Source: Bacteroidota bacterium
Lineage (GTDB): Bacteria; Bacteroidota; Bacteroidia; Palsa-965
Length of the DNA: 64,000 nucleotides
Direction of reading: 5' to 3'
Assembly: GCA_016194975.1 (NCBI GenBank)
Contig: JACQAM010000023.1
Coordinates: 186,001-250,000, forward strand
This document shows, piece after piece, positions 1 through 64,000 of this stretch. The number at the start of each line of letters is the position of its first letter. Position 1 is the first letter of the stretch. The notes below the pieces were generated by a model. It was not told where the DNA came from. It was given only the letters and a program-made list of their open reading frames with translations, and made no database searches. The translations under genes and the position numbers were made by a program.

Positions 1-88
1 CTGCGAAAGATTTTTTTATGGCACGGCTGAGCGCCGCAGCTTTTATGATCTGCGGCCTTGCACCAATGACAGTGAGAAGATGAAACAT
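1..88 (-). CDS. wecB: UDP-N-acetylglucosamine 2-epimerase, N-terminal fragment (cut by window edge)
   Basis: Only the first 29 codons lie in the window. They read MFHLLTVIGARPQIIKAAAL and then a basic stretch, which is the typical N-terminus of non-hydrolysing UDP-GlcNAc 2-epimerases (WecB family), with the GARPQ-IKAA pattern of the first Rossmann strand and helix. The family makes UDP-ManNAc for surface polysaccharide. The start lies 10 bp after the radC stop on the same strand, so the two may be co-transcribed. The rest of the gene is outside the window, so the assignment rests on this N-terminus alone. Confidence 0.75.
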   Translation of the reverse strand, partial: MFHLLTVIGARPQIIKAAALSRAIKKSFA

Positions 89-98
89 AATGCGGAGT

Positions 99-794
99 TC
101 AGAGAAGTCCTTCGTCTGCAAAGCTAAAATATGTATTGGCACCCACGATAATATGATCGATCAGCGAGATGTCGAGCAATAACGCTCCTTCCTTCAGTTT
201 TCGTGTGAGGCGAATATCATTTTCACTGGGCTTTACTTCTCCCGATGGATGATTATGGCAAATGACAATGGAATTTGCGCCAAGTGCAACCGCCGAACGG
301 AAAACCATTCTCGGATCAACCACAGTTGCATTCATTCCGCCTTTGCTTACCTGTTCTTTCCGGAGCACTTTATTTGATCGCGTCAATAGCAATACCCAGA
401 ATTCTTCGTGAACAAGATCTTCCATATCGCGGCGGAAAAACTGGTAAGCATCGCCGCTCCTGGTTACCTGCAACACTTCATTCGACTGGCAATTACTTCT
501 GCGCCGGCCGAGTTCGAGTGCGGCAATCACATTCACGGCCTTCGCCTCTCCTACTCCATTGTACTGTTGCAACTCGGCAAAAGCCATTGTCCCTATCCTG
601 TTCAGATCATTTCCTGAATCGGCAAGGATGCGTTTCGCGAGATCTACTGCCGTTTCTTTCCGGTTTCCTGATCCGAGAATAATAGCAAGTAATTCAGCAT
701 CGCTCAATGAATGTTTTCCTTTGAGCATCATTTTTTCACGCGGGCGATCGTCTTCGGCCCAGCTGGTGATCGGTAATTTTTCTGTTTCGTACAT
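99..794 (-). CDS. radC: RadC family JAB-domain protein
   Basis: 231 aa, full family length. An N-terminal helix-hairpin-helix-like part (about residues 20-90, with the GVGEAKA segment) precedes a JAB/MPN domain. The JAMM metal motif HNHPSGEVKPSEND is at residues 180-193, with both His, Ser and Asp present. The family was named for a DNA-repair mutant, but its true role is unsettled; a metal-dependent hydrolase fold is established. The end has the usual DHIIVG and Y-SF--EG-L pattern. It sits between rpsT (separated by a terminator) and a WecB-like gene. Confidence 0.93.
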   Translation of the reverse strand: MYETEKLPITSWAEDDRPREKMMLKGKHSLSDAELLAIILGSGNRKETAVDLAKRILADSGNDLNRIGTMAFAELQQYNGVGEAKAVNVIAALELGRRRSNCQSNEVLQVTRSGDAYQFFRRDMEDLVHEEFWVLLLTRSNKVLRKEQVSKGGMNATVVDPRMVFRSAVALGANSIVICHNHPSGEVKPSENDIRLTRKLKEGALLLDISLIDHIIVGANTYFSFADEGLL

Positions 795-867
795 ATGCGT
801 AAATAAATTGGTGAACTATAAATTAAATTCTGATCCTAAAAAGTTTTAAAGCACTGCGCTGACCACC

Positions 868-903
868 AAAAAAAAACATCGCTTTTTTATGGCGATGCTT
901 TTT
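868..903 (-). terminator. Rho-independent terminator of rpsT
   Basis: CATCGC (877-882) pairs with GCGATG (892-897) around a short A/T loop. A run of A at 868-876 becomes a U-tract on the minus strand, just downstream of the rpsT stop. The plus strand also has a short T-run after the stem, so it may work in both directions. Confidence 0.8.
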
Positions 904-924
904 CAGTAAGGTAATTCGGTGGAC

Positions 925-1182
925 TTATTTTCCGAGTGAAGCTACATGTCTCGTTAATTTTGATTTGATGTTGGCTGCCTTGTTCTTGTGAATGATGTTC
1001 TTCTTCGCAAGTTTATCAAGCATGGAAACGATGCCTGAAAGTTTTTTCTCCGCCGCCTTTTTATCTTTTTCTTCGCGGATATTTTTCAATGCAGTGCGTG
1101 TCGATTTTGCCTGGTATCGATTTACGAGGCGCTTTGCATTATTCGAGCGGATACGTTTTACTGATGATTTGTGATTTGCCAT
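925..1182 (-). CDS. rpsT: 30S ribosomal protein S20
   Basis: 85 aa, very basic. It opens with MANHKSSVKRIRSNNAKRL, the hallmark of bacterial S20, and ends with the SKLTRHVASL helix that binds 16S rRNA in the small subunit. It is monocistronic: its own -7/-33 promoter lies upstream (1209-1238) and a hairpin terminator downstream (868-903). Length and composition are normal for the family. Confidence 0.97.
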   Translation of the reverse strand: MANHKSSVKRIRSNNAKRLVNRYQAKSTRTALKNIREEKDKKAAEKKLSGIVSMLDKLAKKNIIHKNKAANIKSKLTRHVASLGK

Positions 1183-1208
1183 CTCTCTATTGTTTATTTT
1201 TAAGGACG

Positions 1209-1238
1209 CAAATATATGCCTTTTTCACTTTCTACCAA
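1209..1238 (-). promoter_or_regulatory. Bacteroidota-type promoter of rpsT
   Basis: On the minus strand a TATATTTG box (1209-1216) matches the TAnnTTTG -7 consensus, and TTGG (1235-1238) lies 18 nt further upstream as a -33 element. It overlaps the longest open frame of mnmH, which supports the later mnmH start at 1249. Confidence 0.6.
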
Positions 1239-1248
1239 CAGTGGAAAC

Positions 1249-2283
1249 ATGCCAAAACCATTATTCATAGCTGATTTCCTCTCTAAAACTCCCGAAATTC
1301 CGGTGGTTGACGTGCGTTCTCCTGCGGAATTTGGGTCGGGGCATATTCCGGGCGCTTTCAATATTCCACTTTTCTCGAATGAAGAAAGAGCCGAGATCGG
1401 AACTATCTACAAGAAAAAAGGTCGGAAAAATGCGGTACTTCGCGGACTGGAAATTGTGGGGCCAAAAATGTCCCGGCTTGTTCAGGAAGCTTTAAAAATT
1501 GCGAAAGAAGAAAAATTATTGGTTCATTGCTGGCGTGGTGGAATGCGCAGCGCTTCGATGGCGTGGCTGTTTGAGTCGGCGGGAATACAATGCGAAACAC
1601 TCATTGGCGGATATAAATCTTTCCGCCGGCACGTGCTGGAAAGTTTTAATGTACCACTGAAACTACTCGTCATTGGCGGAGAAACAGGTTCTGGTAAAAC
1701 GGAAATTCTTCATCAACTTAAAAATGCAGGCGAACAGATACTTGATCTCGAAGCAATGGCTCATCACCGCGGATCTTCATACGGCGCAATTGGCCAGTTG
1801 CCGCAGCCAACCAGTGAACAATTTGAAAATGATCTTTTCATTGTCCTTCAAAAACTTGATTTAAATAAAAATATCTGGATGGAAGATGAATCGCGGAACA
1901 TAGGGCGCGTTTCTATTCCCAAAGCAATATGGGATCAGAAAATAACTGCACCTTGTTACCGGTTGAAAATTCCATTCGAGATACGCGTTCAGCGATTGGT
2001 GAAAGATTACGGGAACTATCCGAAAGAAATTTTGCATGAAGCCACCGCACGCATACGCAAACGCCTGGGCGGGCTCGCAACGCAGCAGGCGCTCGACGCG
2101 CTGGAGAATGGCGATCTTGCAGAAACGGTTCGGATTACATTGCGTTATTACGACAAGGCGTATGATTTTCCGCAGAGTGAAAGGAAATATGAAGGAGTGC
2201 GATTTGTAGAGTGTGAAAATGGTGACACGAAAAAAAATGCTGAGCTGGTGCTGGAATGTTCAAGATCGGAATTGATTGTATGA
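1249..2283 (+). CDS. mnmH: tRNA 2-selenouridine synthase (rhodanese + P-loop)
   Basis: 344 aa from the chosen start (MPKPLFIADF). An N-terminal rhodanese domain carries the catalytic loop HCWRGGMRS with Cys94. A P-loop domain follows, with GETGSGKT at about 144-151. This domain order is diagnostic of MnmH/SelU, which swaps sulfur for selenium at the wobble uridine of tRNAs for Lys, Glu and Gln, using selenophosphate. The producer of selenophosphate, selD, lies 3.7 kb downstream on the same strand. An in-frame ATG at 1216 is less likely because it falls inside the rpsT promoter. The stop overlaps the next ATG (ATGA). Confidence 0.93.
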   Translation: MPKPLFIADFLSKTPEIPVVDVRSPAEFGSGHIPGAFNIPLFSNEERAEIGTIYKKKGRKNAVLRGLEIVGPKMSRLVQEALKIAKEEKLLVHCWRGGMRSASMAWLFESAGIQCETLIGGYKSFRRHVLESFNVPLKLLVIGGETGSGKTEILHQLKNAGEQILDLEAMAHHRGSSYGAIGQLPQPTSEQFENDLFIVLQKLDLNKNIWMEDESRNIGRVSIPKAIWDQKITAPCYRLKIPFEIRVQRLVKDYGNYPKEILHEATARIRKRLGGLATQQALDALENGDLAETVRITLRYYDKAYDFPQSERKYEGVRFVECENGDTKKNAELVLECSRSELIV

Positions 2284-5200
2284 AAATATTCAAAATCTAT
2301 AACAGCATTTATTTCTTCGGGATGAAATTGTCCGCTGTCATCATTATTTTTCCTATGCTCCTTTTTCCGGGAACGTTTTACGCCCAGGAACCCGAACTCA
2401 TTTTACCGATCGGACATACTCAGGATATTTATTCAACGCAGCAGATTGATTCCGGAAAATACATCATCACCATTGCTTACGACAATACGGTAAAGCTCTG
2501 GGATGCAGCATCAGGTCACTTGTTGCATACTTTTCAAGGACTTGTTCAGTCACCGGAACATGTCCAAAACACCGGAAATACGACCCAGGTAACCACAGAT
2601 GGTAAATTTCTTTTCGCCCTGACAGCAGACGGATATGTCAAAAAGTGGGAACTGCCTTCGGCAAAACCTGTCTTCTCAATACGCGCTTCTGGAATATTAG
2701 TTGAATATAGTAGCGACGGAAAATATTTCCTGGTGACGAAATGCGGCAATAATAATGAAACAGATGCTGAAGTAAGGGATGCTTCTGATGGAAAACTGAT
2801 TTACACATTCAGAAAAAAGAAGCAAGAGTGGTTTGCCGATAGGGATTTTCAGTTTTCTCCTGCGGGAAATTATATTCTCATCAGTAGGGATAGTTCTCTT
2901 TTTCTTCACCAGTCTTCCAATGGAAAATTAGTAATGCAGTTGGAGCAGATACCAGACTTCGCTTCCTTTTCATTCAGTCCCGACGGAAAATATCTTGCGA
3001 TTTTTCCGCAGAATTCAAACCTTCTTCGGCTCTGGAAGATGAGCGACGGCACCGTTGGCAAAATGGCCGTTTCTGGTAAAATCGAATTCAGCCCCGACAG
3101 TAAATACATTCTTTCCACCGACAGAAAAAAACTTTATCTCATCAATGTTTCAAGCGGAGAATCTGTTACACTATCCAATGGAGAGATTAGCCAAAGTATG
3201 CTCGGCCATTTCAGTGATGACGGAAAATATATTTTCCTCACAAGAAATGAGTACTTCGATTTTGGGAATAGATCCGATTCGATAACCACGGTATGGGAAA
3301 CAGAAAATCACCGGTTATTATTTTCATTGAATGGAGGCGGATACACTATAAACTCAGTTGTTTTCAGCCCGGATAATAAATATATCGCAAGTGTTTCAGA
3401 AAAAACTCGGATTTGGGAAACTTCATCCGGAAATCCGGTACGATCCTTTGAAGGCAGGCAACTACTATTCAGCGCCGACAGTAAAAGCATTTCCATTATT
3501 GAAAAAAACGGCATCAGTATTTTCAACATCGGATCCGGAGAACTGTTTTCCCGCTTACAGGGGCATAGTAAAAGCATTACAAAGGCAGTTTTCAGCAATG
3601 ATAGCAGCTGGCTCATTACACTTTCAAATGAAAACATTGCGAAACTCTGGAATCTCAGTAAAGGCAGAATCGAAAAAACTTTTGAAGAGAAATCGATCAT
3701 AAAAGATGTTGCTTTTTCAGCTGGTGGTGAAAATATTCTCCTTCTTTCAAAGGAGGGAATTGCCCGTGTAATGAGCATCAGTACTGGGGAAGAGATTTTT
3801 ACATTGGCAAAAAAAGGAATCAATTCCGCAGGATTCAGTCCTGATGGGCAAAGAATAATTACTACTTCAGACTCTTCCCTTTGCACTTGGAATGCCGAAA
3901 CAGGAAAATTACTGTTGACGATCAAAGAGCGCTACCCCGTAAGCGAAGCCTCGATGAGTTCGGATGGAAATTTTGCTTATTATATTTTCGGAGGATCTGC
4001 TTTAGCTGTTATCAATTTTACGAATGGTGCAATATGGCGCGATTACTTCAATGAAGAAGAGATATCGGAGGCGGAATTCAGCGCCGATAGCAGGAGTATT
4101 TATGTACTGGGAGAAAATGGGACTTCGAAGTTGTATAATAACACAACTGGTGAAATCACCCGTCAGTTAAGCGAAAGATCTGAATCGGAACATGCCATTT
4201 CCTATATGGGCGGATACTATTATGAAAACTTATGGCAACCGGGTTTTCGTCATTTCAGCCCGGATGGAAAATATCTTGCGACAAGAACTTATTTTGATTA
4301 TTTCCTCGTGGTGAGGAAAACAGATAATCTGTCTATTACCGACACCGTTCATCTGAACGAAGGCCTTATCAATGATGCCGCGTTCATTTCGGAAACGGAT
4401 GAACTGATAACCGGTTCGGGCGATGACACGATCAGGATCTGGAATAAAGGAAAAAAAGGATTCAAAGTAACCGGAAAATTTTCCGGAAATGGTTTTATAA
4501 TTTCTCCGGGAGGGAAATGGTTGTTGATCATCAATAATTCGCAATTGGTTTTTTATGATTTAAATTCAAGACAGTTACAATTCAATATTCTTCCTGTTGA
4601 TGAGAGCGGTTATTTTACCCAGCTTCGCGGCCAACCTTATTATTCCGCTTCAAAAAATGCTGCAGAAGAACTGAGCTTTCGACTGGGTGAACATTTTTTT
4701 TCCTTCGAACAGTTTGACCTTCGTTTGAATCGGCCCGATATTATACTGGAAGGAATTGATAAAAGAGATACCTCCCTGATCAGCGCATATCATAGGGCGT
4801 ATTTAAAGCGGCTGCGAAAACTCGGCATTGATACAACTTCTTTCTCCGCCCGGTTGAGTATTCCGGAAAGCACTGTTACTTCCGATGCGGATTATGATCA
4901 ACGACGGGAAAAAGTAAAAATCAGAATCCGGGCTTCAGACATCAATTATAACATTGACCGGTTCAATGTATGGGTGAATGACTGTCCGCTATGGGGTCAG
5001 AAAGGAATAAATCTCAGAAATCGCAACCGGAACAACCTGGATACGACTATAGAAATTACACTGAGCGATGGCAGCAACAGAATTGAGGCATCAATAATGA
5101 ATATCAATGGTGTGGAAAGTTACAGAAGTCCTCTGTACCTGAATTATTTTCCGCTAAAGGCATCTCCTTCGAATACTTTTTTTATCGGCATTGGAATTGA

Positions 5201-5972
5201 TCAGTTTGTCGATTCGGAATATAATCTCACTTGGTCTTCAAAGGACATTCGTGATATGTGCGGCGGATTGAAAAAAAAATATGGCAATAATTTAATCTCA
5301 GATACACTTTTCAATAAGCAGGTAACCCTAGAAAATGTTTGTGCCCTGAAAAAAATATTATTGAACACAACCGTCAACGACCGTGTGATCATCGCTTACT
5401 CGGGACATGGTTTACTCAACAGCAATTTTGATTATTTCCTTTCAACTTACAATGTAAATTTCAATAAACCGGAAGATGGCGGATTACCATACGAGGAACT
5501 GGAGAATTTACTGGACAGCATTCCTGCACGAATGAAACTGCTTATGATCGATGCCTGTCATAGCGGCGAAGTGGATAAAGAAGAAGTTGAGCGTATTGAT
5601 TTAATTGCCCGGGATTCCACGCTTCGCCTGTTTGTATCAAAAGGTGTTCATGTTACAAATAATGAATCCTCCTCCGATTTTTACAGGGAAAATACTTTTG
5701 ACCTTATGAACGATCTTTTCGTTAATGTTAGCCGGGGCACAGGCGCAACTGTAATTGCGGCATCTTCAGGAACTCAATTTGCACTTGAAAACAATGATAT
5801 TGAAAACGGTGTATTTACATTTTGCTTCCTTCAGCTTTTGGATTCCCGGGGATCCTGTTCTGTCAGCAATTTGAAAAACAACATCAGCAATGAGGTTGAG
5901 CGCCGTACCAAAGGCATGCAAAAACCTACATCAAGAAGTGAAACAATTGATTTTGACTGGAAAGTCTGGTGA
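2280..5972 (+). CDS. Exported WD40-repeat protein with C-terminal caspase-like (C14) domain
   Basis: About 1230 aa. A signal peptide (hydrophobic core SAVIIIFPMLLFPG, then YAQ) is followed by more than ten degenerate WD40 blades, marked by repeated FSPDGKY and LWD/LWN words, over roughly residues 30-800. The C-terminal 300 residues form a caspase/peptidase C14 domain. Its His is in the SGHG motif (codon 5406-5408) and its Cys in DACHSG (codon 5556-5558), both intact. The chosen ATG overlaps the mnmH stop; an ATG at 2322 (MKLSAV) would give a shorter, equally good signal peptide. WD40-caspase fusions occur widely in Bacteroidota; the substrate is unknown. The gene is placed between two selenium genes. 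Confidence 0.85.
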   Translation: MKIFKIYNSIYFFGMKLSAVIIIFPMLLFPGTFYAQEPELILPIGHTQDIYSTQQIDSGKYIITIAYDNTVKLWDAASGHLLHTFQGLVQSPEHVQNTGNTTQVTTDGKFLFALTADGYVKKWELPSAKPVFSIRASGILVEYSSDGKYFLVTKCGNNNETDAEVRDASDGKLIYTFRKKKQEWFADRDFQFSPAGNYILISRDSSLFLHQSSNGKLVMQLEQIPDFASFSFSPDGKYLAIFPQNSNLLRLWKMSDGTVGKMAVSGKIEFSPDSKYILSTDRKKLYLINVSSGESVTLSNGEISQSMLGHFSDDGKYIFLTRNEYFDFGNRSDSITTVWETENHRLLFSLNGGGYTINSVVFSPDNKYIASVSEKTRIWETSSGNPVRSFEGRQLLFSADSKSISIIEKNGISIFNIGSGELFSRLQGHSKSITKAVFSNDSSWLITLSNENIAKLWNLSKGRIEKTFEEKSIIKDVAFSAGGENILLLSKEGIARVMSISTGEEIFTLAKKGINSAGFSPDGQRIITTSDSSLCTWNAETGKLLLTIKERYPVSEASMSSDGNFAYYIFGGSALAVINFTNGAIWRDYFNEEEISEAEFSADSRSIYVLGENGTSKLYNNTTGEITRQLSERSESEHAISYMGGYYYENLWQPGFRHFSPDGKYLATRTYFDYFLVVRKTDNLSITDTVHLNEGLINDAAFISETDELITGSGDDTIRIWNKGKKGFKVTGKFSGNGFIISPGGKWLLIINNSQLVFYDLNSRQLQFNILPVDESGYFTQLRGQPYYSASKNAAEELSFRLGEHFFSFEQFDLRLNRPDIILEGIDKRDTSLISAYHRAYLKRLRKLGIDTTSFSARLSIPESTVTSDADYDQRREKVKIRIRASDINYNIDRFNVWVNDCPLWGQKGINLRNRNRNNLDTTIEITLSDGSNRIEASIMNINGVESYRSPLYLNYFPLKASPSNTFFIGIGIDQFVDSEYNLTWSSKDIRDMCGGLKKKYGNNLISDTLFNKQVTLENVCALKKILLNTTVNDRVIIAYSGHGLLNSNFDYFLSTYNVNFNKPEDGGLPYEELENLLDSIPARMKLLMIDACHSGEVDKEEVERIDLIARDSTLRLFVSKGVHVTNNESSSDFYRENTFDLMNDLFVNVSRGTGATVIAASSGTQFALENNDIENGVFTFCFLQLLDSRGSCSVSNLKNNISNEVERRTKGMQKPTSRSETIDFDWKVW

Positions 5973-6000
5973 AATTTTGGATGTAATACTCGGTTGACAT

Positions 6001-7029
6001 ATGACAGAAATAAAACTCACTCAATTCTCCCATGGCGCAGGATGCGGTTGCAAAATATCGCCTGCCGTGCTCGATTCCATTCTGAAATTTTCGCCCGCGT
6101 CTGCATACGACGCACGCCTGCTCGTGGGGCACGATAAAAAAGATGACGCCGCAGTTTATGATATGGGAAATGGGCGCGCAATAATTTCCACCACAGATTT
6201 TTTCATGCCCATTGTGGACGATGCATTTGATTTCGGAAGAATTGCTTCAGTGAATGCATTGAGCGATGTGTACGCGATGGGAGGAAAACCTTTGCTCGCC
6301 ATTGCTGTTCTCGGGTGGCCCGTTGAAAAAATAAAACCGGAAGTTGCAGGAAAAGTTCTGGAAGGTGCAAGAAAAATTTGCGCAGATGCAGGAATTTCAT
6401 TGGCTGGAGGACACAGCATCGATAGCCCGGAACCTTTTTTTGGTCTTGCAGTTACGGGCGAAGTAGAAATAAAAAATTTAAAACAGAATTCAACTGCCAC
6501 AGAAGGTTGTTCTCTTTTCCTGACAAAACCATTGGGCGTTGGAATTATTTCCACAGCGAATAAACGCGGAATTGTACGCAATGAAGATTATAGTGTCGCA
6601 GTTGAAACCATGCTTCAACTGAATAAATGCGGAGAACATTTCGGAAAACTTTCATACGTGCGCGCGATGACCGACATCACAGGATTCGGATTGCTCGGGC
6701 ATCTCGGTGAAATGGTTGACGGAAGTAATTTGTCGGCAGAGATCGAATCAAAAAAAATTCCGGTGCTGCCGAATATCGGTCATTATGTGAAACAGAATTG
6801 CATGCCCAATGGAACCACGCGGAACTGGAGCAGCTATTACAAAGGCATCGAAGGCGTGACGGACGATTTCGCCATTCTCTGTGATCCGCAAACAAGCGGA
6901 GGATTATTGGTTGCAGTAGAAAGCGGAAAAGAAAATGATTTTATTTCTGAAGCGGAAAAATGCGGATTAAAACTTTCTTCATTCGGGAAACTGGTAAAAA
7001 GAAATGCGATAAGAATCCAGGTGATTTAA
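6001..7029 (+). CDS. selD: Selenide, water dikinase (selenophosphate synthetase)
   Basis: 342 aa. The N-terminus holds SHGAGCGCKISP, where Cys15 and Lys18 correspond to the catalytic Cys17 and Lys20 of the E. coli enzyme. The active site has Cys, not a UGA-coded selenocysteine. The AIR-synthase-like core has TTDFF, NALSDVYAMGG and the C-terminal DPQTSGG motifs. The enzyme makes selenophosphate from selenide and ATP, which MnmH (1249-2283) uses. No selA, selB or tRNA-Sec is visible here, so use for tRNA modification alone is plausible but not shown. It starts 28 bp after the caspase gene. Confidence 0.96.
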   Translation: MTEIKLTQFSHGAGCGCKISPAVLDSILKFSPASAYDARLLVGHDKKDDAAVYDMGNGRAIISTTDFFMPIVDDAFDFGRIASVNALSDVYAMGGKPLLAIAVLGWPVEKIKPEVAGKVLEGARKICADAGISLAGGHSIDSPEPFFGLAVTGEVEIKNLKQNSTATEGCSLFLTKPLGVGIISTANKRGIVRNEDYSVAVETMLQLNKCGEHFGKLSYVRAMTDITGFGLLGHLGEMVDGSNLSAEIESKKIPVLPNIGHYVKQNCMPNGTTRNWSSYYKGIEGVTDDFAILCDPQTSGGLLVAVESGKENDFISEAEKCGLKLSSFGKLVKRNAIRIQVI

Positions 7030-7147
7030 TTACCAGCGGCCTTTTCGCCGCGGAGACGCAAAGGTTACGCAGAGATTTTGTAATTCATCCGTAGTTCGTA
7101 GATTCGTAAAAATTAGTATTTCGTACAACCGGTAATCCTCCCCCTCC

Positions 7148-7900
7148 ATGATAAATGCAGTAATCGTTGATGACTCTCCCGAAGCGCGTACCAGTTTGCG
7201 CGAAGATCTCAAACGCTGGTGTGCTGATGTTACGCTCATCGGTGAGGCCGACAGTATGAAAAGCGGGCTGGCAATATTGAAAGAAAAAAATCCGGATGTT
7301 GTTTTTCTCGATATTCAGCTCGGCGATGGTGATGGATTTTCCTTGCTCGAACAATTGGGCGAAACGCAAACACGCGTCATCTTCACAACCGGTATGGATA
7401 ATTTCGGGATACGCGCCATCAAATTTTCTGCACTCGATTATTTATTGAAACCGGTCGATCCGGATGAATTGATGAAGGCAGTTGAAAAAGCAAAAGAAGA
7501 TCAGCAGAAACAGAATATTTCTGTCAACCTGAAATTGCTTGCCGAACAAATGAAACCATCTGCTCCTTCATCGCTCAGGCGGCTTGCACTCAACAGCGCC
7601 GACAAAGTGCAGGTGGTGAATATTTCCGACATCATCCGCTGTGAATCAGAAAGAAATTACACCACATTTTTTCTCAAAGACAAAAAACAGATCGTGGTCA
7701 CAAAAACACTCAAGGAATATGAAGATATGCTGGAACCGAACGGCTTTGTAAGAATTCATCATTCCCATCTCATCAATCTCGAACACCTGAAAGAATTCAT
7801 CAAGCACGATGGCGGTTACGCGCTCATGGACGATGGCGCACATGTGCCCGTGAGTGTGCGCAAGCGCGAGGATCTGCTGCGCGCGCTGGGACTTTCCTGA
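7148..7900 (+). CDS. LytTR-family response regulator
   Basis: 250 aa. The receiver domain (1-120) has the acidic pair Asp8/Asp9, phospho-acceptor Asp55 in VFLDIQLG, and the conserved Lys in LLKPVD. A LytTR DNA-binding domain follows (about 145-250) with IRCESERNYT and the FVRIHHSHLINL motif typical of Bacteroidota LytTR proteins. These are usually paired with a 7TM or TPR histidine kinase, but no kinase lies nearby, so this one is orphan in the window. The upstream gap (7030-7147) carries simple direct repeats and no clear promoter. Confidence 0.93.
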   Translation: MINAVIVDDSPEARTSLREDLKRWCADVTLIGEADSMKSGLAILKEKNPDVVFLDIQLGDGDGFSLLEQLGETQTRVIFTTGMDNFGIRAIKFSALDYLLKPVDPDELMKAVEKAKEDQQKQNISVNLKLLAEQMKPSAPSSLRRLALNSADKVQVVNISDIIRCESERNYTTFFLKDKKQIVVTKTLKEYEDMLEPNGFVRIHHSHLINLEHLKEFIKHDGGYALMDDGAHVPVSVRKREDLLRALGLS

Positions 7901-7996
7901 AATCACTTCTCCTCTTTTTTTTTACGCCGGAAAGTTTTTCCGCATCACTTGTTTATTCTTCCCTGCATTTTCTTTTGAGTGAAAGTACATTCGTGT

Positions 7997-8161
7997 ATGA
8001 TCATTCGTCTCATCATTTGTTTTTTCGCTGTCATTATTCTGTGGATGATGATCTGTTTCGCATGGATCTTATTGTTCGAATCTCGATCCGATAATTTTTC
8101 CCGCGGAAAAGCTGAGTTGAAAAAAAATGTTTCTATGGAATACGTTACGCGTTTTGGTTGA
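7997..8161 (+). CDS. Possible small membrane protein (unrecognised)
   Basis: 54 codons from the ATG: a hydrophobic segment of about 25 residues (IIRLIICFFAVIILWMMICF) then a polar, basic tail of about 25. A GTG at 7979 would add six residues. It has no recognised family, no convincing ribosome binding site, and could be chance. It is listed because the single-TM plus basic-tail design is common for real small proteins and the stretch otherwise has no gene. Confidence 0.25.
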   Translation: MIIRLIICFFAVIILWMMICFAWILLFESRSDNFSRGKAELKKNVSMEYVTRFG

Positions 8162-8209
8162 TCGAACAGGGATGGTGTTGCTTTTTGTCAGAAAAGAACG
8201 GTAACGAAA

Positions 8210-8250
8210 GAGGTGCGGCTCCCGGAAGAGAACCGCACCTCGACAATTTT
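8210..8250. terminator. Hairpin between the LytTR region and the large Ig-repeat gene
   Basis: GAGGTGCGG (8210-8218) pairs perfectly with CCGCACCTC (8233-8241) around a 14-nt loop. It lies 13 nt past the stop of the minus-strand gene and is followed by TCTTTCGTT on that strand and by a T-rich run on the plus strand. It probably ends the large minus-strand transcript. Confidence 0.6.
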
Positions 8251-8262
8251 TATTTTTCAGAA

Positions 8263-11200
8263 TTACCTCGGGCGTGATGTGGATGATGATGAACCCGAAG
8301 CTCTTGGTGTACCACCTCCGGAAGAAGATCGCGGAGTGGTTGCTTGTGATGCAGGGTGTGAAGATGATGAACTTCCTGAAGAAGATGATGAACTTCCGGA
8401 GGAAGATGAAGTGCTTCCCGAAGAAGATGATGATGGACGTGGATGCGAGGTTCCTCCATCGCCTGATGATGAAGAGGAAGAAGAAGATGATGATGAACTT
8501 CTTCCGCCGGATGAAGAATCGCCTCTTCCGCTATTGCTGTTACCGGATTCTGATTCTCTTCCGGTGATTGCATAAACAATCGTTAGCGATTTACTGTCGC
8601 TTCCATTCGCATTCGTTGCGAGTATGGCAATCGCATTCGTTCCCTGGTTAAGCGATGCAGAGAATGTGAGTGCATGTGTGCCTGCATCATAACTCGCTCC
8701 CATGAAATGCATGCCGTTCACTTTAATGGTAACATCAGTTGCACTGGTGATATTGGAGATGCTCACTTTTACATTGTAAGTTGGAGTAGAAACCGTGATA
8801 TTATCTGATGAAGGATTCACGAGCGTGATCACAGGAGTTGCAGAAGTAGATGTTGAACTGTTGTGTGTGGTATTGTGCGGCCCAACATTCGTTACATCTC
8901 CTGCTCCGCCCGGGCGTCCCTGGTTCGCAAGTGTATCTGGATTTCCGCTGCCGCCTGTTGTGGACGGAGTGTATTTGATCGTGGTATTATCACTTGCGGT
9001 TCCTGCATTGTTGGTAGCAGTCACTGTGTAAACATTTGTGCCTGCTATTAATTGTGCAGTGAGTGTAACGAGATGTGATGCAGAATTGAAATTGAAACTC
9101 AAGTGTGTTCCGTTCATATCTGTAACCGTGATCTGCTGCGAACTGGTCACATTCATCACCACAGCATTTATTGCCTGTACTGCATTTCCGGTGATGAGCG
9201 GATTTGAAGAAGGAACCGTGATGTTAACTGTAGGCGGCATTGCAGGAGCAGGATTGTAAATGATCGTGGTCGATTTGGAATCACTTCCATTCGCATTCGC
9301 AGCAGTAACCGTGAAGAAATTATTTCCGTTGTTGAAGGTTGCGTTATAAGACAACACGTGTGAATTCATATCGTAACTGAAATTCGCAGTGCTTGAATTG
9401 TTGTACACCACGGTAATCTCACTTTGATTATTCACATTCAGCACCGTCGCATTCAGCGTCATGGTTTGATTTGCCGAAGTGTAAGGATTAGTTCCGGGAT
9501 TCGTGATCGTCACTACGGGCGCAGGCGGCGCTTGTGTGTTCGGCTTGTAAGTGATCTGGCACGATTTGGTATCTGTTCCCGCGGTATTCGTTCCGGTTAC
9601 ACTGAACGGATTTACTCCGCTGATAAGTGTTTCCGGAAAACTGATCGTGACGAATGATCCGTTATTCACAAGATTGAAATTTGTTACCTGCTGATTGTTG
9701 AACATAACTGCGATCTGGTTCATTGCACTTACGTTCGTGATGTTTGCAGTGATGGTGATCGCTGCAGTCTTCGTCATATAAGGACAAGCATTCGGATTCG
9801 TGATCGTTACAACAGGAGGCATAACCTGTGCAGCAGGATTGTAATTTATGGTTACTGCATCTGATGCGCTTCCTACTGTATTTGTACCGATCACTTCAAA
9901 AAGATTCGCACCGGTATTCAGTGTTGCAGTAAAAGCAACCTGGTGTGTAGATGGATTGAAAGTGAAATTATTCACCGGGTTTCCATTATGCGTTACCTGT
10001 ACTCCTGTTGCTGCTGTTACATTAAGCACAGTTGCGGTTACGTTGAAAGTTGCAACAGTAGAATTGTAAGGATCGCTCGGAGGATTTGTAATGTTCACTT
10101 GTGGAGGCAATGCAGCGGGATTAGTATTCGTTACAGCGCCGGTAAGAATGATCGTTTGAATATCAGACGCAGATCCGTATTGATTGGATGCACTCACCTG
10201 GTAAATATTCGAACCCGGCATCAGTGTACTTGTGAATACCATTGTTCCTGAATTCGGATTGAAGCTGAAATTATTGCTTACCTGGTTGTTGATCAGCAAT
10301 TGTATCTGGCTCGAATAATTCACGTGTTCAATGTGCACTACGAGTTGTTGTGTAGGAACAGAAGTTGAATACGGATCTACAGCCGGTGTTGTGAACCGAA
10401 CTGTAGGCGGATAAGCGTAGCTCGGATAATTCGTGTTGTTTCCTGTAGGATTATTATTCGGATTGGTTGTGTAATTCGGATTCGGGTTCGGATTGTTCTG
10501 TGTATAGTTATTCGGATTCGGAGGAGGAGGATTGTCAACCGTATGTGTATTGCTGTGTCCTCCACCAAATGTCCAGCGCACAAATAATCCATCATAATTG
10601 TACAGATCGTTATTCGGAGTTTTTGTTCCTTCAGAAGTGTGATCGACTCCGTCGATAAGATCATTCAGCGCCCAGGTCGTTCTGTGTTCAACACCAATTG
10701 CACATCCGTTTCCCCACTGGTATCCCATTCCAAAACCGGCGCTTGGCATGAATTTCCATTTTCCCTGTCCGCCATTCGCAACTGTTTCATAAGTGCGATC
10801 GGTCCACAATGAATTCAACGCGGTAGAAACAGAAGCTTCATCACCATTGGAAGGAATGTTGGAATAATCATACATATTATTGAACTCATCAAGCTGATTT
10901 GTTTTCACCGTGTAATAATTCATTCCCACTCCGCCGAAACCGTAAAGCAATACGCCATGTTTTCTCAATCCATTACTTCCTACAATAAGTTCATAGGAGA
11001 ATTCATCAAAACGCATTTTGTAATTGCTGAAAACATACCCGTGAGAAACAGAAGATGCTCCGTCCGTATAATTGATGAGCGGATTTCCATTTCCATTCAG
11101 CGTATTGTCGCCGGCAATTCCACTCAGCGGATGATAATTGTATCCATAATTTCTTCCATCGAGAAAACGAAAACGCCAGCCGAAATAAAGCGGGCCGGTT

Positions 11201-11394
11201 TTATCAAGTCTCGAATAACGGGAAAGAGTAAAACTCCATCCGATTCCTCCGACGGCTTTCATATCGCTTGTTTGCCATGTTCCGCCCATGTCGAGTCCAA
11301 CCCACAAAGGGCGACGCATAGGAACGGAAGATGTTTGAGAAAAAGACTGGAGTGTTACTAAGAACAGAGCCAGGAGTGTAAAATATTTTTTCAT
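8263..11394 (-). CDS. Large exported protein: barrel-like N-domain, six Ig-like repeats, Ser-rich tail
   Basis: 1043 aa, no named family recognised. A signal peptide ends at about residue 20 (TLQSFSQ). Residues 20-285 are Gly/aromatic-rich and alternate like an outer-membrane barrel or OmpA-type domain. An Asn/Pro-rich linker (about 288-335) follows. Five tandem units of about 90 aa come next, each opening with a PPxVxITxP word and ending in TxTNxxGSAS then an I/V strand. A Gly-rich linker and a sixth unit follow, then a Ser/Gly-rich tail of about 95 residues ending in Arg. There is no type A or type B sorting domain at the C-terminus. The Ig/IPT-like units suggest an adhesin or surface-scaffold role (inference). 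A divergent ECF sigma operon lies upstream. Confidence 0.8.
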   Translation of the reverse strand: MKKYFTLLALFLVTLQSFSQTSSVPMRRPLWVGLDMGGTWQTSDMKAVGGIGWSFTLSRYSRLDKTGPLYFGWRFRFLDGRNYGYNYHPLSGIAGDNTLNGNGNPLINYTDGASSVSHGYVFSNYKMRFDEFSYELIVGSNGLRKHGVLLYGFGGVGMNYYTVKTNQLDEFNNMYDYSNIPSNGDEASVSTALNSLWTDRTYETVANGGQGKWKFMPSAGFGMGYQWGNGCAIGVEHRTTWALNDLIDGVDHTSEGTKTPNNDLYNYDGLFVRWTFGGGHSNTHTVDNPPPPNPNNYTQNNPNPNPNYTTNPNNNPTGNNTNYPSYAYPPTVRFTTPAVDPYSTSVPTQQLVVHIEHVNYSSQIQLLINNQVSNNFSFNPNSGTMVFTSTLMPGSNIYQVSASNQYGSASDIQTIILTGAVTNTNPAALPPQVNITNPPSDPYNSTVATFNVTATVLNVTAATGVQVTHNGNPVNNFTFNPSTHQVAFTATLNTGANLFEVIGTNTVGSASDAVTINYNPAAQVMPPVVTITNPNACPYMTKTAAITITANITNVSAMNQIAVMFNNQQVTNFNLVNNGSFVTISFPETLISGVNPFSVTGTNTAGTDTKSCQITYKPNTQAPPAPVVTITNPGTNPYTSANQTMTLNATVLNVNNQSEITVVYNNSSTANFSYDMNSHVLSYNATFNNGNNFFTVTAANANGSDSKSTTIIYNPAPAMPPTVNITVPSSNPLITGNAVQAINAVVMNVTSSQQITVTDMNGTHLSFNFNSASHLVTLTAQLIAGTNVYTVTATNNAGTASDNTTIKYTPSTTGGSGNPDTLANQGRPGGAGDVTNVGPHNTTHNSSTSTSATPVITLVNPSSDNITVSTPTYNVKVSISNITSATDVTIKVNGMHFMGASYDAGTHALTFSASLNQGTNAIAILATNANGSDSKSLTIVYAITGRESESGNSNSGRGDSSSGGRSSSSSSSSSSSSGDGGTSHPRPSSSSSGSTSSSSGSSSSSSGSSSSSHPASQATTPRSSSGGGTPRASGSSSSTSRPR
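8280..8545. repeat. Low-complexity Ser-codon tract (GAAGATGAT-type repeats)
   Basis: The 3' end of the large minus-strand gene is built of imperfect GAA/GAT/GATGATGAACTTCC units (plus-strand view), coding runs of Ser on the minus strand. Two near-identical copies of GATGATGAACTTCC lie at about 8363 and 8385. Such tracts are prone to slippage, so the tail length may vary among strains. Confidence 0.6.
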
Positions 11395-11463
11395 GATTGG
11401 GATGATTTTCGGTTACTTCATTTTAACAGGAATTGTGCCGAACGTGGGGGCTGGTTATTTTAG

Positions 11464-11471
11464 CAAATATA
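11464..11471 (-). promoter_or_regulatory. -7 box for the Ig-repeat gene
   Basis: TATATTTG on the minus strand, 70 nt before the start at 11394, matches the Bacteroidota TAnnTTTG consensus. No well-spaced -33 element is clear (a TTTG lies only 13 nt further upstream). The rest of the 11395-11649 gap shows nothing else recognisable. Confidence 0.4.
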
Positions 11472-11649
11472 AGCGACTGATAATCAAAAGTATCTATTAG
11501 CCGTTCCTTTGTATCTGGCAAATTTAAACAATCGTAATTCAAATTCAAACGGCCGAATTCATTCACTCGCGCTCTTTCATCTTCGTTTCGTCGATTTACT
11601 TTCTCCTTCGTTCGCACTCATATTTCGTAATTTAGTGCTGTAACGTTCG

Positions 11650-12237
11650 GTGGTAGAATTCTCTTCCAATATAAGGTCTTTGTCAGACAATGAACTCGTT
11701 TCCCGTTTTCGTGAAACGAATGATAACGTGTGCATCGGCGAATTGTTCAAACGTTATCGGCATCTTGTTTTTGGTGTGTGCATGAAATATTTATCAGACG
11801 AAGATGAAAGCCAGGATGTGCAGATGCATGTGTTTGAAAAATTATTGAAAGATCTTCATCGCCATGATGTGGAACAATTCAAAGGATGGTTGTACACCGT
11901 TACAAAAAACGAATGCCTCATGTACCTGCGCAGCCGCAAAAGCAAGAAAGCGCATTTGCAGGAATTAAAAAAAGATCTTGATGGCGTTATGGAAACTCAA
12001 CACTCCATGCATCCTGATGGTGTAACCGACACCGAACTCCAGTTACGCAAAATGGAAAACAGTTTGAGTAACCTCGGCGATAATCAGCGTCGTTGCCTTG
12101 AACTATTTTACCTGGAAAAAAAATGTTACAGGGAAGTAGCTGAATCAACAGGGTTCAGTTTGAATGAAGTGAAAAGTTTTATCCAGAACGGAAAAAGAAA
12201 TTTGAAAATTCTCCTCGAGAAAAAAAATAATGACTGA
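11650..12237 (+). CDS. ECF-type RNA polymerase sigma factor
   Basis: 195 aa. Region 2 spans about residues 10-85, with the ELFKRYRHLVFGVCMKYL helix and a W in GWLYTVTKNE. Region 4 (about 130-190) has LGDNQRRCLELFYLEK and the helix-turn-helix YREVAESTGFSLNEVKSF. The start is GTG: an in-frame stop lies at 11641 and no ATG precedes region 2. The stop region overlaps the anti-sigma gene by 8 nt, so the two are translationally coupled. Its target regulon is unknown; the divergent Ig-repeat gene is a candidate (inference). Confidence 0.92.
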   Translation: MVEFSSNIRSLSDNELVSRFRETNDNVCIGELFKRYRHLVFGVCMKYLSDEDESQDVQMHVFEKLLKDLHRHDVEQFKGWLYTVTKNECLMYLRSRKSKKAHLQELKKDLDGVMETQHSMHPDGVTDTELQLRKMENSLSNLGDNQRRCLELFYLEKKCYREVAESTGFSLNEVKSFIQNGKRNLKILLEKKNND

Positions 12238-13498
12238 CCGGCCTTCATACCATCATCTGCCCGACGATCCCTGCATCGCGGAAGAAAAGATGTTCCGTTA
12301 TATCGACGGAAAACTTTCTCCCGAACAGATGTACGAGGTGGAACGCCATGCAGTGGATTGTGCTTTCTGTTCAGACGCTATCGAAGGATTGCAACGGGTG
12401 AGCGAGCGCGATCGTGTGGGCGCGTACCTCACGGAAACAGGAACCGGAGAAAGTGCAGCAGAAACAGGTGCCAAAATTATTTCTATGACCGATCGCCGTC
12501 CGCTTTATTATGCGGTGGCTGCCGGCCTTGTTCTCATTACAGGTATCGGAATTTTTATGCATAACATTTCCAATGGAAGTGAAAAACCAAATCAGTTGGC
12601 AGATAATAATTCTCAGAAATTGATTTCACCATTGGGTGATGTAACAAAGAAAGATTCTGTAGCAAAGGTGAGTGATCTTGAAAAAAATAATTCTGCTACG
12701 GTTAACACTGCGCTTGATTCGTTACAGGGACAACCGGAAAATAAACTCGCGCGCGTTGACCAATACCCGCACGCAAGCGGAATAGCTGCTTCCGGTGCAG
12801 ATGCAGGCGGCCCGAGCGGAAGAGGTTCAACTGTTATGCATGCAGAAGAAAAGTCAACAGATATTCCTGCGGAAACAGAGCAATCCAATTCACAGAATGA
12901 AATGGTATTAATGGATACGCAGTCAGATGAACAGCGAATGATCCTTGAGGAAAATGTTGCGAATGATAAAAAGGAAACAGAAGCGGTGAAAGCAAAAGAC
13001 AATGATGACCAGGTTGCCGGTGGAACTTCCACTAATTATAAAAGCCACAATGACCGCAGCAAACAATCTTCTGTGGCTAATGACGCTCCTTCTGTTCCTG
13101 CTTCAAATGCAAATGTTGTAACCGTGAACGGAACTAATTCCGATAGTGCGGGTGTGGCTAATAATATTTCAGTTGTTAATGCTGAAGTTTCTGCAGATAC
13201 TGTCAGTAACGAACAGCAACAAAAATATCCATTGAAAGAATCGGATAAAGACATTGAACTTTCTTATGGCAAAGGTGTGCAACTGCTGAACGCAGGTGAT
13301 GCAGCAGGGTCGTTGGTTTTTTTCGATGATGTGCTGAAATATCCTGCACACTACAATTTTGCTGATGCGCAATGGGAAAAATCACTTGCACTCATCCAAC
13401 TCAAAAGAACTGACGAAGCAAAAGCACTGCTGAATGAAATTGTGAAAGGTGGTGGAAAATACAAAGCGCTGGCAGAAGAAAAACTGAAAACGCTCTGA
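12230..13498 (+). CDS. Membrane anti-sigma factor with zinc-binding ZAS motif and periplasmic tail
   Basis: 422 aa. The cytoplasmic N-terminus has MFRYIDGKLSPEQ and the HAVDCAFC motif (H-x3-C-x2-C), the zinc-binding anti-sigma (ZAS/zf-HC2) signature. One transmembrane segment follows at about 85-107 (YYAVAAGLVLITGIGIFM). A long, polar, Ser/Asn/Asp-rich region of about 240 residues lies beyond it, and the last 75 residues look like one or two TPR units (LLNAGDAAGSLVFFDDVL). It overlaps the ECF sigma gene and should bind and silence that factor. The stop directly abuts the convergent siaC stop. Confidence 0.85.
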   Translation: MTDRPSYHHLPDDPCIAEEKMFRYIDGKLSPEQMYEVERHAVDCAFCSDAIEGLQRVSERDRVGAYLTETGTGESAAETGAKIISMTDRRPLYYAVAAGLVLITGIGIFMHNISNGSEKPNQLADNNSQKLISPLGDVTKKDSVAKVSDLEKNNSATVNTALDSLQGQPENKLARVDQYPHASGIAASGADAGGPSGRGSTVMHAEEKSTDIPAETEQSNSQNEMVLMDTQSDEQRMILEENVANDKKETEAVKAKDNDDQVAGGTSTNYKSHNDRSKQSSVANDAPSVPASNANVVTVNGTNSDSAGVANNISVVNAEVSADTVSNEQQQKYPLKESDKDIELSYGKGVQLLNAGDAAGSLVFFDDVLKYPAHYNFADAQWEKSLALIQLKRTDEAKALLNEIVKGGGKYKALAEEKLKTL

Positions 13499-13891
13499 TC
13501 AGAAAGTGAATTCCTTGTACGGAATGAATACAAATGGATGTTCCAGTATCATTGACATCTCTTCTCCCTTATCACGAATATCTTCATCTTCCGCTTCATG
13601 GTGCCAGTTGATCGTAACTGTCACTCCGCGCGAACGCATTTTGAGGAATTTCGCGAGAATACTCAGGATAGAACGCACCGATCCGGTGTTGAGATGATCG
13701 AGTTTGATGTCGAACGTAACTGCGTTGCCGGTAAAATTTTTTGTGAAGAGTTCCGCCCATTTATCAGAAGACAGGTAGAACACAGTTGCATCGGCAGGAA
13801 TACTTCTTCCGCTTATACTGAAAATATTTTTCTTCGCATCAAGATTGATCCGTGGTGTGATCTTGGAATGTTCTATGTAAAGTGTTTCCAT
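13499..13891 (-). CDS. SiaC-family regulatory phosphoprotein (DUF1987)
   Basis: 130 aa from METLYIEHS. The N-terminal pattern YIEHSKITPRINLD and FSISGRSIPADA is typical of DUF1987/SiaC, as is NTGSVRSILSILAKF in the middle. In Pseudomonas, SiaC is phosphorylated on a Ser/Thr by SiaB and, unphosphorylated, activates a diguanylate cyclase (SiaD). Here the siaB-like gene is directly upstream, six bases before this ATG, but no cyclase gene is adjacent. A TTG at 13900 overlapping the siaB stop is an alternative start. It converges with the anti-sigma gene with no spacer. Confidence 0.85.
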   Translation of the reverse strand: METLYIEHSKITPRINLDAKKNIFSISGRSIPADATVFYLSSDKWAELFTKNFTGNAVTFDIKLDHLNTGSVRSILSILAKFLKMRSRGVTVTINWHHEAEDEDIRDKGEEMSMILEHPFVFIPYKEFTF

Positions 13892-13896
13892 AAATT

Positions 13897-14436
13897 TCAA
13901 TTGAGCGAAATGAATAGCTCGATATAAAAGAAAGTAAATCCATTCTCCATCGGAATGAATTTATATTTGATGGGACCGCTTACCGCTCTGGCAATTTCAA
14001 GCAATCCCAGTCCGGCATTCGTACGGCTTCCATCACGCAGTGTTTTTTCCATTTGCTTCATGTACATTTCGCGCAGGATATCGGCGTCGGCCGCATTGAT
14101 GTGATCGATCTTTGATCGCAATAATTCCACCTCTTCCGTTTTCATCAGGTTCCCGCAATTTACACCGTAATCACTGATGGAAAAACGCTGCATGAAAACA
14201 ATTGAGCCCGCTTTGGGTTCTTTTATTGCCGGCGTGTTTTTCTGGATGTTCTGCAAACATTCAACAACAGCGCTCACAAGCCGGCGGCGCGAAGGCCTTG
14301 GAAGAAGAAGAAAATGCGGACGGCTTTCAATGAGTGAAACAAAAGCGCTGATCAGATCCTCATCGATCTCTCCAAGATAAAACCAGTCTGTTTTCGGATC
14401 AAGAAGAAGGTCTTTTACTTCGGTAGCGCTTAGCAT
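13897..14436 (-). CDS. SiaB-family protein kinase (DUF6272)
   Basis: 179 aa. The fold is GHKL/HPK-like: a helix region RRRLVSAVVECLQNIQKNTP (N-box-like Glu/Asn) and a C-terminal GLGLLEIARAVSGPIKY segment like the G-box of anti-sigma kinases. This pattern matches SiaB-family kinases, which phosphorylate the SiaC partner encoded next. No membrane segment is seen, so it should act in the cytoplasm. The upstream gap 14437-14638 has no clear promoter for it. Confidence 0.8.
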   Translation of the reverse strand: MLSATEVKDLLLDPKTDWFYLGEIDEDLISAFVSLIESRPHFLLLPRPSRRRLVSAVVECLQNIQKNTPAIKEPKAGSIVFMQRFSISDYGVNCGNLMKTEEVELLRSKIDHINAADADILREMYMKQMEKTLRDGSRTNAGLGLLEIARAVSGPIKYKFIPMENGFTFFYIELFISLN

Positions 14437-14626
14437 ATGCAGGGGGAATTCTTTGCAAATGTACTAAACCTTTTACGGGCATGGTGCTAATTTTGTTTCC
14501 CTTACCCGGCATTCACTAATGAAAATTTGACCGGGAGAAAAGCATCTTTTTTGTGGCACATCCAATTCCTTTTTCCCAGAAGGTCTTCTTCATCTTCACT
14601 CACACATCTTGTATTAGTATTGCAGT

Positions 14627-14634
14627 TATTTTTG
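14627..14634 (+). promoter_or_regulatory. -7 box very close to the enoyl-CoA hydratase start
   Basis: TATTTTTG matches TAnnTTTG, and TTGT at 14609-14612 could be a short-spaced -33 element. The box ends only 5 nt before the ATG at 14639, so a transcript from it would be nearly leaderless, or translation starts at the later ATG (14669). Confidence 0.45.
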
Positions 14635-14638
14635 CATC

Positions 14639-15400
14639 ATGGATACTAATGGAAGTGTAATTTCAACTATGAAGGACGGCATCGGTTCGATCCGTTTTTA
14701 TCATCCGCAAAGCAATTCTCTTCCCGGAGAAATTCTACGCAAACTCGCAGAAGAGATCACACGAATGGGAAATGACGACGAGGTAAAAGTCATTCTTCTT
14801 TCGAGCGAAGGTGAAAAAACATTTTGTGCCGGCGCATCTTTTGATGAGCTTATCGGTATCAAAGACAAAAAATCCGGCGATCATTTTTTTTCCGGCTTTG
14901 CAAATGTGATCAATGCAATGAAGAACGCGCCGAAATTCATTCTCACGCGCGTGCAGGGAAAAGCAGTTGGCGGCGGAGTGGGAATTGCAGCAGCTTCAGA
15001 TCATGCAATAGCACATTCATCTGCTTCCATAAAACTTTCCGAACTCGCTGTCGGTATCGGGCCATTTGTAGTTGGGCCTGCTGTTGAAAGGAAAATGGGA
15101 TCTTCTGCATTCACGAATCTTGCGATCAATACAACGCAGTGGAGAGATGCAGCGTGGGCAAAACAAAATGGATTGTATGCTGATGTTCATTCTTCATTGG
15201 AAGAGTTGGATCAGGCGGTGAATGCACTCGCGGAGCAATTAGCGAATAGTAATCCTGATGCAATGAAAGAACTGAAAAGAATTTCGTGGCAGGGAACTGA
15301 ACATTGGGACAAATTACTTTATGAAAGAGCGGCCATCAGCGGGCGACTCGTGTTATCTGAATTCACGCGAAACGCTATTCAGAAATTCAAGGGAAAATAA
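14639..15400 (+). CDS. Enoyl-CoA hydratase/isomerase (crotonase) family protein
   Basis: 253 aa. The crotonase fold is shown by FCAGASFDEL (first oxyanion-hole strand), GKAVGGGVGIAAASDHAIA (second oxyanion hole and CoA-binding turn) and SELAVGIGP with an active-site-region Glu. Length fits a single-domain hydratase. It resembles methylglutaconyl-CoA and related hydratases in Bacteroidota, but the substrate cannot be read from the sequence. The start is either MDTNG (14639) or MKDGIG (14669); see the -7 box. It stands alone, followed by a convergent LOG gene. Confidence 0.9.
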   Translation: MDTNGSVISTMKDGIGSIRFYHPQSNSLPGEILRKLAEEITRMGNDDEVKVILLSSEGEKTFCAGASFDELIGIKDKKSGDHFFSGFANVINAMKNAPKFILTRVQGKAVGGGVGIAAASDHAIAHSSASIKLSELAVGIGPFVVGPAVERKMGSSAFTNLAINTTQWRDAAWAKQNGLYADVHSSLEELDQAVNALAEQLANSNPDAMKELKRISWQGTEHWDKLLYERAAISGRLVLSEFTRNAIQKFKGK

Positions 15401-15451
15401 ATGGAAAATAAAAAATCCAAAAAAAAATCGAAAATCTAAATTTCCATCCGA

Positions 15452-16174
15452 TTATTTTTCACCGAAAAGTCCAACCGGCCTGAACTTTTTCCTCAATCCG
15501 AATTTTCTTATCGCTCCGTTTTCAAGGAACTTCATTGCATCATCAACGGAATCGGTGAAGAAGATAAGTTCTGCATCATGTTCGCCTATGGTTCCTTCGC
15601 TGATCATTTTCCGGATGTGATTGATAATTTCTGCATGAAATTCCATACCCAGTACGATGATCGGGAATCGTTCCATCTTAGCCGTCTGCACAAGTGTCAC
15701 CGCTTCGAATAATTCATCGAGCGTTCCGAATCCGCCGGGCAACACCACAAACGCATAAGAATATTTCGAGAGTAGGACTTTACGGACGAAAAAAAATTTG
15801 ATGTCCACCCATTTATCGAGATAAGGATTCGGTTCCTGCTCACGCGGAAGAACAATATTGCATCCCACACTTTTTCCATTCACATCTTTCGCACCTCGAT
15901 TCGCCGCTTCCATGATGCCCGGCCCTCCACCCGTCATCACTGTGAATCCGAGTTTCGCAATACGCTTACCCACTTCGCGCGCCATTTTGTAATAGGGATG
16001 GCCTTCAGTGAATCTTGCCGATCCGAAAACAGTTACACAGGGTCCCACGAAATGCAATTTCCGGAATCCGCGAATGAACTGGCGAAAAACTTTTATGGTA
16101 AAAAACAATTCGCTCCCTCTTGGCCCCGGCCCTTCAAGAAATGATCTTTCATGCTGATTGAATTCTTTTTTCAT
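15452..16174 (-). CDS. LOG-family (TIGR00730) nucleotide phosphoribohydrolase
   Basis: 240 aa. A Rossmann-type fold has GGGPGIMEAANRGA (phosphate-binding loop) and PGGFGTLDELFEA, the defining LOG/lysine-decarboxylase-like motif with catalytic Arg/Glu surroundings. Members cleave the N-glycosidic bond of nucleoside 5'-monophosphates, including cytokinin-type substrates; the bacterial physiological substrate is often AMP-like or unknown. The N-terminus (HERSFLEGPGPRGSE) is the longer type common in Bacteroidota. The start is ATG, 20 nt past the A-rich spacer. Confidence 0.9.
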   Translation of the reverse strand: MKKEFNQHERSFLEGPGPRGSELFFTIKVFRQFIRGFRKLHFVGPCVTVFGSARFTEGHPYYKMAREVGKRIAKLGFTVMTGGGPGIMEAANRGAKDVNGKSVGCNIVLPREQEPNPYLDKWVDIKFFFVRKVLLSKYSYAFVVLPGGFGTLDELFEAVTLVQTAKMERFPIIVLGMEFHAEIINHIRKMISEGTIGEHDAELIFFTDSVDDAMKFLENGAIRKFGLRKKFRPVGLFGEK

Positions 16175-16224
16175 ACTGCAAGCGAAGTTACTGGTAAATC
16201 AAATTTTTTATTGAGCGGTGATGC

Positions 16225-16253
16225 AAAAAAAAATGCCGGGAAATTTCCCGGCA
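16225..16253 (-). terminator. Rho-independent terminator of the TPR gene
   Basis: TGCCGGGAAA/TTTCCCGGCA is a perfect 20-nt palindrome at 16234-16253. Nine A residues at 16225-16233 form the U-tract on the minus strand, 22 nt past the stop of the upstream gene. Confidence 0.9.
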
Positions 16254-16274
16254 CTGAATTTATTTTCAGAAATA

Positions 16275-17357
16275 TTATTTGCATTCACTGATGAAAGCAG
16301 TCGCGTCGGTATTCCCGAGTGCAGAAGCTTTCCGGAAATCCTTGCACGCATCCTGCATATTCTGCATATCGCGTTCAATGAGGCCACGACGATAATAAGC
16401 TTCAGGATCGGAAGTACGGAGAGAGATGGCCTGTCCATAATCGTAAATAGCCGATGTCATTTTATTCGTGCGTTCGCAACACTGCGCGCGCGCCATAAAC
16501 GCATCATAATTCGATGGCGAAATATTGATGGCTTTCGTGAGGTATTCGAATGCGTGATCAAAATCATCCTGGTTGAAATAATAAAGCCCCATCTGGTAAA
16601 ATCCATCTGCATTATTCGGCGAAGCTTCTGTTGCTTTCGTGAAATCAGCAAGCGCTTTATTTTTATTGTTCAATCCGAGGTAAGCCTGACCTCGCTTGGA
16701 ATAATAGGCCCCTGAATCCGGGCAAAGTGCAATAGCGATATCTAATTGCGCAATGGCTTCATCGAATTTATGAAGTGTAACATCAGAACAACCTTCTTTA
16801 TAATGTTGCATCGCTGAATTCCAGCAGAAATTATCGGTAAAGGCAGTTCTTGCTTTTTCATTTCCAAGTGAAGCTGCTTTGCTCATATCCTCGCAGGCCT
16901 GGTCTTTATTGTCTTTCGTGTTTGTGATAAGCGCACGCTGGTAATAAGCATCAGACATTGTTCCGTCGAGACCGATCGCCACATCAAGATCCGGTTTTGC
17001 ATCTGCTTTTTTTCCGAGACTGATATTTGCCATCGCGCGTCCGAAATAAAGTTTTGCCCAATCAGGATAATTCTTTTTCACTTCATCCTGGTTCGCATTC
17101 ATTTTATCGAACTCTGACATTTTCTCGTAATCCGATTTCAGTTTACAAATACGTTGCGCATCGGCATCGATCTTCGTGATCTCAGTTGTGTAATCTTTGA
17201 CGGCTCCTGCAAAATCTCCTTTATCGCGCTTCATATCACCGTTAGCAGATGGACCGGAATAAACAGGAGTGACTGTTTTAGAGGTTGCTGTTTGCGCCGA
17301 AACAGAAAAAAATACGCCGCAGGAAAGCAAAGTAATTAAGAGGTAATGCTTTAACAT
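16275..17357 (-). CDS. Exported TPR-repeat protein
   Basis: 360 aa. A signal peptide (LLITLLSCGVFFSVSA, cleavage near residue 21) precedes at least six TPR units, recognisable by AYYQRALI, AYYSKRGQAYLGL, GFYQMGLYYF, AFMARAQC and AYYRRGLIE. The final Cys-containing helix ends the protein. It should be periplasmic and act as a protein-binding scaffold; the partner is unknown. The gene is monocistronic, with a -7 box upstream (17379-17386) and a strong terminator. Confidence 0.85.
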   Translation of the reverse strand: MLKHYLLITLLSCGVFFSVSAQTATSKTVTPVYSGPSANGDMKRDKGDFAGAVKDYTTEITKIDADAQRICKLKSDYEKMSEFDKMNANQDEVKKNYPDWAKLYFGRAMANISLGKKADAKPDLDVAIGLDGTMSDAYYQRALITNTKDNKDQACEDMSKAASLGNEKARTAFTDNFCWNSAMQHYKEGCSDVTLHKFDEAIAQLDIAIALCPDSGAYYSKRGQAYLGLNNKNKALADFTKATEASPNNADGFYQMGLYYFNQDDFDHAFEYLTKAINISPSNYDAFMARAQCCERTNKMTSAIYDYGQAISLRTSDPEAYYRRGLIERDMQNMQDACKDFRKASALGNTDATAFISECK

Positions 17358-17378
17358 GTTTTTCTTTTTTTAGTCCGA

Positions 17379-17386
17379 CAAAGCTA
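17379..17386 (-). promoter_or_regulatory. -7 box of the TPR gene
   Basis: TAGCTTTG on the minus strand, 21 nt before the start codon, fits TAnnTTTG. No clear -33 element is seen at the expected distance. Confidence 0.45.
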
Positions 17387-17450
17387 TTGAAATTCGCTCA
17401 TACAGTAACGATTTTCATAGTGGATAATAGTAACAATCGTGCCAGAAAAA

Positions 17451-17506
17451 TCATTGGCCATTGGTCATTTGTGTCTTGCTTAAATATTTTCCCAATGACT
17501 ATTGAC
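17451..17506. repeat. Short ATTGG/CAATGAC word repeats after recF
   Basis: TCATTGGCCATTGGTCATTT (17451-17470) and CCCAATGACTATTGAC (17491-17506) are made of overlapping 7-nt words (ATTGGTC, TCATTGG and complements). Similar words follow the aldo/keto reductase gene at 23805-23864. Confidence 0.45.
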
Positions 17507-18602
17507 TTACAATCCTTCCCTCCTCCACCCTGAACATTTTATAGGGCAATTTTTTTGCTTTGAAAAGTTCATCCATTCTTCCGGCTCCGGTATCCGTTAC
17601 AAATAGCTGTCCGAATGAATTTCCGCAAACAGTTTCCATCAGCCGCGTTACGCGTTCTTCATCCAGTTTATCATGCACATCATCAAGCAACAACATTGGT
17701 TTTTTTCCCGACGCGCGATCGAGAAAAACATATTCCGCAAGTTTAAGCGCAATAAGAAAAGTTTTCTGTTGCCCCTGTGATCCGCTGCGTTTGAGCGAAT
17801 GTCCGGCAATGATAAAATCAAGATCGTCCTTATGAATTCCGGATGTGGTGTAACCCAGAACAACATCTCTTGATATATTTTTTTTGAGGAGATCAGCGAT
17901 CGATGTTTCATGCATTTTCGACTCGTAAATAAGTTCCACCTGCTCCGCATCACCACTCAGTTTTGAATAATTCGAAGAGAAAAAAGGAAGTAATTCACGG
18001 ATAAAAGCTTTGCGTGAATTATAAATAGGCGTTCCATTATGATCGAGCTGAAGATCGAGTATTTCAAGTGTGCCATCGTCCTGTTGTTCGCCTTCCGACA
18101 TTTTTTTGAGCAAAGCATTCCGCTGAGAAAGAACGCGATTATAGGCAATGAGATGTTCGAGATAATTCCTGTTGAACTGCGAGATCACCGTATCCATGAA
18201 TCTGCGCCGCTCTTCACTTCCACCGGTAATGAGCACGCTGTCGAGCGGAGAAACCACCACAAGCGGAAATGAACCGATGTGATCTGAAAGGCGATCGTAA
18301 TCGACACCGTTCTTCTTGAATATTTTCCGTTGCCCTTTTCTCACGGAACAGAGAATAGAATCTTCCTGTCCTGAAGAATTGAATTTTCCCTGCACCACGA
18401 ACATGGGCTGGTCGAAACGGATGTTCTGGCTGTCGACCGGGTTCAGAAAACTTTTACAAAGCGAGAGATAATGAATAACGTCGAGCAGATTAGTTTTACC
18501 ACTTCCGTTGAGCCCTGTAAAGCAATTGATGCGCTCGGAAAAGTCGGCAGCAACTTCTTCGTAATTCCTGAAATTGACAATGGAGATGGTGCTGAGGTAC
18601 AT
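17499..18602 (-). CDS. recF: DNA replication and repair protein RecF
   Basis: 367 aa from MYLSTISIVNFRNYEEV, the standard RecF N-terminus. Walker A is GLNGSGKTNLLD, the signature motif is the GSQGQQKTFLIALKLAE segment, and Walker B is MLLLDDVHDKLDE. RecF is an SMC-like ATPase that helps RecO/RecR load RecA at gaps. The open frame runs about 118 codons further upstream, but that extension overlaps the divergent promoter region and lacks homology, so it is excluded. The gene diverges from the TPR gene at 18714, sharing a 111-bp gap. Confidence 0.95.
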   Translation of the reverse strand: MYLSTISIVNFRNYEEVAADFSERINCFTGLNGSGKTNLLDVIHYLSLCKSFLNPVDSQNIRFDQPMFVVQGKFNSSGQEDSILCSVRKGQRKIFKKNGVDYDRLSDHIGSFPLVVVSPLDSVLITGGSEERRRFMDTVISQFNRNYLEHLIAYNRVLSQRNALLKKMSEGEQQDDGTLEILDLQLDHNGTPIYNSRKAFIRELLPFFSSNYSKLSGDAEQVELIYESKMHETSIADLLKKNISRDVVLGYTTSGIHKDDLDFIIAGHSLKRSGSQGQQKTFLIALKLAEYVFLDRASGKKPMLLLDDVHDKLDEERVTRLMETVCGNSFGQLFVTDTGAGRMDELFKAKKLPYKMFRVEEGRIVSQ

Positions 18603-18674
18603 TTTATTGAAAACTGAGTTCAGGACAAAATTGCCAAAAAGACCAATGAAGTGACACATAGTGGAAAAAAAGAT

Positions 18675-18682
18675 TAATTTTG
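18675..18682 (+). promoter_or_regulatory. -7 box of the membrane TPR gene
   Basis: TAATTTTG fits TAnnTTTG and lies 31 nt before the ATG at 18714. No well-placed -33 element is clear. Confidence 0.45.
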
Positions 18683-18713
18683 CCTCCCAATCAGTAAAAC
18701 AGTACGGCAAATC

Positions 18714-19394
18714 ATGGCCAAAGAAACTAAAGGACAGACCGTTATTGACATCGAAGGAACCTTCGACAAGACGCAGCAGTATATTGAACAGAACCGCAAA
18801 AGTTTGTTGTTTATTGTGGGCGGAGTTGTATTGCTCGTGGGCATTTATTTCGGGTGGAAACTTTTTTACCTGAAACCTAAAAATGAACAGGCATCTGCTA
18901 AAATGTACAAGGCGGAAATGTATTTCGCGAAAGATTCTTTCAATCTTGCCATTCACGGACGTGGTGATACGCTCGGTTTTGCCGATATCGTCGATCAGTA
19001 TGGAATGACCGCTTCAGGAAATATAGCACGTTACTATCTCGGCGTTTGCTATATGAGAACAAACCAGTTCGATAAAGCAATTGAAACACTTCAGGATTTC
19101 AGTTCAGATGATATGTTCGTTAGCAGTATGGCTCTTGGATTGCTCGGCGATGCCTACTCGGAGAAAAAAAATACGGATCAGGCAATTGATTATTACCTGA
19201 AAGCAGCAAAAAACAATCCCAACAAAATGACCTCTCCTGTTTATCTCAAAAAAGCTGCATTTGCTTATGAGGACAAAGGAAATAAAGCAGAAGCGATCAA
19301 ATTGTATGAGCAGATCAAAACTGATTTTCCGGAGTCACAGGAAGCAGGTAACGTGGATAAGTACATTGCCAGAGATGGTGGTGAAATAAAATAA
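18714..19394 (+). CDS. Membrane-anchored TPR protein (YfgM-like)
   Basis: 226 aa. A short cytoplasmic N-terminus (with DIEGTFDKTQQYIEQNR) leads into one TM helix at about 31-52 (LLFIVGGVVLLVGIYFGW). Three to four TPR units follow (YYLGVCYMRTNQFDKAIETL, LGLLGDAYSEKKNTDQAIDY, AFAYEDKGNKAEAIKLYEQI). This matches the Bacteroidota YfgM/tetratricopeptide family. In E. coli, YfgM works with the SecYEG-PpiD chaperone site; a like role here is inference. A hairpin terminator follows. Confidence 0.85.
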   Translation: MAKETKGQTVIDIEGTFDKTQQYIEQNRKSLLFIVGGVVLLVGIYFGWKLFYLKPKNEQASAKMYKAEMYFAKDSFNLAIHGRGDTLGFADIVDQYGMTASGNIARYYLGVCYMRTNQFDKAIETLQDFSSDDMFVSSMALGLLGDAYSEKKNTDQAIDYYLKAAKNNPNKMTSPVYLKKAAFAYEDKGNKAEAIKLYEQIKTDFPESQEAGNVDKYIARDGGEIK

Positions 19395-19413
19395 AGAGTT
19401 CGATCACGAACAG

Positions 19414-19445
19414 ATCCTGCTCTTACGGGGCAGGATTTTTAGTTT
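19414..19445 (+). terminator. Hairpin terminator just before ribH
   Basis: ATCCTGC (19414-19420) pairs with GCAGGAT (19430-19436), followed by TTTTTAGTTT. It ends 6 nt before the ribH ATG at 19452, so it either ends the upstream transcript or acts as an attenuator-like leader for ribH. Confidence 0.75.
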
Positions 19446-19451
19446 AATGAA

Positions 19452-19928
19452 ATGGCTTCTTCACTGAAAAATCTTTCCCACTTCGATCCGGAAAAAATTC
19501 CTTCCGGCAAAGGAAGATCATTCCTGCTCATTGTGGCGGAATGGAACAGCCATGTTACTTTCGAAATGAGAGATGCAGCCATTGCAACGCTGAAGAAGCA
19601 TGGTGCAGATGAAAAAAAAATGGAAGTGATCGCTGTTCCAGGAACATTTGAACTCACATTTGTTGCGGCGAAAAAACTGAATAAAAAATATGACGCGATC
19701 ATTTGTATCGGTTGTGTTGTGAAAGGTGAAACACCCCATTTCGATTACATCTGCCAGGGAGTTGCAAGCGGCTTGAGCGCTTTGAATGCAATAGGAAAGA
19801 TTCCTGTGATCTTCGGTGTACTCACGACAGATACAATGCAACAGGCGATCGATCGCGCGGGTGGTAAGCACGGAAATAAAGGAGTTGAAGCAGCGGTAAC
19901 AGCATTAAAAATGATCGCTGTCAAATGA
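19452..19928 (+). CDS. ribH: 6,7-dimethyl-8-ribityllumazine synthase
   Basis: 158 aa. The family motifs are present: VAEWNSHVT (aromatic stacking residue), VPGTFELTF, GCVVKGETPHFDYI with the catalytic His, and IPVIFGVLTTDTMQQAIDRAGG. The enzyme joins 5-amino-6-ribitylaminouracil and dihydroxybutanone phosphate in riboflavin synthesis, normally as a 60-mer or pentamer. No other rib genes or FMN riboswitch are seen here. Its leader carries a terminator-like hairpin (19414-19445). Low spacing suggests partial read-through from the TPR gene. Confidence 0.96.
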   Translation: MASSLKNLSHFDPEKIPSGKGRSFLLIVAEWNSHVTFEMRDAAIATLKKHGADEKKMEVIAVPGTFELTFVAAKKLNKKYDAIICIGCVVKGETPHFDYICQGVASGLSALNAIGKIPVIFGVLTTDTMQQAIDRAGGKHGNKGVEAAVTALKMIAVK

Positions 19929-19969
19929 GAATAGAACGGATTGATTAACTTCGCGCTCCTCTTTTGAAA

Positions 19970-20069
19970 TTCGTTCTTTAAAAATATTATCGGCCCGCTT
20001 GTACACGCGTTGCGTGACATTCGGGCAAGGGTGTAGCGTCCCGAGTAATCGGGAGTAGCGCATCTGGTT
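19970..20069 (+). pseudogene. Partial copy of tRNA-Pro 5' half and leader, carrying two hairpin insertions
   Basis: The 24 nt at 19970-19993 (TTCGTTCTTTAAAAATATTA then TCGG) recur exactly at 20070-20093, 100 nt later. Between them, GGGTGTAGCG (20030-20039) and GTAGCGCATCTGGTTT match the 5' half of the real tRNA-Pro. In this copy, extra DNA splits the leader from the tRNA part, and TCCCGAGTAATCGGGA (a 6-bp stem with a GTAA loop) replaces the D-loop CAGTTG. The 3' half is absent, so it cannot be a working tRNA. Confidence 0.7.
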
Positions 20070-20090
20070 TTCGTTCTTTAAAAATATTAT

Positions 20091-20163
<73 letters not shown>

Positions 20164-20296
20164 CTTTAGGATGTACGATTTGCGATGTACGATTTACGAT
20201 TTCAAATCGTTTTCGGAATCAGTGGATCGTACATTTTTTTTGTGATCGGCTCAAAAAAAGAGATTATGAAATTTATCATAACCTCTTTGCGGCAAG

Positions 20297-20370
20297 TACC
20301 TCCGTCGTGACTCGAACACGAAACCGTCGGTTTAGAAAACCGATGCTCTATCCAGTTGAGCTACGGAGGC
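20297..20370 (-). tRNA. tRNA-Arg (anticodon TCT)
   Basis: Full cloverleaf, 74 nt on the minus strand. Acceptor GCCTCCG pairs with CGGAGGT (one G-T), D-arm GCTC/GAGC, anticodon stem TCGGT/ACCGA with loop TTTCTAA (TCT), T-arm TCGTG-TTCGAGT-CACGA, discriminator A. CCA is not encoded. Confidence 0.95.
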
Positions 20371-20468
20371 GTTTTATAAGCGAGTGCGAAGTTAAAGTTT
20401 TTGGAAGAAATTGCCCCTGTTTCACTATCACATCAACAGCAGTATTAAGGGCAAACACTCAAACGCCT

Positions 20469-21098
20469 TCAACCATTCGCTTTATAATAAGCGCAACATT
20501 TATTCACCACACATTCTCCACAATTCGGATTCGTTGGACGGCATGTTTCTCTTCCGAGAAAAGAGATTGCCATTCCTATTTCTCCCCAATCTTTTTCAGG
20601 AATGACATCCATTATTTGTTTTTCAATTTTTTTCGGATCGGTGCCGCTTGCAATTCCTATTCGCGGTGCAACGCGCAATACATGAAGATCAACAATAATT
20701 CCCTCAGCTTTCACTCCGGATTCACGCATAATCACGTTGGCCGATTTTCTTCCTATTCCCGGGAGCGCTGTTAATTCTTCCATCGTCAACGGAATTTTTT
20801 TGTCGTCTTTTACTTTTTGTGCGATCTGCAATAACCATTTTGTTTTATTTCCGAAGTTGCGCACTTTGCTGATGAAGGGAAACAAAGCGCTCTCATCAGC
20901 GCGCGCGAGTGAAGCCATATCCGGAAACGCCTTGAACAAAGGAGGAGCAACCTGGTTGATATGTTTATCGGAATCCTGCGCCGATAAAACAACCATCACC
21001 ACCAACTGGTAAAGATTTTTATATTCGAGAGGATGTGCTTTCCCTTTGTATTTTTTCAGCAAAGGTTTCATCGTATTGTTCCAATCGGTTTTTGGCAT
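20469..21098 (-). CDS. nth: Endonuclease III (DNA glycosylase/AP lyase)
   Basis: 209 aa. The helix-hairpin-helix LPGIGRKSANVI carries the catalytic Lys, and VDLHVLRVAPRIG carries the catalytic Asp. The C-terminal 4Fe-4S ligands are visible as CRPTNPNCGECVVNKCC. In place of the common VDTHV there is VDLHV, a normal variant in this phylum. The enzyme excises oxidised pyrimidines in base excision repair. The gene ends 98 nt after the tRNA-Arg gene and stands alone. Confidence 0.94.
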   Translation of the reverse strand: MPKTDWNNTMKPLLKKYKGKAHPLEYKNLYQLVVMVVLSAQDSDKHINQVAPPLFKAFPDMASLARADESALFPFISKVRNFGNKTKWLLQIAQKVKDDKKIPLTMEELTALPGIGRKSANVIMRESGVKAEGIIVDLHVLRVAPRIGIASGTDPKKIEKQIMDVIPEKDWGEIGMAISFLGRETCRPTNPNCGECVVNKCCAYYKANG

Positions 21099-21178
21099 TG
21101 GATTTTATTTTAAAAAATTATTGCAGACGCAAGTTATTACATCAAATCGTAAATTGTACTTCGTAAATAGAAAATCCT

Positions 21179-21490
21179 ATGTTCGCACAAACTCCTCCTC
21201 CTCCCTACTACGCTGTTGTCTTCACGTCAACACTCAACGAAGATCATTCGGGTTATTCCGAAATGGCGCAACGTATGGAAGAACTTGCAAAAACGCAAGC
21301 GGGATTTCTGGGAATTGAAAGTGCAAAAGAAGAAATTGGAATTACTGTTTCTTATTGGAAAGATACCGAAGCAATAAAAAACTGGAAACAGAATTCAGAA
21401 CATCTCTTCGCGCAGAAAATGGGGAGAGAGAAATGGTATGCGTCTTTTAAACTGAGAATTGCAAAAGTGGAGCGGGATTATGGGATGTAA
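21179..21490 (+). CDS. Antibiotic biosynthesis monooxygenase (ABM) domain protein
   Basis: 103 aa. It has the dimeric alpha-beta ferredoxin-like ABM pattern: YYAVVFTSTL first strand, MAQRMEELAKTQAGFLGIES helix-strand, VSYWKDTEAIKNWKQNSEH, and the closing YASFKLRIAKVER strand. Bacteroidota and Bacillus YqjZ-type homologues match this layout. Members act on quinones, heme or small aromatics, or have no known substrate. It diverges from nth with an 80-bp gap holding no clear promoter. Confidence 0.85.
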   Translation: MFAQTPPPPYYAVVFTSTLNEDHSGYSEMAQRMEELAKTQAGFLGIESAKEEIGITVSYWKDTEAIKNWKQNSEHLFAQKMGREKWYASFKLRIAKVERDYGM

Positions 21491-21590
21491 TGTGCTAAGC
21501 GGGGAATGAAGTGCGAATCCTTGCGAATATGCGAAGTGCGAATATGCAGATTTGCGAAAGTTGAAAATAGATTTTGGGATGTAATGTGCT
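21483..21590. repeat. Direct repeats between the ABM and BNR genes
   Basis: GGGATGTAATGTGCT occurs at 21482-21496 (overlapping the ABM stop) and again at about 21576-21590. Between them TGCGAATATGC words recur. No gene is visible here. Confidence 0.5.
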
Positions 21591-21616
21591 TATTAATGAT
21601 AGGATGATGTGTTTAT

Positions 21617-22675
21617 TCAAATATCAATATGACTATTAAAAACCAGGGCACCTTTTATGAATTTACCTTCTTTCGATCCAACAAGAAAAATGTCGATCTG
21701 CTGATTCTCTACCGTAACATAATGATAAATGGCATGTACGGTATTTGAACTTTTAGCTATCGTAAGATCCTCCCAATGAACTCCTCCATCTTTTGAATAT
21801 TCCATTCCTGAAGTTCCCGTTACGATAAGATCATGATCACTTGCATACACCACACATGAACGATAACCTTTCGGGGAAACAGCCGGGCGCACCCACGTTC
21901 TGCCTCCGTCACTGGTCAGAAAACAATTCTTCCCCTGACATGTATCACACAAATAATCTCCACCCACAATTATCCCATGAAGCGTGTCATAAAACGCAAT
22001 GGAGAAAATTCCCTGCGAAGGTTTTCCTTGTAGGATCGGCGTTTCAAAAACTTCCCAATGATGTCCGTAATCACGCGAATGCCAGAGGCGGGAAACAGAT
22101 CCGCCGGTGGCAATAAATATTTGTCCGTTGGGCAATGTGCGAATTGTTGTTCCACTTGCGGCGAAACTTGCTTCTCCATTTTGTAATTGCGGACGCTCAT
22201 CCAACGGAATTTCTTTCCAGGTTTTTCCCCCGTCGAATGTTTCAGACAAATACATTCTTCCGTTAACAGGATCCCCGAAAATTATTCCGTGATCCTTGTC
22301 CCAGAAATCCACTCCGTCAAAAAACATTGCACTGTCTTTCGATTGGAAAATTGTTGTCCATGTTTTTCCTCCATTCGACGTGCGAAGAATACTTGCGGGA
22401 AATCCTGCATTAGCGATCACACAATTTTTTTTATCGAACGCATAAATACTTCTGAAATCGGAATTCTCAAATCCTTTCACGCGATTCCATTTCCATTTTT
22501 TTCCGCCGTTGTAAGAATTTCCAACCAATCCTTTCTGCCCGCTCATCCAGATCACGTTCTCATTCACGACGGAAAGTCCGCGAAAACCTTTTTTGACAGA
22601 ATCGGCGAGTTGTGCATTCGTTTGTGAAAAACAAAACGCAGGAACGAGTAATAGAAAACAGAACAGGTGTCGCAT
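21617..22675 (-). CDS. Exported BNR/Ycf48-like beta-propeller protein
   Basis: 352 aa from MRHLFCFLLLVPAFCFSQ, a clear signal peptide; a longer frame to 22723 exists. Repeated Asp-box-like words appear: YNGGKKWKW, SNGGKTWTT, FDGGKTWKE, SDGGRTWVR and KDGGVHWED. This is the pattern of Ycf48/photosystem-assembly-like and sialidase-fold propellers found as oxidoreductase-annotated proteins in Bacteroidota. No sialidase catalytic Arg triad could be assigned, so enzymatic activity is doubtful. It should be periplasmic or surface-exposed. Confidence 0.82.
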   Translation of the reverse strand: MRHLFCFLLLVPAFCFSQTNAQLADSVKKGFRGLSVVNENVIWMSGQKGLVGNSYNGGKKWKWNRVKGFENSDFRSIYAFDKKNCVIANAGFPASILRTSNGGKTWTTIFQSKDSAMFFDGVDFWDKDHGIIFGDPVNGRMYLSETFDGGKTWKEIPLDERPQLQNGEASFAASGTTIRTLPNGQIFIATGGSVSRLWHSRDYGHHWEVFETPILQGKPSQGIFSIAFYDTLHGIIVGGDYLCDTCQGKNCFLTSDGGRTWVRPAVSPKGYRSCVVYASDHDLIVTGTSGMEYSKDGGVHWEDLTIAKSSNTVHAIYHYVTVENQQIDIFLVGSKEGKFIKGALVFNSHIDI

Positions 22676-22711
22676 CGATCGGTTGTATCCTTTTAAAGAT
22701 AGAATTTTTGC

Positions 22712-22740
22712 CACAGATTGCACAGATTTTCACAGATTCG
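22712..22740. repeat. Three 10-nt CACAGATT repeats
   Basis: CACAGATTG, CACAGATTTT and CACAGATTCG follow one another at 22712, 22721 and 22731 in the gap before the aldo/keto reductase gene. GTCCCAAGTC words follow at about 22793-22810. Confidence 0.55.
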
Positions 22741-22816
22741 GTTCAAGAGATTAAACGTGAATTCTTTTTCGCGATTTTTCTCATGTCCCAAGTCTCACAT
22801 CCCAAGTCCCTTTTGG

Positions 22817-22824
22817 TAACTTTG
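22817..22824 (+). promoter_or_regulatory. -7 box of the aldo/keto reductase gene
   Basis: TAACTTTG fits TAnnTTTG and lies 18 nt before the ATG at 22843. Confidence 0.5.
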
Positions 22825-22842
22825 TTACTTAAATAAAGGAAA

Positions 22843-23799
22843 ATGGAATATCGTAGACTTGGCAAAAGCGGATTACAGGTAAGTGCCCTTTCCTTCGGAT
22901 CGTGGGTGACATTCGGTTCGCAGATCGGCGATGACGTGGCAGAAAAATGTATGAAACTCGCTTACGACAGCGGGGTGAACTTTTTCGATAATGCAGAAGC
23001 TTATGCAGGTGGAAAATCGGAAGCGGTGATGGGAAATATTCTAAAAAAAATGAACTGGGAAAGAAGTTCGTTCGTTGTTTCCACAAAAGTTTTCTGGGGC
23101 GGAAAGAAACCGAATCAATCGGGTTTATCACGCAAACATATTTTCGATGCCTGTCATAATGGATTGGAAAGATTGCAGGTTGATTATCTCGATCTGTATT
23201 TCTGTCATCGCCCCGATCCGGAAACACCAATAGAGGAAACGGTTCGGGCTATGAGCGATTTAATTTCGCAGGGAAAAGTTCTGTATTGGGGAACCTCAGA
23301 ATGGAACGCCGACCAGTTGCAGGAAGCATACAGGGTTGCGTTACAACACAACCTTCACGCGCCAACGATGGAACAGCCGCAGTATAATCTTTTCGAGCGG
23401 AAAAAAATAGAAACAGATTACCTGCCGCTTTTCCGCGAGTACGAGATGGGGACCACCATCTGGTCACCGACCGCTTCAGGATTACTCACCGGAAAATACG
23501 ACAACGGATTACTTCCCGACACGCGCATTGATCGCCCGGGCATGGAATGGCTGAAGGAAAAAATTACAAATGACAAACTGCAAAAAGCGAAAATGTTTTC
23601 GGCATTCGCAAAAGAACTCGGAACATCCCCTGCGAAACTTTCCATTGCATGGTGCCTGAAAAATCCGAATGTGAGTACGGCAATTCTCGGCGCGTCGAAA
23701 GTGGAACAGCTGGAGGAGAATTTAAAAGCGCTGGATGTCATTCAACTTCTCCCCGATGATGTGATGCGGAAGATTGATAAGCTATTTGCAGAAAAATGA
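22843..23799 (+). CDS. Aldo/keto reductase (potassium-channel beta-subunit-like)
   Basis: 318 aa, TIM-barrel NADPH-dependent reductase. The catalytic tetrad is visible: Asp and Tyr in FDNAEAYAGGKSE, Lys in VVSTKVFWGG, His in LYFCHRPD. The C-terminal NADPH-binding stretch includes STAILGASKVEQLEENL. The start motif MEYRRLGKSGLQVS and length match the AKR6-like/YghZ group. The natural substrate is unknown. It has its own -7 box and stands alone. Confidence 0.93.
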   Translation: MEYRRLGKSGLQVSALSFGSWVTFGSQIGDDVAEKCMKLAYDSGVNFFDNAEAYAGGKSEAVMGNILKKMNWERSSFVVSTKVFWGGKKPNQSGLSRKHIFDACHNGLERLQVDYLDLYFCHRPDPETPIEETVRAMSDLISQGKVLYWGTSEWNADQLQEAYRVALQHNLHAPTMEQPQYNLFERKKIETDYLPLFREYEMGTTIWSPTASGLLTGKYDNGLLPDTRIDRPGMEWLKEKITNDKLQKAKMFSAFAKELGTSPAKLSIAWCLKNPNVSTAILGASKVEQLEENLKALDVIQLLPDDVMRKIDKLFAEK

Positions 23800-23804
23800 T
23801 TCAC

Positions 23805-23864
23805 ATTGTCATTGTCAAAGGTCAATGGGAAATCTTTAAAACACATAAACCAATGAGCAATGCC
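23805..23864. repeat. Short ATTGTC/CAATG word repeats after the aldo/keto reductase gene
   Basis: ATTGTCATTGTCAAAGGTCA (from about 23805) and ACCAATGAGCAATGCC (23849-23864) are built from words similar to those at 17451-17506. Confidence 0.4.
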
Positions 23865-25045
23865 TAGTACACCATCGCATACTCCGTCAACAATTTCTCC
23901 AGCCGGGCATCGTGAGTTGTGTTAGAGTACAACACTGCTTTTTCAAATTCTTTCATGGCAGCAACGGCATCATCATGCGGCGGTGTATCCTTCATCAGCG
24001 GATTAGAACACCATTTGATCACATCACTCCACGATTCGGTGATGTTGATGGAATTGAGCGTTGCATAATCATTGAAAACTTTTTTCCAGGTCCAGAAACA
24101 CCAGCCGCGGACTCGGTTCGTAGTGTCAGCAAATGTCTTCAGCGTTTTTTCGATCACCGTGTAATTATTCTCACCCCATTCACCGCACCAAACAGGAACA
24201 TCAAGTTTTTCAGAAAGATCTGAAAAGTCGAGCACCTTTGCCGATGGATCTCCGCCCAGCCAGGTGTAAATATGAAAACTGAACATCATATTCTTATCCG
24301 GAAGTTTTTTAAACATGGAAAAATCTTTTGCAAAATCCGATCCTTCAAGAATGCAGAGATGCAACGAGTCGACGCTGCGAATGGCGGCAAGTATCTGCTC
24401 GTACATTTTCACCAGCGAATCTTTCTGGTTCGGTATCGGCTCATTGAGCAGGTCGTAACCGGCAACAATATTATTTTTAGAAAAATGTTCCGCGATCTCT
24501 TTCCATAGCGCACCAGTTTTTATTTTCTCCTGCTGATCTTTCCACAAATCTGGTTTTACAGGATCGGAAATAAAATAAGGCGATTGTCCGCCGGGAGCGC
24601 CATGCATATCGAGAATGGCATACACATGATATTTTCTGCACCAGCCCAGCAGTCGATCAAGAATTTCCCATCCGTAAATTTTTCCATTGATCGGTTCGAA
24701 AATGCGATGATTGAAAGGAATACGAACCACATTCAAACCGAGCAAACTGATACGATGAATATCATCTTCCGTTATGAAATTCCTGTACATGCTCAACCGG
24801 AAAGAATCCGCTTCCGTTTTTCCTGCAATGGTCTCGAAATTTTCGTTCAACGTGGATTCTTTTGTAAATCCTCCGCCCCATATCCATCCTTCCCACAAAA
24901 GCCATCCTCCGAGATTCACCCCATTGAGTTGAAACGCTTTTCCTGTACTATCGCGGATCATGTCACCATCCTGGTAAACGAATTTTCCAGCGAAACTATT
25001 TTTTGCAAGAAGCAAAAGAAAAAAAACTGCAATTGTCTTTTTCAT
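23864..25045 (-). CDS. Glycoside hydrolase family 5 (cellulase/glucanase-like)
   Basis: 393 aa with a signal peptide (VFFLLLLAKNSFA). The GH5 fold is marked by GVNLGGWLLWE, the general acid in GYDLLNEPIP and the nucleophile in PVWCGEWGEN, plus VRIPFNHRIF and LDMHGAPGGQ. Secreted endo-glucanase activity on beta-glucans is likely, but the exact substrate is unknown. There is no sorting domain at the C-terminus, so it should stay periplasmic. It starts 3 nt after the CDF transporter stop and ends a long minus-strand run. Confidence 0.88.
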   Translation of the reverse strand: MKKTIAVFFLLLLAKNSFAGKFVYQDGDMIRDSTGKAFQLNGVNLGGWLLWEGWIWGGGFTKESTLNENFETIAGKTEADSFRLSMYRNFITEDDIHRISLLGLNVVRIPFNHRIFEPINGKIYGWEILDRLLGWCRKYHVYAILDMHGAPGGQSPYFISDPVKPDLWKDQQEKIKTGALWKEIAEHFSKNNIVAGYDLLNEPIPNQKDSLVKMYEQILAAIRSVDSLHLCILEGSDFAKDFSMFKKLPDKNMMFSFHIYTWLGGDPSAKVLDFSDLSEKLDVPVWCGEWGENNYTVIEKTLKTFADTTNRVRGWCFWTWKKVFNDYATLNSINITESWSDVIKWCSNPLMKDTPPHDDAVAAMKEFEKAVLYSNTTHDARLEKLLTEYAMVY

Positions 25046-25048
25046 GAT

Positions 25049-26041
25049 TCAGCTTTTTAAAGTATGTTTTTTATCAGGGAGCATATTTTCTTTCGACCAA
25101 ATTATTTTTTTCTCCTGCGGAAATTTTCGCTCGGCACAATTTTTCAGATTGCAGATCGGACAACACTCCGGAAGACAAGGATCGGAATGAATGAAAAATT
25201 CAAGTTCCTCACCGATCTGTTTTCGCACGAGTTTATCCACGGCATCCACTTCATCGTGCGCTTTCTCCAATGAAAAATACCAGGGCAACGTCATGTGCGC
25301 ATCCACGTGCAGGCCCGATCCGTACTTGAGCACGCGCAGGTTGTGCATATCGATCCAGGGATCGCGCCGGTTCTCATTGAGAATTCGTATAAGTTCACCG
25401 ATTTTCACTTCATCCTGCTCGTCCAGCAGATTTCCGAATGAACGACGAACGATCCTGTAACCCGTAAAAAAAATAATGATGCCGAAAAATATTGCAAGTG
25501 CATTGTCGAGCCAGTTCCAACCGGTTAAATGGATAACGATCAAGCCGGCGAAAATTCCTGTACTCGTGAACATATCGGTAACAAGATGTTTTCCGCTCGC
25601 CCGCATTGCTTCTGAATTTTCATTTCTTCCGCGCAGCATTAAATATTTTCCCATAATAAAATTGCAGACACCGGAAACAGCAATGAGCATTCCGCCAAGA
25701 TCAGCTCGGGGAATGGCGTGCGGATAAAAAAAACCATACGTGGCCTGAACCAGAATAGCAGTGCCGGCAAGCAAGATAAGCGCACCTTCGAATCCCGCAG
25801 AAACAAATTCAATTTTTCCATGGCCATAAGGATGCTCTTTATCGCGCGGCCGCGAAGCGTAAACAATGGAGAACAGCGCGAAACTTCCGGCAACTACATT
25901 CACAATACTTTCGAGCGCATCAGTCAGCACGGCATTCGAACGTGTGATCCACCACGCGACGAATTTCACCGAAAGAAGAATAAGACTGAAGAATAACATC
26001 AGTTTCATCACACTCACTTTTCCTTTCGAGGATCCGATCAT
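25049..26041 (-). CDS. Cation diffusion facilitator (CDF) metal efflux transporter
   Basis: 330 aa. Six TM helices fit a CDF exporter. TM2 has TDALESIVNVVAG with the metal-site acidic residue, and HPYGHGKIE follows TM2-3. TM5 region carries the usual Asp (WLDNALAIFFG). The C-terminal cytoplasmic domain ends with a Cys-rich cluster (DPCLPECCPICNLKNC). The metal could be Zn, Fe or Cd/Co; it cannot be decided here. It lies 38 nt after the ligT-like gene in the same run. Confidence 0.9.
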   Translation of the reverse strand: MIGSSKGKVSVMKLMLFFSLILLSVKFVAWWITRSNAVLTDALESIVNVVAGSFALFSIVYASRPRDKEHPYGHGKIEFVSAGFEGALILLAGTAILVQATYGFFYPHAIPRADLGGMLIAVSGVCNFIMGKYLMLRGRNENSEAMRASGKHLVTDMFTSTGIFAGLIVIHLTGWNWLDNALAIFFGIIIFFTGYRIVRRSFGNLLDEQDEVKIGELIRILNENRRDPWIDMHNLRVLKYGSGLHVDAHMTLPWYFSLEKAHDEVDAVDKLVRKQIGEELEFFIHSDPCLPECCPICNLKNCAERKFPQEKKIIWSKENMLPDKKHTLKS

Positions 26042-26079
26042 TCTATAAAGTTGGGATTAAAATGCAGTTTTTATAGTCA

Positions 26080-26616
26080 TTATAAAAAAGATTCCGAAAT
26101 AATTTTCCACCGGCCTTCATCCAGCCGCAGAAGCGAGATGCAGTCGGCGATAAATATTTCCATGAAAGTTCTGTTTTTATAATCGTCCCACGCCTGATGA
26201 AAATCCACTTCCTTCCAATCACGATTGCCAATGGTCATATGCGGATGAAAATTCTTTTCTTCATTCGCTTTTTTCATTCCACGCACATTCATGAAACCAT
26301 TTACAACCGCTGTGTGAATTCGTTTCAATTCCTCTGAAGGAATAACGTTAATAAAAAGAACACGCGGTGGAAAACATGAAAAATTTTCCAGTTTCACATC
26401 GAAAGAAAAAATTCCTTTTGCACAGGAAGAAAGCGCATCTGTAAGTTGTGATTCTTCTGCAGGGTCAAAATTGAACGGAGAAAACAAGGTGATATGAACC
26501 GGAGCTTTCAACGCAGCTTTTGTTCCGAACCTGAGGAAAAGATCTTCCTTCATCTGCTGTGCTTTTTCATTCACAGAGGCAGGAGCAACGATCGCTACGA
26601 AATAATATTTCTTCAC
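26080..26616 (-). CDS. 2'-5' RNA ligase / cyclic phosphodiesterase family protein
   Basis: 178 aa. Two HxT motifs define the 2H phosphoesterase fold: HITLFSPF (about residue 42) and HMTIGNRDW (about residue 123). LigT/ThpR-like proteins open 2',3'-cyclic phosphates or cyclise RNA ends; the true substrate is unknown. The start is ATG directly after a poly-A tract. It sits between the FKBP array and the CDF gene, 34 and 38 nt from each. Confidence 0.85.
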   Translation of the reverse strand: MKKYYFVAIVAPASVNEKAQQMKEDLFLRFGTKAALKAPVHITLFSPFNFDPAEESQLTDALSSCAKGIFSFDVKLENFSCFPPRVLFINVIPSEELKRIHTAVVNGFMNVRGMKKANEEKNFHPHMTIGNRDWKEVDFHQAWDDYKNRTFMEIFIADCISLLRLDEGRWKIISESFL

Positions 26617-26650
26617 GAAAAAAAAATTCTTAGAAAAGATCCCGGTATTT

Positions 26651-27538
26651 TTATTTCACTTCCAATAACTGTACATCGAAAATGAGAGTTGATCGCGGAG
26701 GTATCACACCGGGATAACCCATTTCACCATAGCCGAGGGAAAACGGAATGATGAGTTGTGCTTTATCTCCTTCATGCATCATCATAATTCCTTCGGCCCA
26801 TCCTTTGATCACCGGATCAGTTCCCAGCGTAAATGTAAATGGCTGATCGCGTTCCACCGAAGAGTCGAAAGGATAACCATCGATGAGAAATCCATCGTAA
26901 TGTACTGTTACTTTGTTCCCGTTCTTCGCCATTTTTCCATCGGGATGAGAATCCAAAAAAATAATTTTTAATCCCGAAGGAGTTTTGATCGTGTCTTTTC
27001 CTGTGGCATTCCACGGAACAGAATGCGGTTGAACGCTGATCACTTCAACCTGAAATTTCAAATTACTATTCGGAGGAATTTTTCCATTGATACGCGAACC
27101 GTATCCATACTTCGAAGGAAGATACATTTCCGCCACATCGCCACCATGCAATCGCAGTACGACAGAATCCCATCCCGCTATCACTTCATGTTTGCAAAGA
27201 TGAAAAGATAGCGGTTGATTATTGTGATGATAAGTTGCGTCGAAAACAGTATCATTCATCAATCTCCCGACATACCTCATCGTCACTTTATCCCATTTTT
27301 GAATTGCAGGACCATTACCTTTTGCTTTGATGTGATAACGGATCCCATCTGAAATATTTATCCAGCTTGTATCATGATTTAAAACTGCAGTATATTTTCT
27401 GGCGATGCCATCATCCGGCGGAACGTAAGCTTCATTCACAAAACTTTTATCAGCTGGTTTTGTTTTTTTCTTCGTGATGAAACAACCGGCAAGAAAAATA
27501 ATTCCCGCAAGCGGAAAAATAAAATGATAGCTTCTCAT
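26651..27538 (-). CDS. Two-domain FKBP-type peptidyl-prolyl isomerase lipoprotein
   Basis: 295 aa. The lipobox LAGC puts the lipid Cys at 19. Two full FKBP domains follow. In domain 1 the FKBP12-like active residues are kept: Tyr in MRYVGRL, Phe-Asp in VFDATY, VIAGWD and YGYGS. Domain 2 is also intact (VHYDGFL, PFDSS, VIKGWAEG, LGYGEMGYPG). It should be an active isomerase/chaperone of the cell envelope. It is the last of five consecutive FKBP genes, starting 3 nt after its neighbour's stop. Confidence 0.9.
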   Translation of the reverse strand: MRSYHFIFPLAGIIFLAGCFITKKKTKPADKSFVNEAYVPPDDGIARKYTAVLNHDTSWINISDGIRYHIKAKGNGPAIQKWDKVTMRYVGRLMNDTVFDATYHHNNQPLSFHLCKHEVIAGWDSVVLRLHGGDVAEMYLPSKYGYGSRINGKIPPNSNLKFQVEVISVQPHSVPWNATGKDTIKTPSGLKIIFLDSHPDGKMAKNGNKVTVHYDGFLIDGYPFDSSVERDQPFTFTLGTDPVIKGWAEGIMMMHEGDKAQLIIPFSLGYGEMGYPGVIPPRSTLIFDVQLLEVK

Positions 27539-27541
27539 GGT

Positions 27542-28504
27542 TCAGTGCTGGCTGGGTTGCGCGGAAATAATTTCCACTTCGAACACACGCGTGAGTCCGT
27601 CCTTGTATGCCATGCCGGAAGGCAGAACGAAAATTGCTTTTTCGCCCAGGTGCATTTTGTAAATGCATTTTGTAAAACCGAGGATCATCGGATCGATGCC
27701 GAGTGTGAACGTCAGCGGTTGTTGTCCTTCCACCATTGTGTTTGAATCGAAAACGGTTCCGTCGAGAAATTTTCCGGTGTAAAGCACGCCTACTTTTGTA
27801 AATAATTTCAACGCATCGCCGGTACCGGGTTTGATAGTCTGAAAATAAATACTGTCTTCGTCGGGAGGAGTATTGAATCCATACTGGATCAGAAATGGTT
27901 TCAGCAATTCCTTATCCTTCGCTTTCAATTCCGGTTCTTTTGCTTTCGCCTGTTGCTGCACCTGTCCCATCACTTGGTTGATCTTCTGCTGAACAGCTTG
28001 TTTCGCCGCCTGCTCACGCTGTCCTTTCGCTTTGAGCGAATCAATCATCACGCGCGAAAAAACACTGTCCACTTTCACAGCGAAACCGATGTACTTCATT
28101 GAATCGACATGCTGCTGGAATTTAAAATCATTCGGGTAATATTTCCTGAGTGTATCATACTGAATGAAAAAACAGGAACTGTCGCCCGCGTGCATGTGCA
28201 TGAACATGTCCATGAAATCTCCTTTGAAGAGCGGCTTTTTTATGAGAATGGGAAATGAACTTGCCTGTGCATTGGCATTTACATCGAGAAAAACAGAATC
28301 TTTCTCAGTTTTGAATTTCACTTTCACAAAAACCGCGCCCCCTGTATCAGCAAGAATTTTTCCTGTTCCTGCAGCGAATTGTTTTACGTAAGTGTCCTGG
28401 CTGTATTTTTTGTAACCCGGGAAAAGTTCTTTGGGTTCTTTCTTGAATGAGAAGAAAAGAAATCCGAAAATAAAAAGAGTGGCAACTAAAAAAACTTTTC
28501 TCAT
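27542..28504 (-). CDS. FKBP-type isomerase, degenerate N-domain plus C-terminal FKBP domain
   Basis: 320 aa. A hydrophobic N-terminus (FLVATLFIFGFLFF) has no Cys, so it is a cleaved or uncleaved anchor, unlike its lipoprotein neighbours. After a PGYKKYSQ word comes a degenerate FKBP-like domain (FKGDFMDMFMHMHAGDS), then a Gln/Lys/Ala-rich helical linker, and a C-terminal FKBP domain with LYTGKF, VFDSN and MILGFT. The active-site Trp is Phe here. It is clearly paralogous to the next gene (28517-29515), sharing the KGDFMD and KDSVF words. Confidence 0.88.
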   Translation of the reverse strand: MRKVFLVATLFIFGFLFFSFKKEPKELFPGYKKYSQDTYVKQFAAGTGKILADTGGAVFVKVKFKTEKDSVFLDVNANAQASSFPILIKKPLFKGDFMDMFMHMHAGDSSCFFIQYDTLRKYYPNDFKFQQHVDSMKYIGFAVKVDSVFSRVMIDSLKAKGQREQAAKQAVQQKINQVMGQVQQQAKAKEPELKAKDKELLKPFLIQYGFNTPPDEDSIYFQTIKPGTGDALKLFTKVGVLYTGKFLDGTVFDSNTMVEGQQPLTFTLGIDPMILGFTKCIYKMHLGEKAIFVLPSGMAYKDGLTRVFEVEIISAQPSQH

Positions 28505-28516
28505 TACTGAAAATTT

Positions 28517-29515
28517 TTATTTATGCATAGCGGGCATTCCAGCGTCAATAACTTCAACGTTGAATACGCGCGTAATGGAATCCTGGTAACCCATCGCCGG
28601 CGGAATGATCAGTGTGCCTTTTCCGCCTTTTTTCATTTTCATTACGCCATTGGTAAAACCGGTGATCATCTGGTCAACGCCGAGTTGAAAAGTGAGCAGA
28701 TCCTGTTGTGGTGATAATTCGTTCGTGTCAAAGATCGTACCATCGAGATATTTTCCGGTGTAGCGTAAACTTACCGTCATTCCGAATTGAATGGCCTCAT
28801 TTGTTCCCGGCGAATTTTCGATATAATAGATTCCATCTTTATCAGGTTTCACCGTCACGTGATTATCGGCGAGATATTTCTTCAGCAATTTTGCATCCTG
28901 CTTTTTCATTTCCGGCGCCATCATTTGCGCTTTCTGGCGAATGGAGCCGAGCGAATCCTGTATGACCTGCATGATATGCATCTGGCGATTTCCTTCTGCA
29001 ACAAAATCGTCCCATTTTTTTTTCGTATAAATGCTATCGACGCGCAATGCAAAACCAATGTATTTCATCGTATCATACTTCGGTTCTTTAAAACTGAATT
29101 TACTTTTTACGTGCGGCCCGCCCTGCTGATCATACACCGTGTCCACATAATATTTCTGAAGTGAATCAAGGCGAATGAAAAATGAAGCGCTGTCTCCCTT
29201 ATGGAATTTCGTCATCACGTCCATGAAATCTCCTTTGTACTTGAATTTTGAGAGCGGGATCGGGAAAGCCATTCCGGGTTGACGCGGATTTGCATTGAGG
29301 TCCATGAACACAGAATCTTTTGCGTCCTTGAATTTGAGATGAACGAACATAGCGCCACCCACTTCACAGGTCTTTCCTTTGTCTGCACTGGTTTTCATCA
29401 TGAGCAACCAACTGCCGTGTCCCTGATCTTCGTAACCTGGAAAAGGAGATTCATCCGCGCAGGAAACGATGAGAAATGCTGCGACAATCGCGATAGGGAA
29501 AATAATTTTTTTCAT
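28517..29515 (-). CDS. FKBP-type isomerase lipoprotein, degenerate N-domain plus FKBP domain
   Basis: 332 aa. Lipobox IVSC (Cys19), then PFPGYEDQG. The N-terminal domain (about 45-150) is FKBP-like but lacks the catalytic set; the helical linker (about 165-215) has many Met/Gln/Lys. The C-terminal FKBP domain has LRYTGKY, IFDTN, MITGFT (Trp to Phe) and a shortened YQD loop. Together with 27542-28504 it looks like a tandem duplication. Likely periplasmic face of the outer membrane; chaperone role inferred. Confidence 0.88.
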   Translation of the reverse strand: MKKIIFPIAIVAAFLIVSCADESPFPGYEDQGHGSWLLMMKTSADKGKTCEVGGAMFVHLKFKDAKDSVFMDLNANPRQPGMAFPIPLSKFKYKGDFMDVMTKFHKGDSASFFIRLDSLQKYYVDTVYDQQGGPHVKSKFSFKEPKYDTMKYIGFALRVDSIYTKKKWDDFVAEGNRQMHIMQVIQDSLGSIRQKAQMMAPEMKKQDAKLLKKYLADNHVTVKPDKDGIYYIENSPGTNEAIQFGMTVSLRYTGKYLDGTIFDTNELSPQQDLLTFQLGVDQMITGFTNGVMKMKKGGKGTLIIPPAMGYQDSITRVFNVEVIDAGMPAMHK

Positions 29516-29529
29516 TATGATTTTTGAAT

Positions 29530-30354
29530 TTATTGAACGGAAACCAATTCGATTTCGTAAATGACCGGTGTATGCGGCGGAACAATTCCATTACTGGATC
29601 CATTGGTGCCGAAAGCCAGCGCCGAAGGTAGGATTATTTTCGCTTTTGCTCCTGCTTTCATTCGGTGAAGGGCCTGTTCTAATCCCGGCAAAACCTGGTC
29701 GGGCTGTCCCCATGTAAATGAGAATGGTTTGTTTTCAGCGCGCGTGTCATCGAACATCACACCGTTCATCAGGGTTCCCGTGTAATGAATGACAATTGTT
29801 TTTCCTGTCGATGGCTTTTCACCGATGCCTTCTTTCTCCGATTGAAATATCAATCCTGTACTGTCCTGAGCGCAATTGATTTTATTTTTTTTCATGTAAC
29901 GCTGAATGATCATCTGCTCATCGAGATCAGGATCGCGGTTCTCTGAAATTTTTTCATACGCTGCTTCATTCACAATGCGGATCACCTTCACATTCATTTC
30001 CACTGTTCCCGTATCCGGCGTTCCGATCATGTGAAGATCTCCGCCGGGAAGCATGAATGTAGCGCTGTCTCCTTCGGAGAGCACACTGAAGTACGGACTC
30101 GTGGACGCCTGGACGAAAAGTGTTCCTGTTCCGGTTTGAAATTCGGAATCGTAAAAAACTTTTCCGCCATATTTATTCTGCATGCGGATCTCGTAGTAAT
30201 CATTCTCTCCGGCTTTTTTGCCGGATTCACCGGGAATATGAAGTTTATAGAAAACACCTTTGGCAGCTTCCGTAAAACCGGGATACTTCGCATCATCGCA
30301 CGAGAAAAAAAAGAACACAGGAAATAATGCGGGGAGAATAACTGTTTTTTTCAT
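29530..30354 (-). CDS. FKBP-type isomerase lipoprotein with altered active site
   Basis: 274 aa. Lipobox FFSC (Cys19), then KYPGFTEAAKG, matching the PG[YF] word of the two genes downstream. A degenerate FKBP-like N-domain ends near LPGGDLH. The C-terminal FKBP domain has IHYTGTL and MFDDTR, but Trp is Leu (VLPGLEQ) and the loop Tyr is Phe (LAFGTNG). Reduced isomerase activity is possible. Its start overlaps the stop of the upstream 175-aa gene (ATGA), a sign of coupled translation. Confidence 0.88.
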   Translation of the reverse strand: MKKTVILPALFPVFFFFSCDDAKYPGFTEAAKGVFYKLHIPGESGKKAGENDYYEIRMQNKYGGKVFYDSEFQTGTGTLFVQASTSPYFSVLSEGDSATFMLPGGDLHMIGTPDTGTVEMNVKVIRIVNEAAYEKISENRDPDLDEQMIIQRYMKKNKINCAQDSTGLIFQSEKEGIGEKPSTGKTIVIHYTGTLMNGVMFDDTRAENKPFSFTWGQPDQVLPGLEQALHRMKAGAKAKIILPSALAFGTNGSSNGIVPPHTPVIYEIELVSVQ

Positions 30355-30878
30355 TCTTTTTTTCTTAATGAAATTAATTCCACTTCATACACCACGCTCG
30401 AAAGCGGCGGAATTTTTTTTTCGTCGCCGGTAAGTCCCTGCGCGAGATGCGATGGAAGAATGAATCGTGCCTGGTCGCCCACGTGCATAAGTTGTATTCC
30501 TTCATGAATTCCATATTCCACGTAATCTTCTCCAATGAGAAATTCTTTTGCCGAATCTTTTTTGGTTTCGTAGCAAACTGTTCCGTCAAGCAGGTAAATT
30601 TTAAAATAAACTTTCGCGAACATTCCGCTCTTTGCCTGTTCACCGTTTCCTTTTTTCAGGAACATGTAACGCAACCCCGTTGGGGTTTCCTGCATCTGCC
30701 AGTTATGATTTTTGATGTATTGATTGATCTCATCATTCTGCCGCTTCTCATCCCACGTGTTCATCTGCAGCGAGAGCGTGTGCATCTGCTGTTTCGAGAT
30801 CGGCTGCTTCTTCGGTTTCCCCTGCTCACCGCAAGATACGATCAGAAAAATAAGAAGGAAAAAAATGGAACGGAGCAT
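30351..30878 (-). CDS. GldI-like FKBP-fold lipoprotein with lost catalytic residues
   Basis: 175 aa. Lipobox IVSC gives lipid Cys16. A helical Gln/Met-rich stretch (about 24-60) precedes one FKBP domain. The Phe-Asp pair is replaced (TVCYET), the Trp site reads YGIHEG, and the loop Tyr is gone (LAQGLTG), so classical isomerase activity looks lost. In flavobacteria, gldI (a gliding/type IX secretion FKBP lipoprotein) sits next to a DHH phosphoesterase gene and ndk, as here; hence the GldI-like label from context. It is the first of the five-gene array, 25 nt after nrnA. Confidence 0.8.
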   Translation of the reverse strand: MLRSIFFLLIFLIVSCGEQGKPKKQPISKQQMHTLSLQMNTWDEKRQNDEINQYIKNHNWQMQETPTGLRYMFLKKGNGEQAKSGMFAKVYFKIYLLDGTVCYETKKDSAKEFLIGEDYVEYGIHEGIQLMHVGDQARFILPSHLAQGLTGDEKKIPPLSSVVYEVELISLRKKE

Positions 30879-30903
30879 GAACTGTTTTCTTTCTGAACGA
30901 AGT

Positions 30904-31914
30904 TCAGGCCTTTTTTAGTCTGGGAAGATAAGCTGGAAGAGCAGTTTTGAATTTTTTAACAACTTCCTCCAATGAAATTTCGAGTTGCCCGCCAGCCGCA
31001 TTACGGTGACCTCCGCCATTGAAATTGGCACGTGCAAATTCATTTACATCGAAATTTCCTTTGGAGCGAAACGAACATTTTATTTTTCCGTCGCGCTCAG
31101 CAAAAAATGCTGAAAAAACAATTCCCTTCATAGTAAGGCCATAATTCACGAGTCCTTCGGTATCTCCTTTTTCATAATGAAAACGATCCTGCTCTGCTTC
31201 ACTCAATGTAAAAAAAGCAGTATGCATTTCAGGGATTACTTCCATTTTTTCACTCAAGGCATAACCAAGTAGCCGAATGCGGAATTCCGAATTATCATCG
31301 TACACGCGCACGTGGTTGAGCGCGGCATCTGCACCTGCCTCCATGAGTGCGGCCGCCACGCGCATGGTTTTCGGTGTGGTACTCGGAAAACGAAATGAGC
31401 CGGTGTCGGTCATGATTCCTGTATAGAGACAATCGGCAATGTGGCGATCGATCTTTTTCTTGCCGCCGAGCGAAAGAATAAGATCGTAAATGAGTTCGGC
31501 GGTAGAAGAAGATTCCACGCGATGAAAAGAATACTGCGCGAAGCTTAAAGGATTCGGGTGATGATCGATGAGCACTTTCGGAATATCTAATTTCAAAATT
31601 TTATCGCCAAGCGAATTGATCCTTTTCAGGTCATTGAAATCGAGACAGAAAATGATCTCTGAATTCTCCAGCAGTTTTTCCGCTTTATTTTTATTCTTCA
31701 TCGCATCAGTCACTTTAGAATGGCCGTGCATCCAATGGAGAAAAGCAGGATATTCATTGGGAACGATCACCTGTGCATCATGTCCGCATTTAATGAGATA
31801 ATTCCAGAGTCCGAGTGAAGAACCTATGGCATCACCATCGGGAGACCAGTGTGTGACAATGGCGATCTTTCTTTTTTTAGCAAGAAATTTTTTGAGTGTG
31901 GAGGCGTCGCTCAA
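30904..31914 (-). CDS. nrnA: DHH/DHHA1 phosphoesterase (NrnA-like nanoRNase/pAp phosphatase)
   Basis: About 336 aa from the chosen TTG (MSDASTLKKFL). The DHH domain has HWSPDGDAIGSSLG, CLDFN and the DHHPNP motif; the DHHA1 domain ends with GGGHRNAAGG. NrnA-type enzymes degrade 2-5 nt RNAs and/or dephosphorylate pAp. The only ATG of the frame (32079) would overlap ndk and its promoter on the other strand, so a non-ATG start is favoured; this is uncertain. It heads the minus-strand run that contains the FKBP array. Confidence 0.88.
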   Translation of the reverse strand: MSDASTLKKFLAKKRKIAIVTHWSPDGDAIGSSLGLWNYLIKCGHDAQVIVPNEYPAFLHWMHGHSKVTDAMKNKNKAEKLLENSEIIFCLDFNDLKRINSLGDKILKLDIPKVLIDHHPNPLSFAQYSFHRVESSSTAELIYDLILSLGGKKKIDRHIADCLYTGIMTDTGSFRFPSTTPKTMRVAAALMEAGADAALNHVRVYDDNSEFRIRLLGYALSEKMEVIPEMHTAFFTLSEAEQDRFHYEKGDTEGLVNYGLTMKGIVFSAFFAERDGKIKCSFRSKGNFDVNEFARANFNGGGHRNAAGGQLEISLEEVVKKFKTALPAYLPRLKKA

Positions 31915-32006
31915 ATGCAGAAAATATTTGGTGTGCGTTTTTTTTGGTTGACGTTCAAAGTTACGCGAAAGGACCGATGAACGATATTCTGAAAATGAAA
32001 AATGCT

Positions 32007-32014
32007 TACTTTTG
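32007..32014 (+). promoter_or_regulatory. -7 box of ndk
   Basis: TACTTTTG fits TAnnTTTG, 46 nt before the ndk ATG. It also lies inside the implausible 5' extension of the divergent nrnA frame. Confidence 0.5.
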
Positions 32015-32060
32015 CCCGCGAAATTATCGGGAAATGCCCGTGCAATAACCAAAGAATAAA

Positions 32061-32480
32061 ATGGCAACGAACAGAACATTCACCATGATCAAACCCGATG
32101 CGGTTGGCAACAATTACATCGGCCCCATACTTGCAAAGATCAACGAAGCAGGATTCCGCATTGTGGCAATGAAGTACACCAAACTTTCAGCGGAGATGGC
32201 GGGAAAATTCTACGAAGTGCATAAAGAGCGTGGATTTTATAAAGAGCTGGTCGATTATATGTCGTCGGGCCCCATCGTGGCGGCAATCCTCGAGAGAGAT
32301 GATGCAGTTGCTTCTTTTCGAAAACTCATTGGCGCAACCGATCCGTCGAAAGCAGAACCGGGAACGATCCGCGCTTTGTATGCGAAATCAATTGCGGCGA
32401 ATGCTGTTCATGGTTCGGATAGTGATGAGAATGCCGCGATCGAAGGAAATTTTTTCTTTTCAATGACAGAAAGATTCTGA
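32061..32480 (+). CDS. ndk: Nucleoside diphosphate kinase
   Basis: 139 aa, normal length. It opens with [10 protein letters not shown] and carries the active-site NAVHGSDS with the phospho-acceptor His at 117, plus [14 protein letters not shown]. It balances NTP and dNTP pools by phosphate transfer. The pairing ndk | nrnA - GldI-like FKBP is a recurrent flavobacterial arrangement (known context). A promoter -7 box is at 32007-32014. Confidence 0.97.
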
Positions 32481-32529
32481 ATCAGAAAAGTTTTTTTCAG
32501 ATTGGTACAGGCAAAGATTAGCGCGGGAT

Positions 32530-32967
32530 TTATTTGCACAAAAGACTCGACCCCAACCTTGTTTTTATTTTTTTATTGCAGAGAGCGGGCGGAAAAGTTG
32601 TTTTGAGAAAATAATCGAGGAATTGTTTCTCCATTCCCAATGGAAATTTTTCTCCGCATTTTTTTCCGGAATCCAATTTATACTTCGTGATATGCCCTGT
32701 CGAATCTATTGTTAATTCGACCACCATGATCACTTCCGGGCATTCCCTGCAACTGAGATCTATGTGAGATCTTTTAAGAATCGCCGGCAGAATATTTTTT
32801 GTCCAGTATCCTTTGATGCTGTCCCATGAAATTTTTGCCTGGCCTCCGAGTTGATAATCCCATACTGCGGCAGTATCAGTTGCAAGCGTATCCTGCACCT
32901 GTGAAAATGCTTTCGAAGTGAGCAGAAGTGAGAGCACAAATAAAAAAATAAAATGCACTTTTTTCAT
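32530..32967 (-). CDS. Small exported protein with TonB-C-like tail (hypothetical)
   Basis: 145 aa with a clean signal peptide (FIFLFVLSLLLTSKAFS). Not recognised as a named family. The second half (IMVVELTIDSTGHITKYKLD then a Phe-Leu-Lys-Pro stretch) has the strand-turn-strand-helix look of TonB C-terminal-like domains, and six Cys residues suggest disulfides in the periplasm. It converges with ndk. Function unknown. Confidence 0.7.
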   Translation of the reverse strand: MKKVHFIFLFVLSLLLTSKAFSQVQDTLATDTAAVWDYQLGGQAKISWDSIKGYWTKNILPAILKRSHIDLSCRECPEVIMVVELTIDSTGHITKYKLDSGKKCGEKFPLGMEKQFLDYFLKTTFPPALCNKKIKTRLGSSLLCK

Positions 32968-33235
32968 AGGTGAGTTGTCGTTATTCCTGCAAGATAAAAG
33001 GTTTTTGCTGAAAGTATAAAGGAACTCACTAAGCGCTTTATGCCGGATCCTCAGCTACGAATATTTTTTCTCCCGTCGACAGTTGTAAAATAAGGCGAGA
33101 AAGTTTTACCAATGACAACAGGGTCATAAAAACTGAAATTTCATTTTGGGAAAACTGCTTCTTTTTTTAACACGTTTTATCAAAGAAAAAATACCTTTTC
33201 TTTATTCAGTGAGTTATGCTACTAAAACCTGCCCC

Positions 33236-33892
33236 ATGAAAAAATACTTTTTCCCTGCGCTGTTCTTATCAACTCTTCTTTTTTCCTGCTATGAGGATTC
33301 GCTTTGCTTTCGCTATCCCCAGCCCGTGAATGCAAAAAATCTCAAAGAAATTCCCAATGAATTACGCGGAACTTTTTCTCAGAATAACGATACTGTCACA
33401 CTAACGATCTCCGACAAAATGGTGATCCGGAGATCCCTGTTTCCCATTCACTGGGCGTGGACAACACCGGATTCCGCTTCTGCAAAAAATTACAGCGGTG
33501 ATACACTCTATACTTTAAACGATCTGGTCCAACATTTCAAAGTGGTCAATGATACGATGATCGGTTACGAGATTATTACTGATACCCTGTTCACTATCGG
33601 TCCGCGGCACGTTGTACGAAAATACAACGGCTCTTATTATTTCAATTTCCCGTCCGACTCCCTGAATTATTACGTGAGAAAAGTAGATATCTCAGGTAAG
33701 GTGCTCAATGTCGCTTACATTTCATTTGCAAATATTGAACGCTTCATGGTTTTCAGTGAATTTGATAAATATTATGAAACAAAGGATACAACAAAAAAGA
33801 TCTATGGAATAGAACCCAAAGGGAATGAATTCAATGATTTTGTAAGAATGGGTGGATTCGATGCAGAGGAAGTTTACATCAGGAAAAAATAA
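33236..33892 (+). CDS. Lipoprotein of unknown function
   Basis: 218 aa from MKKYFFPALFLS, whose lipobox LFSC gives lipid Cys18; the frame is open back to 33146 but lacks sense as a signal. The body is beta-rich with TLTISDKMVIRRSL and a Tyr-rich middle, and no family is recognised. The last 14 bp overlap the end of comEC on the other strand. The 32968-33235 gap upstream shows nothing recognisable. Confidence 0.7.
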   Translation: MKKYFFPALFLSTLLFSCYEDSLCFRYPQPVNAKNLKEIPNELRGTFSQNNDTVTLTISDKMVIRRSLFPIHWAWTTPDSASAKNYSGDTLYTLNDLVQHFKVVNDTMIGYEIITDTLFTIGPRHVVRKYNGSYYFNFPSDSLNYYVRKVDISGKVLNVAYISFANIERFMVFSEFDKYYETKDTTKKIYGIEPKGNEFNDFVRMGGFDAEEVYIRKK

Positions 33893-35960
33893 ATGATCCG
33901 CTGTTAATGATCAAGGCGCCTTTGCTTTCGAGATCATAGGTCTTCAGATTTCTTTTACTGCAATAGGTGCGGATTTTATTTTTTTCAAATTCGGAATCCG
34001 ATGCATCAGTGATGATCACAACGTGTTTCCAGGAAGGAGGAATTTCAGGAAATTTTTTATTGAAATTTTTCAGCAAAAGAAAATCAGGTTCAGATTTCAT
34101 TGACGAAAAATCATTTTGCTGAGCGATGATGATTTTCCTGTTACCGACATCGATGCATTCCACCCCGGAAGAATTATTTCCTACAGGAATTATTTCTTCA
34201 TTATCCTTTCCTTCAACGGAAAAAAAAGGTGAAACGTGAAAATCAATATTTTCCTTTTTGACGGCAAGCGCCGAATCGACAAAAACGCCGGCAGAATTTT
34301 GATTCACAAAACCGATCGCTGTTTCCCTGTTAACGCTGAAAAAAATGATCTTCCCGCTGTTCATCTTCGTGAATGAATTCAACGAAATGAAAAGCAGAAC
34401 TCCTGAGGCAAGAAACACATTGAAATAATTTCCATGCCGTTTAATCATAAAAATCATTCCGGAAATAATAACGGCATACAAGAGGATCGTTGACGTAACA
34501 GATACCGGCGAAAAGTGAACGGAGGAATACGGAAGGTGTTCGGTGAACGCAACACAACTGTTAAGGAGGTGCACAAGAAAAATAAATACAACAGCGAAAA
34601 GTTTAGTAATGAATCTTACCGGCGAACACACCAGGAAGACAAGTCCGGCATACAACACGATCGTCGATAAAGGAATAATGATCATGTTGGCAAAAAGAAA
34701 ATAGGAAGGGAACTGTTTGAAATAATAAAGTCCGAGTGGAAAAGTAAAAAGTTGGGCAACAATAGTTACGGTGAACATGGTCCACAAATGTCTCCAGAGA
34801 AAAAAATCAGGTTCCCACTTTGCAGCGAGTAAAGGTTGAACAATTACAATTCCGGCAACAGCGAAATAGGAAAGCTGGAACCCCGCATCGAACAACAGGA
34901 GCGGATCGAAGAGCAAAAGAATAAATGCAGAAGCCGCAATGGAATTCACAATATTCCCGTTTCTTCCCATCGCTTTCCCGATGATGACAACGGTGAGCAT
35001 GGTAACGGACCGGAGTACCGAAGGACAAAGCCCGGTGAGCGTTGCATAAAACCAAAGAAAAAATAACTGCAGAAAAAAACTGAACCATTTTGAATATTTT
35101 CTTTTTTCAAACGGGCCGAGTAATTTCAGGAGAATAACATAAATAAGAGCGACATGCATTCCCGAAACAGAAAGCACATGCAGAACGCCGGAAGCGCTGT
35201 AGGAACGGATCACGGAAGGATCGAGATGATCTGAATCGCCAAGCAACAGCGCGGCGGCTACACCGAATTCATTTCCATTCATTCCATATTCTACAAATTT
35301 TCCGAGACAATATTTGCGAAGTGAAAAAGCTGCGCGCACAAAATAATTTCCGTTATTGAGTCCGAGATCTCTCCACTGTCCATCATGCGCAAAAACATTT
35401 GAAAAAATTTCCCGTTTGGAAAGCCAGGCGGCATAATCGAATTCTCCGGGATTAGCAATCCCTTTAGTTTTTATGGGCGCGCGGGCAATCACAATTTCTT
35501 CTCCATACCGCAGATTTTCGCTTGCCGCTGAGCGATCGAGGTAGAAAAGAGAACGCTCATCACCATTTTTCCATTGGCCGTTCTGCTGCCAGGAAATAAT
35601 TCTTCCTTCGAACTTTATTTTATTTTCTTTCACCACGGGTTCTGAATTCACACACACGATGATCCGCTGGATATTTTTTTCACCGGCTATTGTATTTTTT
35701 TCTTTTTCGAAATGAAAAGAAACGGAAGCAATCCCACAAATGAAAAGTGCAGAAGAAATGGCAAGCCCGTCGATCCCTGAAAAGCGGAGTGATCTTTTAA
35801 GAAGGTACCTGGAAATAATAACGACAGCCGTACAAAGCAAAAGCAGCAGCAACAAATCTTTCACCGGCAGAAGAAATTTTAGTCCCCATGAAAAAATAAT
35901 TCCGGCAATGAATGGAAGGAGCAATCGTACGAAAGGAATCCTGGGAAGGAAAGAATGCAA
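33879..35960 (-). CDS. comEC: ComEC/Rec2-type DNA uptake channel protein
   Basis: 693 aa. The first 80 residues are two TM helices, then a DUF4131-type soluble part (about 85-225). The Competence membrane domain (about 230-500) includes LLLGDSDHLD, LHVLSVSGMHVALIY and GLCPSVLRSVTM. The C-terminal 150 residues are the place of the metallo-beta-lactamase-like domain but lack the HxHxDH zinc motif, as in many Bacteroidota ComEC proteins. It should move single-stranded DNA through the inner membrane in natural transformation. Confidence 0.92.
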   Translation of the reverse strand: MHSFLPRIPFVRLLLPFIAGIIFSWGLKFLLPVKDLLLLLLLCTAVVIISRYLLKRSLRFSGIDGLAISSALFICGIASVSFHFEKEKNTIAGEKNIQRIIVCVNSEPVVKENKIKFEGRIISWQQNGQWKNGDERSLFYLDRSAASENLRYGEEIVIARAPIKTKGIANPGEFDYAAWLSKREIFSNVFAHDGQWRDLGLNNGNYFVRAAFSLRKYCLGKFVEYGMNGNEFGVAAALLLGDSDHLDPSVIRSYSASGVLHVLSVSGMHVALIYVILLKLLGPFEKRKYSKWFSFFLQLFFLWFYATLTGLCPSVLRSVTMLTVVIIGKAMGRNGNIVNSIAASAFILLLFDPLLLFDAGFQLSYFAVAGIVIVQPLLAAKWEPDFFLWRHLWTMFTVTIVAQLFTFPLGLYYFKQFPSYFLFANMIIIPLSTIVLYAGLVFLVCSPVRFITKLFAVVFIFLVHLLNSCVAFTEHLPYSSVHFSPVSVTSTILLYAVIISGMIFMIKRHGNYFNVFLASGVLLFISLNSFTKMNSGKIIFFSVNRETAIGFVNQNSAGVFVDSALAVKKENIDFHVSPFFSVEGKDNEEIIPVGNNSSGVECIDVGNRKIIIAQQNDFSSMKSEPDFLLLKNFNKKFPEIPPSWKHVVIITDASDSEFEKNKIRTYCSKRNLKTYDLESKGALIINSGSFIFS

Positions 35961-35974
35961 AGGAAATTATTTTT

Positions 35975-36002
35975 GAACTGGTCACAAATTGTGACCAGTT
36001 CG
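35975..36002. repeat. Near-palindrome, left copy, at the 3' end of the ORF6N gene
   Basis: Arms GAACTGGTCAC (35975-35985) and GTGACCAGTTC (35991-36001) are perfect inverted repeats around AAATT. The same 28 bp, in the same orientation with the same spacer, recur at 36528-36555. This copy ends 1 bp before the ORF6N stop codon. Confidence 0.9.
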
Positions 36003-36003
36003 T

Positions 36004-36513
36004 TTATTTTCTTTTTATAGCGTAACCGATTTTTTTTCTTTTTCCCAGTTTGGGCGCGAGCGCATCTATTTTTTTCAGGAGAAATTTGAAAACCTGGTTT
36101 ACTTTATCATCCAGAGCGTTTATTTCTTTTTTCAGATCCCTGTTCTCAATCAGGATCGCACGGTAACGCGCAAATGCACGCATGATCTCAATATTCATTT
36201 GTATCGCCCGTGGAGAATTAAGGACGCTGGATAACATCGCCACGCCTTGTTCGGCAAAAACCATCGTACGTACATAGGAGTGTTTCAGGAAAGAAAGCCG
36301 TGATGCCTGCGACAGGAGCATTTCTTTTTCCTCTTTCGTCAGGGTAAACATGAAATCTTTCGGAAAACGTTTTCGATTTCGTTTTACCTGCTGCTTCAAT
36401 TTTTTGGTTTCTGTTTCATAGAGCATCGCGAGATCCACGTCGATCATCACTTTGATTCCCCTGAAATCGAAGATCAGGTTGTCAAATTTTCTTACCGGTA
36501 CTTTTGTATTCAT
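36004..36513 (-). CDS. ORF6N-domain DNA-binding protein
   Basis: 169 aa. The N-terminal ORF6N domain (about 8-100) has IFDFRGIKVMIDVDLAMLYE, then KQQVKRNRKRFPKDFMF and RTMVFAEQGVAMLSSVL, the standard pattern of phage-derived ORF6N/KilA-N-type proteins. The C-terminal part is a basic coiled-coil (NRDLKKEINALDDKVNQVF) ending in Lys/Arg. Such proteins are common in Bacteroidota, and their roles are mostly unknown. Identical 28-bp near-palindromes flank it, one overlapping the likely promoter 15 nt upstream of ATG, one at the stop. Auto-regulation or a mobile cassette are both possible. Confidence 0.9.
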   Translation of the reverse strand: MNTKVPVRKFDNLIFDFRGIKVMIDVDLAMLYETETKKLKQQVKRNRKRFPKDFMFTLTKEEKEMLLSQASRLSFLKHSYVRTMVFAEQGVAMLSSVLNSPRAIQMNIEIMRAFARYRAILIENRDLKKEINALDDKVNQVFKFLLKKIDALAPKLGKRKKIGYAIKRK

Positions 36514-36527
36514 AAACTATAAAATAT

Positions 36528-36555
36528 GAACTGGTCACAAATTGTGACCAGTTCG
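36528..36555. repeat. Near-palindrome, right copy, in the ORF6N promoter region
   Basis: Identical to 35975-36002 (arms GAACTGGTCAC and GTGACCAGTTC around AAATT). It lies 15-42 nt upstream of the ORF6N start on the minus strand, where an operator would be expected. Confidence 0.9.
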
Positions 36556-36656
36556 GTAAAAACAAAAAAACTAATTATGAAACACCAGCGCGAATCTAAA
36601 TGAAACCGTGGGAAGGATTCGGTATTAAACGCTTGTAAATAGAAAATAATTTGAGG

Positions 36657-37535
36657 TCAGTAGATCGCTTTCTTCGCGGCGAGCAGTGTATTCTGCAAAA
36701 GCCCGGTGATCGTCATCGGCCCCACTCCACCGGGAACGGGTGTGATCCAACTGCACTTCGGGGCCACTTCATCAAACTTCACATCGCCCTGCAATCGCCA
36801 GCCGTTTTTTGTTCCGGGCGCATCCACGCGCGTAGTGCCCACATCAATCACCACTGCTCCTTCTTTCACCATATCTGCTTTCAGAAAATGCGGTTTGCCA
36901 ATGGCGACAACAATGATGTCTGCATTTTTTGTGAAGGAAGAAATATCTTTCGTTTTGCTGTGAACAACCGTCACCGTACAATTTCCGGGATAAGAATTTC
37001 TGCGGAGCAAAATACTCATTGGCGAACCCACGATGTGACTCCTGCCGATGACCACACAATTCTTTCCGGAAGTTTCAATTTTATTGCGTTCGAGCAATTG
37101 CACAATTCCGAATGGAGTTGCAGGAAGATAGCAGGGAAGATCGAGCGCCATGCGACCCACATTGGAAGGATGAAAACCGTCCACATCTTTTTTCGGATCC
37201 ACCGCTTCAATCACTTTCTGTTCATTGATGTGTTTTGGCAATGGCAACTGCACAATGAATCCATCGATCTCCGGATCATTATTCAGTTTATTCACTGTTG
37301 CAAGTAATTCTGCTTCCGAAATTTTTTCATCAAGATGAATGAGTGTTGAACGAAAACCGATCCGTTCGCATGCTTTCACTTTTGCATTCACATACGTGAG
37401 GCTTCCTCCGTCATTTCCGACAAGAACAGCAGCAAGATGAGGCGCGCGATTTCCATTCGCCACATAATTTTTTACTTCTTCAGCTATTTCGGACTGAATT
37501 TCTTCTGCTATTTTTTTTCCGTCTATTAATTTCAT
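36657..37535 (-). CDS. folD: Bifunctional methylenetetrahydrofolate dehydrogenase/cyclohydrolase
   Basis: 292 aa. The folate site has [10 protein letters not shown] (Tyr and catalytic Lys) and QLPLPKHIN; the NADP site has [12 protein letters not shown]; the end has [11 protein letters not shown]. FolD interconverts 5,10-methylene-, methenyl- and 10-formyl-THF in one-carbon metabolism. Length and motifs are normal. It follows ffh on the same strand with a 118-nt gap. Confidence 0.97.
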
Positions 37536-37653
37536 TAGTTAATTATCATTGGGGTTGTGGTTCAGCTTTAATCAGAAACTAATTGCACAGATGCATTTAT
37601 TTTTTGTAAACTTATTTTTTGTCATTGGCAAATAAATAATCTACAGAAAAAAA

Positions 37654-38988
37654 TTATTTTTTCATCTTCGGCATATTCCTCATCATCTTCGCCATCTGCC
37701 CTTTGTCCTGCATTACGCGCATCATTTTTCTGGTCTCTTCGAATTGTTTCATCAATCGATTCACTTCCTGGATATTTCTTCCGCTTCCATTCGCAATTCT
37801 CATTTTACGATTTCCGTTTATGATCTCGGGATGCTCGCGTTCCTTCGGCGTCATCGATTGAATGATCGCCTCAATATGTTTGAATGCATCGTCGTCAATG
37901 TTGATGTCCTTGATCGCTTTTCCAACGCCGGGAATCATTCCCATCAGGTCTTTCACATTTCCCATTTTCTTGATCTGCTGCAACTGCCCGAGAAAATCGT
38001 TGAATGAAAATTTATTTTTCGCAATGCGTTCCTGAATTCTCCGCGCCTCTTTCTCGTCAAATTGTTCCTGCGCTTTTTCTACGAGTGTAACCACGTCTCC
38101 CATTCCGAGAATGCGATCGGCCATACGCTCGGGATAAAAAACATCAAGCGCATCCATCTTCTCTCCCGTTCCTACAAACTTGATCGGTTTGTTTACAATG
38201 GATTTTATGGAAAGTGCAGCACCGCCTCTTGTATCACCATCGAGTTTGGTGAGGATCACACCATCGAAATCAAGTTTATCATTGAATGCTTTTGCAGTAT
38301 TCACCGCATCCTGTCCCGTCATGGAATCGACAACAAATAGAATTTCGTCGGGATCGATCGCTTTTTTAATAGCTGCGATCTCGTTCATCATTATTTCATC
38401 GATAGCAAGACGTCCTGCAGTATCGACGATCACAATTGTATTTCCATTTTGCTTCGCATGAGCCACAGCACGCTTTGCAATTCCAACAGCATCTTTCGAT
38501 TCGGATTCTGCATAAACTTCCACACCGATCTGTTCACCTAAAACTTTAAGTTGATCGATCGCGGCAGGACGATAAATATCGCACGCAACAAGAAGAGGGT
38601 TTCTTCCTTTTTTACTCTTGAGAAAATTCGCCAATTTCCCTGAATGCGTCGTTTTTCCTGATCCCTGCAATCCGCTCATGAGAATAATGGCCGGGTTACT
38701 GTTGATCTTTAATTCGCTCGCCGCACCGCCCATGAGCAGGCGCAACTCATCGTGCGTGATCTTGATGAGCAATTGTCCAGGAGAAACGGCAGTGAGTACA
38801 TTTTGCCCGAGCGCTTTTATTTTTACTTCATCAGTGAATTTTTTTGCAACAGCAAAACTCACGTCTGCATCGAGCAGCGCTTTGCGGATATCTTTGAGCG
38901 TATCGGAGACATTGACCTCGGTGATCTTTCCCTCGCCTTTGAGGACTTTGAATGCGCGTTCTAATTTGTCGCTTAAATTATCGAACAT
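37654..38988 (-). CDS. ffh: Signal recognition particle protein Ffh
   Basis: 444 aa. N-domain, then the GTPase domain with GLQGSGKTTHSGKLA (G1), DTAGR (G3), TKLDGDTRGGA (G4) and the M domain with FNDFLGQLQQIKKMG and Met-rich helices that bind SRP RNA and signal sequences (MMRVMQDKGQMAKMMRNMP). It targets nascent membrane proteins to the Sec translocon with FtsY. The start MFDNLSDKLERAF is the family N-terminus. Confidence 0.97.
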   Translation of the reverse strand: MFDNLSDKLERAFKVLKGEGKITEVNVSDTLKDIRKALLDADVSFAVAKKFTDEVKIKALGQNVLTAVSPGQLLIKITHDELRLLMGGAASELKINSNPAIILMSGLQGSGKTTHSGKLANFLKSKKGRNPLLVACDIYRPAAIDQLKVLGEQIGVEVYAESESKDAVGIAKRAVAHAKQNGNTIVIVDTAGRLAIDEIMMNEIAAIKKAIDPDEILFVVDSMTGQDAVNTAKAFNDKLDFDGVILTKLDGDTRGGAALSIKSIVNKPIKFVGTGEKMDALDVFYPERMADRILGMGDVVTLVEKAQEQFDEKEARRIQERIAKNKFSFNDFLGQLQQIKKMGNVKDLMGMIPGVGKAIKDINIDDDAFKHIEAIIQSMTPKEREHPEIINGNRKMRIANGSGRNIQEVNRLMKQFEETRKMMRVMQDKGQMAKMMRNMPKMKK

Positions 38989-39162
38989 GACCTTGAAATT
39001 TTAAGGAGTACGAAGATAAGAAAAGAGTTATTGGTTGCTGGTTATTGGGAATACAATTGATGGTCCTTTGATTTTCCCGACCAGTTATTAAATGAAAGCC
39101 GCCATTCACATTCAACATTTCTACAGCACTTGTTTTCTCGGTAAATTCGGGCATCATTCCCA

Positions 39163-40659
39163 ATGAGAAATTTTTTTTCAATTCTTCTTTTCACGTCAGC
39201 AATTAAAATAACTGCCCAGGATTTTTCTGTTTCAGTTACTGCGAGTCAACGCACCGCCCGCAACAATGAGATGCTTAGTGAATATTGCGGGAAAGATGCA
39301 ACGGGTTATTTTGCATTCGGGCAGGTAGGTGGTGTGAATTGCATGATGAAACTGAATGCGGATATGAGCATGGCCCGGTTCGAACCGGTGGACAAGAATG
39401 TTTACAATCCTAAAAAATATTTTTTCTCTTCCATCCACGAAATGGGAAATACGATCTGGCTGTTCACCAATACATTCGACCCGCACGCCCGCTCGCTCGT
39501 GCTCTGCGCGTCGCAGGTGAACAAAGATTCGCTCACGGTAACACCAGGTGCGCAGGTACTCACGCGATCTGTTAACATAAACGTGCCGTTGTATTCCAAC
39601 ACAACTACCTCCTACGCTTTTTCGCCGGATGGAAAAAAACTGCTGCTGTATTACAAAACTGCCGACGGATCCAGAACAGACCAGGCCTTTTACCTGAAAG
39701 TACTCGACGATTCGCTGAACCTGTATTGGGAAAAAGAAATCCATACTTTTTTTCCACCCGACAACTGCGAACTCGCGCAGGTAAAAGTGGATAATGAAGG
39801 AAGGGTGTACTTCCTGGTGCGGAAGAATAATTTTGCACATCATTCATTTATTTCCGAGTATCATCTTTTCATTCTTCGCGATAAAGGAACTTTTGTGAAA
39901 GATGTTTTACTGGAGACTGGCAATGAAATGATCAGTGACTGCGCCTTCGATGTTACTGCAAACGGCACAGTCCGTATTTCCGGATTTTACAATGAAGGGG
40001 AAGAGGGCTATATCGACGGAACATTTTTCCTGGAACTGGAAAAGAGCGGTTATATGCAGAGTCGCATCCAACTGAATCCCTTCTCTTCAGACCTGCTCAA
40101 AGATTTCGGAAATAAGGTGAATGACACGCTCGTGAAAATGCAGGATATTTTTCCTGTGATCGATGTGCATGCTGATGATCGCGGAGGAATTACAATGATC
40201 AGTGAACGGAGTTTTGCGAATAAGGAAACCTATTTTACCAATGATAATTCGCTGGATCTACCAGAAGTGAGAACAGAATACCATGAAGAATTATTCATTT
40301 TTCATTACGACAGTTCGGCATCGCTGCTGTGGCAGGATATTATTTCAAAGGATCAGAACACGTCGCTCAAACACATGCAGAATATTCCTGTCCGTTATTT
40401 CTATTCTGGAAATGATCTTTTTCTTTTTTACAACGACCAGGTGCACGACGACCAGAACAGTTACGGCTATTCAAGCGGCATGGTCTCCATCGCGAAAATA
40501 GATTCGGCCGGGAAAATTTTTATTCACGATCTGCAACCGGCATTACCGCATGAAACGCTTTTTCTTCCTTATTACACTTATCGCACCGGCGAAAATGAAT
40601 TCCTGCTTTTCTGCTGTGAGAATTTTTATTTGCGGAGAGTGAAAGTGGTGCTTAATTGA
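39163..40659 (+). CDS. Exported protein of unknown function, tandem paralogue 1
   Basis: 498 aa with a signal peptide (FFSILLFTSAIKITAQ). No named family recognised. It is full of beta-propeller-like turns (YAFSPDGKKLLLYYKT, VKVDNEGRVYFLV), suggesting a six- or seven-bladed propeller. It shares a long set of words with the next gene: SPDGKK/SNSGKKMLLY, FLKVLDDSL, LRDKGTFVKDV and GTFFL. The pair is probably an operon (6-nt gap). Envelope location and a binding role are inference. Confidence 0.75.
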   Translation: MRNFFSILLFTSAIKITAQDFSVSVTASQRTARNNEMLSEYCGKDATGYFAFGQVGGVNCMMKLNADMSMARFEPVDKNVYNPKKYFFSSIHEMGNTIWLFTNTFDPHARSLVLCASQVNKDSLTVTPGAQVLTRSVNINVPLYSNTTTSYAFSPDGKKLLLYYKTADGSRTDQAFYLKVLDDSLNLYWEKEIHTFFPPDNCELAQVKVDNEGRVYFLVRKNNFAHHSFISEYHLFILRDKGTFVKDVLLETGNEMISDCAFDVTANGTVRISGFYNEGEEGYIDGTFFLELEKSGYMQSRIQLNPFSSDLLKDFGNKVNDTLVKMQDIFPVIDVHADDRGGITMISERSFANKETYFTNDNSLDLPEVRTEYHEELFIFHYDSSASLLWQDIISKDQNTSLKHMQNIPVRYFYSGNDLFLFYNDQVHDDQNSYGYSSGMVSIAKIDSAGKIFIHDLQPALPHETLFLPYYTYRTGENEFLLFCCENFYLRRVKVVLN

Positions 40660-40665
40660 AATGAC

Positions 40666-42126
40666 ATGAAACGATATTTTTATTTTCTTTTTTCATTTTT
40701 TTTCATCACGAATTTTCTGCTCCATGCGCAAATCTTTACTCCTGTACTCACGCAGGGTGCAGAATGGAAAATGAAAGACGGTAATGCCCCGTACCTTGCT
40801 GGAGCAGACTCATCGGGATATTATGCATTCGTGAAAACTGATTTCGGTATTCGCGCAAAAAAATTCGACAGGAACGCAAAACTCATTGCGGATGTAAGCG
40901 CGGGCAAACTCTGGTACGCGCACGATGAAAGTGAATTTACAATGGGGCAACTGCTCGGAAAAAATCTTTATATGTTCACGACCGGATGGGATGGAAGTAA
41001 AAAATCATACACACTGATCGCGCAACGCGTAGATAGGACCACAATGAACGTGGAGGCAAAACAGGATGTGATAGCTGAATGTCCAGCTTCTTATTATTCC
41101 TGGAAAATGGAAAACAATGGCATGAGTTATGCTTTTTCCAACAGCGGGAAAAAAATGCTCTTGTACTGGAAAACAAAATCGGATAAACTGAATGGTTTGC
41201 AATATTTTTTTCGTGTACTCGACGATTCTCTGCATGTCCGCTGGGAAAAAGAAGTGGGTCTTCATTTGTGCGCAGATAGTACGATTATTAATTCGGTGAC
41301 TGTGGATGAGAATGGATTCATTTATTTATTCACCACGGTTTTTCAACGAATGGGTTTGCATCCGCAGTATGAATATCATCTTGTGGTACTGCGCGATTTC
41401 GGAACTTTTGTGAAAGATGTGAAGATCAGCATCGCGGGTGCGCATATCGTGCGCGCAATGGCAGATGTGTGCGCCGACGGGAGCGTGCGCGTGGGCGGAA
41501 CGTACACGATTGGATCGAATGATTCCATCAGCGGAACTTTTTTTATGATCTGCGATGCGAATGGTTACCAACCGTTCATTTCTTCTTTGCAATCTTTCAG
41601 TGAAGATTTTTTAAAACGCTACGCTCAGAAAATTTCAGTAATCGTAAGATCGGTGCCCGCGCTTTTTGAGGTGAAAGGATTTTTTGTGAATGAGGATGGA
41701 GGATCAACCTTGCTAATGGAAGAAACATCGTACTTCGCTCCTGATCCGGGACCTGACCTTCCTTCAGAATTTTTTTCCGGCGATGTGGTTACGATCCGAG
41801 TGGATGAGAACGGAAAAATAAAATGGGAAAATTTCATGGACCGGAAAATGGAATCTTATGCTGTGCCCTGCGAAGATCCCTGGTGGACCTACAACAACGG
41901 TGAATTGATCCTGATGTATTACACGCTGGATATGGAAAAAGAAATGATCAAAGCCGGCGATTACATTTGTGCAATCGATGCCGATGGAAAATCATCTATG
42001 GAACTTTATTCTAAACTTTCGACGTGTACTTTGACTCATGGTGAGATGAATAATTTTTTTCCGTCGGAAATTATTTCCTGTGAAAGTTGTGAGAATACAT
42101 ACAGGATGGTGCTGATGAAATGGTAA
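40666..42126 (+). CDS. Exported protein of unknown function, tandem paralogue 2
   Basis: 486 aa with signal peptide (FYFLFSFFFITNFLLHAQ). It is a diverged duplicate of the preceding gene: shared words include YAFSNSGKKMLLYWKT, FFRVLDDSLHVRWEKE and LRDFGTFVKDVKI, at similar spacing. Unlike its neighbour it has a Cys pair near the end (SCESCENT). No catalytic motif is visible. The ATG is 6 nt past the first stop. Confidence 0.75.
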   Translation: MKRYFYFLFSFFFITNFLLHAQIFTPVLTQGAEWKMKDGNAPYLAGADSSGYYAFVKTDFGIRAKKFDRNAKLIADVSAGKLWYAHDESEFTMGQLLGKNLYMFTTGWDGSKKSYTLIAQRVDRTTMNVEAKQDVIAECPASYYSWKMENNGMSYAFSNSGKKMLLYWKTKSDKLNGLQYFFRVLDDSLHVRWEKEVGLHLCADSTIINSVTVDENGFIYLFTTVFQRMGLHPQYEYHLVVLRDFGTFVKDVKISIAGAHIVRAMADVCADGSVRVGGTYTIGSNDSISGTFFMICDANGYQPFISSLQSFSEDFLKRYAQKISVIVRSVPALFEVKGFFVNEDGGSTLLMEETSYFAPDPGPDLPSEFFSGDVVTIRVDENGKIKWENFMDRKMESYAVPCEDPWWTYNNGELILMYYTLDMEKEMIKAGDYICAIDADGKSSMELYSKLSTCTLTHGEMNNFFPSEIISCESCENTYRMVLMKW

Positions 42127-42295
42127 AATGATAACCCGCTGAAAATTTCCTATTCCGTCTCCTGCAATTTTTACGCAAACTATCTTCCCTCCTGTTCCAT
42201 CCGTCGAAAATGGTGCAGCATTATTTTTCTTCGCCCGAACTTTGCACTGTAAGGTAATTGCGCTTAAATAGTGAATTCAACTAAAAGATAATATT

Positions 42296-43408
42296 ATGAA
42301 ACGTATCCTCATTTTAATGTTCGCCGGATTAGCGGGTGTAACATTTGAATTCTGCAACCACAAGGAAGGCAATGTAACAAAACTTTCGGGAAACGGATTG
42401 GATCTGTATGCGGTGATGAATCTTTTCAGAACATCGCGTGATCCCGCAGAATTCGAAAAATCGCTGAATACAAAAAGCAATCACATCAACAACCTCGATC
42501 TTAACCAGGACGGCAAAGTAGATTATATCCGTGTTATCGATAAACGAAAAGAAAAAGATCATGCTATTATTCTACGTGTACCGCTCAATGAAAAACAGTC
42601 GCAGGATGTTGCAGTGATCGAAACAGAAAAAACCGGTGACAAAGAAGTGCATATACAGATCGTGGGCGATGAAAATCTTTATGGAAAAGAATACATTGTT
42701 CAGCCCTCAGAAAAATCAAAAGGTACTGCTGGTTTCGCTTATGCATCGGCATCCATTATTGTGAACGTGTGGTACTGGCCGTGCATTGCGTTCATTTATT
42801 CTCCCGATTATGTTTTGTGGGAATCTCCGTGGTACTGGGACTATTATCCCGATTGGTGGATCCCGTGGGAACCGGTGAGTTTCGGGATTTATTATCCTTA
42901 CGTTTTTGATTACCACGAACAATACGTGAGAGTTTACGAAAATTATTTTCCGGATTGTGAGATGCTCTACTATCCATACCGAAGAAGAGTTGATCCCCGA
43001 TATTTTGAAAATAGAAATTACAGCGTGGAAAAAAATAATGGAGGTGGAAGAAGAGAAGGAGAAGTGAATAAACCGGAAAAGATCTTTGATCACAATGTCC
43101 CGATGGAAAAAAATACAGGCCGCGAGCACCCGGTAAAAAGTAACGATCAGAAAATTACGCGCTCCTATTCTTCGCCTCCTCGTGGTTATCCATCGAAGCA
43201 AAATAATCGTGAACCGGAATTTACGCGGAGCAATGCAAGACATGAAAATTATGAACCTATGCATTATCCGGCGCAGCGCAATTCGGGTCCGGTGCGGATG
43301 TCTTCGGGTGAGACTGGAAATAACCGGCAGGTACAACCTAAAATGCCGGCAGGTTCTCCTCCGCCCGCTTTTCATAAACCGTCAGACATTCGTAAAGGCG
43401 GGCATTGA
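42296..43408 (+). CDS. Exported aromatic-rich protein with EF-hand-like motif (unrecognised)
   Basis: 370 aa. A hydrophobic N-terminus (ILMFAGLAGVTFEFC) is a signal or weak lipobox (Cys20). About residues 64-74 read DLNQDGKVDYI, an EF-hand/dockerin-like calcium loop. A central segment (about 150-240) is very rich in Trp, Tyr and Pro (words NVWYWP, WYWDYYPDWWIPWEP). The C-terminal third is polar, low-complexity and Pro/Asn/Arg-rich. No family is recognised. A terminator follows, so it is monocistronic. Confidence 0.7.
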   Translation: MKRILILMFAGLAGVTFEFCNHKEGNVTKLSGNGLDLYAVMNLFRTSRDPAEFEKSLNTKSNHINNLDLNQDGKVDYIRVIDKRKEKDHAIILRVPLNEKQSQDVAVIETEKTGDKEVHIQIVGDENLYGKEYIVQPSEKSKGTAGFAYASASIIVNVWYWPCIAFIYSPDYVLWESPWYWDYYPDWWIPWEPVSFGIYYPYVFDYHEQYVRVYENYFPDCEMLYYPYRRRVDPRYFENRNYSVEKNNGGGRREGEVNKPEKIFDHNVPMEKNTGREHPVKSNDQKITRSYSSPPRGYPSKQNNREPEFTRSNARHENYEPMHYPAQRNSGPVRMSSGETGNNRQVQPKMPAGSPPPAFHKPSDIRKGGH

Positions 43409-43421
43409 AAACCTGGAATGC

Positions 43422-43466
43422 AGGAGCCGCTTCTGAATAAACAAGAGCGGTTCCTGTTTATTTTTT
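43422..43466 (+). terminator. Rho-independent terminator
   Basis: AGGAGCCGCT (43422-43431) pairs with AGCGGTTCCT (43446-43455; one G-T), followed by GTTTATTTTTT. It lies 14 nt after the upstream plus-strand stop and before the convergent argS end. Confidence 0.85.
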
Positions 43467-43493
43467 GAAAAAATAATCAGCGCTAAGTTGCGG

Positions 43494-45281
43494 CTACATC
43501 TGCTCCGGCACTTTTATTCCCAAAAGTTTCATTGCAGTTTTTATTGTACGCGCAACAGTTACAGAAAGCACAAGACGGAAATTCCTCAATGAAATATTTT
43601 CTTCTTTCAGCACCGGGCAAACATCATAGAACTGGTTGAATGTTTTTGCGAGATCGTAGGTGTAGTTGGCAATGAGCGCCGGGCTCAAATTATTCGCCGC
43701 TTCATTCACCACCGAAGGAAATCCGAAAATGATTCTGATGAGTTCTTTTTCTTTTTCATGAACAGCAGCAGAAATATCGATTGCAGGAATTTCTTTCAAT
43801 CCCGATTTTCTCCAGATGCTGCGTATGCGCGCGTGCGTGTACTGCATGAACGGGCCCGTGTTGCCATGCAGATCGATGCTCTCTTTGGGATTGAAAATCA
43901 TTTTCTTTTTCGGGTCCACTTTCAGTATGAAATATTTGAGCGCCGCCATTCCCACGATGTGAGAAAGTTTTTCCTTTTCACTTTCCTCCATTCCTTCGAT
44001 CATTCCTTTTTCTTCCGCGAGCGCGCGCGCACCTTTTTCCATTTCATCAATGAGATCATCAGCATCCACCACGGTTCCTTCTCTCGATTTCATTTTTCCT
44101 TCCGGCAGATCGACCATGCCGTAGGAAAGATGGAACAAACTGTCGGCCCAGTGGTGTCCTAATTTTTTCAGCGAAACTTTCAGCGTTTTGAAATGGTACT
44201 CCTGCTCATTGCCTACAACGTAAATATGTTTGTCGAAATGAAATTCCCGGTAACGCTCTTCCGCTGTGCCGAGATCCTGCGTAATGTAAACGGAAGTTCC
44301 ATCGCTGCGCAATAAAACTTTCTGGTCGAGCCCGGCATCTGTGTTGTCAATGATCACTGCGCCATCATCGCGCTTATGAAGAATTCCTTTTTTCAATCCT
44401 TCTTCCACGATCGATTTTCCCAGCAAATACGTTTGCGATTCGTAATATGTTTTATCGAACTCAACTCCGAGTTTTTTGTAAGTGATCGCAAATCCATCGT
44501 ACACCCAGCCGTTCATTTTTTTCCAGAGCGCAATTACTTCGGGATCGTTTGATTCCCATTTTAGGAGCATTTCATGAGCGTAAAGCATCAGCGATGATTT
44601 TTTTTCTGCTTCTTCCTTACTAATGCCTGTGGACTGGAGTTGTAGAACTTCTTCTTTAAAATGTTTATCAAATTCCACATAATATTTCCCCACCAGATGA
44701 TCACCTTTCATTCCACTCGACTCCGGTGTTTCTCCATTCCCGAATTTCTGCCATGCGAGCATGCTTTTACAAATATGAATTCCGCGGTCATTCACCAAAT
44801 TCACTTTCGTCACCCGGTTTCCGTTCGCAGCGAGAAGTTGTGCTATAGAACAACCCAGTAAATTATTCCGTATGTGGCCCAGGTGAAGCGGCTTGTTTGT
44901 ATTGGGCGAACTGTATTCCACCACAACGAGCGGAGACGAATCCGTGGCGATCTTTGTTCCGAAATTTTCATCGGCTGCAATTTCTTTAAGTCCGCTCAGC
45001 CAGAATTCTTTCCCGAGAATAATATTCAGGAACCCTTTGACCACGTTGAATTTTTCTACTTCAGGAACATTTGACTTGAGATATTCGCCGATCAGTTGCG
45101 CCGTTTGTTCGGGCAGCTTTCCCGACGATTTTACAAATGGAAAAACAACAAGAGAAATATCTCCTTCGAATTGAGGATTTGTTTTCTGGAATGCGATGTT
45201 GCTGTTATTCGCAGTGTAGCCGAAAAGCGTTTCAACAGCGCGGAGAATGTGTGTAGAAAGAAGTTGTTCAGGAGAATTCAT
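43494..45281 (-). CDS. argS: Arginyl-tRNA synthetase
   Basis: 595 aa from MNSPEQLLSTHIL. The class I HIGH motif is in SSPNTNKPLHLGHIRNNLLG, and the KMSKS place reads KMKSREGT, a common ArgRS variant. The N-terminal additional domain and the DALR anticodon-binding C-domain (NYTYDLAKTFNQFYD) are present. It starts 4 nt after the arginase stop on the same strand, so the two likely share a transcript. A 15-codon frame extension upstream overlaps the arginase gene and is excluded. Confidence 0.96.
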   Translation of the reverse strand: MNSPEQLLSTHILRAVETLFGYTANNSNIAFQKTNPQFEGDISLVVFPFVKSSGKLPEQTAQLIGEYLKSNVPEVEKFNVVKGFLNIILGKEFWLSGLKEIAADENFGTKIATDSSPLVVVEYSSPNTNKPLHLGHIRNNLLGCSIAQLLAANGNRVTKVNLVNDRGIHICKSMLAWQKFGNGETPESSGMKGDHLVGKYYVEFDKHFKEEVLQLQSTGISKEEAEKKSSLMLYAHEMLLKWESNDPEVIALWKKMNGWVYDGFAITYKKLGVEFDKTYYESQTYLLGKSIVEEGLKKGILHKRDDGAVIIDNTDAGLDQKVLLRSDGTSVYITQDLGTAEERYREFHFDKHIYVVGNEQEYHFKTLKVSLKKLGHHWADSLFHLSYGMVDLPEGKMKSREGTVVDADDLIDEMEKGARALAEEKGMIEGMEESEKEKLSHIVGMAALKYFILKVDPKKKMIFNPKESIDLHGNTGPFMQYTHARIRSIWRKSGLKEIPAIDISAAVHEKEKELIRIIFGFPSVVNEAANNLSPALIANYTYDLAKTFNQFYDVCPVLKEENISLRNFRLVLSVTVARTIKTAMKLLGIKVPEQM

Positions 45282-45285
45282 AAAA

Positions 45286-46236
45286 TCAGTAAGTGATCTG
45301 CGAAACAACTTTGGTAAGAATTTCAAAAGTATTTTCCGCCATTAGGTTTTCTTTATCAAGAGTAGGATTCACTTCGCATAATTCGAAGCAGCAGACTTTT
45401 TCATTCTGAATAAGCCGCACGAGAAGAGAACCGGCTTCTTTTTCAGTAATACCATTGCGAACGGGGGTGCCTGTGCCTTTTGAAATAGATGAATCCATAC
45501 TGTCCACGTCGAATGAAATGTAAATTAGATTGCACTGATTGAGATGAGCGAGTGTGTCGCGTGCAATTCTTTCCACTCCGTGTCTCTTCACTTCATTCGT
45601 AGTAAACATTTTTACATTATGCTTTTTCAGAAGAGAAGTCTCCTCCGGTTCCACATCGCGCACACCCACGTAAACGAGGTCCCTGTATTGAAGTTTGGGT
45701 ACAACACCTCCTACTTCTTTCAGTTTTTTCCAGAGCTCAATCGTTTCTTTATCCGGCTTATTCATCTTGTTCGCCACGTTGTCTTCACCTAACGATGCGG
45801 CTATCGGCATACCATGCAAGTTGCCTGATGGTGTGGTCCATGGAGAATGGATATCGGCATGCGCGTCGATCCAGATCACTCCGAGTCTTGCTTTGGGGTA
45901 AGCCATTCTTATTCCGGCTATGGTTCCTCCGGCCGTGCTATGATCGCCAGCCAGTACAATAGGAAAGCCGTTTGAACGAAGGGTTTTCTGAATTTCGCTT
46001 GCCACCCGTTCGTACATGGTGATCATTCCCTTGATCCTCTTGGCGTAAGGTTGCGCTGTGGGTTCAAACAGCAGGTTATTCTCGTTCTTGATTTCAACAG
46101 ACTCATGCTGGCGAAACATGCTGGAGCCATAATCAAGTGCAGCAATTTTAATGGCATCTACCCCAAGACTGGCTCCCCTGGTTCCAGCTCCAATCTCGGA
46201 TTTGACTTCAATGAATTTTATTTTTTTGTAGGCCAT
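45286..46236 (-). CDS. Arginase-family ureohydrolase
   Basis: 316 aa from MAYKKIKFIEV. Manganese-binding motifs are all visible: AGDHSTAGG, WIDAHADIHSP and SFDVDSMDSS. The TPSGNLHGMPIAASLG loop is the arginase type rather than the agmatinase type. The expected reaction is arginine to ornithine and urea; the neighbouring divergent arginine decarboxylase could also suggest agmatinase. It is followed by argS. Regulation is unclear; the shared 103-bp divergent gap has a -7 box for the other direction. Confidence 0.9.
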   Translation of the reverse strand: MAYKKIKFIEVKSEIGAGTRGASLGVDAIKIAALDYGSSMFRQHESVEIKNENNLLFEPTAQPYAKRIKGMITMYERVASEIQKTLRSNGFPIVLAGDHSTAGGTIAGIRMAYPKARLGVIWIDAHADIHSPWTTPSGNLHGMPIAASLGEDNVANKMNKPDKETIELWKKLKEVGGVVPKLQYRDLVYVGVRDVEPEETSLLKKHNVKMFTTNEVKRHGVERIARDTLAHLNQCNLIYISFDVDSMDSSISKGTGTPVRNGITEKEAGSLLVRLIQNEKVCCFELCEVNPTLDKENLMAENTFEILTKVVSQITY

Positions 46237-46245
46237 ATTATCTCT

Positions 46246-46253
46246 TACTTTTG
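46246..46253 (+). promoter_or_regulatory. -7 box of the arginine decarboxylase gene
   Basis: TACTTTTG fits TAnnTTTG; a TTTG at 46225-46228 lies 17 nt upstream. It is consistent with the start at 46340 (or 46286). Confidence 0.45.
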
Positions 46254-46339
46254 TGTTCTGTTTCAAAGCAACTCACTTACATATCATGCACACACGCACA
46301 AGTAACTCACCCACATCTTCTGTTCTCAATCCGGTAGCT

Positions 46340-47737
46340 ATGGAAAACACCTACCAGAATTTGATCGAACAAACGTTCAATTTTCCCCAGGAAGGATTTT
46401 CCGTTCAGGAAAATGAATTGTATTTCAATGATATACCATTAATGGATATTATCAAAAAATATGGTACACCATTGAAGGTGACTTACCTTCCCAAGATCAG
46501 TGAGCAGATCCAGAAAGCAAAACGGCTATTCCACGTTGCTATGGCAAAAGTGGATTACAAAGGTAGTTATACCTATTGTTATTGCACAAAGAGTTCTCAC
46601 TTTTCATTTGTGCTGGAAGAAGTACTGAAGAATGATGTGCACTTGGAAACATCATCTACTTACGACATCAATATTGTGAAAGAACTTTTCAAAAAAGGGT
46701 TGATGACGAAAGAACATTTTGTGGTTTGCAATGGTTACAAACGCAAGCAATACCAGCAGATGGTGACCGATCTTGCTAATGACGGATTCAATATTCTTCC
46801 GGTGCTTGACAATAAAGCGGAGCTCGATTATTATGCAAAATATTTCAAGGGGTCGAAAATGAAGATGGGTATCCGCATTGCTTCTGAAGAAGAACCGAAT
46901 TTTCAGTTTTACACTTCACGATTGGGAATTCGCCATAGTGAGATCATCCAGTTTTACAAGGAAAAGATCGGTTCGAATCCGAAGTTCGAATTGAAGATGC
47001 TTCATTTTTTTATCAATACGGGAATAAAAGACACGATCTATTACTGGACAGAACTTGCAAAATGCCTGAAAATATACTGGGAACTTAAACGAATTTGTCC
47101 ATCTCTCGATTCGCTGAATATTGGAGGTGGAATGCCGATCAAAACTTCACTGGGTTTCGAATATGATTATGAATACATGATCGAAGAAATCATTTCGCAG
47201 ATCAAGAATTTCTGCGACAACAATGAAATTCCTGAGCCGAATATTTTTACCGAATTCGGATCATTCACTGTGAGTGAAAGTGGTGCGGCGCTCTATTCCG
47301 TGATTGATACAAAATTGCAGAACGACCGCGAGTTGTGGTATATGATCGATAGTTCTTTCATCACAACTCTTCCTGATACATGGGGTATTAACCAAAGATT
47401 TATATTACTTGCCATAAATCACTGGGAAAGAGAATATCAGAATGTTAATCTAGGAGGCCTTACCTGCGACAGTATGGACTTTTACAATACCGAAGCGCAT
47501 GCCAACCAGGTGTTTCTCCCTAAGGCCAGCCAGGGTGAAAAGGACCCCTTGTATATTGGTTTTTTTCACACCGGTGCTTACCAGGAATCACTTGGCGGAT
47601 ACGGTGGAATTCAGCACTGCCTTATTCCTGCACCGAAGCACGTGATCATTGACAAAGACGAAGAAGGTGAAGTAGTAACTCGTCTTTTTGCCAAAGAGCA
47701 GAGTTTTAAATCCATGCTCAAAACGCTCGGCTATTAG
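46340..47737 (+). CDS. speA: Arginine decarboxylase (Bacteroidota biosynthetic type)
   Basis: 465 aa from MENTYQNLIEQTF. A fold-III PLP enzyme: KGSYTYCYCTKSSHF carries the PLP Lys region, ETSSTYDINI and the NIGGGMPIK Gly motif bind the cofactor phosphate, and YQESLGGYGGIQHC holds the active-site end. It is the shorter, Bacteroidota type of biosynthetic arginine decarboxylase that makes agmatine for polyamines. In-frame ATGs at 46253 and 46286 exist but add a non-conserved tail. Confidence 0.9.
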   Translation: MENTYQNLIEQTFNFPQEGFSVQENELYFNDIPLMDIIKKYGTPLKVTYLPKISEQIQKAKRLFHVAMAKVDYKGSYTYCYCTKSSHFSFVLEEVLKNDVHLETSSTYDINIVKELFKKGLMTKEHFVVCNGYKRKQYQQMVTDLANDGFNILPVLDNKAELDYYAKYFKGSKMKMGIRIASEEEPNFQFYTSRLGIRHSEIIQFYKEKIGSNPKFELKMLHFFINTGIKDTIYYWTELAKCLKIYWELKRICPSLDSLNIGGGMPIKTSLGFEYDYEYMIEEIISQIKNFCDNNEIPEPNIFTEFGSFTVSESGAALYSVIDTKLQNDRELWYMIDSSFITTLPDTWGINQRFILLAINHWEREYQNVNLGGLTCDSMDFYNTEAHANQVFLPKASQGEKDPLYIGFFHTGAYQESLGGYGGIQHCLIPAPKHVIIDKDEEGEVVTRLFAKEQSFKSMLKTLGY

Positions 47738-47847
47738 AGGGGAAAAAGCCAATCCGCCGTTCGGAATTTATCTTTACCTTGCCGCGTCCTAAACGGACGT
47801 ATGACAGATTCGCCGAATCTGAATATCCAGCATTGACCCGAAAAATT

Positions 47848-48555
47848 ATGAGCTCGCGTTTTTCGAAGAAAAGAATCGTCATTCTTCTCCTTTTTATCTC
47901 ACTCATCGCGGGCTTGAGTTTTCTGCTTTTCAATCCTAAAACCGGAATTTTCAAGAAACATATTCGCGAAGGAATAATTTCCTACAAAGCGAGCGTGGTC
48001 GATGGAAAAGATTTTTCTTCGATGACCATGCCGGATAAAATGACGGTGACTTTCAAGAACGATTATTCGGCAGCAGAACTTGAAGCCGGATTGGGATTCG
48101 TGAGAATGAAATTCATTTCTGATCCTGTGAAAAAAATTTTTCTCAGTCAGGTCTATTTTCTCGAGAAAAAACAAAGTGTGATGGATATGGATGAGATCGC
48201 AAAAACTAATTATTATTTTCCGGATTACACTGTTGAGTATGGCAATAAAACGAAAGAAATTGCAGGTTGCAAATGTGTGAATGCGGTTCTGAAATTTGTT
48301 GATGGTTCCCCGTCCACCGAGGTCTGGTTAACGCATGACATCTCTATAAAAAATCCCAATTGGTCGAACGCTTATTACAAGATCGATGGGGTACTGATGG
48401 ATTATACACTGAAGAAATACGGGCTCAAATTACACTTCACCGCCTCCTCTGTCACTGAATCGAAGATTGATGATAATTTCTTTACCGTTGCCCCGGAATA
48501 TACCAAGGTGAAGAATAAAGAAATCGAGAAAATGTTCTCTGGTTTCTTCGATTAA
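47848..48555 (+). CDS. Exported protein, DUF4412/LolA-like fold suspected
   Basis: 235 aa from MSSRFSKKRIVI. One TM/signal-anchor segment (IVILLLFISLIAGLSFLLF) is followed by a beta-rich domain: GIISYKASVVDG, MTVTFKNDY, IAGCKCVNAVLKF, TEVWLTHDISIKN and IDGVLMDYTLKK. This strand order resembles DUF4412/GLPGLI-type envelope proteins that track metal-treated or LolA-like folds. The call is tentative. The gene lies alone between the decarboxylase gene and ftsK. Confidence 0.65.
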   Translation: MSSRFSKKRIVILLLFISLIAGLSFLLFNPKTGIFKKHIREGIISYKASVVDGKDFSSMTMPDKMTVTFKNDYSAAELEAGLGFVRMKFISDPVKKIFLSQVYFLEKKQSVMDMDEIAKTNYYFPDYTVEYGNKTKEIAGCKCVNAVLKFVDGSPSTEVWLTHDISIKNPNWSNAYYKIDGVLMDYTLKKYGLKLHFTASSVTESKIDDNFFTVAPEYTKVKNKEIEKMFSGFFD

Positions 48556-48653
48556 TTTCCTGTAAACAGGCAAAAGTTCATAACATTTCTGTGGTGCTCC
48601 TCCCGGCGGCATGGCAAGGAATAATTTTATCTGTTCATTAAGCGTTTTATACC

Positions 48654-51302
48654 ATGGCGGAAAAAGAAAATGAAACCCTCAAAACCGTACGGAATGAATT
48701 TAGGGAAAAAAAATCCTTGAAAAAACCGGAAAAGTCCGAAGAGGATCCCGGTCTGGATATTGAAGAGGAAGAAGAAAAAAAAACGAGATCGCGCAAAAAA
48801 GATACTGAACCGGAAAAGAAAAATTCACCGAAAGAGAAAAAGAATACGGAATCCGCACCGCGCCGCAAAAAAGGAAATCCCATTGCAAATTTCATTACGC
48901 GCCTGCGCACCGATCAGAAACTGCATCGCATTACCGGCGCATTTCTCGTTTTTATTATTGCTCCTTATCTCACAGTCGCATTTGTTTCCTACTTTTTTTC
49001 GTGGCAAACCGACCAGGATAAAGTGATGGGGCCATTGGGAACTTTACTCGCTTCCGATGTTTCGGTTTCGAATGTACTCGGAAAATTAGGCGCACTCATC
49101 TCTCATATTTTCATTCACAACTGGTTTGGCGTAACTTCTTTCTTCTTCCCGATGGCAGGATTTGTACTCGGGTTGCGCCTGCTTGCCCATATCCGCCTGC
49201 TCCCGTTGAGAAAAACTTTTTCGTACGGAATTTACGCCCTGCTCTTCGGCTCGATCCTTCTCGGATTTGTTTTTAAAAATAAATTCTTTTTTCCCGGCGG
49301 AGTTTTTGGTTTCGAAAGCAGCTCGTGGCTGAATTCTGTAGTGGGCCCCATTGGCACCGGTTTACTCCTCGCTTTCTCACTACTGGTTTTCCTGATTGTA
49401 AATTTTAATTTATCATTCGCATGGTTGAAGAAAAAAGAGCCGGAAGTTGTTGCTGAAAGTGAATTGGCAGCGGAAGAAAATGATCTGAAAAATTCTTTCA
49501 TCATTCACAGAAATGAAGAAGAAAAAAAAGAAACAGAAATTATTCCGGAAATAAAACAGGAAGAAAAAACAGAAGTGCCCGTGATCGAATTGCCGGTCGA
49601 CAATATCATTTCTCCGCTCAATACAACCGGAGGAAAAGAACAGGAAGTGGTAACGAAAGATCTTTCCGGCAATGACGATATCCAGTTCACCATTGAGAAA
49701 AAAGAGAATTCCGGCGAATTGAGCGCCGATGAGATCGGTGCTAAGTCGGATGATCTGGTCCGTGAATTCGGTGAATACGATCCCACACTTGATCTTTCCG
49801 GTTACCAGTTTCCGTCAATAGAGCTGCTTGAAAATTATGCGTCAGGAAGTGAACCGAATGTGAATACAGAAGAATTGACGCTGAATAAAAACCGTATCGT
49901 GGAAACACTCGGCAATTATGGAATTGCCATTGAGAAAATCAAAGCAACGATCGGCCCGACTGTTACTCTTTATGAAATAATTCCTGCTGCAGGAGTCCGC
50001 ATTTCCAAGATCAAAAACCTGGAAGATGATATTGCACTCAGTCTTTCTGCTCTCGGCATTCGCATCATTGCTCCTATTCCGGGCAAAGGAACTATAGGAA
50101 TTGAAGTCCCGAATATGAATCCGGAGGTTGTTCCGATGCGAGCGCTCATGGCATCTGAACGATTTCAGAATACAGGAATGGATCTCCCGGTTGCTTTGGG
50201 AAAAACGATTGCGAATGAAATTTTCATTGCTGATCTCGGTAAAATGCCGCACTTGCTGATGGCCGGCGCAACAGGACAGGGAAAATCTGTGGGGCTGAAT
50301 GCGATCCTTGTTTCATTGCTTTACAAAAAACATCCGGCGCAGATAAAATTCGTCCTTGTTGATCCGAAAAAAGTAGAACTCACTTTATTCAACAGGATCG
50401 AAAGGCATTTCCTTGCTAAACTTCCCGATTCGGCTGAAGCGATTATCACCGATACAAAAAAAGTAATTCATACACTGAATTCGCTTTGCATTGAAATGGA
50501 TGATCGTTATAATTTGCTGAAGGAAGCACAAGTGCGCAACATCAAAGAATACAATGCAAAATTCATTCATCGCAAACTGAATCCTGCTAACGGACATAAG
50601 TTTCTTCCCTATATAGTTCTTGTTGTGGACGAATTTGCAGACCTGATCATGACCGCGGGCAAAGAAGTTGAAACTCCCATCGCGCGCCTTGCGCAACTCG
50701 CGCGTGCAATAGGAATTCATCTCATCATCGCTACACAACGTCCATCAGTCAACATTATCACAGGAACCATAAAAGCGAATTTCCCTTCGAGAATTGCGTT
50801 CCGCGTAACTTCCAAGATCGATTCACGCACCATTCTTGATTCGGGCGGAGCAGAACAACTCATTGGTAAAGGCGATATGCTTTATTCAACCGGCAACGAT
50901 CTCATTCGCCTGCAATGCGCTTTTGTAGATACGCCTGAAGTGGAAAGGATAACGCGCTTCATCGGCGATCAGCGTGGTTATCCTGATGCTTTTCTTTTGC
51001 CGGAATATGTGGATGAAACTGCCGACGGAAAGTTTGAGATTGATGAAGGCGATCGTGATTCTCTTTTTGAAGAAGCGGCGCGCATCGTGGTGAATCAGCA
51101 GCAGGGATCTGCATCGCTGCTGCAACGGAAACTGAAACTCGGCTATAACCGTGCAGGCAGAATTGTGGATCAACTCGAAACGGCCGGCATCATCGGTAAA
51201 TTCGAAGGAAGTAAAGCAAGAGAAGTTTTGATCAAAGATCTGATGGCGCTGGAAGAAAAACTCGTGCAAATTAATACCGGGAAGAAGGGCGATGTGGCGT
51301 GA
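48654..51302 (+). CDS. ftsK: DNA translocase FtsK/SpoIIIE
   Basis: 882 aa. A highly charged cytoplasmic start (EEEEEKKTRSRKK), four TM helices (about 95-265), a variable acidic linker, then the motor: alpha/beta domains with Walker A GATGQGKS at about 538-545, VLVVDEFADLIM (Walker B), and RLAQLARAIGIHLIIATQRP. The C-terminal gamma winged helix (LLQRKLKLGYNRAGRIVDQL) reads KOPS-like sites. It pumps chromosome dimers at the septum. The lolA gene follows, as in E. coli. Confidence 0.96.
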   Translation: MAEKENETLKTVRNEFREKKSLKKPEKSEEDPGLDIEEEEEKKTRSRKKDTEPEKKNSPKEKKNTESAPRRKKGNPIANFITRLRTDQKLHRITGAFLVFIIAPYLTVAFVSYFFSWQTDQDKVMGPLGTLLASDVSVSNVLGKLGALISHIFIHNWFGVTSFFFPMAGFVLGLRLLAHIRLLPLRKTFSYGIYALLFGSILLGFVFKNKFFFPGGVFGFESSSWLNSVVGPIGTGLLLAFSLLVFLIVNFNLSFAWLKKKEPEVVAESELAAEENDLKNSFIIHRNEEEKKETEIIPEIKQEEKTEVPVIELPVDNIISPLNTTGGKEQEVVTKDLSGNDDIQFTIEKKENSGELSADEIGAKSDDLVREFGEYDPTLDLSGYQFPSIELLENYASGSEPNVNTEELTLNKNRIVETLGNYGIAIEKIKATIGPTVTLYEIIPAAGVRISKIKNLEDDIALSLSALGIRIIAPIPGKGTIGIEVPNMNPEVVPMRALMASERFQNTGMDLPVALGKTIANEIFIADLGKMPHLLMAGATGQGKSVGLNAILVSLLYKKHPAQIKFVLVDPKKVELTLFNRIERHFLAKLPDSAEAIITDTKKVIHTLNSLCIEMDDRYNLLKEAQVRNIKEYNAKFIHRKLNPANGHKFLPYIVLVVDEFADLIMTAGKEVETPIARLAQLARAIGIHLIIATQRPSVNIITGTIKANFPSRIAFRVTSKIDSRTILDSGGAEQLIGKGDMLYSTGNDLIRLQCAFVDTPEVERITRFIGDQRGYPDAFLLPEYVDETADGKFEIDEGDRDSLFEEAARIVVNQQQGSASLLQRKLKLGYNRAGRIVDQLETAGIIGKFEGSKAREVLIKDLMALEEKLVQINTGKKGDVA

Positions 51303-51359
51303 AGGGTATTAATTAACAAGACTTTTCATCAACAACAGGCACGGACGCTGCGAGTTTCC

Positions 51360-51367
51360 TAACTTTG
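51360..51367 (+). promoter_or_regulatory. -7 box of lolA
   Basis: TAACTTTG fits TAnnTTTG, 45 nt before the lolA start, so lolA may also be transcribed apart from ftsK. Confidence 0.45.
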
Positions 51368-51411
51368 GAACGCTTTTTGGAATTATTGAATCAACTAACG
51401 TTACTCAAGTC

Positions 51412-52128
51412 ATGATCCACTCCGTCAAAATCATTGCAGCATTTCCAGCTATACTTCTCGCATGCGCGCTCCACGCGCAGCCCCAGGCAAACGATCCGAA
51501 TTACGATCCGAAAGCCAAAGTTATTCTTGATGATGTGAGTGCAACAGCGAAAGCATATTCCTCCATTACTGCAACGTTCAGCATCACCACAAAAAAAGCA
51601 GACGGAACGAGCGACGTTAAAGATGGCAATGTGGTGATGAAAAGCGGCAAGTACAAGATTGTACTCGACAATAAAGTGAAAGACAAAGTTTACAAAGAGG
51701 AATATTACAACGACGGAAAAACTACATGGGTTTATACAGAGAAAGACGGCGAACTCACCATTGATAATGCCCCGGATCCTGCTGCAAAGAAAAATGACAA
51801 TACCATTTCTCCCAATGATATTTTTACCATTCATGAAAAAGGTTTCAAATACAAATTCATCAAAGAAGAAACCAAGGATGGCGTGGTTTACCAGTACATT
51901 GATCTCTACCCGGAAAAACCTGATAAGAAAAATTATCATACCGTAAAACTCACGATCGACAAAGTGAAAAAACAGATCACAACAGTTGTGTTCCTGAATA
52001 AAGATGGATCAACTACCACCTATGCCGTGAAGACTTTCACTCCGAATCTTGTGGTTGCCGATTCCACTTTTCAGTTCGATACAAAAACGCACGTGGTAAA
52101 GCAAACCATCGATATGAGGGATGAATAA
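51412..52128 (+). CDS. lolA: Outer-membrane lipoprotein carrier protein LolA
   Basis: 238 aa. Signal peptide (IIAAFPAILLACALHA, then QPQ). The LolA half-barrel is shown by ATFSITTKK, GNVVMKSGKYKI, YYNDGKTTWVY, and long strands such as TVKLTIDKVKKQITTVVFL. It shuttles lipoproteins from the inner to the outer membrane, fitting the many lipoproteins in this window. The ftsK-lolA order is conserved from gammaproteobacteria (known), supporting the call. Confidence 0.88.
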   Translation: MIHSVKIIAAFPAILLACALHAQPQANDPNYDPKAKVILDDVSATAKAYSSITATFSITTKKADGTSDVKDGNVVMKSGKYKIVLDNKVKDKVYKEEYYNDGKTTWVYTEKDGELTIDNAPDPAAKKNDNTISPNDIFTIHEKGFKYKFIKEETKDGVVYQYIDLYPEKPDKKNYHTVKLTIDKVKKQITTVVFLNKDGSTTTYAVKTFTPNLVVADSTFQFDTKTHVVKQTIDMRDE

Positions 52129-52201
52129 TTCCATTGTAAATTGAATCTGCAGCAAACGATTTTCAACTTTTCACGTCTTTTCTGAAATCACCTTCAAATC
52201 T

Positions 52202-52209
52202 TATCTTTG
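52202..52209 (+). promoter_or_regulatory. -7 box of the CHU_C protein gene
   Basis: TATCTTTG fits TAnnTTTG and lies 23 nt before the GTG start at 52232. Confidence 0.5.
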
Positions 52210-52231
52210 TGTTTCTTGTTAATCGATTAAC

Positions 52232-53296
52232 GTGAAGTTACCCGCGAACTTTTTCATTTTTGTTTTCTCCATTGCATTCGTAACAAAAATGAATGCACAA
52301 CCGCTCGTGGTATTTGCCGGAAATAATACCGTGATCTGCCCCGGCGCATCGGTCACCCTCGGTGGAACTCCAACCGCATCCGGTGGAACCACTCCCTACA
52401 CTTACCTGTGGACTCCAAACGTGAACATCAACAATACAACAATTGCTAATCCAAGTGTGAATCCAGCTGTGCCCACATGGTATTATTTGAAAGTGACCGA
52501 CGCAACCGGAACTGTAAAACGCGATTCTATTTTTGTTGATCTCAACCCGATTTGGGCTTACAACGCCGGAAACGATACCAGCATTTGCATTGGAGATACC
52601 ATCATGCTTGGTTCGGTATGGAACAGTATGGCCGGTGGTGTAACTTATGCGTGGACGCCGACCTCCACACTCAACAATGCAACATTCCCAAGACCTTCTG
52701 CAAATCCAACCATCACCACTACTTATTCCGTTACGATTACAAGTACCACATGCAGCAGTAAAACATCTACTGTTACTGTTACTGTAAATCCTCTTCCTGT
52801 TGTTGATGCATGTTGCGCAACCACCATCAACGAAGGACAAACTGCTATTCTCACCGGAACAGGTGGAGTAAATTACGTTTGGCTGGGCGATAATTCTATT
52901 TCAAATTCACAGGGGAACCCGGTTACAGTGGAACCGCTCACAACAACTTTATACGTGATGTATGCACAGGACGGAAATGGTTGCATTAGCGCCGATACTG
53001 TTACTGTAACCGTTCATCCTGATAACCAACTTTATTTCTACAATACATTTTCTCCGAATAATGATGGAGTGAACGATTATTTATACATCGGGAACATCGG
53101 AAAATATCCGAACAACCGCATTGAGATTTTCACGCGCACAGGCCAGGAGGTATTTGCGATGACGGGTTATGCGAACAACCCGGGATGGGACGGAACCAAT
53201 TACGGGGACAAACTTCCGGAGGCAACCTATTACTTAGTACTTGATCCAGGTGATGGCTCTGCGAAATATTATAAATCAATTACAATCGTCCGGTGA
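52232..53296 (+). CDS. Secreted Ig/PKD-like protein with type B (CHU_C) sorting domain
   Basis: 354 aa, GTG start. Signal peptide (FFIFVFSIAFVTKMNAQ). Two Ig/PKD-like units follow (SICIGDTIML and CPGASVTLGG openings). The C-terminal 90 residues are the gliding-motility type B sorting domain, with the TFSPNNDGVNDYLYI and NNRIEIFTRTGQEVF words. It should cross the outer membrane by type IX secretion, with its PorP/SprF partner encoded next. An adhesive surface role is inferred. Only 2 nt separate it from the PorP start. Confidence 0.93.
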   Translation: MKLPANFFIFVFSIAFVTKMNAQPLVVFAGNNTVICPGASVTLGGTPTASGGTTPYTYLWTPNVNINNTTIANPSVNPAVPTWYYLKVTDATGTVKRDSIFVDLNPIWAYNAGNDTSICIGDTIMLGSVWNSMAGGVTYAWTPTSTLNNATFPRPSANPTITTTYSVTITSTTCSSKTSTVTVTVNPLPVVDACCATTINEGQTAILTGTGGVNYVWLGDNSISNSQGNPVTVEPLTTTLYVMYAQDGNGCISADTVTVTVHPDNQLYFYNTFSPNNDGVNDYLYIGNIGKYPNNRIEIFTRTGQEVFAMTGYANNPGWDGTNYGDKLPEATYYLVLDPGDGSAKYYKSITIVR

Positions 53297-53298
53297 TC

Positions 53299-54261
53299 AT
53301 GAAAAAATATTTTCTTTTGATGCTGTTGTCCACCGGATTTTTTTCCGTAAAAATTTCTGCGCAGCAATTGCCCGATTATACCGGCTATCCTTCCATGTTT
53401 TTCCAATTGAATCCCGCATACACAGGAACGCGCGGTGACCTGGATGCGCGACTCGTTTATCGTAAGCAATGGGTTGGATTTGAAGATGCGCCCGTCACTC
53501 AATTCGCAGGAATACACAGCCGCTTGTGGAAAGGCCGTTTGGGCATTGGTACTACTATGTTCAAAGATGTAACGGGACCAACGAACAGAACAGATCTCGG
53601 CTTCACTGCAGCTTATCATCTTCATTTTCCAGATGTGGAATTCTCCGCCGGATTCGGTGCAGATTTCATGAAGTACACGATAGACGGATCGAAGATGACC
53701 ACGCACTGGACCGGAGATCCGGCCGTTGATAATACGATTACAGATTCGGAACGGAAAACAAATGCGCGCGCCGGAATTTTATTGTACAACGATCGTTTTC
53801 ATTTCGGGCTCGGTGTTCTTTCGATGGTCAATAACAAATCGGAATTTTATCTGAATGACACCACGAAAAAATCGATCGTGAGTTATGTGCCGCATTATTT
53901 TTTCACCTGCGGATACAATTTTCACGGCAACCCTGAATATGTATGGGAAAATAATCTCATGGCTGAATATGTTACCGGCCTTCCGATCATGATCAATTAC
54001 AACCTGCGTGTGCATTACCGTGAAAAATTCATGGGTGGAGTTTCATGGCGTCTTAAAGATGCCATCGCTTTACAAGCAGGATACATTCTCCTCGATCATT
54101 TTCAATTCATTTATTCCTACGATATTGGAATTTCTCCTTTAAGAAAAGGACACAGCGGTTCGCACGAAGTCATGATCGGTTACCGTATGAATTTCGGCGA
54201 TCATCACGGCGGGTACAAAAATTTTGATGAATTCCAGAAACAGAAGTTTCATCTTTTCTGA
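53299..54261 (+). CDS. PorP/SprF family type IX secretion membrane protein
   Basis: 320 aa. Signal peptide (FLLMLLSTGFFSVKISAQ), then the family start QLPDYTGYPSMFFQLNPAYTG, and an outer-membrane barrel with RLVYRKQWVGFEDAPVT and GIHSRLWKGRLGIGT. In Bacteroidota, PorP/SprF proteins are encoded next to CHU_C-domain proteins and help secrete or hold them (SprF with SprB, known). This is the expected partner of 52232-53296. An alternative GTG start exists at 53293. Confidence 0.94.
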   Translation: MKKYFLLMLLSTGFFSVKISAQQLPDYTGYPSMFFQLNPAYTGTRGDLDARLVYRKQWVGFEDAPVTQFAGIHSRLWKGRLGIGTTMFKDVTGPTNRTDLGFTAAYHLHFPDVEFSAGFGADFMKYTIDGSKMTTHWTGDPAVDNTITDSERKTNARAGILLYNDRFHFGLGVLSMVNNKSEFYLNDTTKKSIVSYVPHYFFTCGYNFHGNPEYVWENNLMAEYVTGLPIMINYNLRVHYREKFMGGVSWRLKDAIALQAGYILLDHFQFIYSYDIGISPLRKGHSGSHEVMIGYRMNFGDHHGGYKNFDEFQKQKFHLF

Positions 54262-54271
54262 TCGCTCTCAC

Positions 54272-55066
54272 CTACTCCACCATTTTATAAATTTCTGCTG
54301 CACGTTCGCGCGTACACGAATTAAAATGCCACCACTCGGTTTGTATCCCGAAAAATCCGGCATGACGCATCACTTCGCGGAGAATTTCACGATTCGAAAT
54401 TTCATACTGTGTCAATTCTCCATTCGCAAGTAATTCATTTTCCTTCTGTGGTTGTGCCTTGTCACCGAAATAATCAAAATCGGTTCCCATGTCGAGCGGA
54501 ATTCCATGCTCATCAATAATGGAAAGATCAACCGCAGCACCATAATTGTGCAAAGAACCTTTTCCCGGATTGGAAAGATATTTCTGCCGCTCGCCCGGCG
54601 GAAGATGAAGCGTGTCCCACATCATGCGCTGAATATGCTGTGGCCGCACCGCATCATACACGATCAGCGAATAGAATGGAAATTTTTTCCTGAGGTACTT
54701 CTGCGCTTCGGCTAATTTCTGCGCCACATCTTTCTGCAGGTAACACTGATCGAAATCGCCGTACATATCCAGCTTCAGGAAATTATTGATCGTGGAATAA
54801 CGCAATTCTGTTTTAATTGTGGAATCCAGATCTTTCACGTTAATGAGCCCGGCTTCCATCAGTTTTTTTTCCAGCTCACTCATTTTTTTTTCCGTAACAG
54901 AATCTGAATTTGCTTTTTCCAGAAATGATTTATTTACGAGAGAATCGTTCTCAATCGGAATGGAACTGTCCGGCGGAGACGGATCTTTTTTTGTTTTTTC
55001 TTCGCAGGAAAAAAAAAGGAACAGGAAGGAAAAACAAAACAGCGTTCGCACACACAAATGTATCAA
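54272..55066 (-). CDS. D-Ala-D-Ala dipeptidase-like (VanX/M15D) lipoprotein
   Basis: 264 aa. Lipobox FFSC (lipid Cys21), then a polar/coiled Lys-Asp-Glu-rich stretch (about 25-80). The M15D domain follows: SLHNYGAAVD carries zinc ligands His173 and Asp180, and EWWHF carries catalytic Glu244 and His247. VanX-type enzymes cut D-Ala-D-Ala; periplasmic forms without a vancomycin operon may recycle peptidoglycan dipeptide (inference). No vanA-like neighbours are seen. Confidence 0.9.
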   Translation of the reverse strand: MIHLCVRTLFCFSFLFLFFSCEEKTKKDPSPPDSSIPIENDSLVNKSFLEKANSDSVTEKKMSELEKKLMEAGLINVKDLDSTIKTELRYSTINNFLKLDMYGDFDQCYLQKDVAQKLAEAQKYLRKKFPFYSLIVYDAVRPQHIQRMMWDTLHLPPGERQKYLSNPGKGSLHNYGAAVDLSIIDEHGIPLDMGTDFDYFGDKAQPQKENELLANGELTQYEISNREILREVMRHAGFFGIQTEWWHFNSCTRERAAEIYKMVE

Positions 55067-55218
55067 TACGCCATTATCCCTTCCAAAACCCGGTTTTCTA
55101 TAGCCGGAAATGCACCATTCACAACGGAAATCTTCCGCCGGGAATAATGTGTCGGCGGCGTTTTCATTTTTCCTATTTTCACAACTTCATTGACGAAAAT
55201 CAACTCAAATTCCAGATC

Positions 55219-57261
55219 ATGAAAACTCTTCTTCCTTTTTTTCTTCCGCTTGCTTTCGTTGCAACATTTTCTTCCTGTAATCCCGACGAACAGGCAGCCA
55301 CTTCCAACAACGCCATCGATACCACCAATTTCGACAAAAGCGTTCGCGCGCAGGATGATTTTTACCAATATGTGAATGGTACATGGCTCAAGAATAACCC
55401 GGTTCCTTCTTCTGAAAACAGTTGGGGTGCTTTCAATATTCTTGCTGATAAAAGCAAAAAAGATCTGAGAGCTATTTGTGAAGAATCAGCAAAAGGAAAT
55501 AATCCTGCAGGATCGAATGCAGAGAAGATTGGTGATTTCTATAGCTCAGGAATGGATTCTGTTGCAGTTGAAAATGCAAAATTCGCACCGATCCAGGAAT
55601 ACCTCGACCACATTAACGCAATAAAAGACCTCGCGTCTCTCAATGCAGAGATAGCAGAACTTCATTCCATGGAAATGTCGGCTGGATTCAGCATGGGCAT
55701 TACTGCCGATATGAAAGACAGCAAAACCAATGCGCTTTACGTGGGGCAATCCGGAACTTTTCTCCCGGAAAAAGAATATTATTTTTCCGAAGAAACCAAA
55801 CCTTTCCGCGAAGCTTACAAAGTTCATTTGCTGAATATGTTCAAGCTTATGGGTGATGATGAAATGACTGCGAAGAAAAACGGTGAAGCAGTTTTCCAGA
55901 TCGAATCCATGCTCGCCGATTCTTCCATGTCGGCAGAAGAAGAACGCGACCTTGAAAAAATGTATAACAAAATGTCGAAGGAGGATCTGATGAAGTTGTG
56001 TCCCGATTTTGACTGGAATACTTACTTCACTGCGCTGGGCATTCCTGCTGTGAATTTTGTGATCGTCACGCAACCTTCATTCCTGCGCCAGTTCAACCAC
56101 ATGCTTAAATCTACTCCGCTCGATGCATGGAAAGCTTACCTGCGCTTTGCGCTCGTACACAATTGCGCGCCTGCATTGCACAGCGCGGTGGCGAATGAAA
56201 ATTTCAATTTTTTCGGAACAATGCTCAGCGGAATTCAGAAACAACAGGAAAGATGGAAACGTGTTCTCGGTAACACGCAGGGCGCACTCAACGAAGCGCT
56301 CGGCCAGATTTATGTTCAGAAACATTTCAGCCAGGAAGCAAAAGATCGTGTGAATGGAATGGTGACGAATCTTATAGCCGCCTACAAAGAAAGAATTCAG
56401 TCGAGAGACTGGATGAGTGATGCAACAAAAAAATCGGCGTTTGCAAAACTGGAATCCATTCTGCGGAAACTTGCTTTCCCCGATAAGTGGAGAGATTATT
56501 CGGGGCTGATGATCACAAAAGATTCCTACATGAAAAATATTCTCAATGGGAATATCTTCGATATGAAATTCAATATTTCAAAACTTTCCAAACCGGTTGA
56601 CAGAATGGAATGGGGAATGTCGCCGGCAACGATCAATGCTTATTACAATCCTTCGAATAATGAAATTGTTTTTCCCGCCGCAATAATGCAGCCGCCCTTT
56701 TTCGATCCGAATGCTGATGATGCGGTGAATTACGGAGCAATGGGCGCAGTGATCGGGCACGAACTCACTCACGGTTTCGATGACCAGGGTTCCATGTACG
56801 ATGCCGATGGAAATATGAAGAACTGGTGGACCACACAGGACAGCACGAATTTTAAAAATAAAACAGAAAAACTCGCCGCGCAATTCGACCAGTTCGTTGC
56901 AGTCGATAGCATGCAACTTCATGTGAACGGCCATCTCACCAATGGAGAAAACATTGCCGATCTCGGCGGACTCACCATTTCTTATTATGCTTTCAAAAAA
57001 TCGCTCGAGGGAAAACCTGAACCGGCGAAGATTTGCGGATTTACTGCAGAGCAAAGATTTTTCCTTGCGTGGGCGCAGGCGTGGAGAACCAATCAGAAAA
57101 CGAAAGCCGTGATCTTCCAGGTAAAAACAAATCCGCATGCGCCTGCACGATTCCGCGTGCTCGGGCCGCTTTCAAATCTCCAGGAATTCTATGATGCTTT
57201 CGGTGTGAAAGAAGGAGATAAAATGTACCGCAAACCGGAAGACCGTGTCCTGATCTGGTAA
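55219..57261 (+). CDS. pepO: M13 (neprilysin/PepO) metallopeptidase lipoprotein
   Basis: 680 aa from MKTLLPFFLPLAFVATFSSC, whose lipobox FSSC gives lipid Cys20; the frame runs upstream to 54910 but over the divergent gene. The M13 N-domain (FYQYVNGTWLKNNPVP) is followed by the zinc site HELTH at 514-518 and the third ligand in ENIADLGGL (Glu577, Asp581). The C-terminus has EDRVLIW, family-typical. It should degrade short peptides in the periplasm or on the cell surface. A terminator follows. Confidence 0.93.
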   Translation: MKTLLPFFLPLAFVATFSSCNPDEQAATSNNAIDTTNFDKSVRAQDDFYQYVNGTWLKNNPVPSSENSWGAFNILADKSKKDLRAICEESAKGNNPAGSNAEKIGDFYSSGMDSVAVENAKFAPIQEYLDHINAIKDLASLNAEIAELHSMEMSAGFSMGITADMKDSKTNALYVGQSGTFLPEKEYYFSEETKPFREAYKVHLLNMFKLMGDDEMTAKKNGEAVFQIESMLADSSMSAEEERDLEKMYNKMSKEDLMKLCPDFDWNTYFTALGIPAVNFVIVTQPSFLRQFNHMLKSTPLDAWKAYLRFALVHNCAPALHSAVANENFNFFGTMLSGIQKQQERWKRVLGNTQGALNEALGQIYVQKHFSQEAKDRVNGMVTNLIAAYKERIQSRDWMSDATKKSAFAKLESILRKLAFPDKWRDYSGLMITKDSYMKNILNGNIFDMKFNISKLSKPVDRMEWGMSPATINAYYNPSNNEIVFPAAIMQPPFFDPNADDAVNYGAMGAVIGHELTHGFDDQGSMYDADGNMKNWWTTQDSTNFKNKTEKLAAQFDQFVAVDSMQLHVNGHLTNGENIADLGGLTISYYAFKKSLEGKPEPAKICGFTAEQRFFLAWAQAWRTNQKTKAVIFQVKTNPHAPARFRVLGPLSNLQEFYDAFGVKEGDKMYRKPEDRVLIW

Positions 57262-57278
57262 TTGATTTTTTTTATGAC

Positions 57279-57310
57279 AGGGCCGCGATATTTCGTGGCT
57301 CTTTCATTTT
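57279..57310 (+). terminator. Rho-independent terminator of the M13 peptidase gene
   Basis: AGGGCCGCGA (57279-57288) pairs with TCGTGGCTCT (57293-57302) over a 4-nt loop, with two G-T pairs, followed by CTTTCATTTT. Confidence 0.7.
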
Positions 57311-57379
57311 AAAATAATTTCATTGCTTATCCGACTGTTTTCAAAGGGTATCATCAAACCTGAAAGCCACATTATTCCA

Positions 57380-57387
57380 TATCTTTG
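57380..57387 (+). promoter_or_regulatory. -7 box of yidC
   Basis: TATCTTTG fits TAnnTTTG, 57 nt before the yidC ATG. Confidence 0.5.
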
Positions 57388-57443
57388 CCCGCTCTTAAAA
57401 CAGTTTGCATCGCCCCGTATTTCCTGGTCTCAATAACGCTTAA

Positions 57444-59360
57444 ATGGACAGAAGAACACTTATAGGTTTCGTAATGATCTCCTTCATCCTCGTTTTCTGG
57501 ATGACGTGGAATTCCGGTAACAAGGATAAAGAAGCAGCCACACAAAAACGTATCGACGATTCCATCGCTCATCTCGATTCGATCGATCATTCGGAAAAGG
57601 TGGCGCTCAATAAAAAGAAAGACGACAGCATAAAGAATTTCCTGGCTAAAAATCCCAACATCAATTCCGATTCGTTGCGCAAAGCGCTGGAGAAACAGAA
57701 TTTCGGGATCTTCTGCAACGCGCATAAAGGAACTGATTCTGTATTCACGATTGAAAATGAAAGACTGAAAGCCGATATCGCGAGCAAAGGCGGCAAGATC
57801 GTAAGAGTGGAATTGAAAGGAATAAAAACGTGGGACGGAAAACCGCTCTATCTTTTCAACAACGATTCCACTCACTTCGGCCTCTCTTTCTTCGACCGCA
57901 AGAGAAAACGTTACTCTACCGATTCACTTTATTTTCACGCTGCCGGAAATTCATTCAGGGTGAATGGAAAAGATTCCAACAGCATTTCCATGAGGTTGTA
58001 TCCTGACACAACCGGCTGCTACATCGAATTTCGTTATTCGCTGCGTGGAAATTCCAGTCTCGTTGGCTGCACGACTTCATTCGCAGGGCTTGATCAGTTG
58101 CTCGATGACGGCCAGTCGCAACTCGACCTTACCTGGGCAATGAACACTCCTTCGCAGGAAAAAAGCCTCAAGAACCAGCAAATGGTGGCTTCTGTCTTCT
58201 ATAATTTCGACGGGGAAGATGGTGTGGATAATCTGAAAGAAACCGGAGAAGATTCCAAATCACTGATCGGGAATGTGAAATGGGTTTCTTTCAAGCAACA
58301 ATATTTTTCTTCCATTCTCATTGCGAAAACAAAATTCGCCAACAACGGTGAAGCTTCCATTCACACACCTTCCGATCCTTTCACGGTGAAATCCATGTCG
58401 GCAACTGTTCCGGTTCCATTCAGGAAAACAGCAAAAGAATCTTTCGCAATGAATTTTTATTTCGGGCCGAACAAATACAGCGATCTTAAATCTTACGATC
58501 TCCATCTCGAACGCGAGATCAATCTCGGCTGGTCTATTTTTGGCGGCATCAACCGTTACATTTTTATTCCTCTTTTTTCCTGGCTCGGCGACAACATCGC
58601 GAATTACGGAATTGTAATTCTCCTGCTCACGATCATTGTGAAGATCGTTCTCTTCCCGATCGCCTACAAATCATTTCTCTCTTCAGCTAAAATGCGCGTG
58701 CTTAAACCGGAGATCGATGAGATCAATGCGAAATTTGGAAAAGATGATCCGCTGAAAAAACAACAAGCGACAATGGCGCTTTACAAAAAAGCCGGGGTGA
58801 ATCCTGCTGCTGGTTGTATTCCTTTGTTGCTGCAGATCCCGATCCTCTTCGCACTCATTCGACTTTTCCCTTCGGCGTATGAATTACGCCAGCATGGATT
58901 TTTGTGGGCACACGATCTTTCCACTTATGATTCTGTCTGGAATTTTGGTTTCAATGTTCCCGGTTATGGCGATCACATGAGTTTGTTTGCACTGCTCATG
59001 ACCGTTTCTACTATTCTTTACACGTGGATGAACCAACAGACATTACAACCCGGAAGCGCACAACTTCCAGGAATGAAATGGCTCATCTACATCATGCCCA
59101 TACTTTTCCTCGGATTCCTGAACAGTTATTCCTCGGCGCTCAGTTATTATTATTTCATCAGCAACATGATCACGTTCACACAAATGGCAGTGATGAAAAG
59201 ATTCGTGGATCACGATGCGATTCGAGCGAAGATCGACGAGAATAAAAAGAAACCTGTGAAGCAATCGGGTTTCATGCAGCGATTGGAGAAAGCGCAACGC
59301 GAACGGCAAAAACAATTGGTCGATGCGCAGAAGAATGCGAAGGGCGGGAAGAAGAAGTAG
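57444..59360 (+). CDS. yidC: Membrane protein insertase YidC
   Basis: 638 aa. It begins with MDRRTLIGFVMISFILVFW (first TM), followed by a large periplasmic domain (about 75-385), then TM helices with the catalytic region IAYKSFLSSAKMRVLKPEI, CIPLLLQIPILFALIRLF and NSYSSALSYYYF. The C-terminal tail is Lys/Arg/Gln-rich, as in the Bacteroidota subtype. It inserts membrane proteins alone or with Sec. No rnpA/rpmH locus is beside it. Confidence 0.96.
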   Translation: MDRRTLIGFVMISFILVFWMTWNSGNKDKEAATQKRIDDSIAHLDSIDHSEKVALNKKKDDSIKNFLAKNPNINSDSLRKALEKQNFGIFCNAHKGTDSVFTIENERLKADIASKGGKIVRVELKGIKTWDGKPLYLFNNDSTHFGLSFFDRKRKRYSTDSLYFHAAGNSFRVNGKDSNSISMRLYPDTTGCYIEFRYSLRGNSSLVGCTTSFAGLDQLLDDGQSQLDLTWAMNTPSQEKSLKNQQMVASVFYNFDGEDGVDNLKETGEDSKSLIGNVKWVSFKQQYFSSILIAKTKFANNGEASIHTPSDPFTVKSMSATVPVPFRKTAKESFAMNFYFGPNKYSDLKSYDLHLEREINLGWSIFGGINRYIFIPLFSWLGDNIANYGIVILLLTIIVKIVLFPIAYKSFLSSAKMRVLKPEIDEINAKFGKDDPLKKQQATMALYKKAGVNPAAGCIPLLLQIPILFALIRLFPSAYELRQHGFLWAHDLSTYDSVWNFGFNVPGYGDHMSLFALLMTVSTILYTWMNQQTLQPGSAQLPGMKWLIYIMPILFLGFLNSYSSALSYYYFISNMITFTQMAVMKRFVDHDAIRAKIDENKKKPVKQSGFMQRLEKAQRERQKQLVDAQKNAKGGKKK

Positions 59361-59475
59361 CGGCAGTTGGCATTTCCTTGAGAGAAACATTTTTTTGCTT
59401 CATGTATGTTCGTGGATTAAATTTAAACCCTGCAGGCGCAGCGTGGTCTTACTCATAATTCAAAAAAACTGTACG

Positions 59476-61221
59476 ATGAAAAACTTTTTACTCGCTGCGT
59501 TTATTTTATTCTCAACCCTTTCTCCGGCACAACTTAATCAGCGATTTTATTCGAGCGGAAATAATCCGTTCATCGCGCAGGATCTTGGCGCTGAGGTGAG
59601 TTACACTTTTGTAAGCTGGCGCGATATTCAGCAGAACATGTCGTCCACTTTCAATTGGAGTTTACTCGACACACGAATTCAGAATGCGCAAACACTCGGC
59701 CTGCGTACGATGATCGTCATTAATTGCACCAGCCCGCTTACTTCGCAGGATAGTATTCCCGGAACATGTGCGTACGATTCACATCTCAATCCCACGAGTG
59801 ATAACGGTTCTTCATGGATGCCTGTTGGAAGCGACACCGCGCAATGGAAAATTTTTGTGCAGGCGTTGGTCGACCGGTACGATGGAGATACTACCAATGA
59901 CATGAACGGGCTTATCTATCCTGTGAAAGAATGGAAAGTTGTGGGACAGGAATGGCAGCGCGTGTGGTGCAGCTCATACAATGACACGTTACTCGCAAAT
60001 GCGCAGCAATTCGTTCAATTGGTAAACATGACCTACCGCGTTATCAAAACACAACAACCTTCTTCAGTAATTTGTTTTGCAGGAATTGATCCACGTGGTG
60101 CGAAAGAATCTTTTTCCGAAAATTATTTTAATCAGCCCACACTTTGCCTCAGCCAGAATTGTACATCAACTCAAAATGTAACGCCACCACAGATTATTAT
60201 GATCCCTGGTTTTCAAAGCAACAGGAGAAACGTACAATATATTTTCAATAATGCAATGTATGACGAAGTGGATGTGCACATGTACGGTTATTGGAATGAT
60301 ATTCCCGGAGTAGTAGCATGGTTGCGCGATTCTGCGCAGGGAAAGCCGGTTGTTTTTATGGAAGGCGGAGGTCCGTACTGCCCCGCATGTGAAAATATTT
60401 ATCACAATTCTTCTGACACAGATGGCCGTTTACCAACATTGCTTGTGCGCGATAATGCATCTTATGTTGTTTATTATTTCATCACCGGTTTTGCAAATGG
60501 TGTAAGTGAAATGCACTGGAATCACGGACCCGAATATTCCGGCTGGGGCGCAACGTTCGGCGATCTCGATCTGTTAAGCATCAATAGCGTGCGCAAACCT
60601 TCTTACTACGTTTATCGCTGGCTGGCGAAAGATCTTTTTTCAAATTCGTCAGCCGACACAGTGGAGAATATTCCTGAAAGTGATCCGCAGCTTTATCATT
60701 ACATCATCAATCCATTAGGAATGAATGTGGCGTGGTCAACGAATCCAACTGACAGTATTGTGATCACGGGGCCAGGACAACTTTACCGATGGGACATTCC
60801 TCTTGCATGCGATTCGCTTTATCCTACTTACTGCGATTCACTCGTGCAACAAAGTTCGATTGCCGTTGGAAGTTCTTACACGATCTATCTCAACAACGAC
60901 GTTCCGGTTTTCTATAGCTGGAATAACGTTTTGTCGTCTTCGCAAAATATTGCTGACGCCGATTCTTATTCTGTAAAAATTTATCCTGATCCCTTCAGTG
61001 AAACTGCCACACTAAAAATAAACGGGCCGGAGATCCGTGGTGCAGAAGTAAAATTGTATAACGATCTTGGACAGAATGTAAAAACGATTAACGCAGGAAC
61101 AATTGGACTGGGCCAAACCATCACCCTTCAAAGAGATAATTTACCAGATGGATTTTATTTTATCCAGCTCGTGCAGGACAATAAAATTCTTGCCGTCGAA
61201 AAGCTGATGATTGCAGAGTGA
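59476..61221 (+). CDS. Secreted glycosidase-like TIM-barrel protein with type A sorting tail
   Basis: 581 aa from MKNFLLAAFILFSTLSPAQ; the frame is open from 59323. The first 380 residues look like a clan-A glycoside hydrolase barrel: FVSWRDIQQNM, WKVVGQEWQRVW (candidate acid Glu), VDVHMYGYWND, and PVVFMEGGGPYC (candidate nucleophile Glu). The last 85 residues are a Por/type A sorting domain (VKIYPDPFSETATL, VKLYNDLGQNV, LPDGFYFIQL). The family (GH39/GH-like) cannot be fixed by eye. It should be exported by the type IX system. Confidence 0.75.
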   Translation: MKNFLLAAFILFSTLSPAQLNQRFYSSGNNPFIAQDLGAEVSYTFVSWRDIQQNMSSTFNWSLLDTRIQNAQTLGLRTMIVINCTSPLTSQDSIPGTCAYDSHLNPTSDNGSSWMPVGSDTAQWKIFVQALVDRYDGDTTNDMNGLIYPVKEWKVVGQEWQRVWCSSYNDTLLANAQQFVQLVNMTYRVIKTQQPSSVICFAGIDPRGAKESFSENYFNQPTLCLSQNCTSTQNVTPPQIIMIPGFQSNRRNVQYIFNNAMYDEVDVHMYGYWNDIPGVVAWLRDSAQGKPVVFMEGGGPYCPACENIYHNSSDTDGRLPTLLVRDNASYVVYYFITGFANGVSEMHWNHGPEYSGWGATFGDLDLLSINSVRKPSYYVYRWLAKDLFSNSSADTVENIPESDPQLYHYIINPLGMNVAWSTNPTDSIVITGPGQLYRWDIPLACDSLYPTYCDSLVQQSSIAVGSSYTIYLNNDVPVFYSWNNVLSSSQNIADADSYSVKIYPDPFSETATLKINGPEIRGAEVKLYNDLGQNVKTINAGTIGLGQTITLQRDNLPDGFYFIQLVQDNKILAVEKLMIAE

Positions 61222-61260
61222 GAAAGCCGTGAGTTCTGTTTTGAAATAAAATTTCACTTT

Positions 61261-61899
61261 ATGTACGATCTTCCTTATCACAAAGAAAAAAACGAACAGG
61301 TCATCAAAGAATTTATCGATCAACACCCTTTCGCTTTTCTCACCGGTTGCGATTCACAGAACAAACCAATCGCAACGCAGGTTCCTGTTTTCATTGAAGA
61401 AAAAGACGGAAAGAAAATACTACGCGGGCATATCATGAAAAATACGGATCATCATAAAGCATTTTTACATAATGAAAATGTGCTCGCGGTTTTTAATGGC
61501 CCGCACACGTACGTGAGCGCTACGTGGTACAGCGATCCGCATTTGCCTTCGACATGGAATTATATGAGCGTGCATGTGAAAGGTGTGATCAGATTTCTTG
61601 ACGACGCTGCATTGGAAGATGTTTTGCGTTTGACCTCTTTACATTTTGAGAATTATGATAAGAGTTCAACGACGACGTATGATAATATTCCGGAAGCTTT
61701 CAAACAGAAAGTGATGAATGCTATAGTCGCATTCGAAATTGAAATAAAAGAGATCGATACTGTTTTCAAACTCAGCCAGGATCGGGATAAGAAAAGTTAT
61801 CTCAATATTATTGCGAAGCTGAAAGAAAAAGGAGAAGATGGAAAAGCGATCGCGATGGAGATGGAAAAAAGAATGAAGCAGCAATTTCCGGAAAATTAA
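61261..61899 (+). CDS. PaiB-like FMN-binding protein
   Basis: 212 aa. The split-barrel flavin domain shows FAFLTGCDSQ, IATQVPVFIE, LRGHIMKNTDHHKAF and VFNGPHTYVSATWYSD, the pattern of PaiB/FMN-binding negative regulators (paiAB of Bacillus, known). The C-terminal helix bundle has EDGKAIAMEMEKRM. A role in polyamine response or flavin-linked reduction is possible; no paiA-like acetyltransferase is adjacent. The region after it (61900 on) changes in composition. Confidence 0.85.
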   Translation: MYDLPYHKEKNEQVIKEFIDQHPFAFLTGCDSQNKPIATQVPVFIEEKDGKKILRGHIMKNTDHHKAFLHNENVLAVFNGPHTYVSATWYSDPHLPSTWNYMSVHVKGVIRFLDDAALEDVLRLTSLHFENYDKSSTTTYDNIPEAFKQKVMNAIVAFEIEIKEIDTVFKLSQDRDKKSYLNIIAKLKEKGEDGKAIAMEMEKRMKQQFPEN

Positions 61900-62160
61900 T
61901 TTTAGAAATTAATTGCCGGGCGTAATTTCTTCGGCAATATTCCGGACCGCCCTCCGCCATGGCAGCAGTAGGGTCACGGAGATATACTCTCATGTAAGTA
62001 CAAAAAGCATACAGGATATCAAAAGTCCGTTCGGCGATATGGAATTCTAAGTGCTTTGGATTATATTTGATAAACCCTGAATTCGTCGGGCTTATCCGCC
62101 CGAATTGGAGAGATAAGGATGAAAACGTCAGGGTTATAAACGAGTTAGGCGTCATACAAG
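61900..62160. other. Gene-free structured spacer before the SUKH-like gene
   Basis: No gene is visible here. It holds a TATATTTG -7 box at 62062-62069 and a cruciform-like element (62073-62135): AACCCTGA pairs with TCAGGGTT, and CGGGC (62087) pairs with GCCCG (62098) inside. GTTAGGCG follows at 62144. The start of the spacer (about 61915-61990) shows a minus-strand reading of a phrase AMAEGGPEYCRRNYARQL that looks like a recurrent repeat remnant. Confidence 0.5.
62144..62151 (+). other. GTTAGGCG motif (integron R''-like) before the SUKH-like gene
   Basis: GTTAGGC fits the GTTRRRY core where integron integrases cut attC sites. The same 8-mer recurs at 63198-63205 before the toxin-antitoxin pair, and its complement CGCCTAAC follows the SUKH-like gene at 62856. 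Confidence 0.4.
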
Positions 62161-62847
62161 ATGAGCCTAAAAAAAGGACTAATGGCAATAAAAATGACAG
62201 ATAAATTGAAGGAACTTGAAAAACAGCTTGGTGCGTTTTCAGAAAAATCTGAACTCTCTGGGGAAAGACTTTTATTGTTTCCAGAAAATTTTAGACGAGT
62301 TCATTCCTTTAAAATATTTGGTAACGATTTACTAGCCATACCAGCAAACCTAATTATTGAAGGTGATGATGAAGAGTTTGAAAAACCTTTTAGTTTTTTG
62401 GACAGCTTGGAAACCATAAAAATATTTGATAGTGAATTCAGACCAGAAGTTCCAGACGATTTTATTCAAATAGGAAATTTATGTGGTTCAACTGAAATCG
62501 TATTATTAAACAAGTTGAAGAACACTGTTCATATTTTCCATGTCTCTGACATTGCGGATAAGGATTGGCTGAAGTACAAATTGGAAAAAGCAATCTGTGA
62601 TTTAGAGGTATTCATTAACAATATTCGAGTTCAGACTGTTTGCTGTTTAATGAATCCTAAAGACTATTCTAAGTGGGATATTTTTGAAATTCGGAACAAT
62701 GAAATATTGACTTTTAATGAGCTTTTGCAATATACAGACAAAGAAACTACATGGAAAGAATACAAAAAACTTGTAGAAAAATCACTAGAGAAAGGTTTTA
62801 AAATTCATTATGCTCCGAAAAAACTATTAAATGAACTTGCAGAATAA
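62161..62847 (+). CDS. SUKH/SMI1-KNR4-like protein (tentative)
   Basis: 228 aa; starts at 62182 or 62194 (MTDKLKELEKQLG) are also possible. The protein is acidic and AT-richer in codon use than neighbours. The stretch PDDFIQIGNLCGSTEIVLLN, then VHIFHVSDIADKDWLKYK and VCCLMNPKDYSKWDIFEI, resembles SUKH (SMI1/KNR4) domains, often immunity proteins against contact toxins. No toxin gene is adjacent. It sits inside a segment bounded by GTTAGGCG motifs, like a gene cassette. Confidence 0.65.
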   Translation: MSLKKGLMAIKMTDKLKELEKQLGAFSEKSELSGERLLLFPENFRRVHSFKIFGNDLLAIPANLIIEGDDEEFEKPFSFLDSLETIKIFDSEFRPEVPDDFIQIGNLCGSTEIVLLNKLKNTVHIFHVSDIADKDWLKYKLEKAICDLEVFINNIRVQTVCCLMNPKDYSKWDIFEIRNNEILTFNELLQYTDKETTWKEYKKLVEKSLEKGFKIHYAPKKLLNELAE

Positions 62848-63233
62848 AGTACGAACGCCTAACACGGGTGCCCGTTGCCCGCCCGGTTTGGGTCGGGCAG
62901 GCACAACTTCCCTTTTCAAAAAATAATTCTCCTATTCGCCCGAATAGCGCAACTCGCTCCCGCTCCACAAAAGTTCACAACACAATTTTTTCTGTTAATG
63001 ACAAACGGAAAATATTTTCCAGCGAAAAACAATGTTCATAATGAACAAAAAAATGTTCATCGTGTTCTGAATTCCATTTTTCCTCAGCTCCATCGCCACC
63101 ACTTTTACTTTTTTCACTTTGTAGTTCATCCACTTTTTAAGATTACAGGTTGACAGTTTTGTACACCGAAATCGCCAACTTCTTAAACCCGCAAACCGTT
63201 AGGCGCAACCTTGACACCAATGACAAAGTTAAA
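62848..63233. repeat. attC-like structured segment without a gene
   Basis: CGCCTAAC (62856-62863) is the exact complement of GTTAGGCG (63198-63205), and longer ends match imperfectly (CGCCTAACaCGG against CCGTTAGGCG). Inside are a nested hairpin at 62868-62904 (GTGCC/GGCAC, TGCCCG/CGGGCA) and CTATTCG-CC-CGAATAG (62932-62947). A CTCCCGCTCCA word at about 62956 recurs at 63962. At about 350 nt it is longer than usual attC sites. The open frame crossing it is taken as chance. Confidence 0.45.
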
Positions 63234-63265
63234 TTTGTTTCCTAATAAAGAAACTCGTATATTTG
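63234..63265 (+). promoter_or_regulatory. Promoter of the toxin-antitoxin pair
   Basis: TTTG (63234-63237) and TATATTTG (63258-63265) with a 20-nt spacer form a good Bacteroidota -33/-7 pair, 15 nt before the toxin GTG. Confidence 0.55.
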
Positions 63266-63279
63266 TATAAAAATCGGTT

Positions 63280-63627
63280 GTGACAGAAAAATTTAAGGTT
63301 CAATTCCTTGCAGACGCTGACGAATTCATTGCAAAACTTGACCTCAAAGCTCGCGAAAAAATCATTTATAATATTCGTAAAGCACAAGTTATTAATGATA
63401 ATGAACTTTTTAAAAAACTTACTGGCGACATCTGGGAATTCAGGACTTTGTATAAAAAAACAAAATACCGACTTTTCGCTTTTTGGGACAACAGAGAAAA
63501 ATCAAATACCATAGTAATTGCGACACATGGAATAATTAAAAAAACTGACAAGACACCGCTCGCTAACCTTGACAAAGCAGAGCGATTAAGAAAACAATAT
63601 TTTAACCAAACAACTCATACAAAATGA
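63280..63627 (+). CDS. higB: RelE/ParE-family (HigB-like) toxin
   Basis: 115 aa, GTG start. The pattern VQFLADADEFIAKL, IIYNIRKAQV, LFKKLTGDIWEFR and YKKTKYRLFAFWDN is typical of the HigB/Gp49 branch of RelE/ParE toxins (ribosome-dependent mRNA cleavage). Conserved Arg and basic residues (WEFRTLYKKTKYR) are kept. The stop overlaps the antitoxin ATG (ATGA). Toxin-first order is the known higBA order. Confidence 0.88.
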   Translation: MTEKFKVQFLADADEFIAKLDLKAREKIIYNIRKAQVINDNELFKKLTGDIWEFRTLYKKTKYRLFAFWDNREKSNTIVIATHGIIKKTDKTPLANLDKAERLRKQYFNQTTHTK

Positions 63628-63953
63628 AAACAGGTAAAAAATTAAAACTTTATTCGTTAGACGAAATTACCGACAAACATATTGGTAAAAAAGGCACCAA
63701 AAAACGTGACGAATTTGAAAGCGAATTGCGCCTTGACCTTCTTGGCGAAGCAATAAAAAGAGCAAGAAAGGAAAGACATTTGACTCAAGAAGAATTGGGC
63801 GATCTCGTTGGAGTACAAAAAGCTCAAATCTCAAAACTTGAACATAGTTTGACAGACGCACGTTTTGAAACTATCATAAAAGTTTTTAAAGCTTTGAACG
63901 CTAAAATAAATTTCAATATTGAACTGCTCGACCAAAGAGTAAAAATAGCTTGA
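63624..63953 (+). CDS. higA: HigA-like antitoxin with XRE helix-turn-helix
   Basis: 109 aa. A lysine-rich N-terminus is followed by an XRE domain (about 42-95): RHLTQEELGDLVGVQKAQISKLE. It should bind the toxin and the operon promoter to give conditional repression (known for the family). Its frame overlaps the toxin stop by 4 nt. The AT-rich codon use matches the toxin and the SUKH-like gene, not the chromosomal genes before 61,900. Confidence 0.9.
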   Translation: MKTGKKLKLYSLDEITDKHIGKKGTKKRDEFESELRLDLLGEAIKRARKERHLTQEELGDLVGVQKAQISKLEHSLTDARFETIIKVFKALNAKINFNIELLDQRVKIA

Positions 63954-64000
63954 CAACTCATTCCCGCTCCATAAAAAATCACCGCATGCTTTTTGATTCC
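63954..64000. repeat. Recurring CTCCCGCTCC-type word at the window end
   Basis: The 23 nt from 63954 match those at 62950-62972 with three differences (shared core TCCCGCTCCA). Both copies sit right after a gene end. The window stops before any further gene. Confidence 0.5.

What the first reader, a model, noticed from the sequence alone, without database searches (positions are those of the whole stretch)
26651..30878. Five consecutive FKBP genes with stepwise loss of the isomerase active site
Five FKBP-fold envelope proteins lie in one minus-strand run. The last has two intact domains; two have Trp to Phe; one has Trp to Leu and Tyr to Phe; the first (GldI-like) has lost the Phe-Asp pair and loop Tyr. 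Three share an extra degenerate FKBP-like N-domain with PG[YF] after the lipobox, and 27542-28504 and 28517-29515 are close tandem duplicates. This looks like family expansion with a shift from catalysis to binding, perhaps as type IX secretion or gliding chaperones.
Basis: partly seen in the sequence, partly recalled or inferred. Interest (0 to 1): 0.55.

Follow-up and report, generated by a model that had tools for sequence, protein, structure and literature searches.

The report
Conserved gliding-linked FKBP chaperone gene array
Five neighbouring genes for FKBP-type protein-folding helpers in a Bacteroidota bacterium belong to an old, conserved gene set around a relative of the gliding protein GldI; only that GldI-like protein has clearly lost the enzyme site, while its neighbours keep theirs or variants of it.

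Summary
The five FKBP genes are real and co-directional, in an operon-like run behind a DHH-phosphoesterase gene. Six of the genome's seven FKBP_C matches lie in them; the seventh is SlyD-like. The N-domains of F2-F4 are degenerate FKBP domains (profile comparison 99.4 and 99.8%, controls at most 0.6%). The run is not a recent expansion: FKBP domains sort by gene position, not by genome, and the order DHH-F1-F2-F3-F5 recurs across families. Only F3/F4 is a duplication within the genus (41% identity, not close), and F4 lacks the lipid-anchor cysteine. "Stepwise loss of the isomerase site" is not supported. F5 is intact. F3/F4 conserve their pocket, with Phe59 as in human FKBP12.6 and a shortened 80s loop. 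F2 has Leu59, a common FKBP state. Only F1 has a rebuilt pocket (Phe-Asp to Cys-Tyr). F1 is the GldI orthologue by clade (support 100/96), by position behind DHH (6 of 6 true gldI loci) and by the same Asp37-to-Tyr change, though below GldI's curated score; it is nearly confined to genomes with GldJ (115 of 116). Best reading: an envelope chaperone set in which GldI is a non-catalytic member beside competent FKBPs. The function of F2-F5 is inferred.

The parts
30351..30878 (-). F1: GldI-orthologous lipoprotein (Cys16, codon 30831-30833), helix plus one FKBP domain with rebuilt pocket (Phe36-Asp37 to Cys-Tyr, Trp59 to Ile, Ile56 to Glu, Tyr82 to Gln)
29530..30354 (-). F2: lipoprotein (Cys19, codon 30298-30300), degenerate N-terminal FKBP domain plus C-terminal FKBP domain (Trp59 to Leu, Tyr82 to Phe, Phe99 to Tyr; Phe-Asp kept)
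28517..29515 (-). F3: lipoprotein (Cys19, codon 29459-29461), degenerate N-FKBP, long helix, C-terminal FKBP with Phe59 and shortened 80s loop
29021..29443 (-). F3 N-terminal degenerate FKBP domain (about residues 25-165)
28538..28840 (-). F3 C-terminal FKBP domain (about residues 226-326)
27542..28504 (-). F4: F3 paralogue (41% identity) without lipobox Cys; same domain plan, Phe59 and shortened 80s loop
28445..28447 (-). F4 residue 20 (Phe) at the position where F3 has the lipobox Cys
26651..27538 (-). F5: two FKBP domains with intact pockets; lipobox-like Cys19 (codon 27482-27484)
27029..27361 (-). F5 FKBP domain 1 (residues 60-170)
26654..26989 (-). F5 FKBP domain 2 (residues 184-295)
30904..32079 (-). 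DHH/DHHA1 phosphoesterase, conserved upstream neighbour of F1 (true start probably further in)
32061..32480 (+). ndk, divergent neighbour, often conserved

Best explanation
The run is the gldI locus of this Bacteroidota lineage: an old set of exported FKBP-fold chaperones probably made from one operon. F1 is the GldI orthologue, a lipoprotein whose FKBP pocket has been rebuilt and conserved, so it most likely binds and stabilises partners (in Flavobacterium, GldJ and GldK) without isomerase chemistry. F5 is a two-domain catalytic isomerase, the general foldase of the set. F2 and F3 are lipoproteins with a non-catalytic FKBP domain that I take to be a substrate-binding or docking part, a helical linker (41 residues in the F3 model), and a C-terminal FKBP that keeps a prolyl pocket (in F2 with more changes); this plan resembles FkpA/Mip, with a degenerate FKBP in place of their N-terminal part. 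F4 is a duplicate of F3 that lost its lipid anchor and probably works free in the periplasm. Shown by computation: gene content, order, paralogy, orthology of F1, residue states, domain folds, loss of the anchor Cys. Inferred: one transcript, catalysis, clients and the roles of F2-F5.
For: Five FKBP genes with gaps of 25, -4, 14, 12 and 3 bases from DHH to F5. Of 7 FKBP_C matches in the genome (99.8% complete), 6 lie in these five genes; the seventh is SlyD-like with a His-rich tail. Of 88 F1 genes in 109 distinct loci, 81 come next after DHH among the matched genes and 7 lie in loci where no DHH was found; the exact order F1-F2-F3-F5 occurs in 37 loci, 34 with DHH, from 9 families among the held genomes. 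GldI genes over the NCBIfam cut-off (6 of 197 genomes, all in one family) also follow DHH in 6 of 6 loci and are followed by one or two FKBP-containing genes. F1 and GldI lie on one side of a branch with support 100/96. Asp37 is Tyr in 85 of 88 F1 and, read by eye from the sequences, in 6 of 6 GldI. F1 matches in 116 of 197 genomes, GldJ in 165: together 115, F1 without GldJ 1, GldJ only 50, neither 31, while SprA is found in 191. GldI is reported as required for stability of GldJ and GldK (PMC9127263, passage). The own genome has SprA, GldJ and GldH. Pocket columns are more conserved than the rest in each of the four families.
Against: F1 scores 78 bits against the GldI model, below the cut-off of 157.6. 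F1 was not found in 50 GldJ-positive genomes; three of these (G074, G106, G183) carry a GldI over its own cut-off, the other 47 are unexplained. Four of the 116 F1 hits (G112, G135, G177, G204) are partial matches to 308-371 aa frames, not F1-type genes (read). The co-occurrence is not corrected for kinship beyond a family-level table (Fisher p 1.5e-4). For F2 within the genus (6 rows) the pocket is not more conserved than the rest (6005 of 20000 draws). Nothing here shows clients, activity or a shared transcript; promoter-like and terminator-like sites were at chance level. In Flavobacterium the other T9SS-linked PPI, the translocon subunit, is dispensable for secretion and gliding (PMC9127263, passage). 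F2-F5 have no direct functional evidence.
Confidence: 0.55

Rival explanations
1. A general envelope foldase set with no special tie to gliding: FkpA/Mip-like helpers for outer membrane proteins and lipoproteins at large, GldI being one member recruited for gliding.
For: The F1 and F3 models have Mip and FkpA among their top structural matches. The locus holds six of the genome's seven FKBP_C matches, the seventh being SlyD-like, so envelope folding must be served from here if by FKBPs of this model at all.
Against: F1, the most constant gene, is nearly confined to GldJ-bearing genomes (115 of 116), although SprA and GldH are near universal (191 and 193 of 197).
Confidence: 0.22
2. F2, F3 and/or F5 are extracellular accessory subunits of the BAM complex, as BamJ, BamK and BamM are.
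For: Bacteroidota BAM carries surface lipoproteins with PPI folds (PMC12578637, PMC12611786, passages). F5 scores 156.5 bits against BamJ NF053689, cut-off 100, in two stretches. In the window F2 and F3 have two acidic residues in the first six after the Cys, the feature that PMC12578637 takes as a surface signal.
Against: That signal is not conserved: at least 2 acidic residues in 20 of 82 lipidated F2, 22 of 77 F3 and 0 of 18 F5; only 18 of 80 F5 have a lipobox by the pattern used. The best BamJ stretch on F5 covers BamJ 88-184 only, and the score sums two domains. BamM full length is restricted to Flavobacterium (PMC12611786, passage).
Confidence: 0.15
3. One reading: a recent expansion whose copies step by step lose catalysis and turn into binding proteins.
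For: The residue differences exist; F3/F4 is a within-genus duplication; F1 lacks the Phe-Asp pair; within the F3 family Trp59 became Phe in the genus, with the 80s loop kept in some copies (L012) and lost in others.
Against: The five sort into old groups by position. The changes in F1 and F2 occur across families and are independent of the F3/F4 change. Phe59 and Leu59 are ordinary FKBP states. The F3/F4 pocket is strongly conserved.
Confidence: 0.06

Closest known systems
GldI of Flavobacteriaceae-type genomes (TIGR03516; Fjoh_2369)
   Same: F1: lipoprotein with one FKBP domain, locus behind DHH, same side of a supported branch, Asp37 to Tyr, Leu/Ile at 59
   Different: Below the curated score; position 36 is mostly Cys in F1, Ile (5) or Phe (1) in the six GldI (by eye); tandem FKBP neighbours, where the one GldI locus tested (L162) has cyclophilin-FKBP fusions
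FkpA / Mip periplasmic FKBPs
   Same: C-terminal FKBP behind a helix in F3 (Z 15.8), helix plus FKBP in F1; among the top structural matches
   Different: N-terminal part is a degenerate FKBP domain in F2-F4, and lipid anchors are common in F1-F3
BamJ / BamK / BamM PPIs of the Bacteroidota BAM complex
   Same: PPI fold, exported lipoproteins of Bacteroidota
   Different: No conserved surface signal here, tandem-domain plan, no evidence of BamA contact
PPI subunit of the T9SS translocon (PDB 6h3i chain B)
   Same: FKBP fold (F1 TMt 0.86; F3 Z 14.6, rmsd 3.0, 117 aligned)
   Different: No special closeness: one of many FKBPs of similar score; not among the matches of the two genes after gldI in L162 (E limits 1e-30 and 1e-25)
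Dual-family immunophilins (cyclophilin-linker-FKBP) of Flavobacterium
   Same: Occupy the place after gldI in L162
   Different: Cyclophilin in place of the degenerate N-FKBP

Membership tests
GldI | Score over the curated TIGR03516 cut-off (157.6 bits) | tested here: not met
   F1 78 bits, 77.5 in the genome search; 6 of 197 class genomes reach the cut-off. So I call F1 a GldI orthologue by clade and locus, not a TIGR03516 member.
GldI | One clade with true GldI apart from other FKBPs of the locus | tested here: met
   16 rows (10 F1, 6 GldI) on one side of a branch, support 100/96, unrooted 59-row tree with 111 columns
GldI | Same locus (behind DHH) | tested here: met
   6 of 6 true gldI loci; 81 of 88 F1, the other 7 without a DHH in the locus
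GldI | Needed for gliding and for GldJ/GldK stability | not testable with these tools
   Reported for F. johnsoniae (PMC9127263, passage); here only co-occurrence with GldJ
Active FKBP isomerase: F5 | Tyr26, Phe36, Asp37, Trp59, Tyr82, Phe99 in the pocket | tested here: met
   both domains
Active FKBP isomerase: F3, F4, F2 | Tyr26, Phe36, Asp37, Trp59 or a tolerated residue, Tyr82, Phe99 in the pocket | tested here: inconclusive
   F3/F4 keep all but Trp59 (Phe) and have a shortened 80s loop; F2 has Leu59, Phe82, Tyr99
Active FKBP isomerase: F1 | Phe36-Asp37 pair and Tyr82 | tested here: not met
   Cys-Tyr and Gln
Active FKBP isomerase: F1-F5 | Isomerase activity | not testable with these tools
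   no assay
BamJ | Score over the NF053689 cut-off with full-length coverage | tested here: inconclusive
   F5 156.5 over 100, but as two stretches, the best covering the FKBP part only; F1-F4 below
Surface-exposed lipoprotein (BAM-type SLP) | At least two acidic residues in the first six after the Cys, conserved | tested here: not met
   Met in the window's F2 and F3, not conserved in the families
T9SS translocon PPI | Closest relative of 6h3i chain B | tested here: inconclusive
   Appears among many FKBPs of similar score

The most novel reading that the evidence does not exclude
The gldI locus encodes a dedicated chaperone relay for gliding/T9SS outer-membrane lipoproteins in which GldI itself is a conserved pseudo-isomerase that docks clients such as GldJ and GldK, the adjacent tandem FKBP lipoproteins hold them by a non-catalytic FKBP domain, and catalysis is supplied by F5 (by cyclophilin-FKBP fusions in GldI-type genomes such as that of L162). 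In the window's lineage one holder gene duplicated and its copy was freed from the membrane.
Probability: 0.3. Interest if true: 0.6.

Novelty: new variant of a known kind. Interest (0 to 1): 0.38.

Why it matters
GldI has been known as a gliding lipoprotein with a PPI domain since 2004 (cited in PMC9127263, passage). The replacement of Asp37 by Tyr across the family, beside genes that keep an intact pocket, makes a sharp testable claim: GldI works without isomerase chemistry, and the enzyme work at this locus is done by its neighbours. It would also give a candidate chaperone set for the lipoproteins of the gliding/T9SS machine.

Tried and rejected
Rejected: recent local expansion. Rejected: a Trp59 change as evidence of lost catalysis. 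Rejected: surface exposure as a family trait. Rejected: N-domains as an unrelated fold. Not supported: the two genes after gldI in L162 as the T9SS translocon PPI (at E limits 1e-30 and 1e-25, listed cyclophilin-type matches and no 6h3i); the other five GldI loci were not searched so.

Led nowhere: promoter-like and terminator-like scans at chance (12 against 12.7 expected, 10 against 7.7); PADLOC scan of F3 and F4 empty; literature searches for a described FKBP array at gldI or for GldI as a pseudo-isomerase. In the listings (20, 20, 6 and 10 papers shown) I saw none, and I do not claim that none exists. VIA-align rows cover mainly residues 199-328 of the F3 model, so the N-domain was not tested by that tool. 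The script stopped on an error after printing part of its output; reread its saved results with the error mended.

Limits: one search examined 59 genomes, own included; L008-L047 are 40 stretches that I picked from 38 of them because they hold FKBP matches; one congener, G002 (72% complete), had no FKBP match and is not in the counts. Order counts are therefore conditional on an FKBP or F2 match. Of 121 loci (window included) 12 duplicates were dropped, leaving 109; two of these have DHH without F1 (L021, L046). The structure alignment A4 used 48 of 67 listed F3 proteins plus two of the window, A5 all 43 listed F1 proteins plus that of the window. The domain model was iterated on these same proteins, so its N-domain alignments are not independent; one search is the test for those. 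In one search F1 and F2 each lie on one side of a branch (94 and 98), F3 and F5 need two changes each, and with the FKBPs of the GldI loci added three each; with 110 columns many forks are open. FKBP12 numbering of Phe36, Asp37 and Tyr82 is recalled; Tyr26, Phe46, Phe48, Val55, Ile56, Trp59 and Phe99 are named in PMC3940039 (passages). That the genomes with GldI over the cut-off are Flavobacteriaceae is my inference; they are unnamed.
Full report
What is there. Five minus-strand ORFs run from 30878 to 26651: F1 (175 aa), F2 (274), F3 (332), F4 (320) and F5 (295). Gaps from the DHH gene onward are 25, -4, 14, 12 and 3 bases. All pass the Pfam FKBP_C cut-off and F5 holds two domains; Pfam names no family for the N-terminal parts of F2-F4. 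The genome (4.10 Mb, 28 contigs, 99.8% complete) has seven FKBP_C matches: six in these genes and one elsewhere, a SlyD-like protein with a His-rich tail.

The N-domains. Profile-profile comparison of the N-terminal parts with the FKBP domains of F5 gave 99.4% (E 6.5e-22) for F2 and 99.8% (E 3.4e-28) for F3; six controls with reversed profiles or the DHH family gave at most 0.6%. The F3 model (pLDDT 92.3) aligned over 309-318 columns with two- and three-domain FKBPs such as FKBP52 and wheat FKBP73; the high rmsd (17-20) there I put down to domain arrangement, which was not tested.

An old locus, not a recent burst. I fetched 40 stretches from relatives and 80 loci by similarity to F2, the 80 being titled as metagenome-assembled Bacteroidota genomes. 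Among 109 distinct loci, 81 of 88 F1 genes come next after DHH, the other 7 having no DHH in the locus; the exact order F1-F2-F3-F5 occurs in 37 loci (34 with DHH), which among the held genomes span 9 families, and DHH-F1 spans 16. In a tree of 91 FKBP domains the four labels F1, F2, F3 and F5 need three changes in all, the minimum possible: domains sort by position and not by genome, though F3 and F5 are not each a clean clade and many forks are open. F3 alone has multiplied in the window's genus: one copy in two of the six loci, two in three (window included), three in one. In the 22-row tree F4 groups with the second copies of L008 and L010 (90/91, not starred), the eleven genus copies form one clade (100/100), and the three copies of L012 form their own (100/100).

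F4 lost its anchor. F3 has a lipobox Cys; F4 has Phe there. In the four genus loci with more than one copy, the first copy has the Cys and every later copy lacks it. Over the families, lipoboxes were found in 72 of 87 F1, 82 of 106 F2, 77 of 98 F3 and 18 of 80 F5; a few evident ones were missed by the strict pattern.

The active sites. Mapped on the intact second domain of F5: F5 C-domains keep Trp59 in 81 of 86, Asp37 in 84, Tyr82 in 85. F3 has Trp59 in 70 of 102 and Phe in 20. F2 has Leu, Phe, Ile, Met or Val in 102 of 106 and Trp in 2. F1 has Cys at 36 in 74 of 88, Tyr at 37 in 85, Glu at 56 in 83, Leu/Ile/Val at 59 in 87 and His at 82 in 56. Leu, Ile or Met at 59 is the state of 14 of 22 human FKBP domains and Phe that of FKBP12.6 (PMC3949516, passages), so those changes do not show lost catalysis. 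In the eleven genus copies of F3/F4 the commonest residue reaches 0.91 on average over nine pocket columns against 0.59 elsewhere (3 of 20000 draws as high), with Tyr26, Phe36, Asp37, Phe48 and Tyr82 invariant; column 99 was too gappy to count. What changed there is Phe59 (10 of 11; one copy of L010 has Met) and the 80s loop, shortened in 7 of 11 and kept in L012's three copies and that copy of L010. In F1 the new pocket residues are also conserved (0.82 against 0.60; 37 of 20000), which reads as re-use, not decay. For F2 of the genus alone (6 rows) the pocket is not more conserved than the rest (6005 of 20000), which leaves F2 open.

F1 is GldI. NCBIfam's GldI model gives F1 its best score, but below the cut-off (78 against 157.6). 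In 197 genomes of the class the model passes its cut-off in 6, all in one family. Those six gldI genes lie directly behind DHH and are followed by one or two FKBP-containing genes; in the one locus tested (L162) both are cyclophilin-FKBP fusions. F1 and GldI lie on one side of a branch (100/96) in a 59-row tree. GldI shows Tyr at position 37 in the 6 sequences printed, read by eye. GldI is reported as required for gliding, chitin use and stability of GldJ and GldK (PMC9127263, passage).

Co-occurrence. In the same 197 genomes: SprA in 191, GldH in 193, GldJ in 165 at E 1e-60, F1 in 116 at E 1e-30. F1 and GldJ together 115, F1 alone 1, GldJ alone 50, neither 31 (Fisher p 4e-13); by family 36, 1, 16, 11 (p 1.5e-4). 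The single exception (G177) and three others (G112, G135, G204) are partial matches to longer frames, not F1-type genes. Three of the 50 GldJ-only genomes carry a GldI over its own cut-off. Relatedness is not otherwise corrected for.

Reading. The best account is an exported FKBP chaperone set at the gldI locus: a non-catalytic GldI, a catalytic two-domain F5, and tandem-domain F2/F3 with a helical linker and a prolyl pocket (well kept in F3, changed in F2), F4 being an unanchored copy. F1's mechanism as a docking protein, the clients and the roles of F2-F5 are inferred. Surface-exposed BAM subunits with PPI folds exist in the phylum (PMC12578637, PMC12611786, passages), and F5 passes the BamJ score by two stretches, so a BAM role is a live rival; the surface signal is not conserved.

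Noticed in passing
32061-32079: The longest DHH ORF (391 aa) overlaps the start of the divergent ndk gene; most relatives' DHH ORFs are about 325-370 aa, so its true start is probably further in.
   Followed up: partly
L162:5149-7396: Both genes after a true gldI are cyclophilin-FKBP fusions; PMC6316441 (passage) states that the GldI gene encodes the fusion, whereas here gldI is a separate single-FKBP gene beside them.
   Followed up: partly
L068, L073, L097: F5-type proteins vary greatly in length (about 265 to 660 aa); several relatives (such as L019, L020, L025) carry three FKBP domains.
   Followed up: no
L012:5284-8258: One congener has three F3 copies; two lack the lipobox Cys, a duplication separate from that of the window.
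   Followed up: yes
26080-26616: The 2'-5' RNA ligase gene 34 bases after F5 had no match in the 40 relatives' stretches searched, so it is probably not part of the conserved set.
   Followed up: partly
G000:C16:169348-169503: A second weak SprA match (23.8 bits) inside a 1170-aa frame.
   Followed up: no
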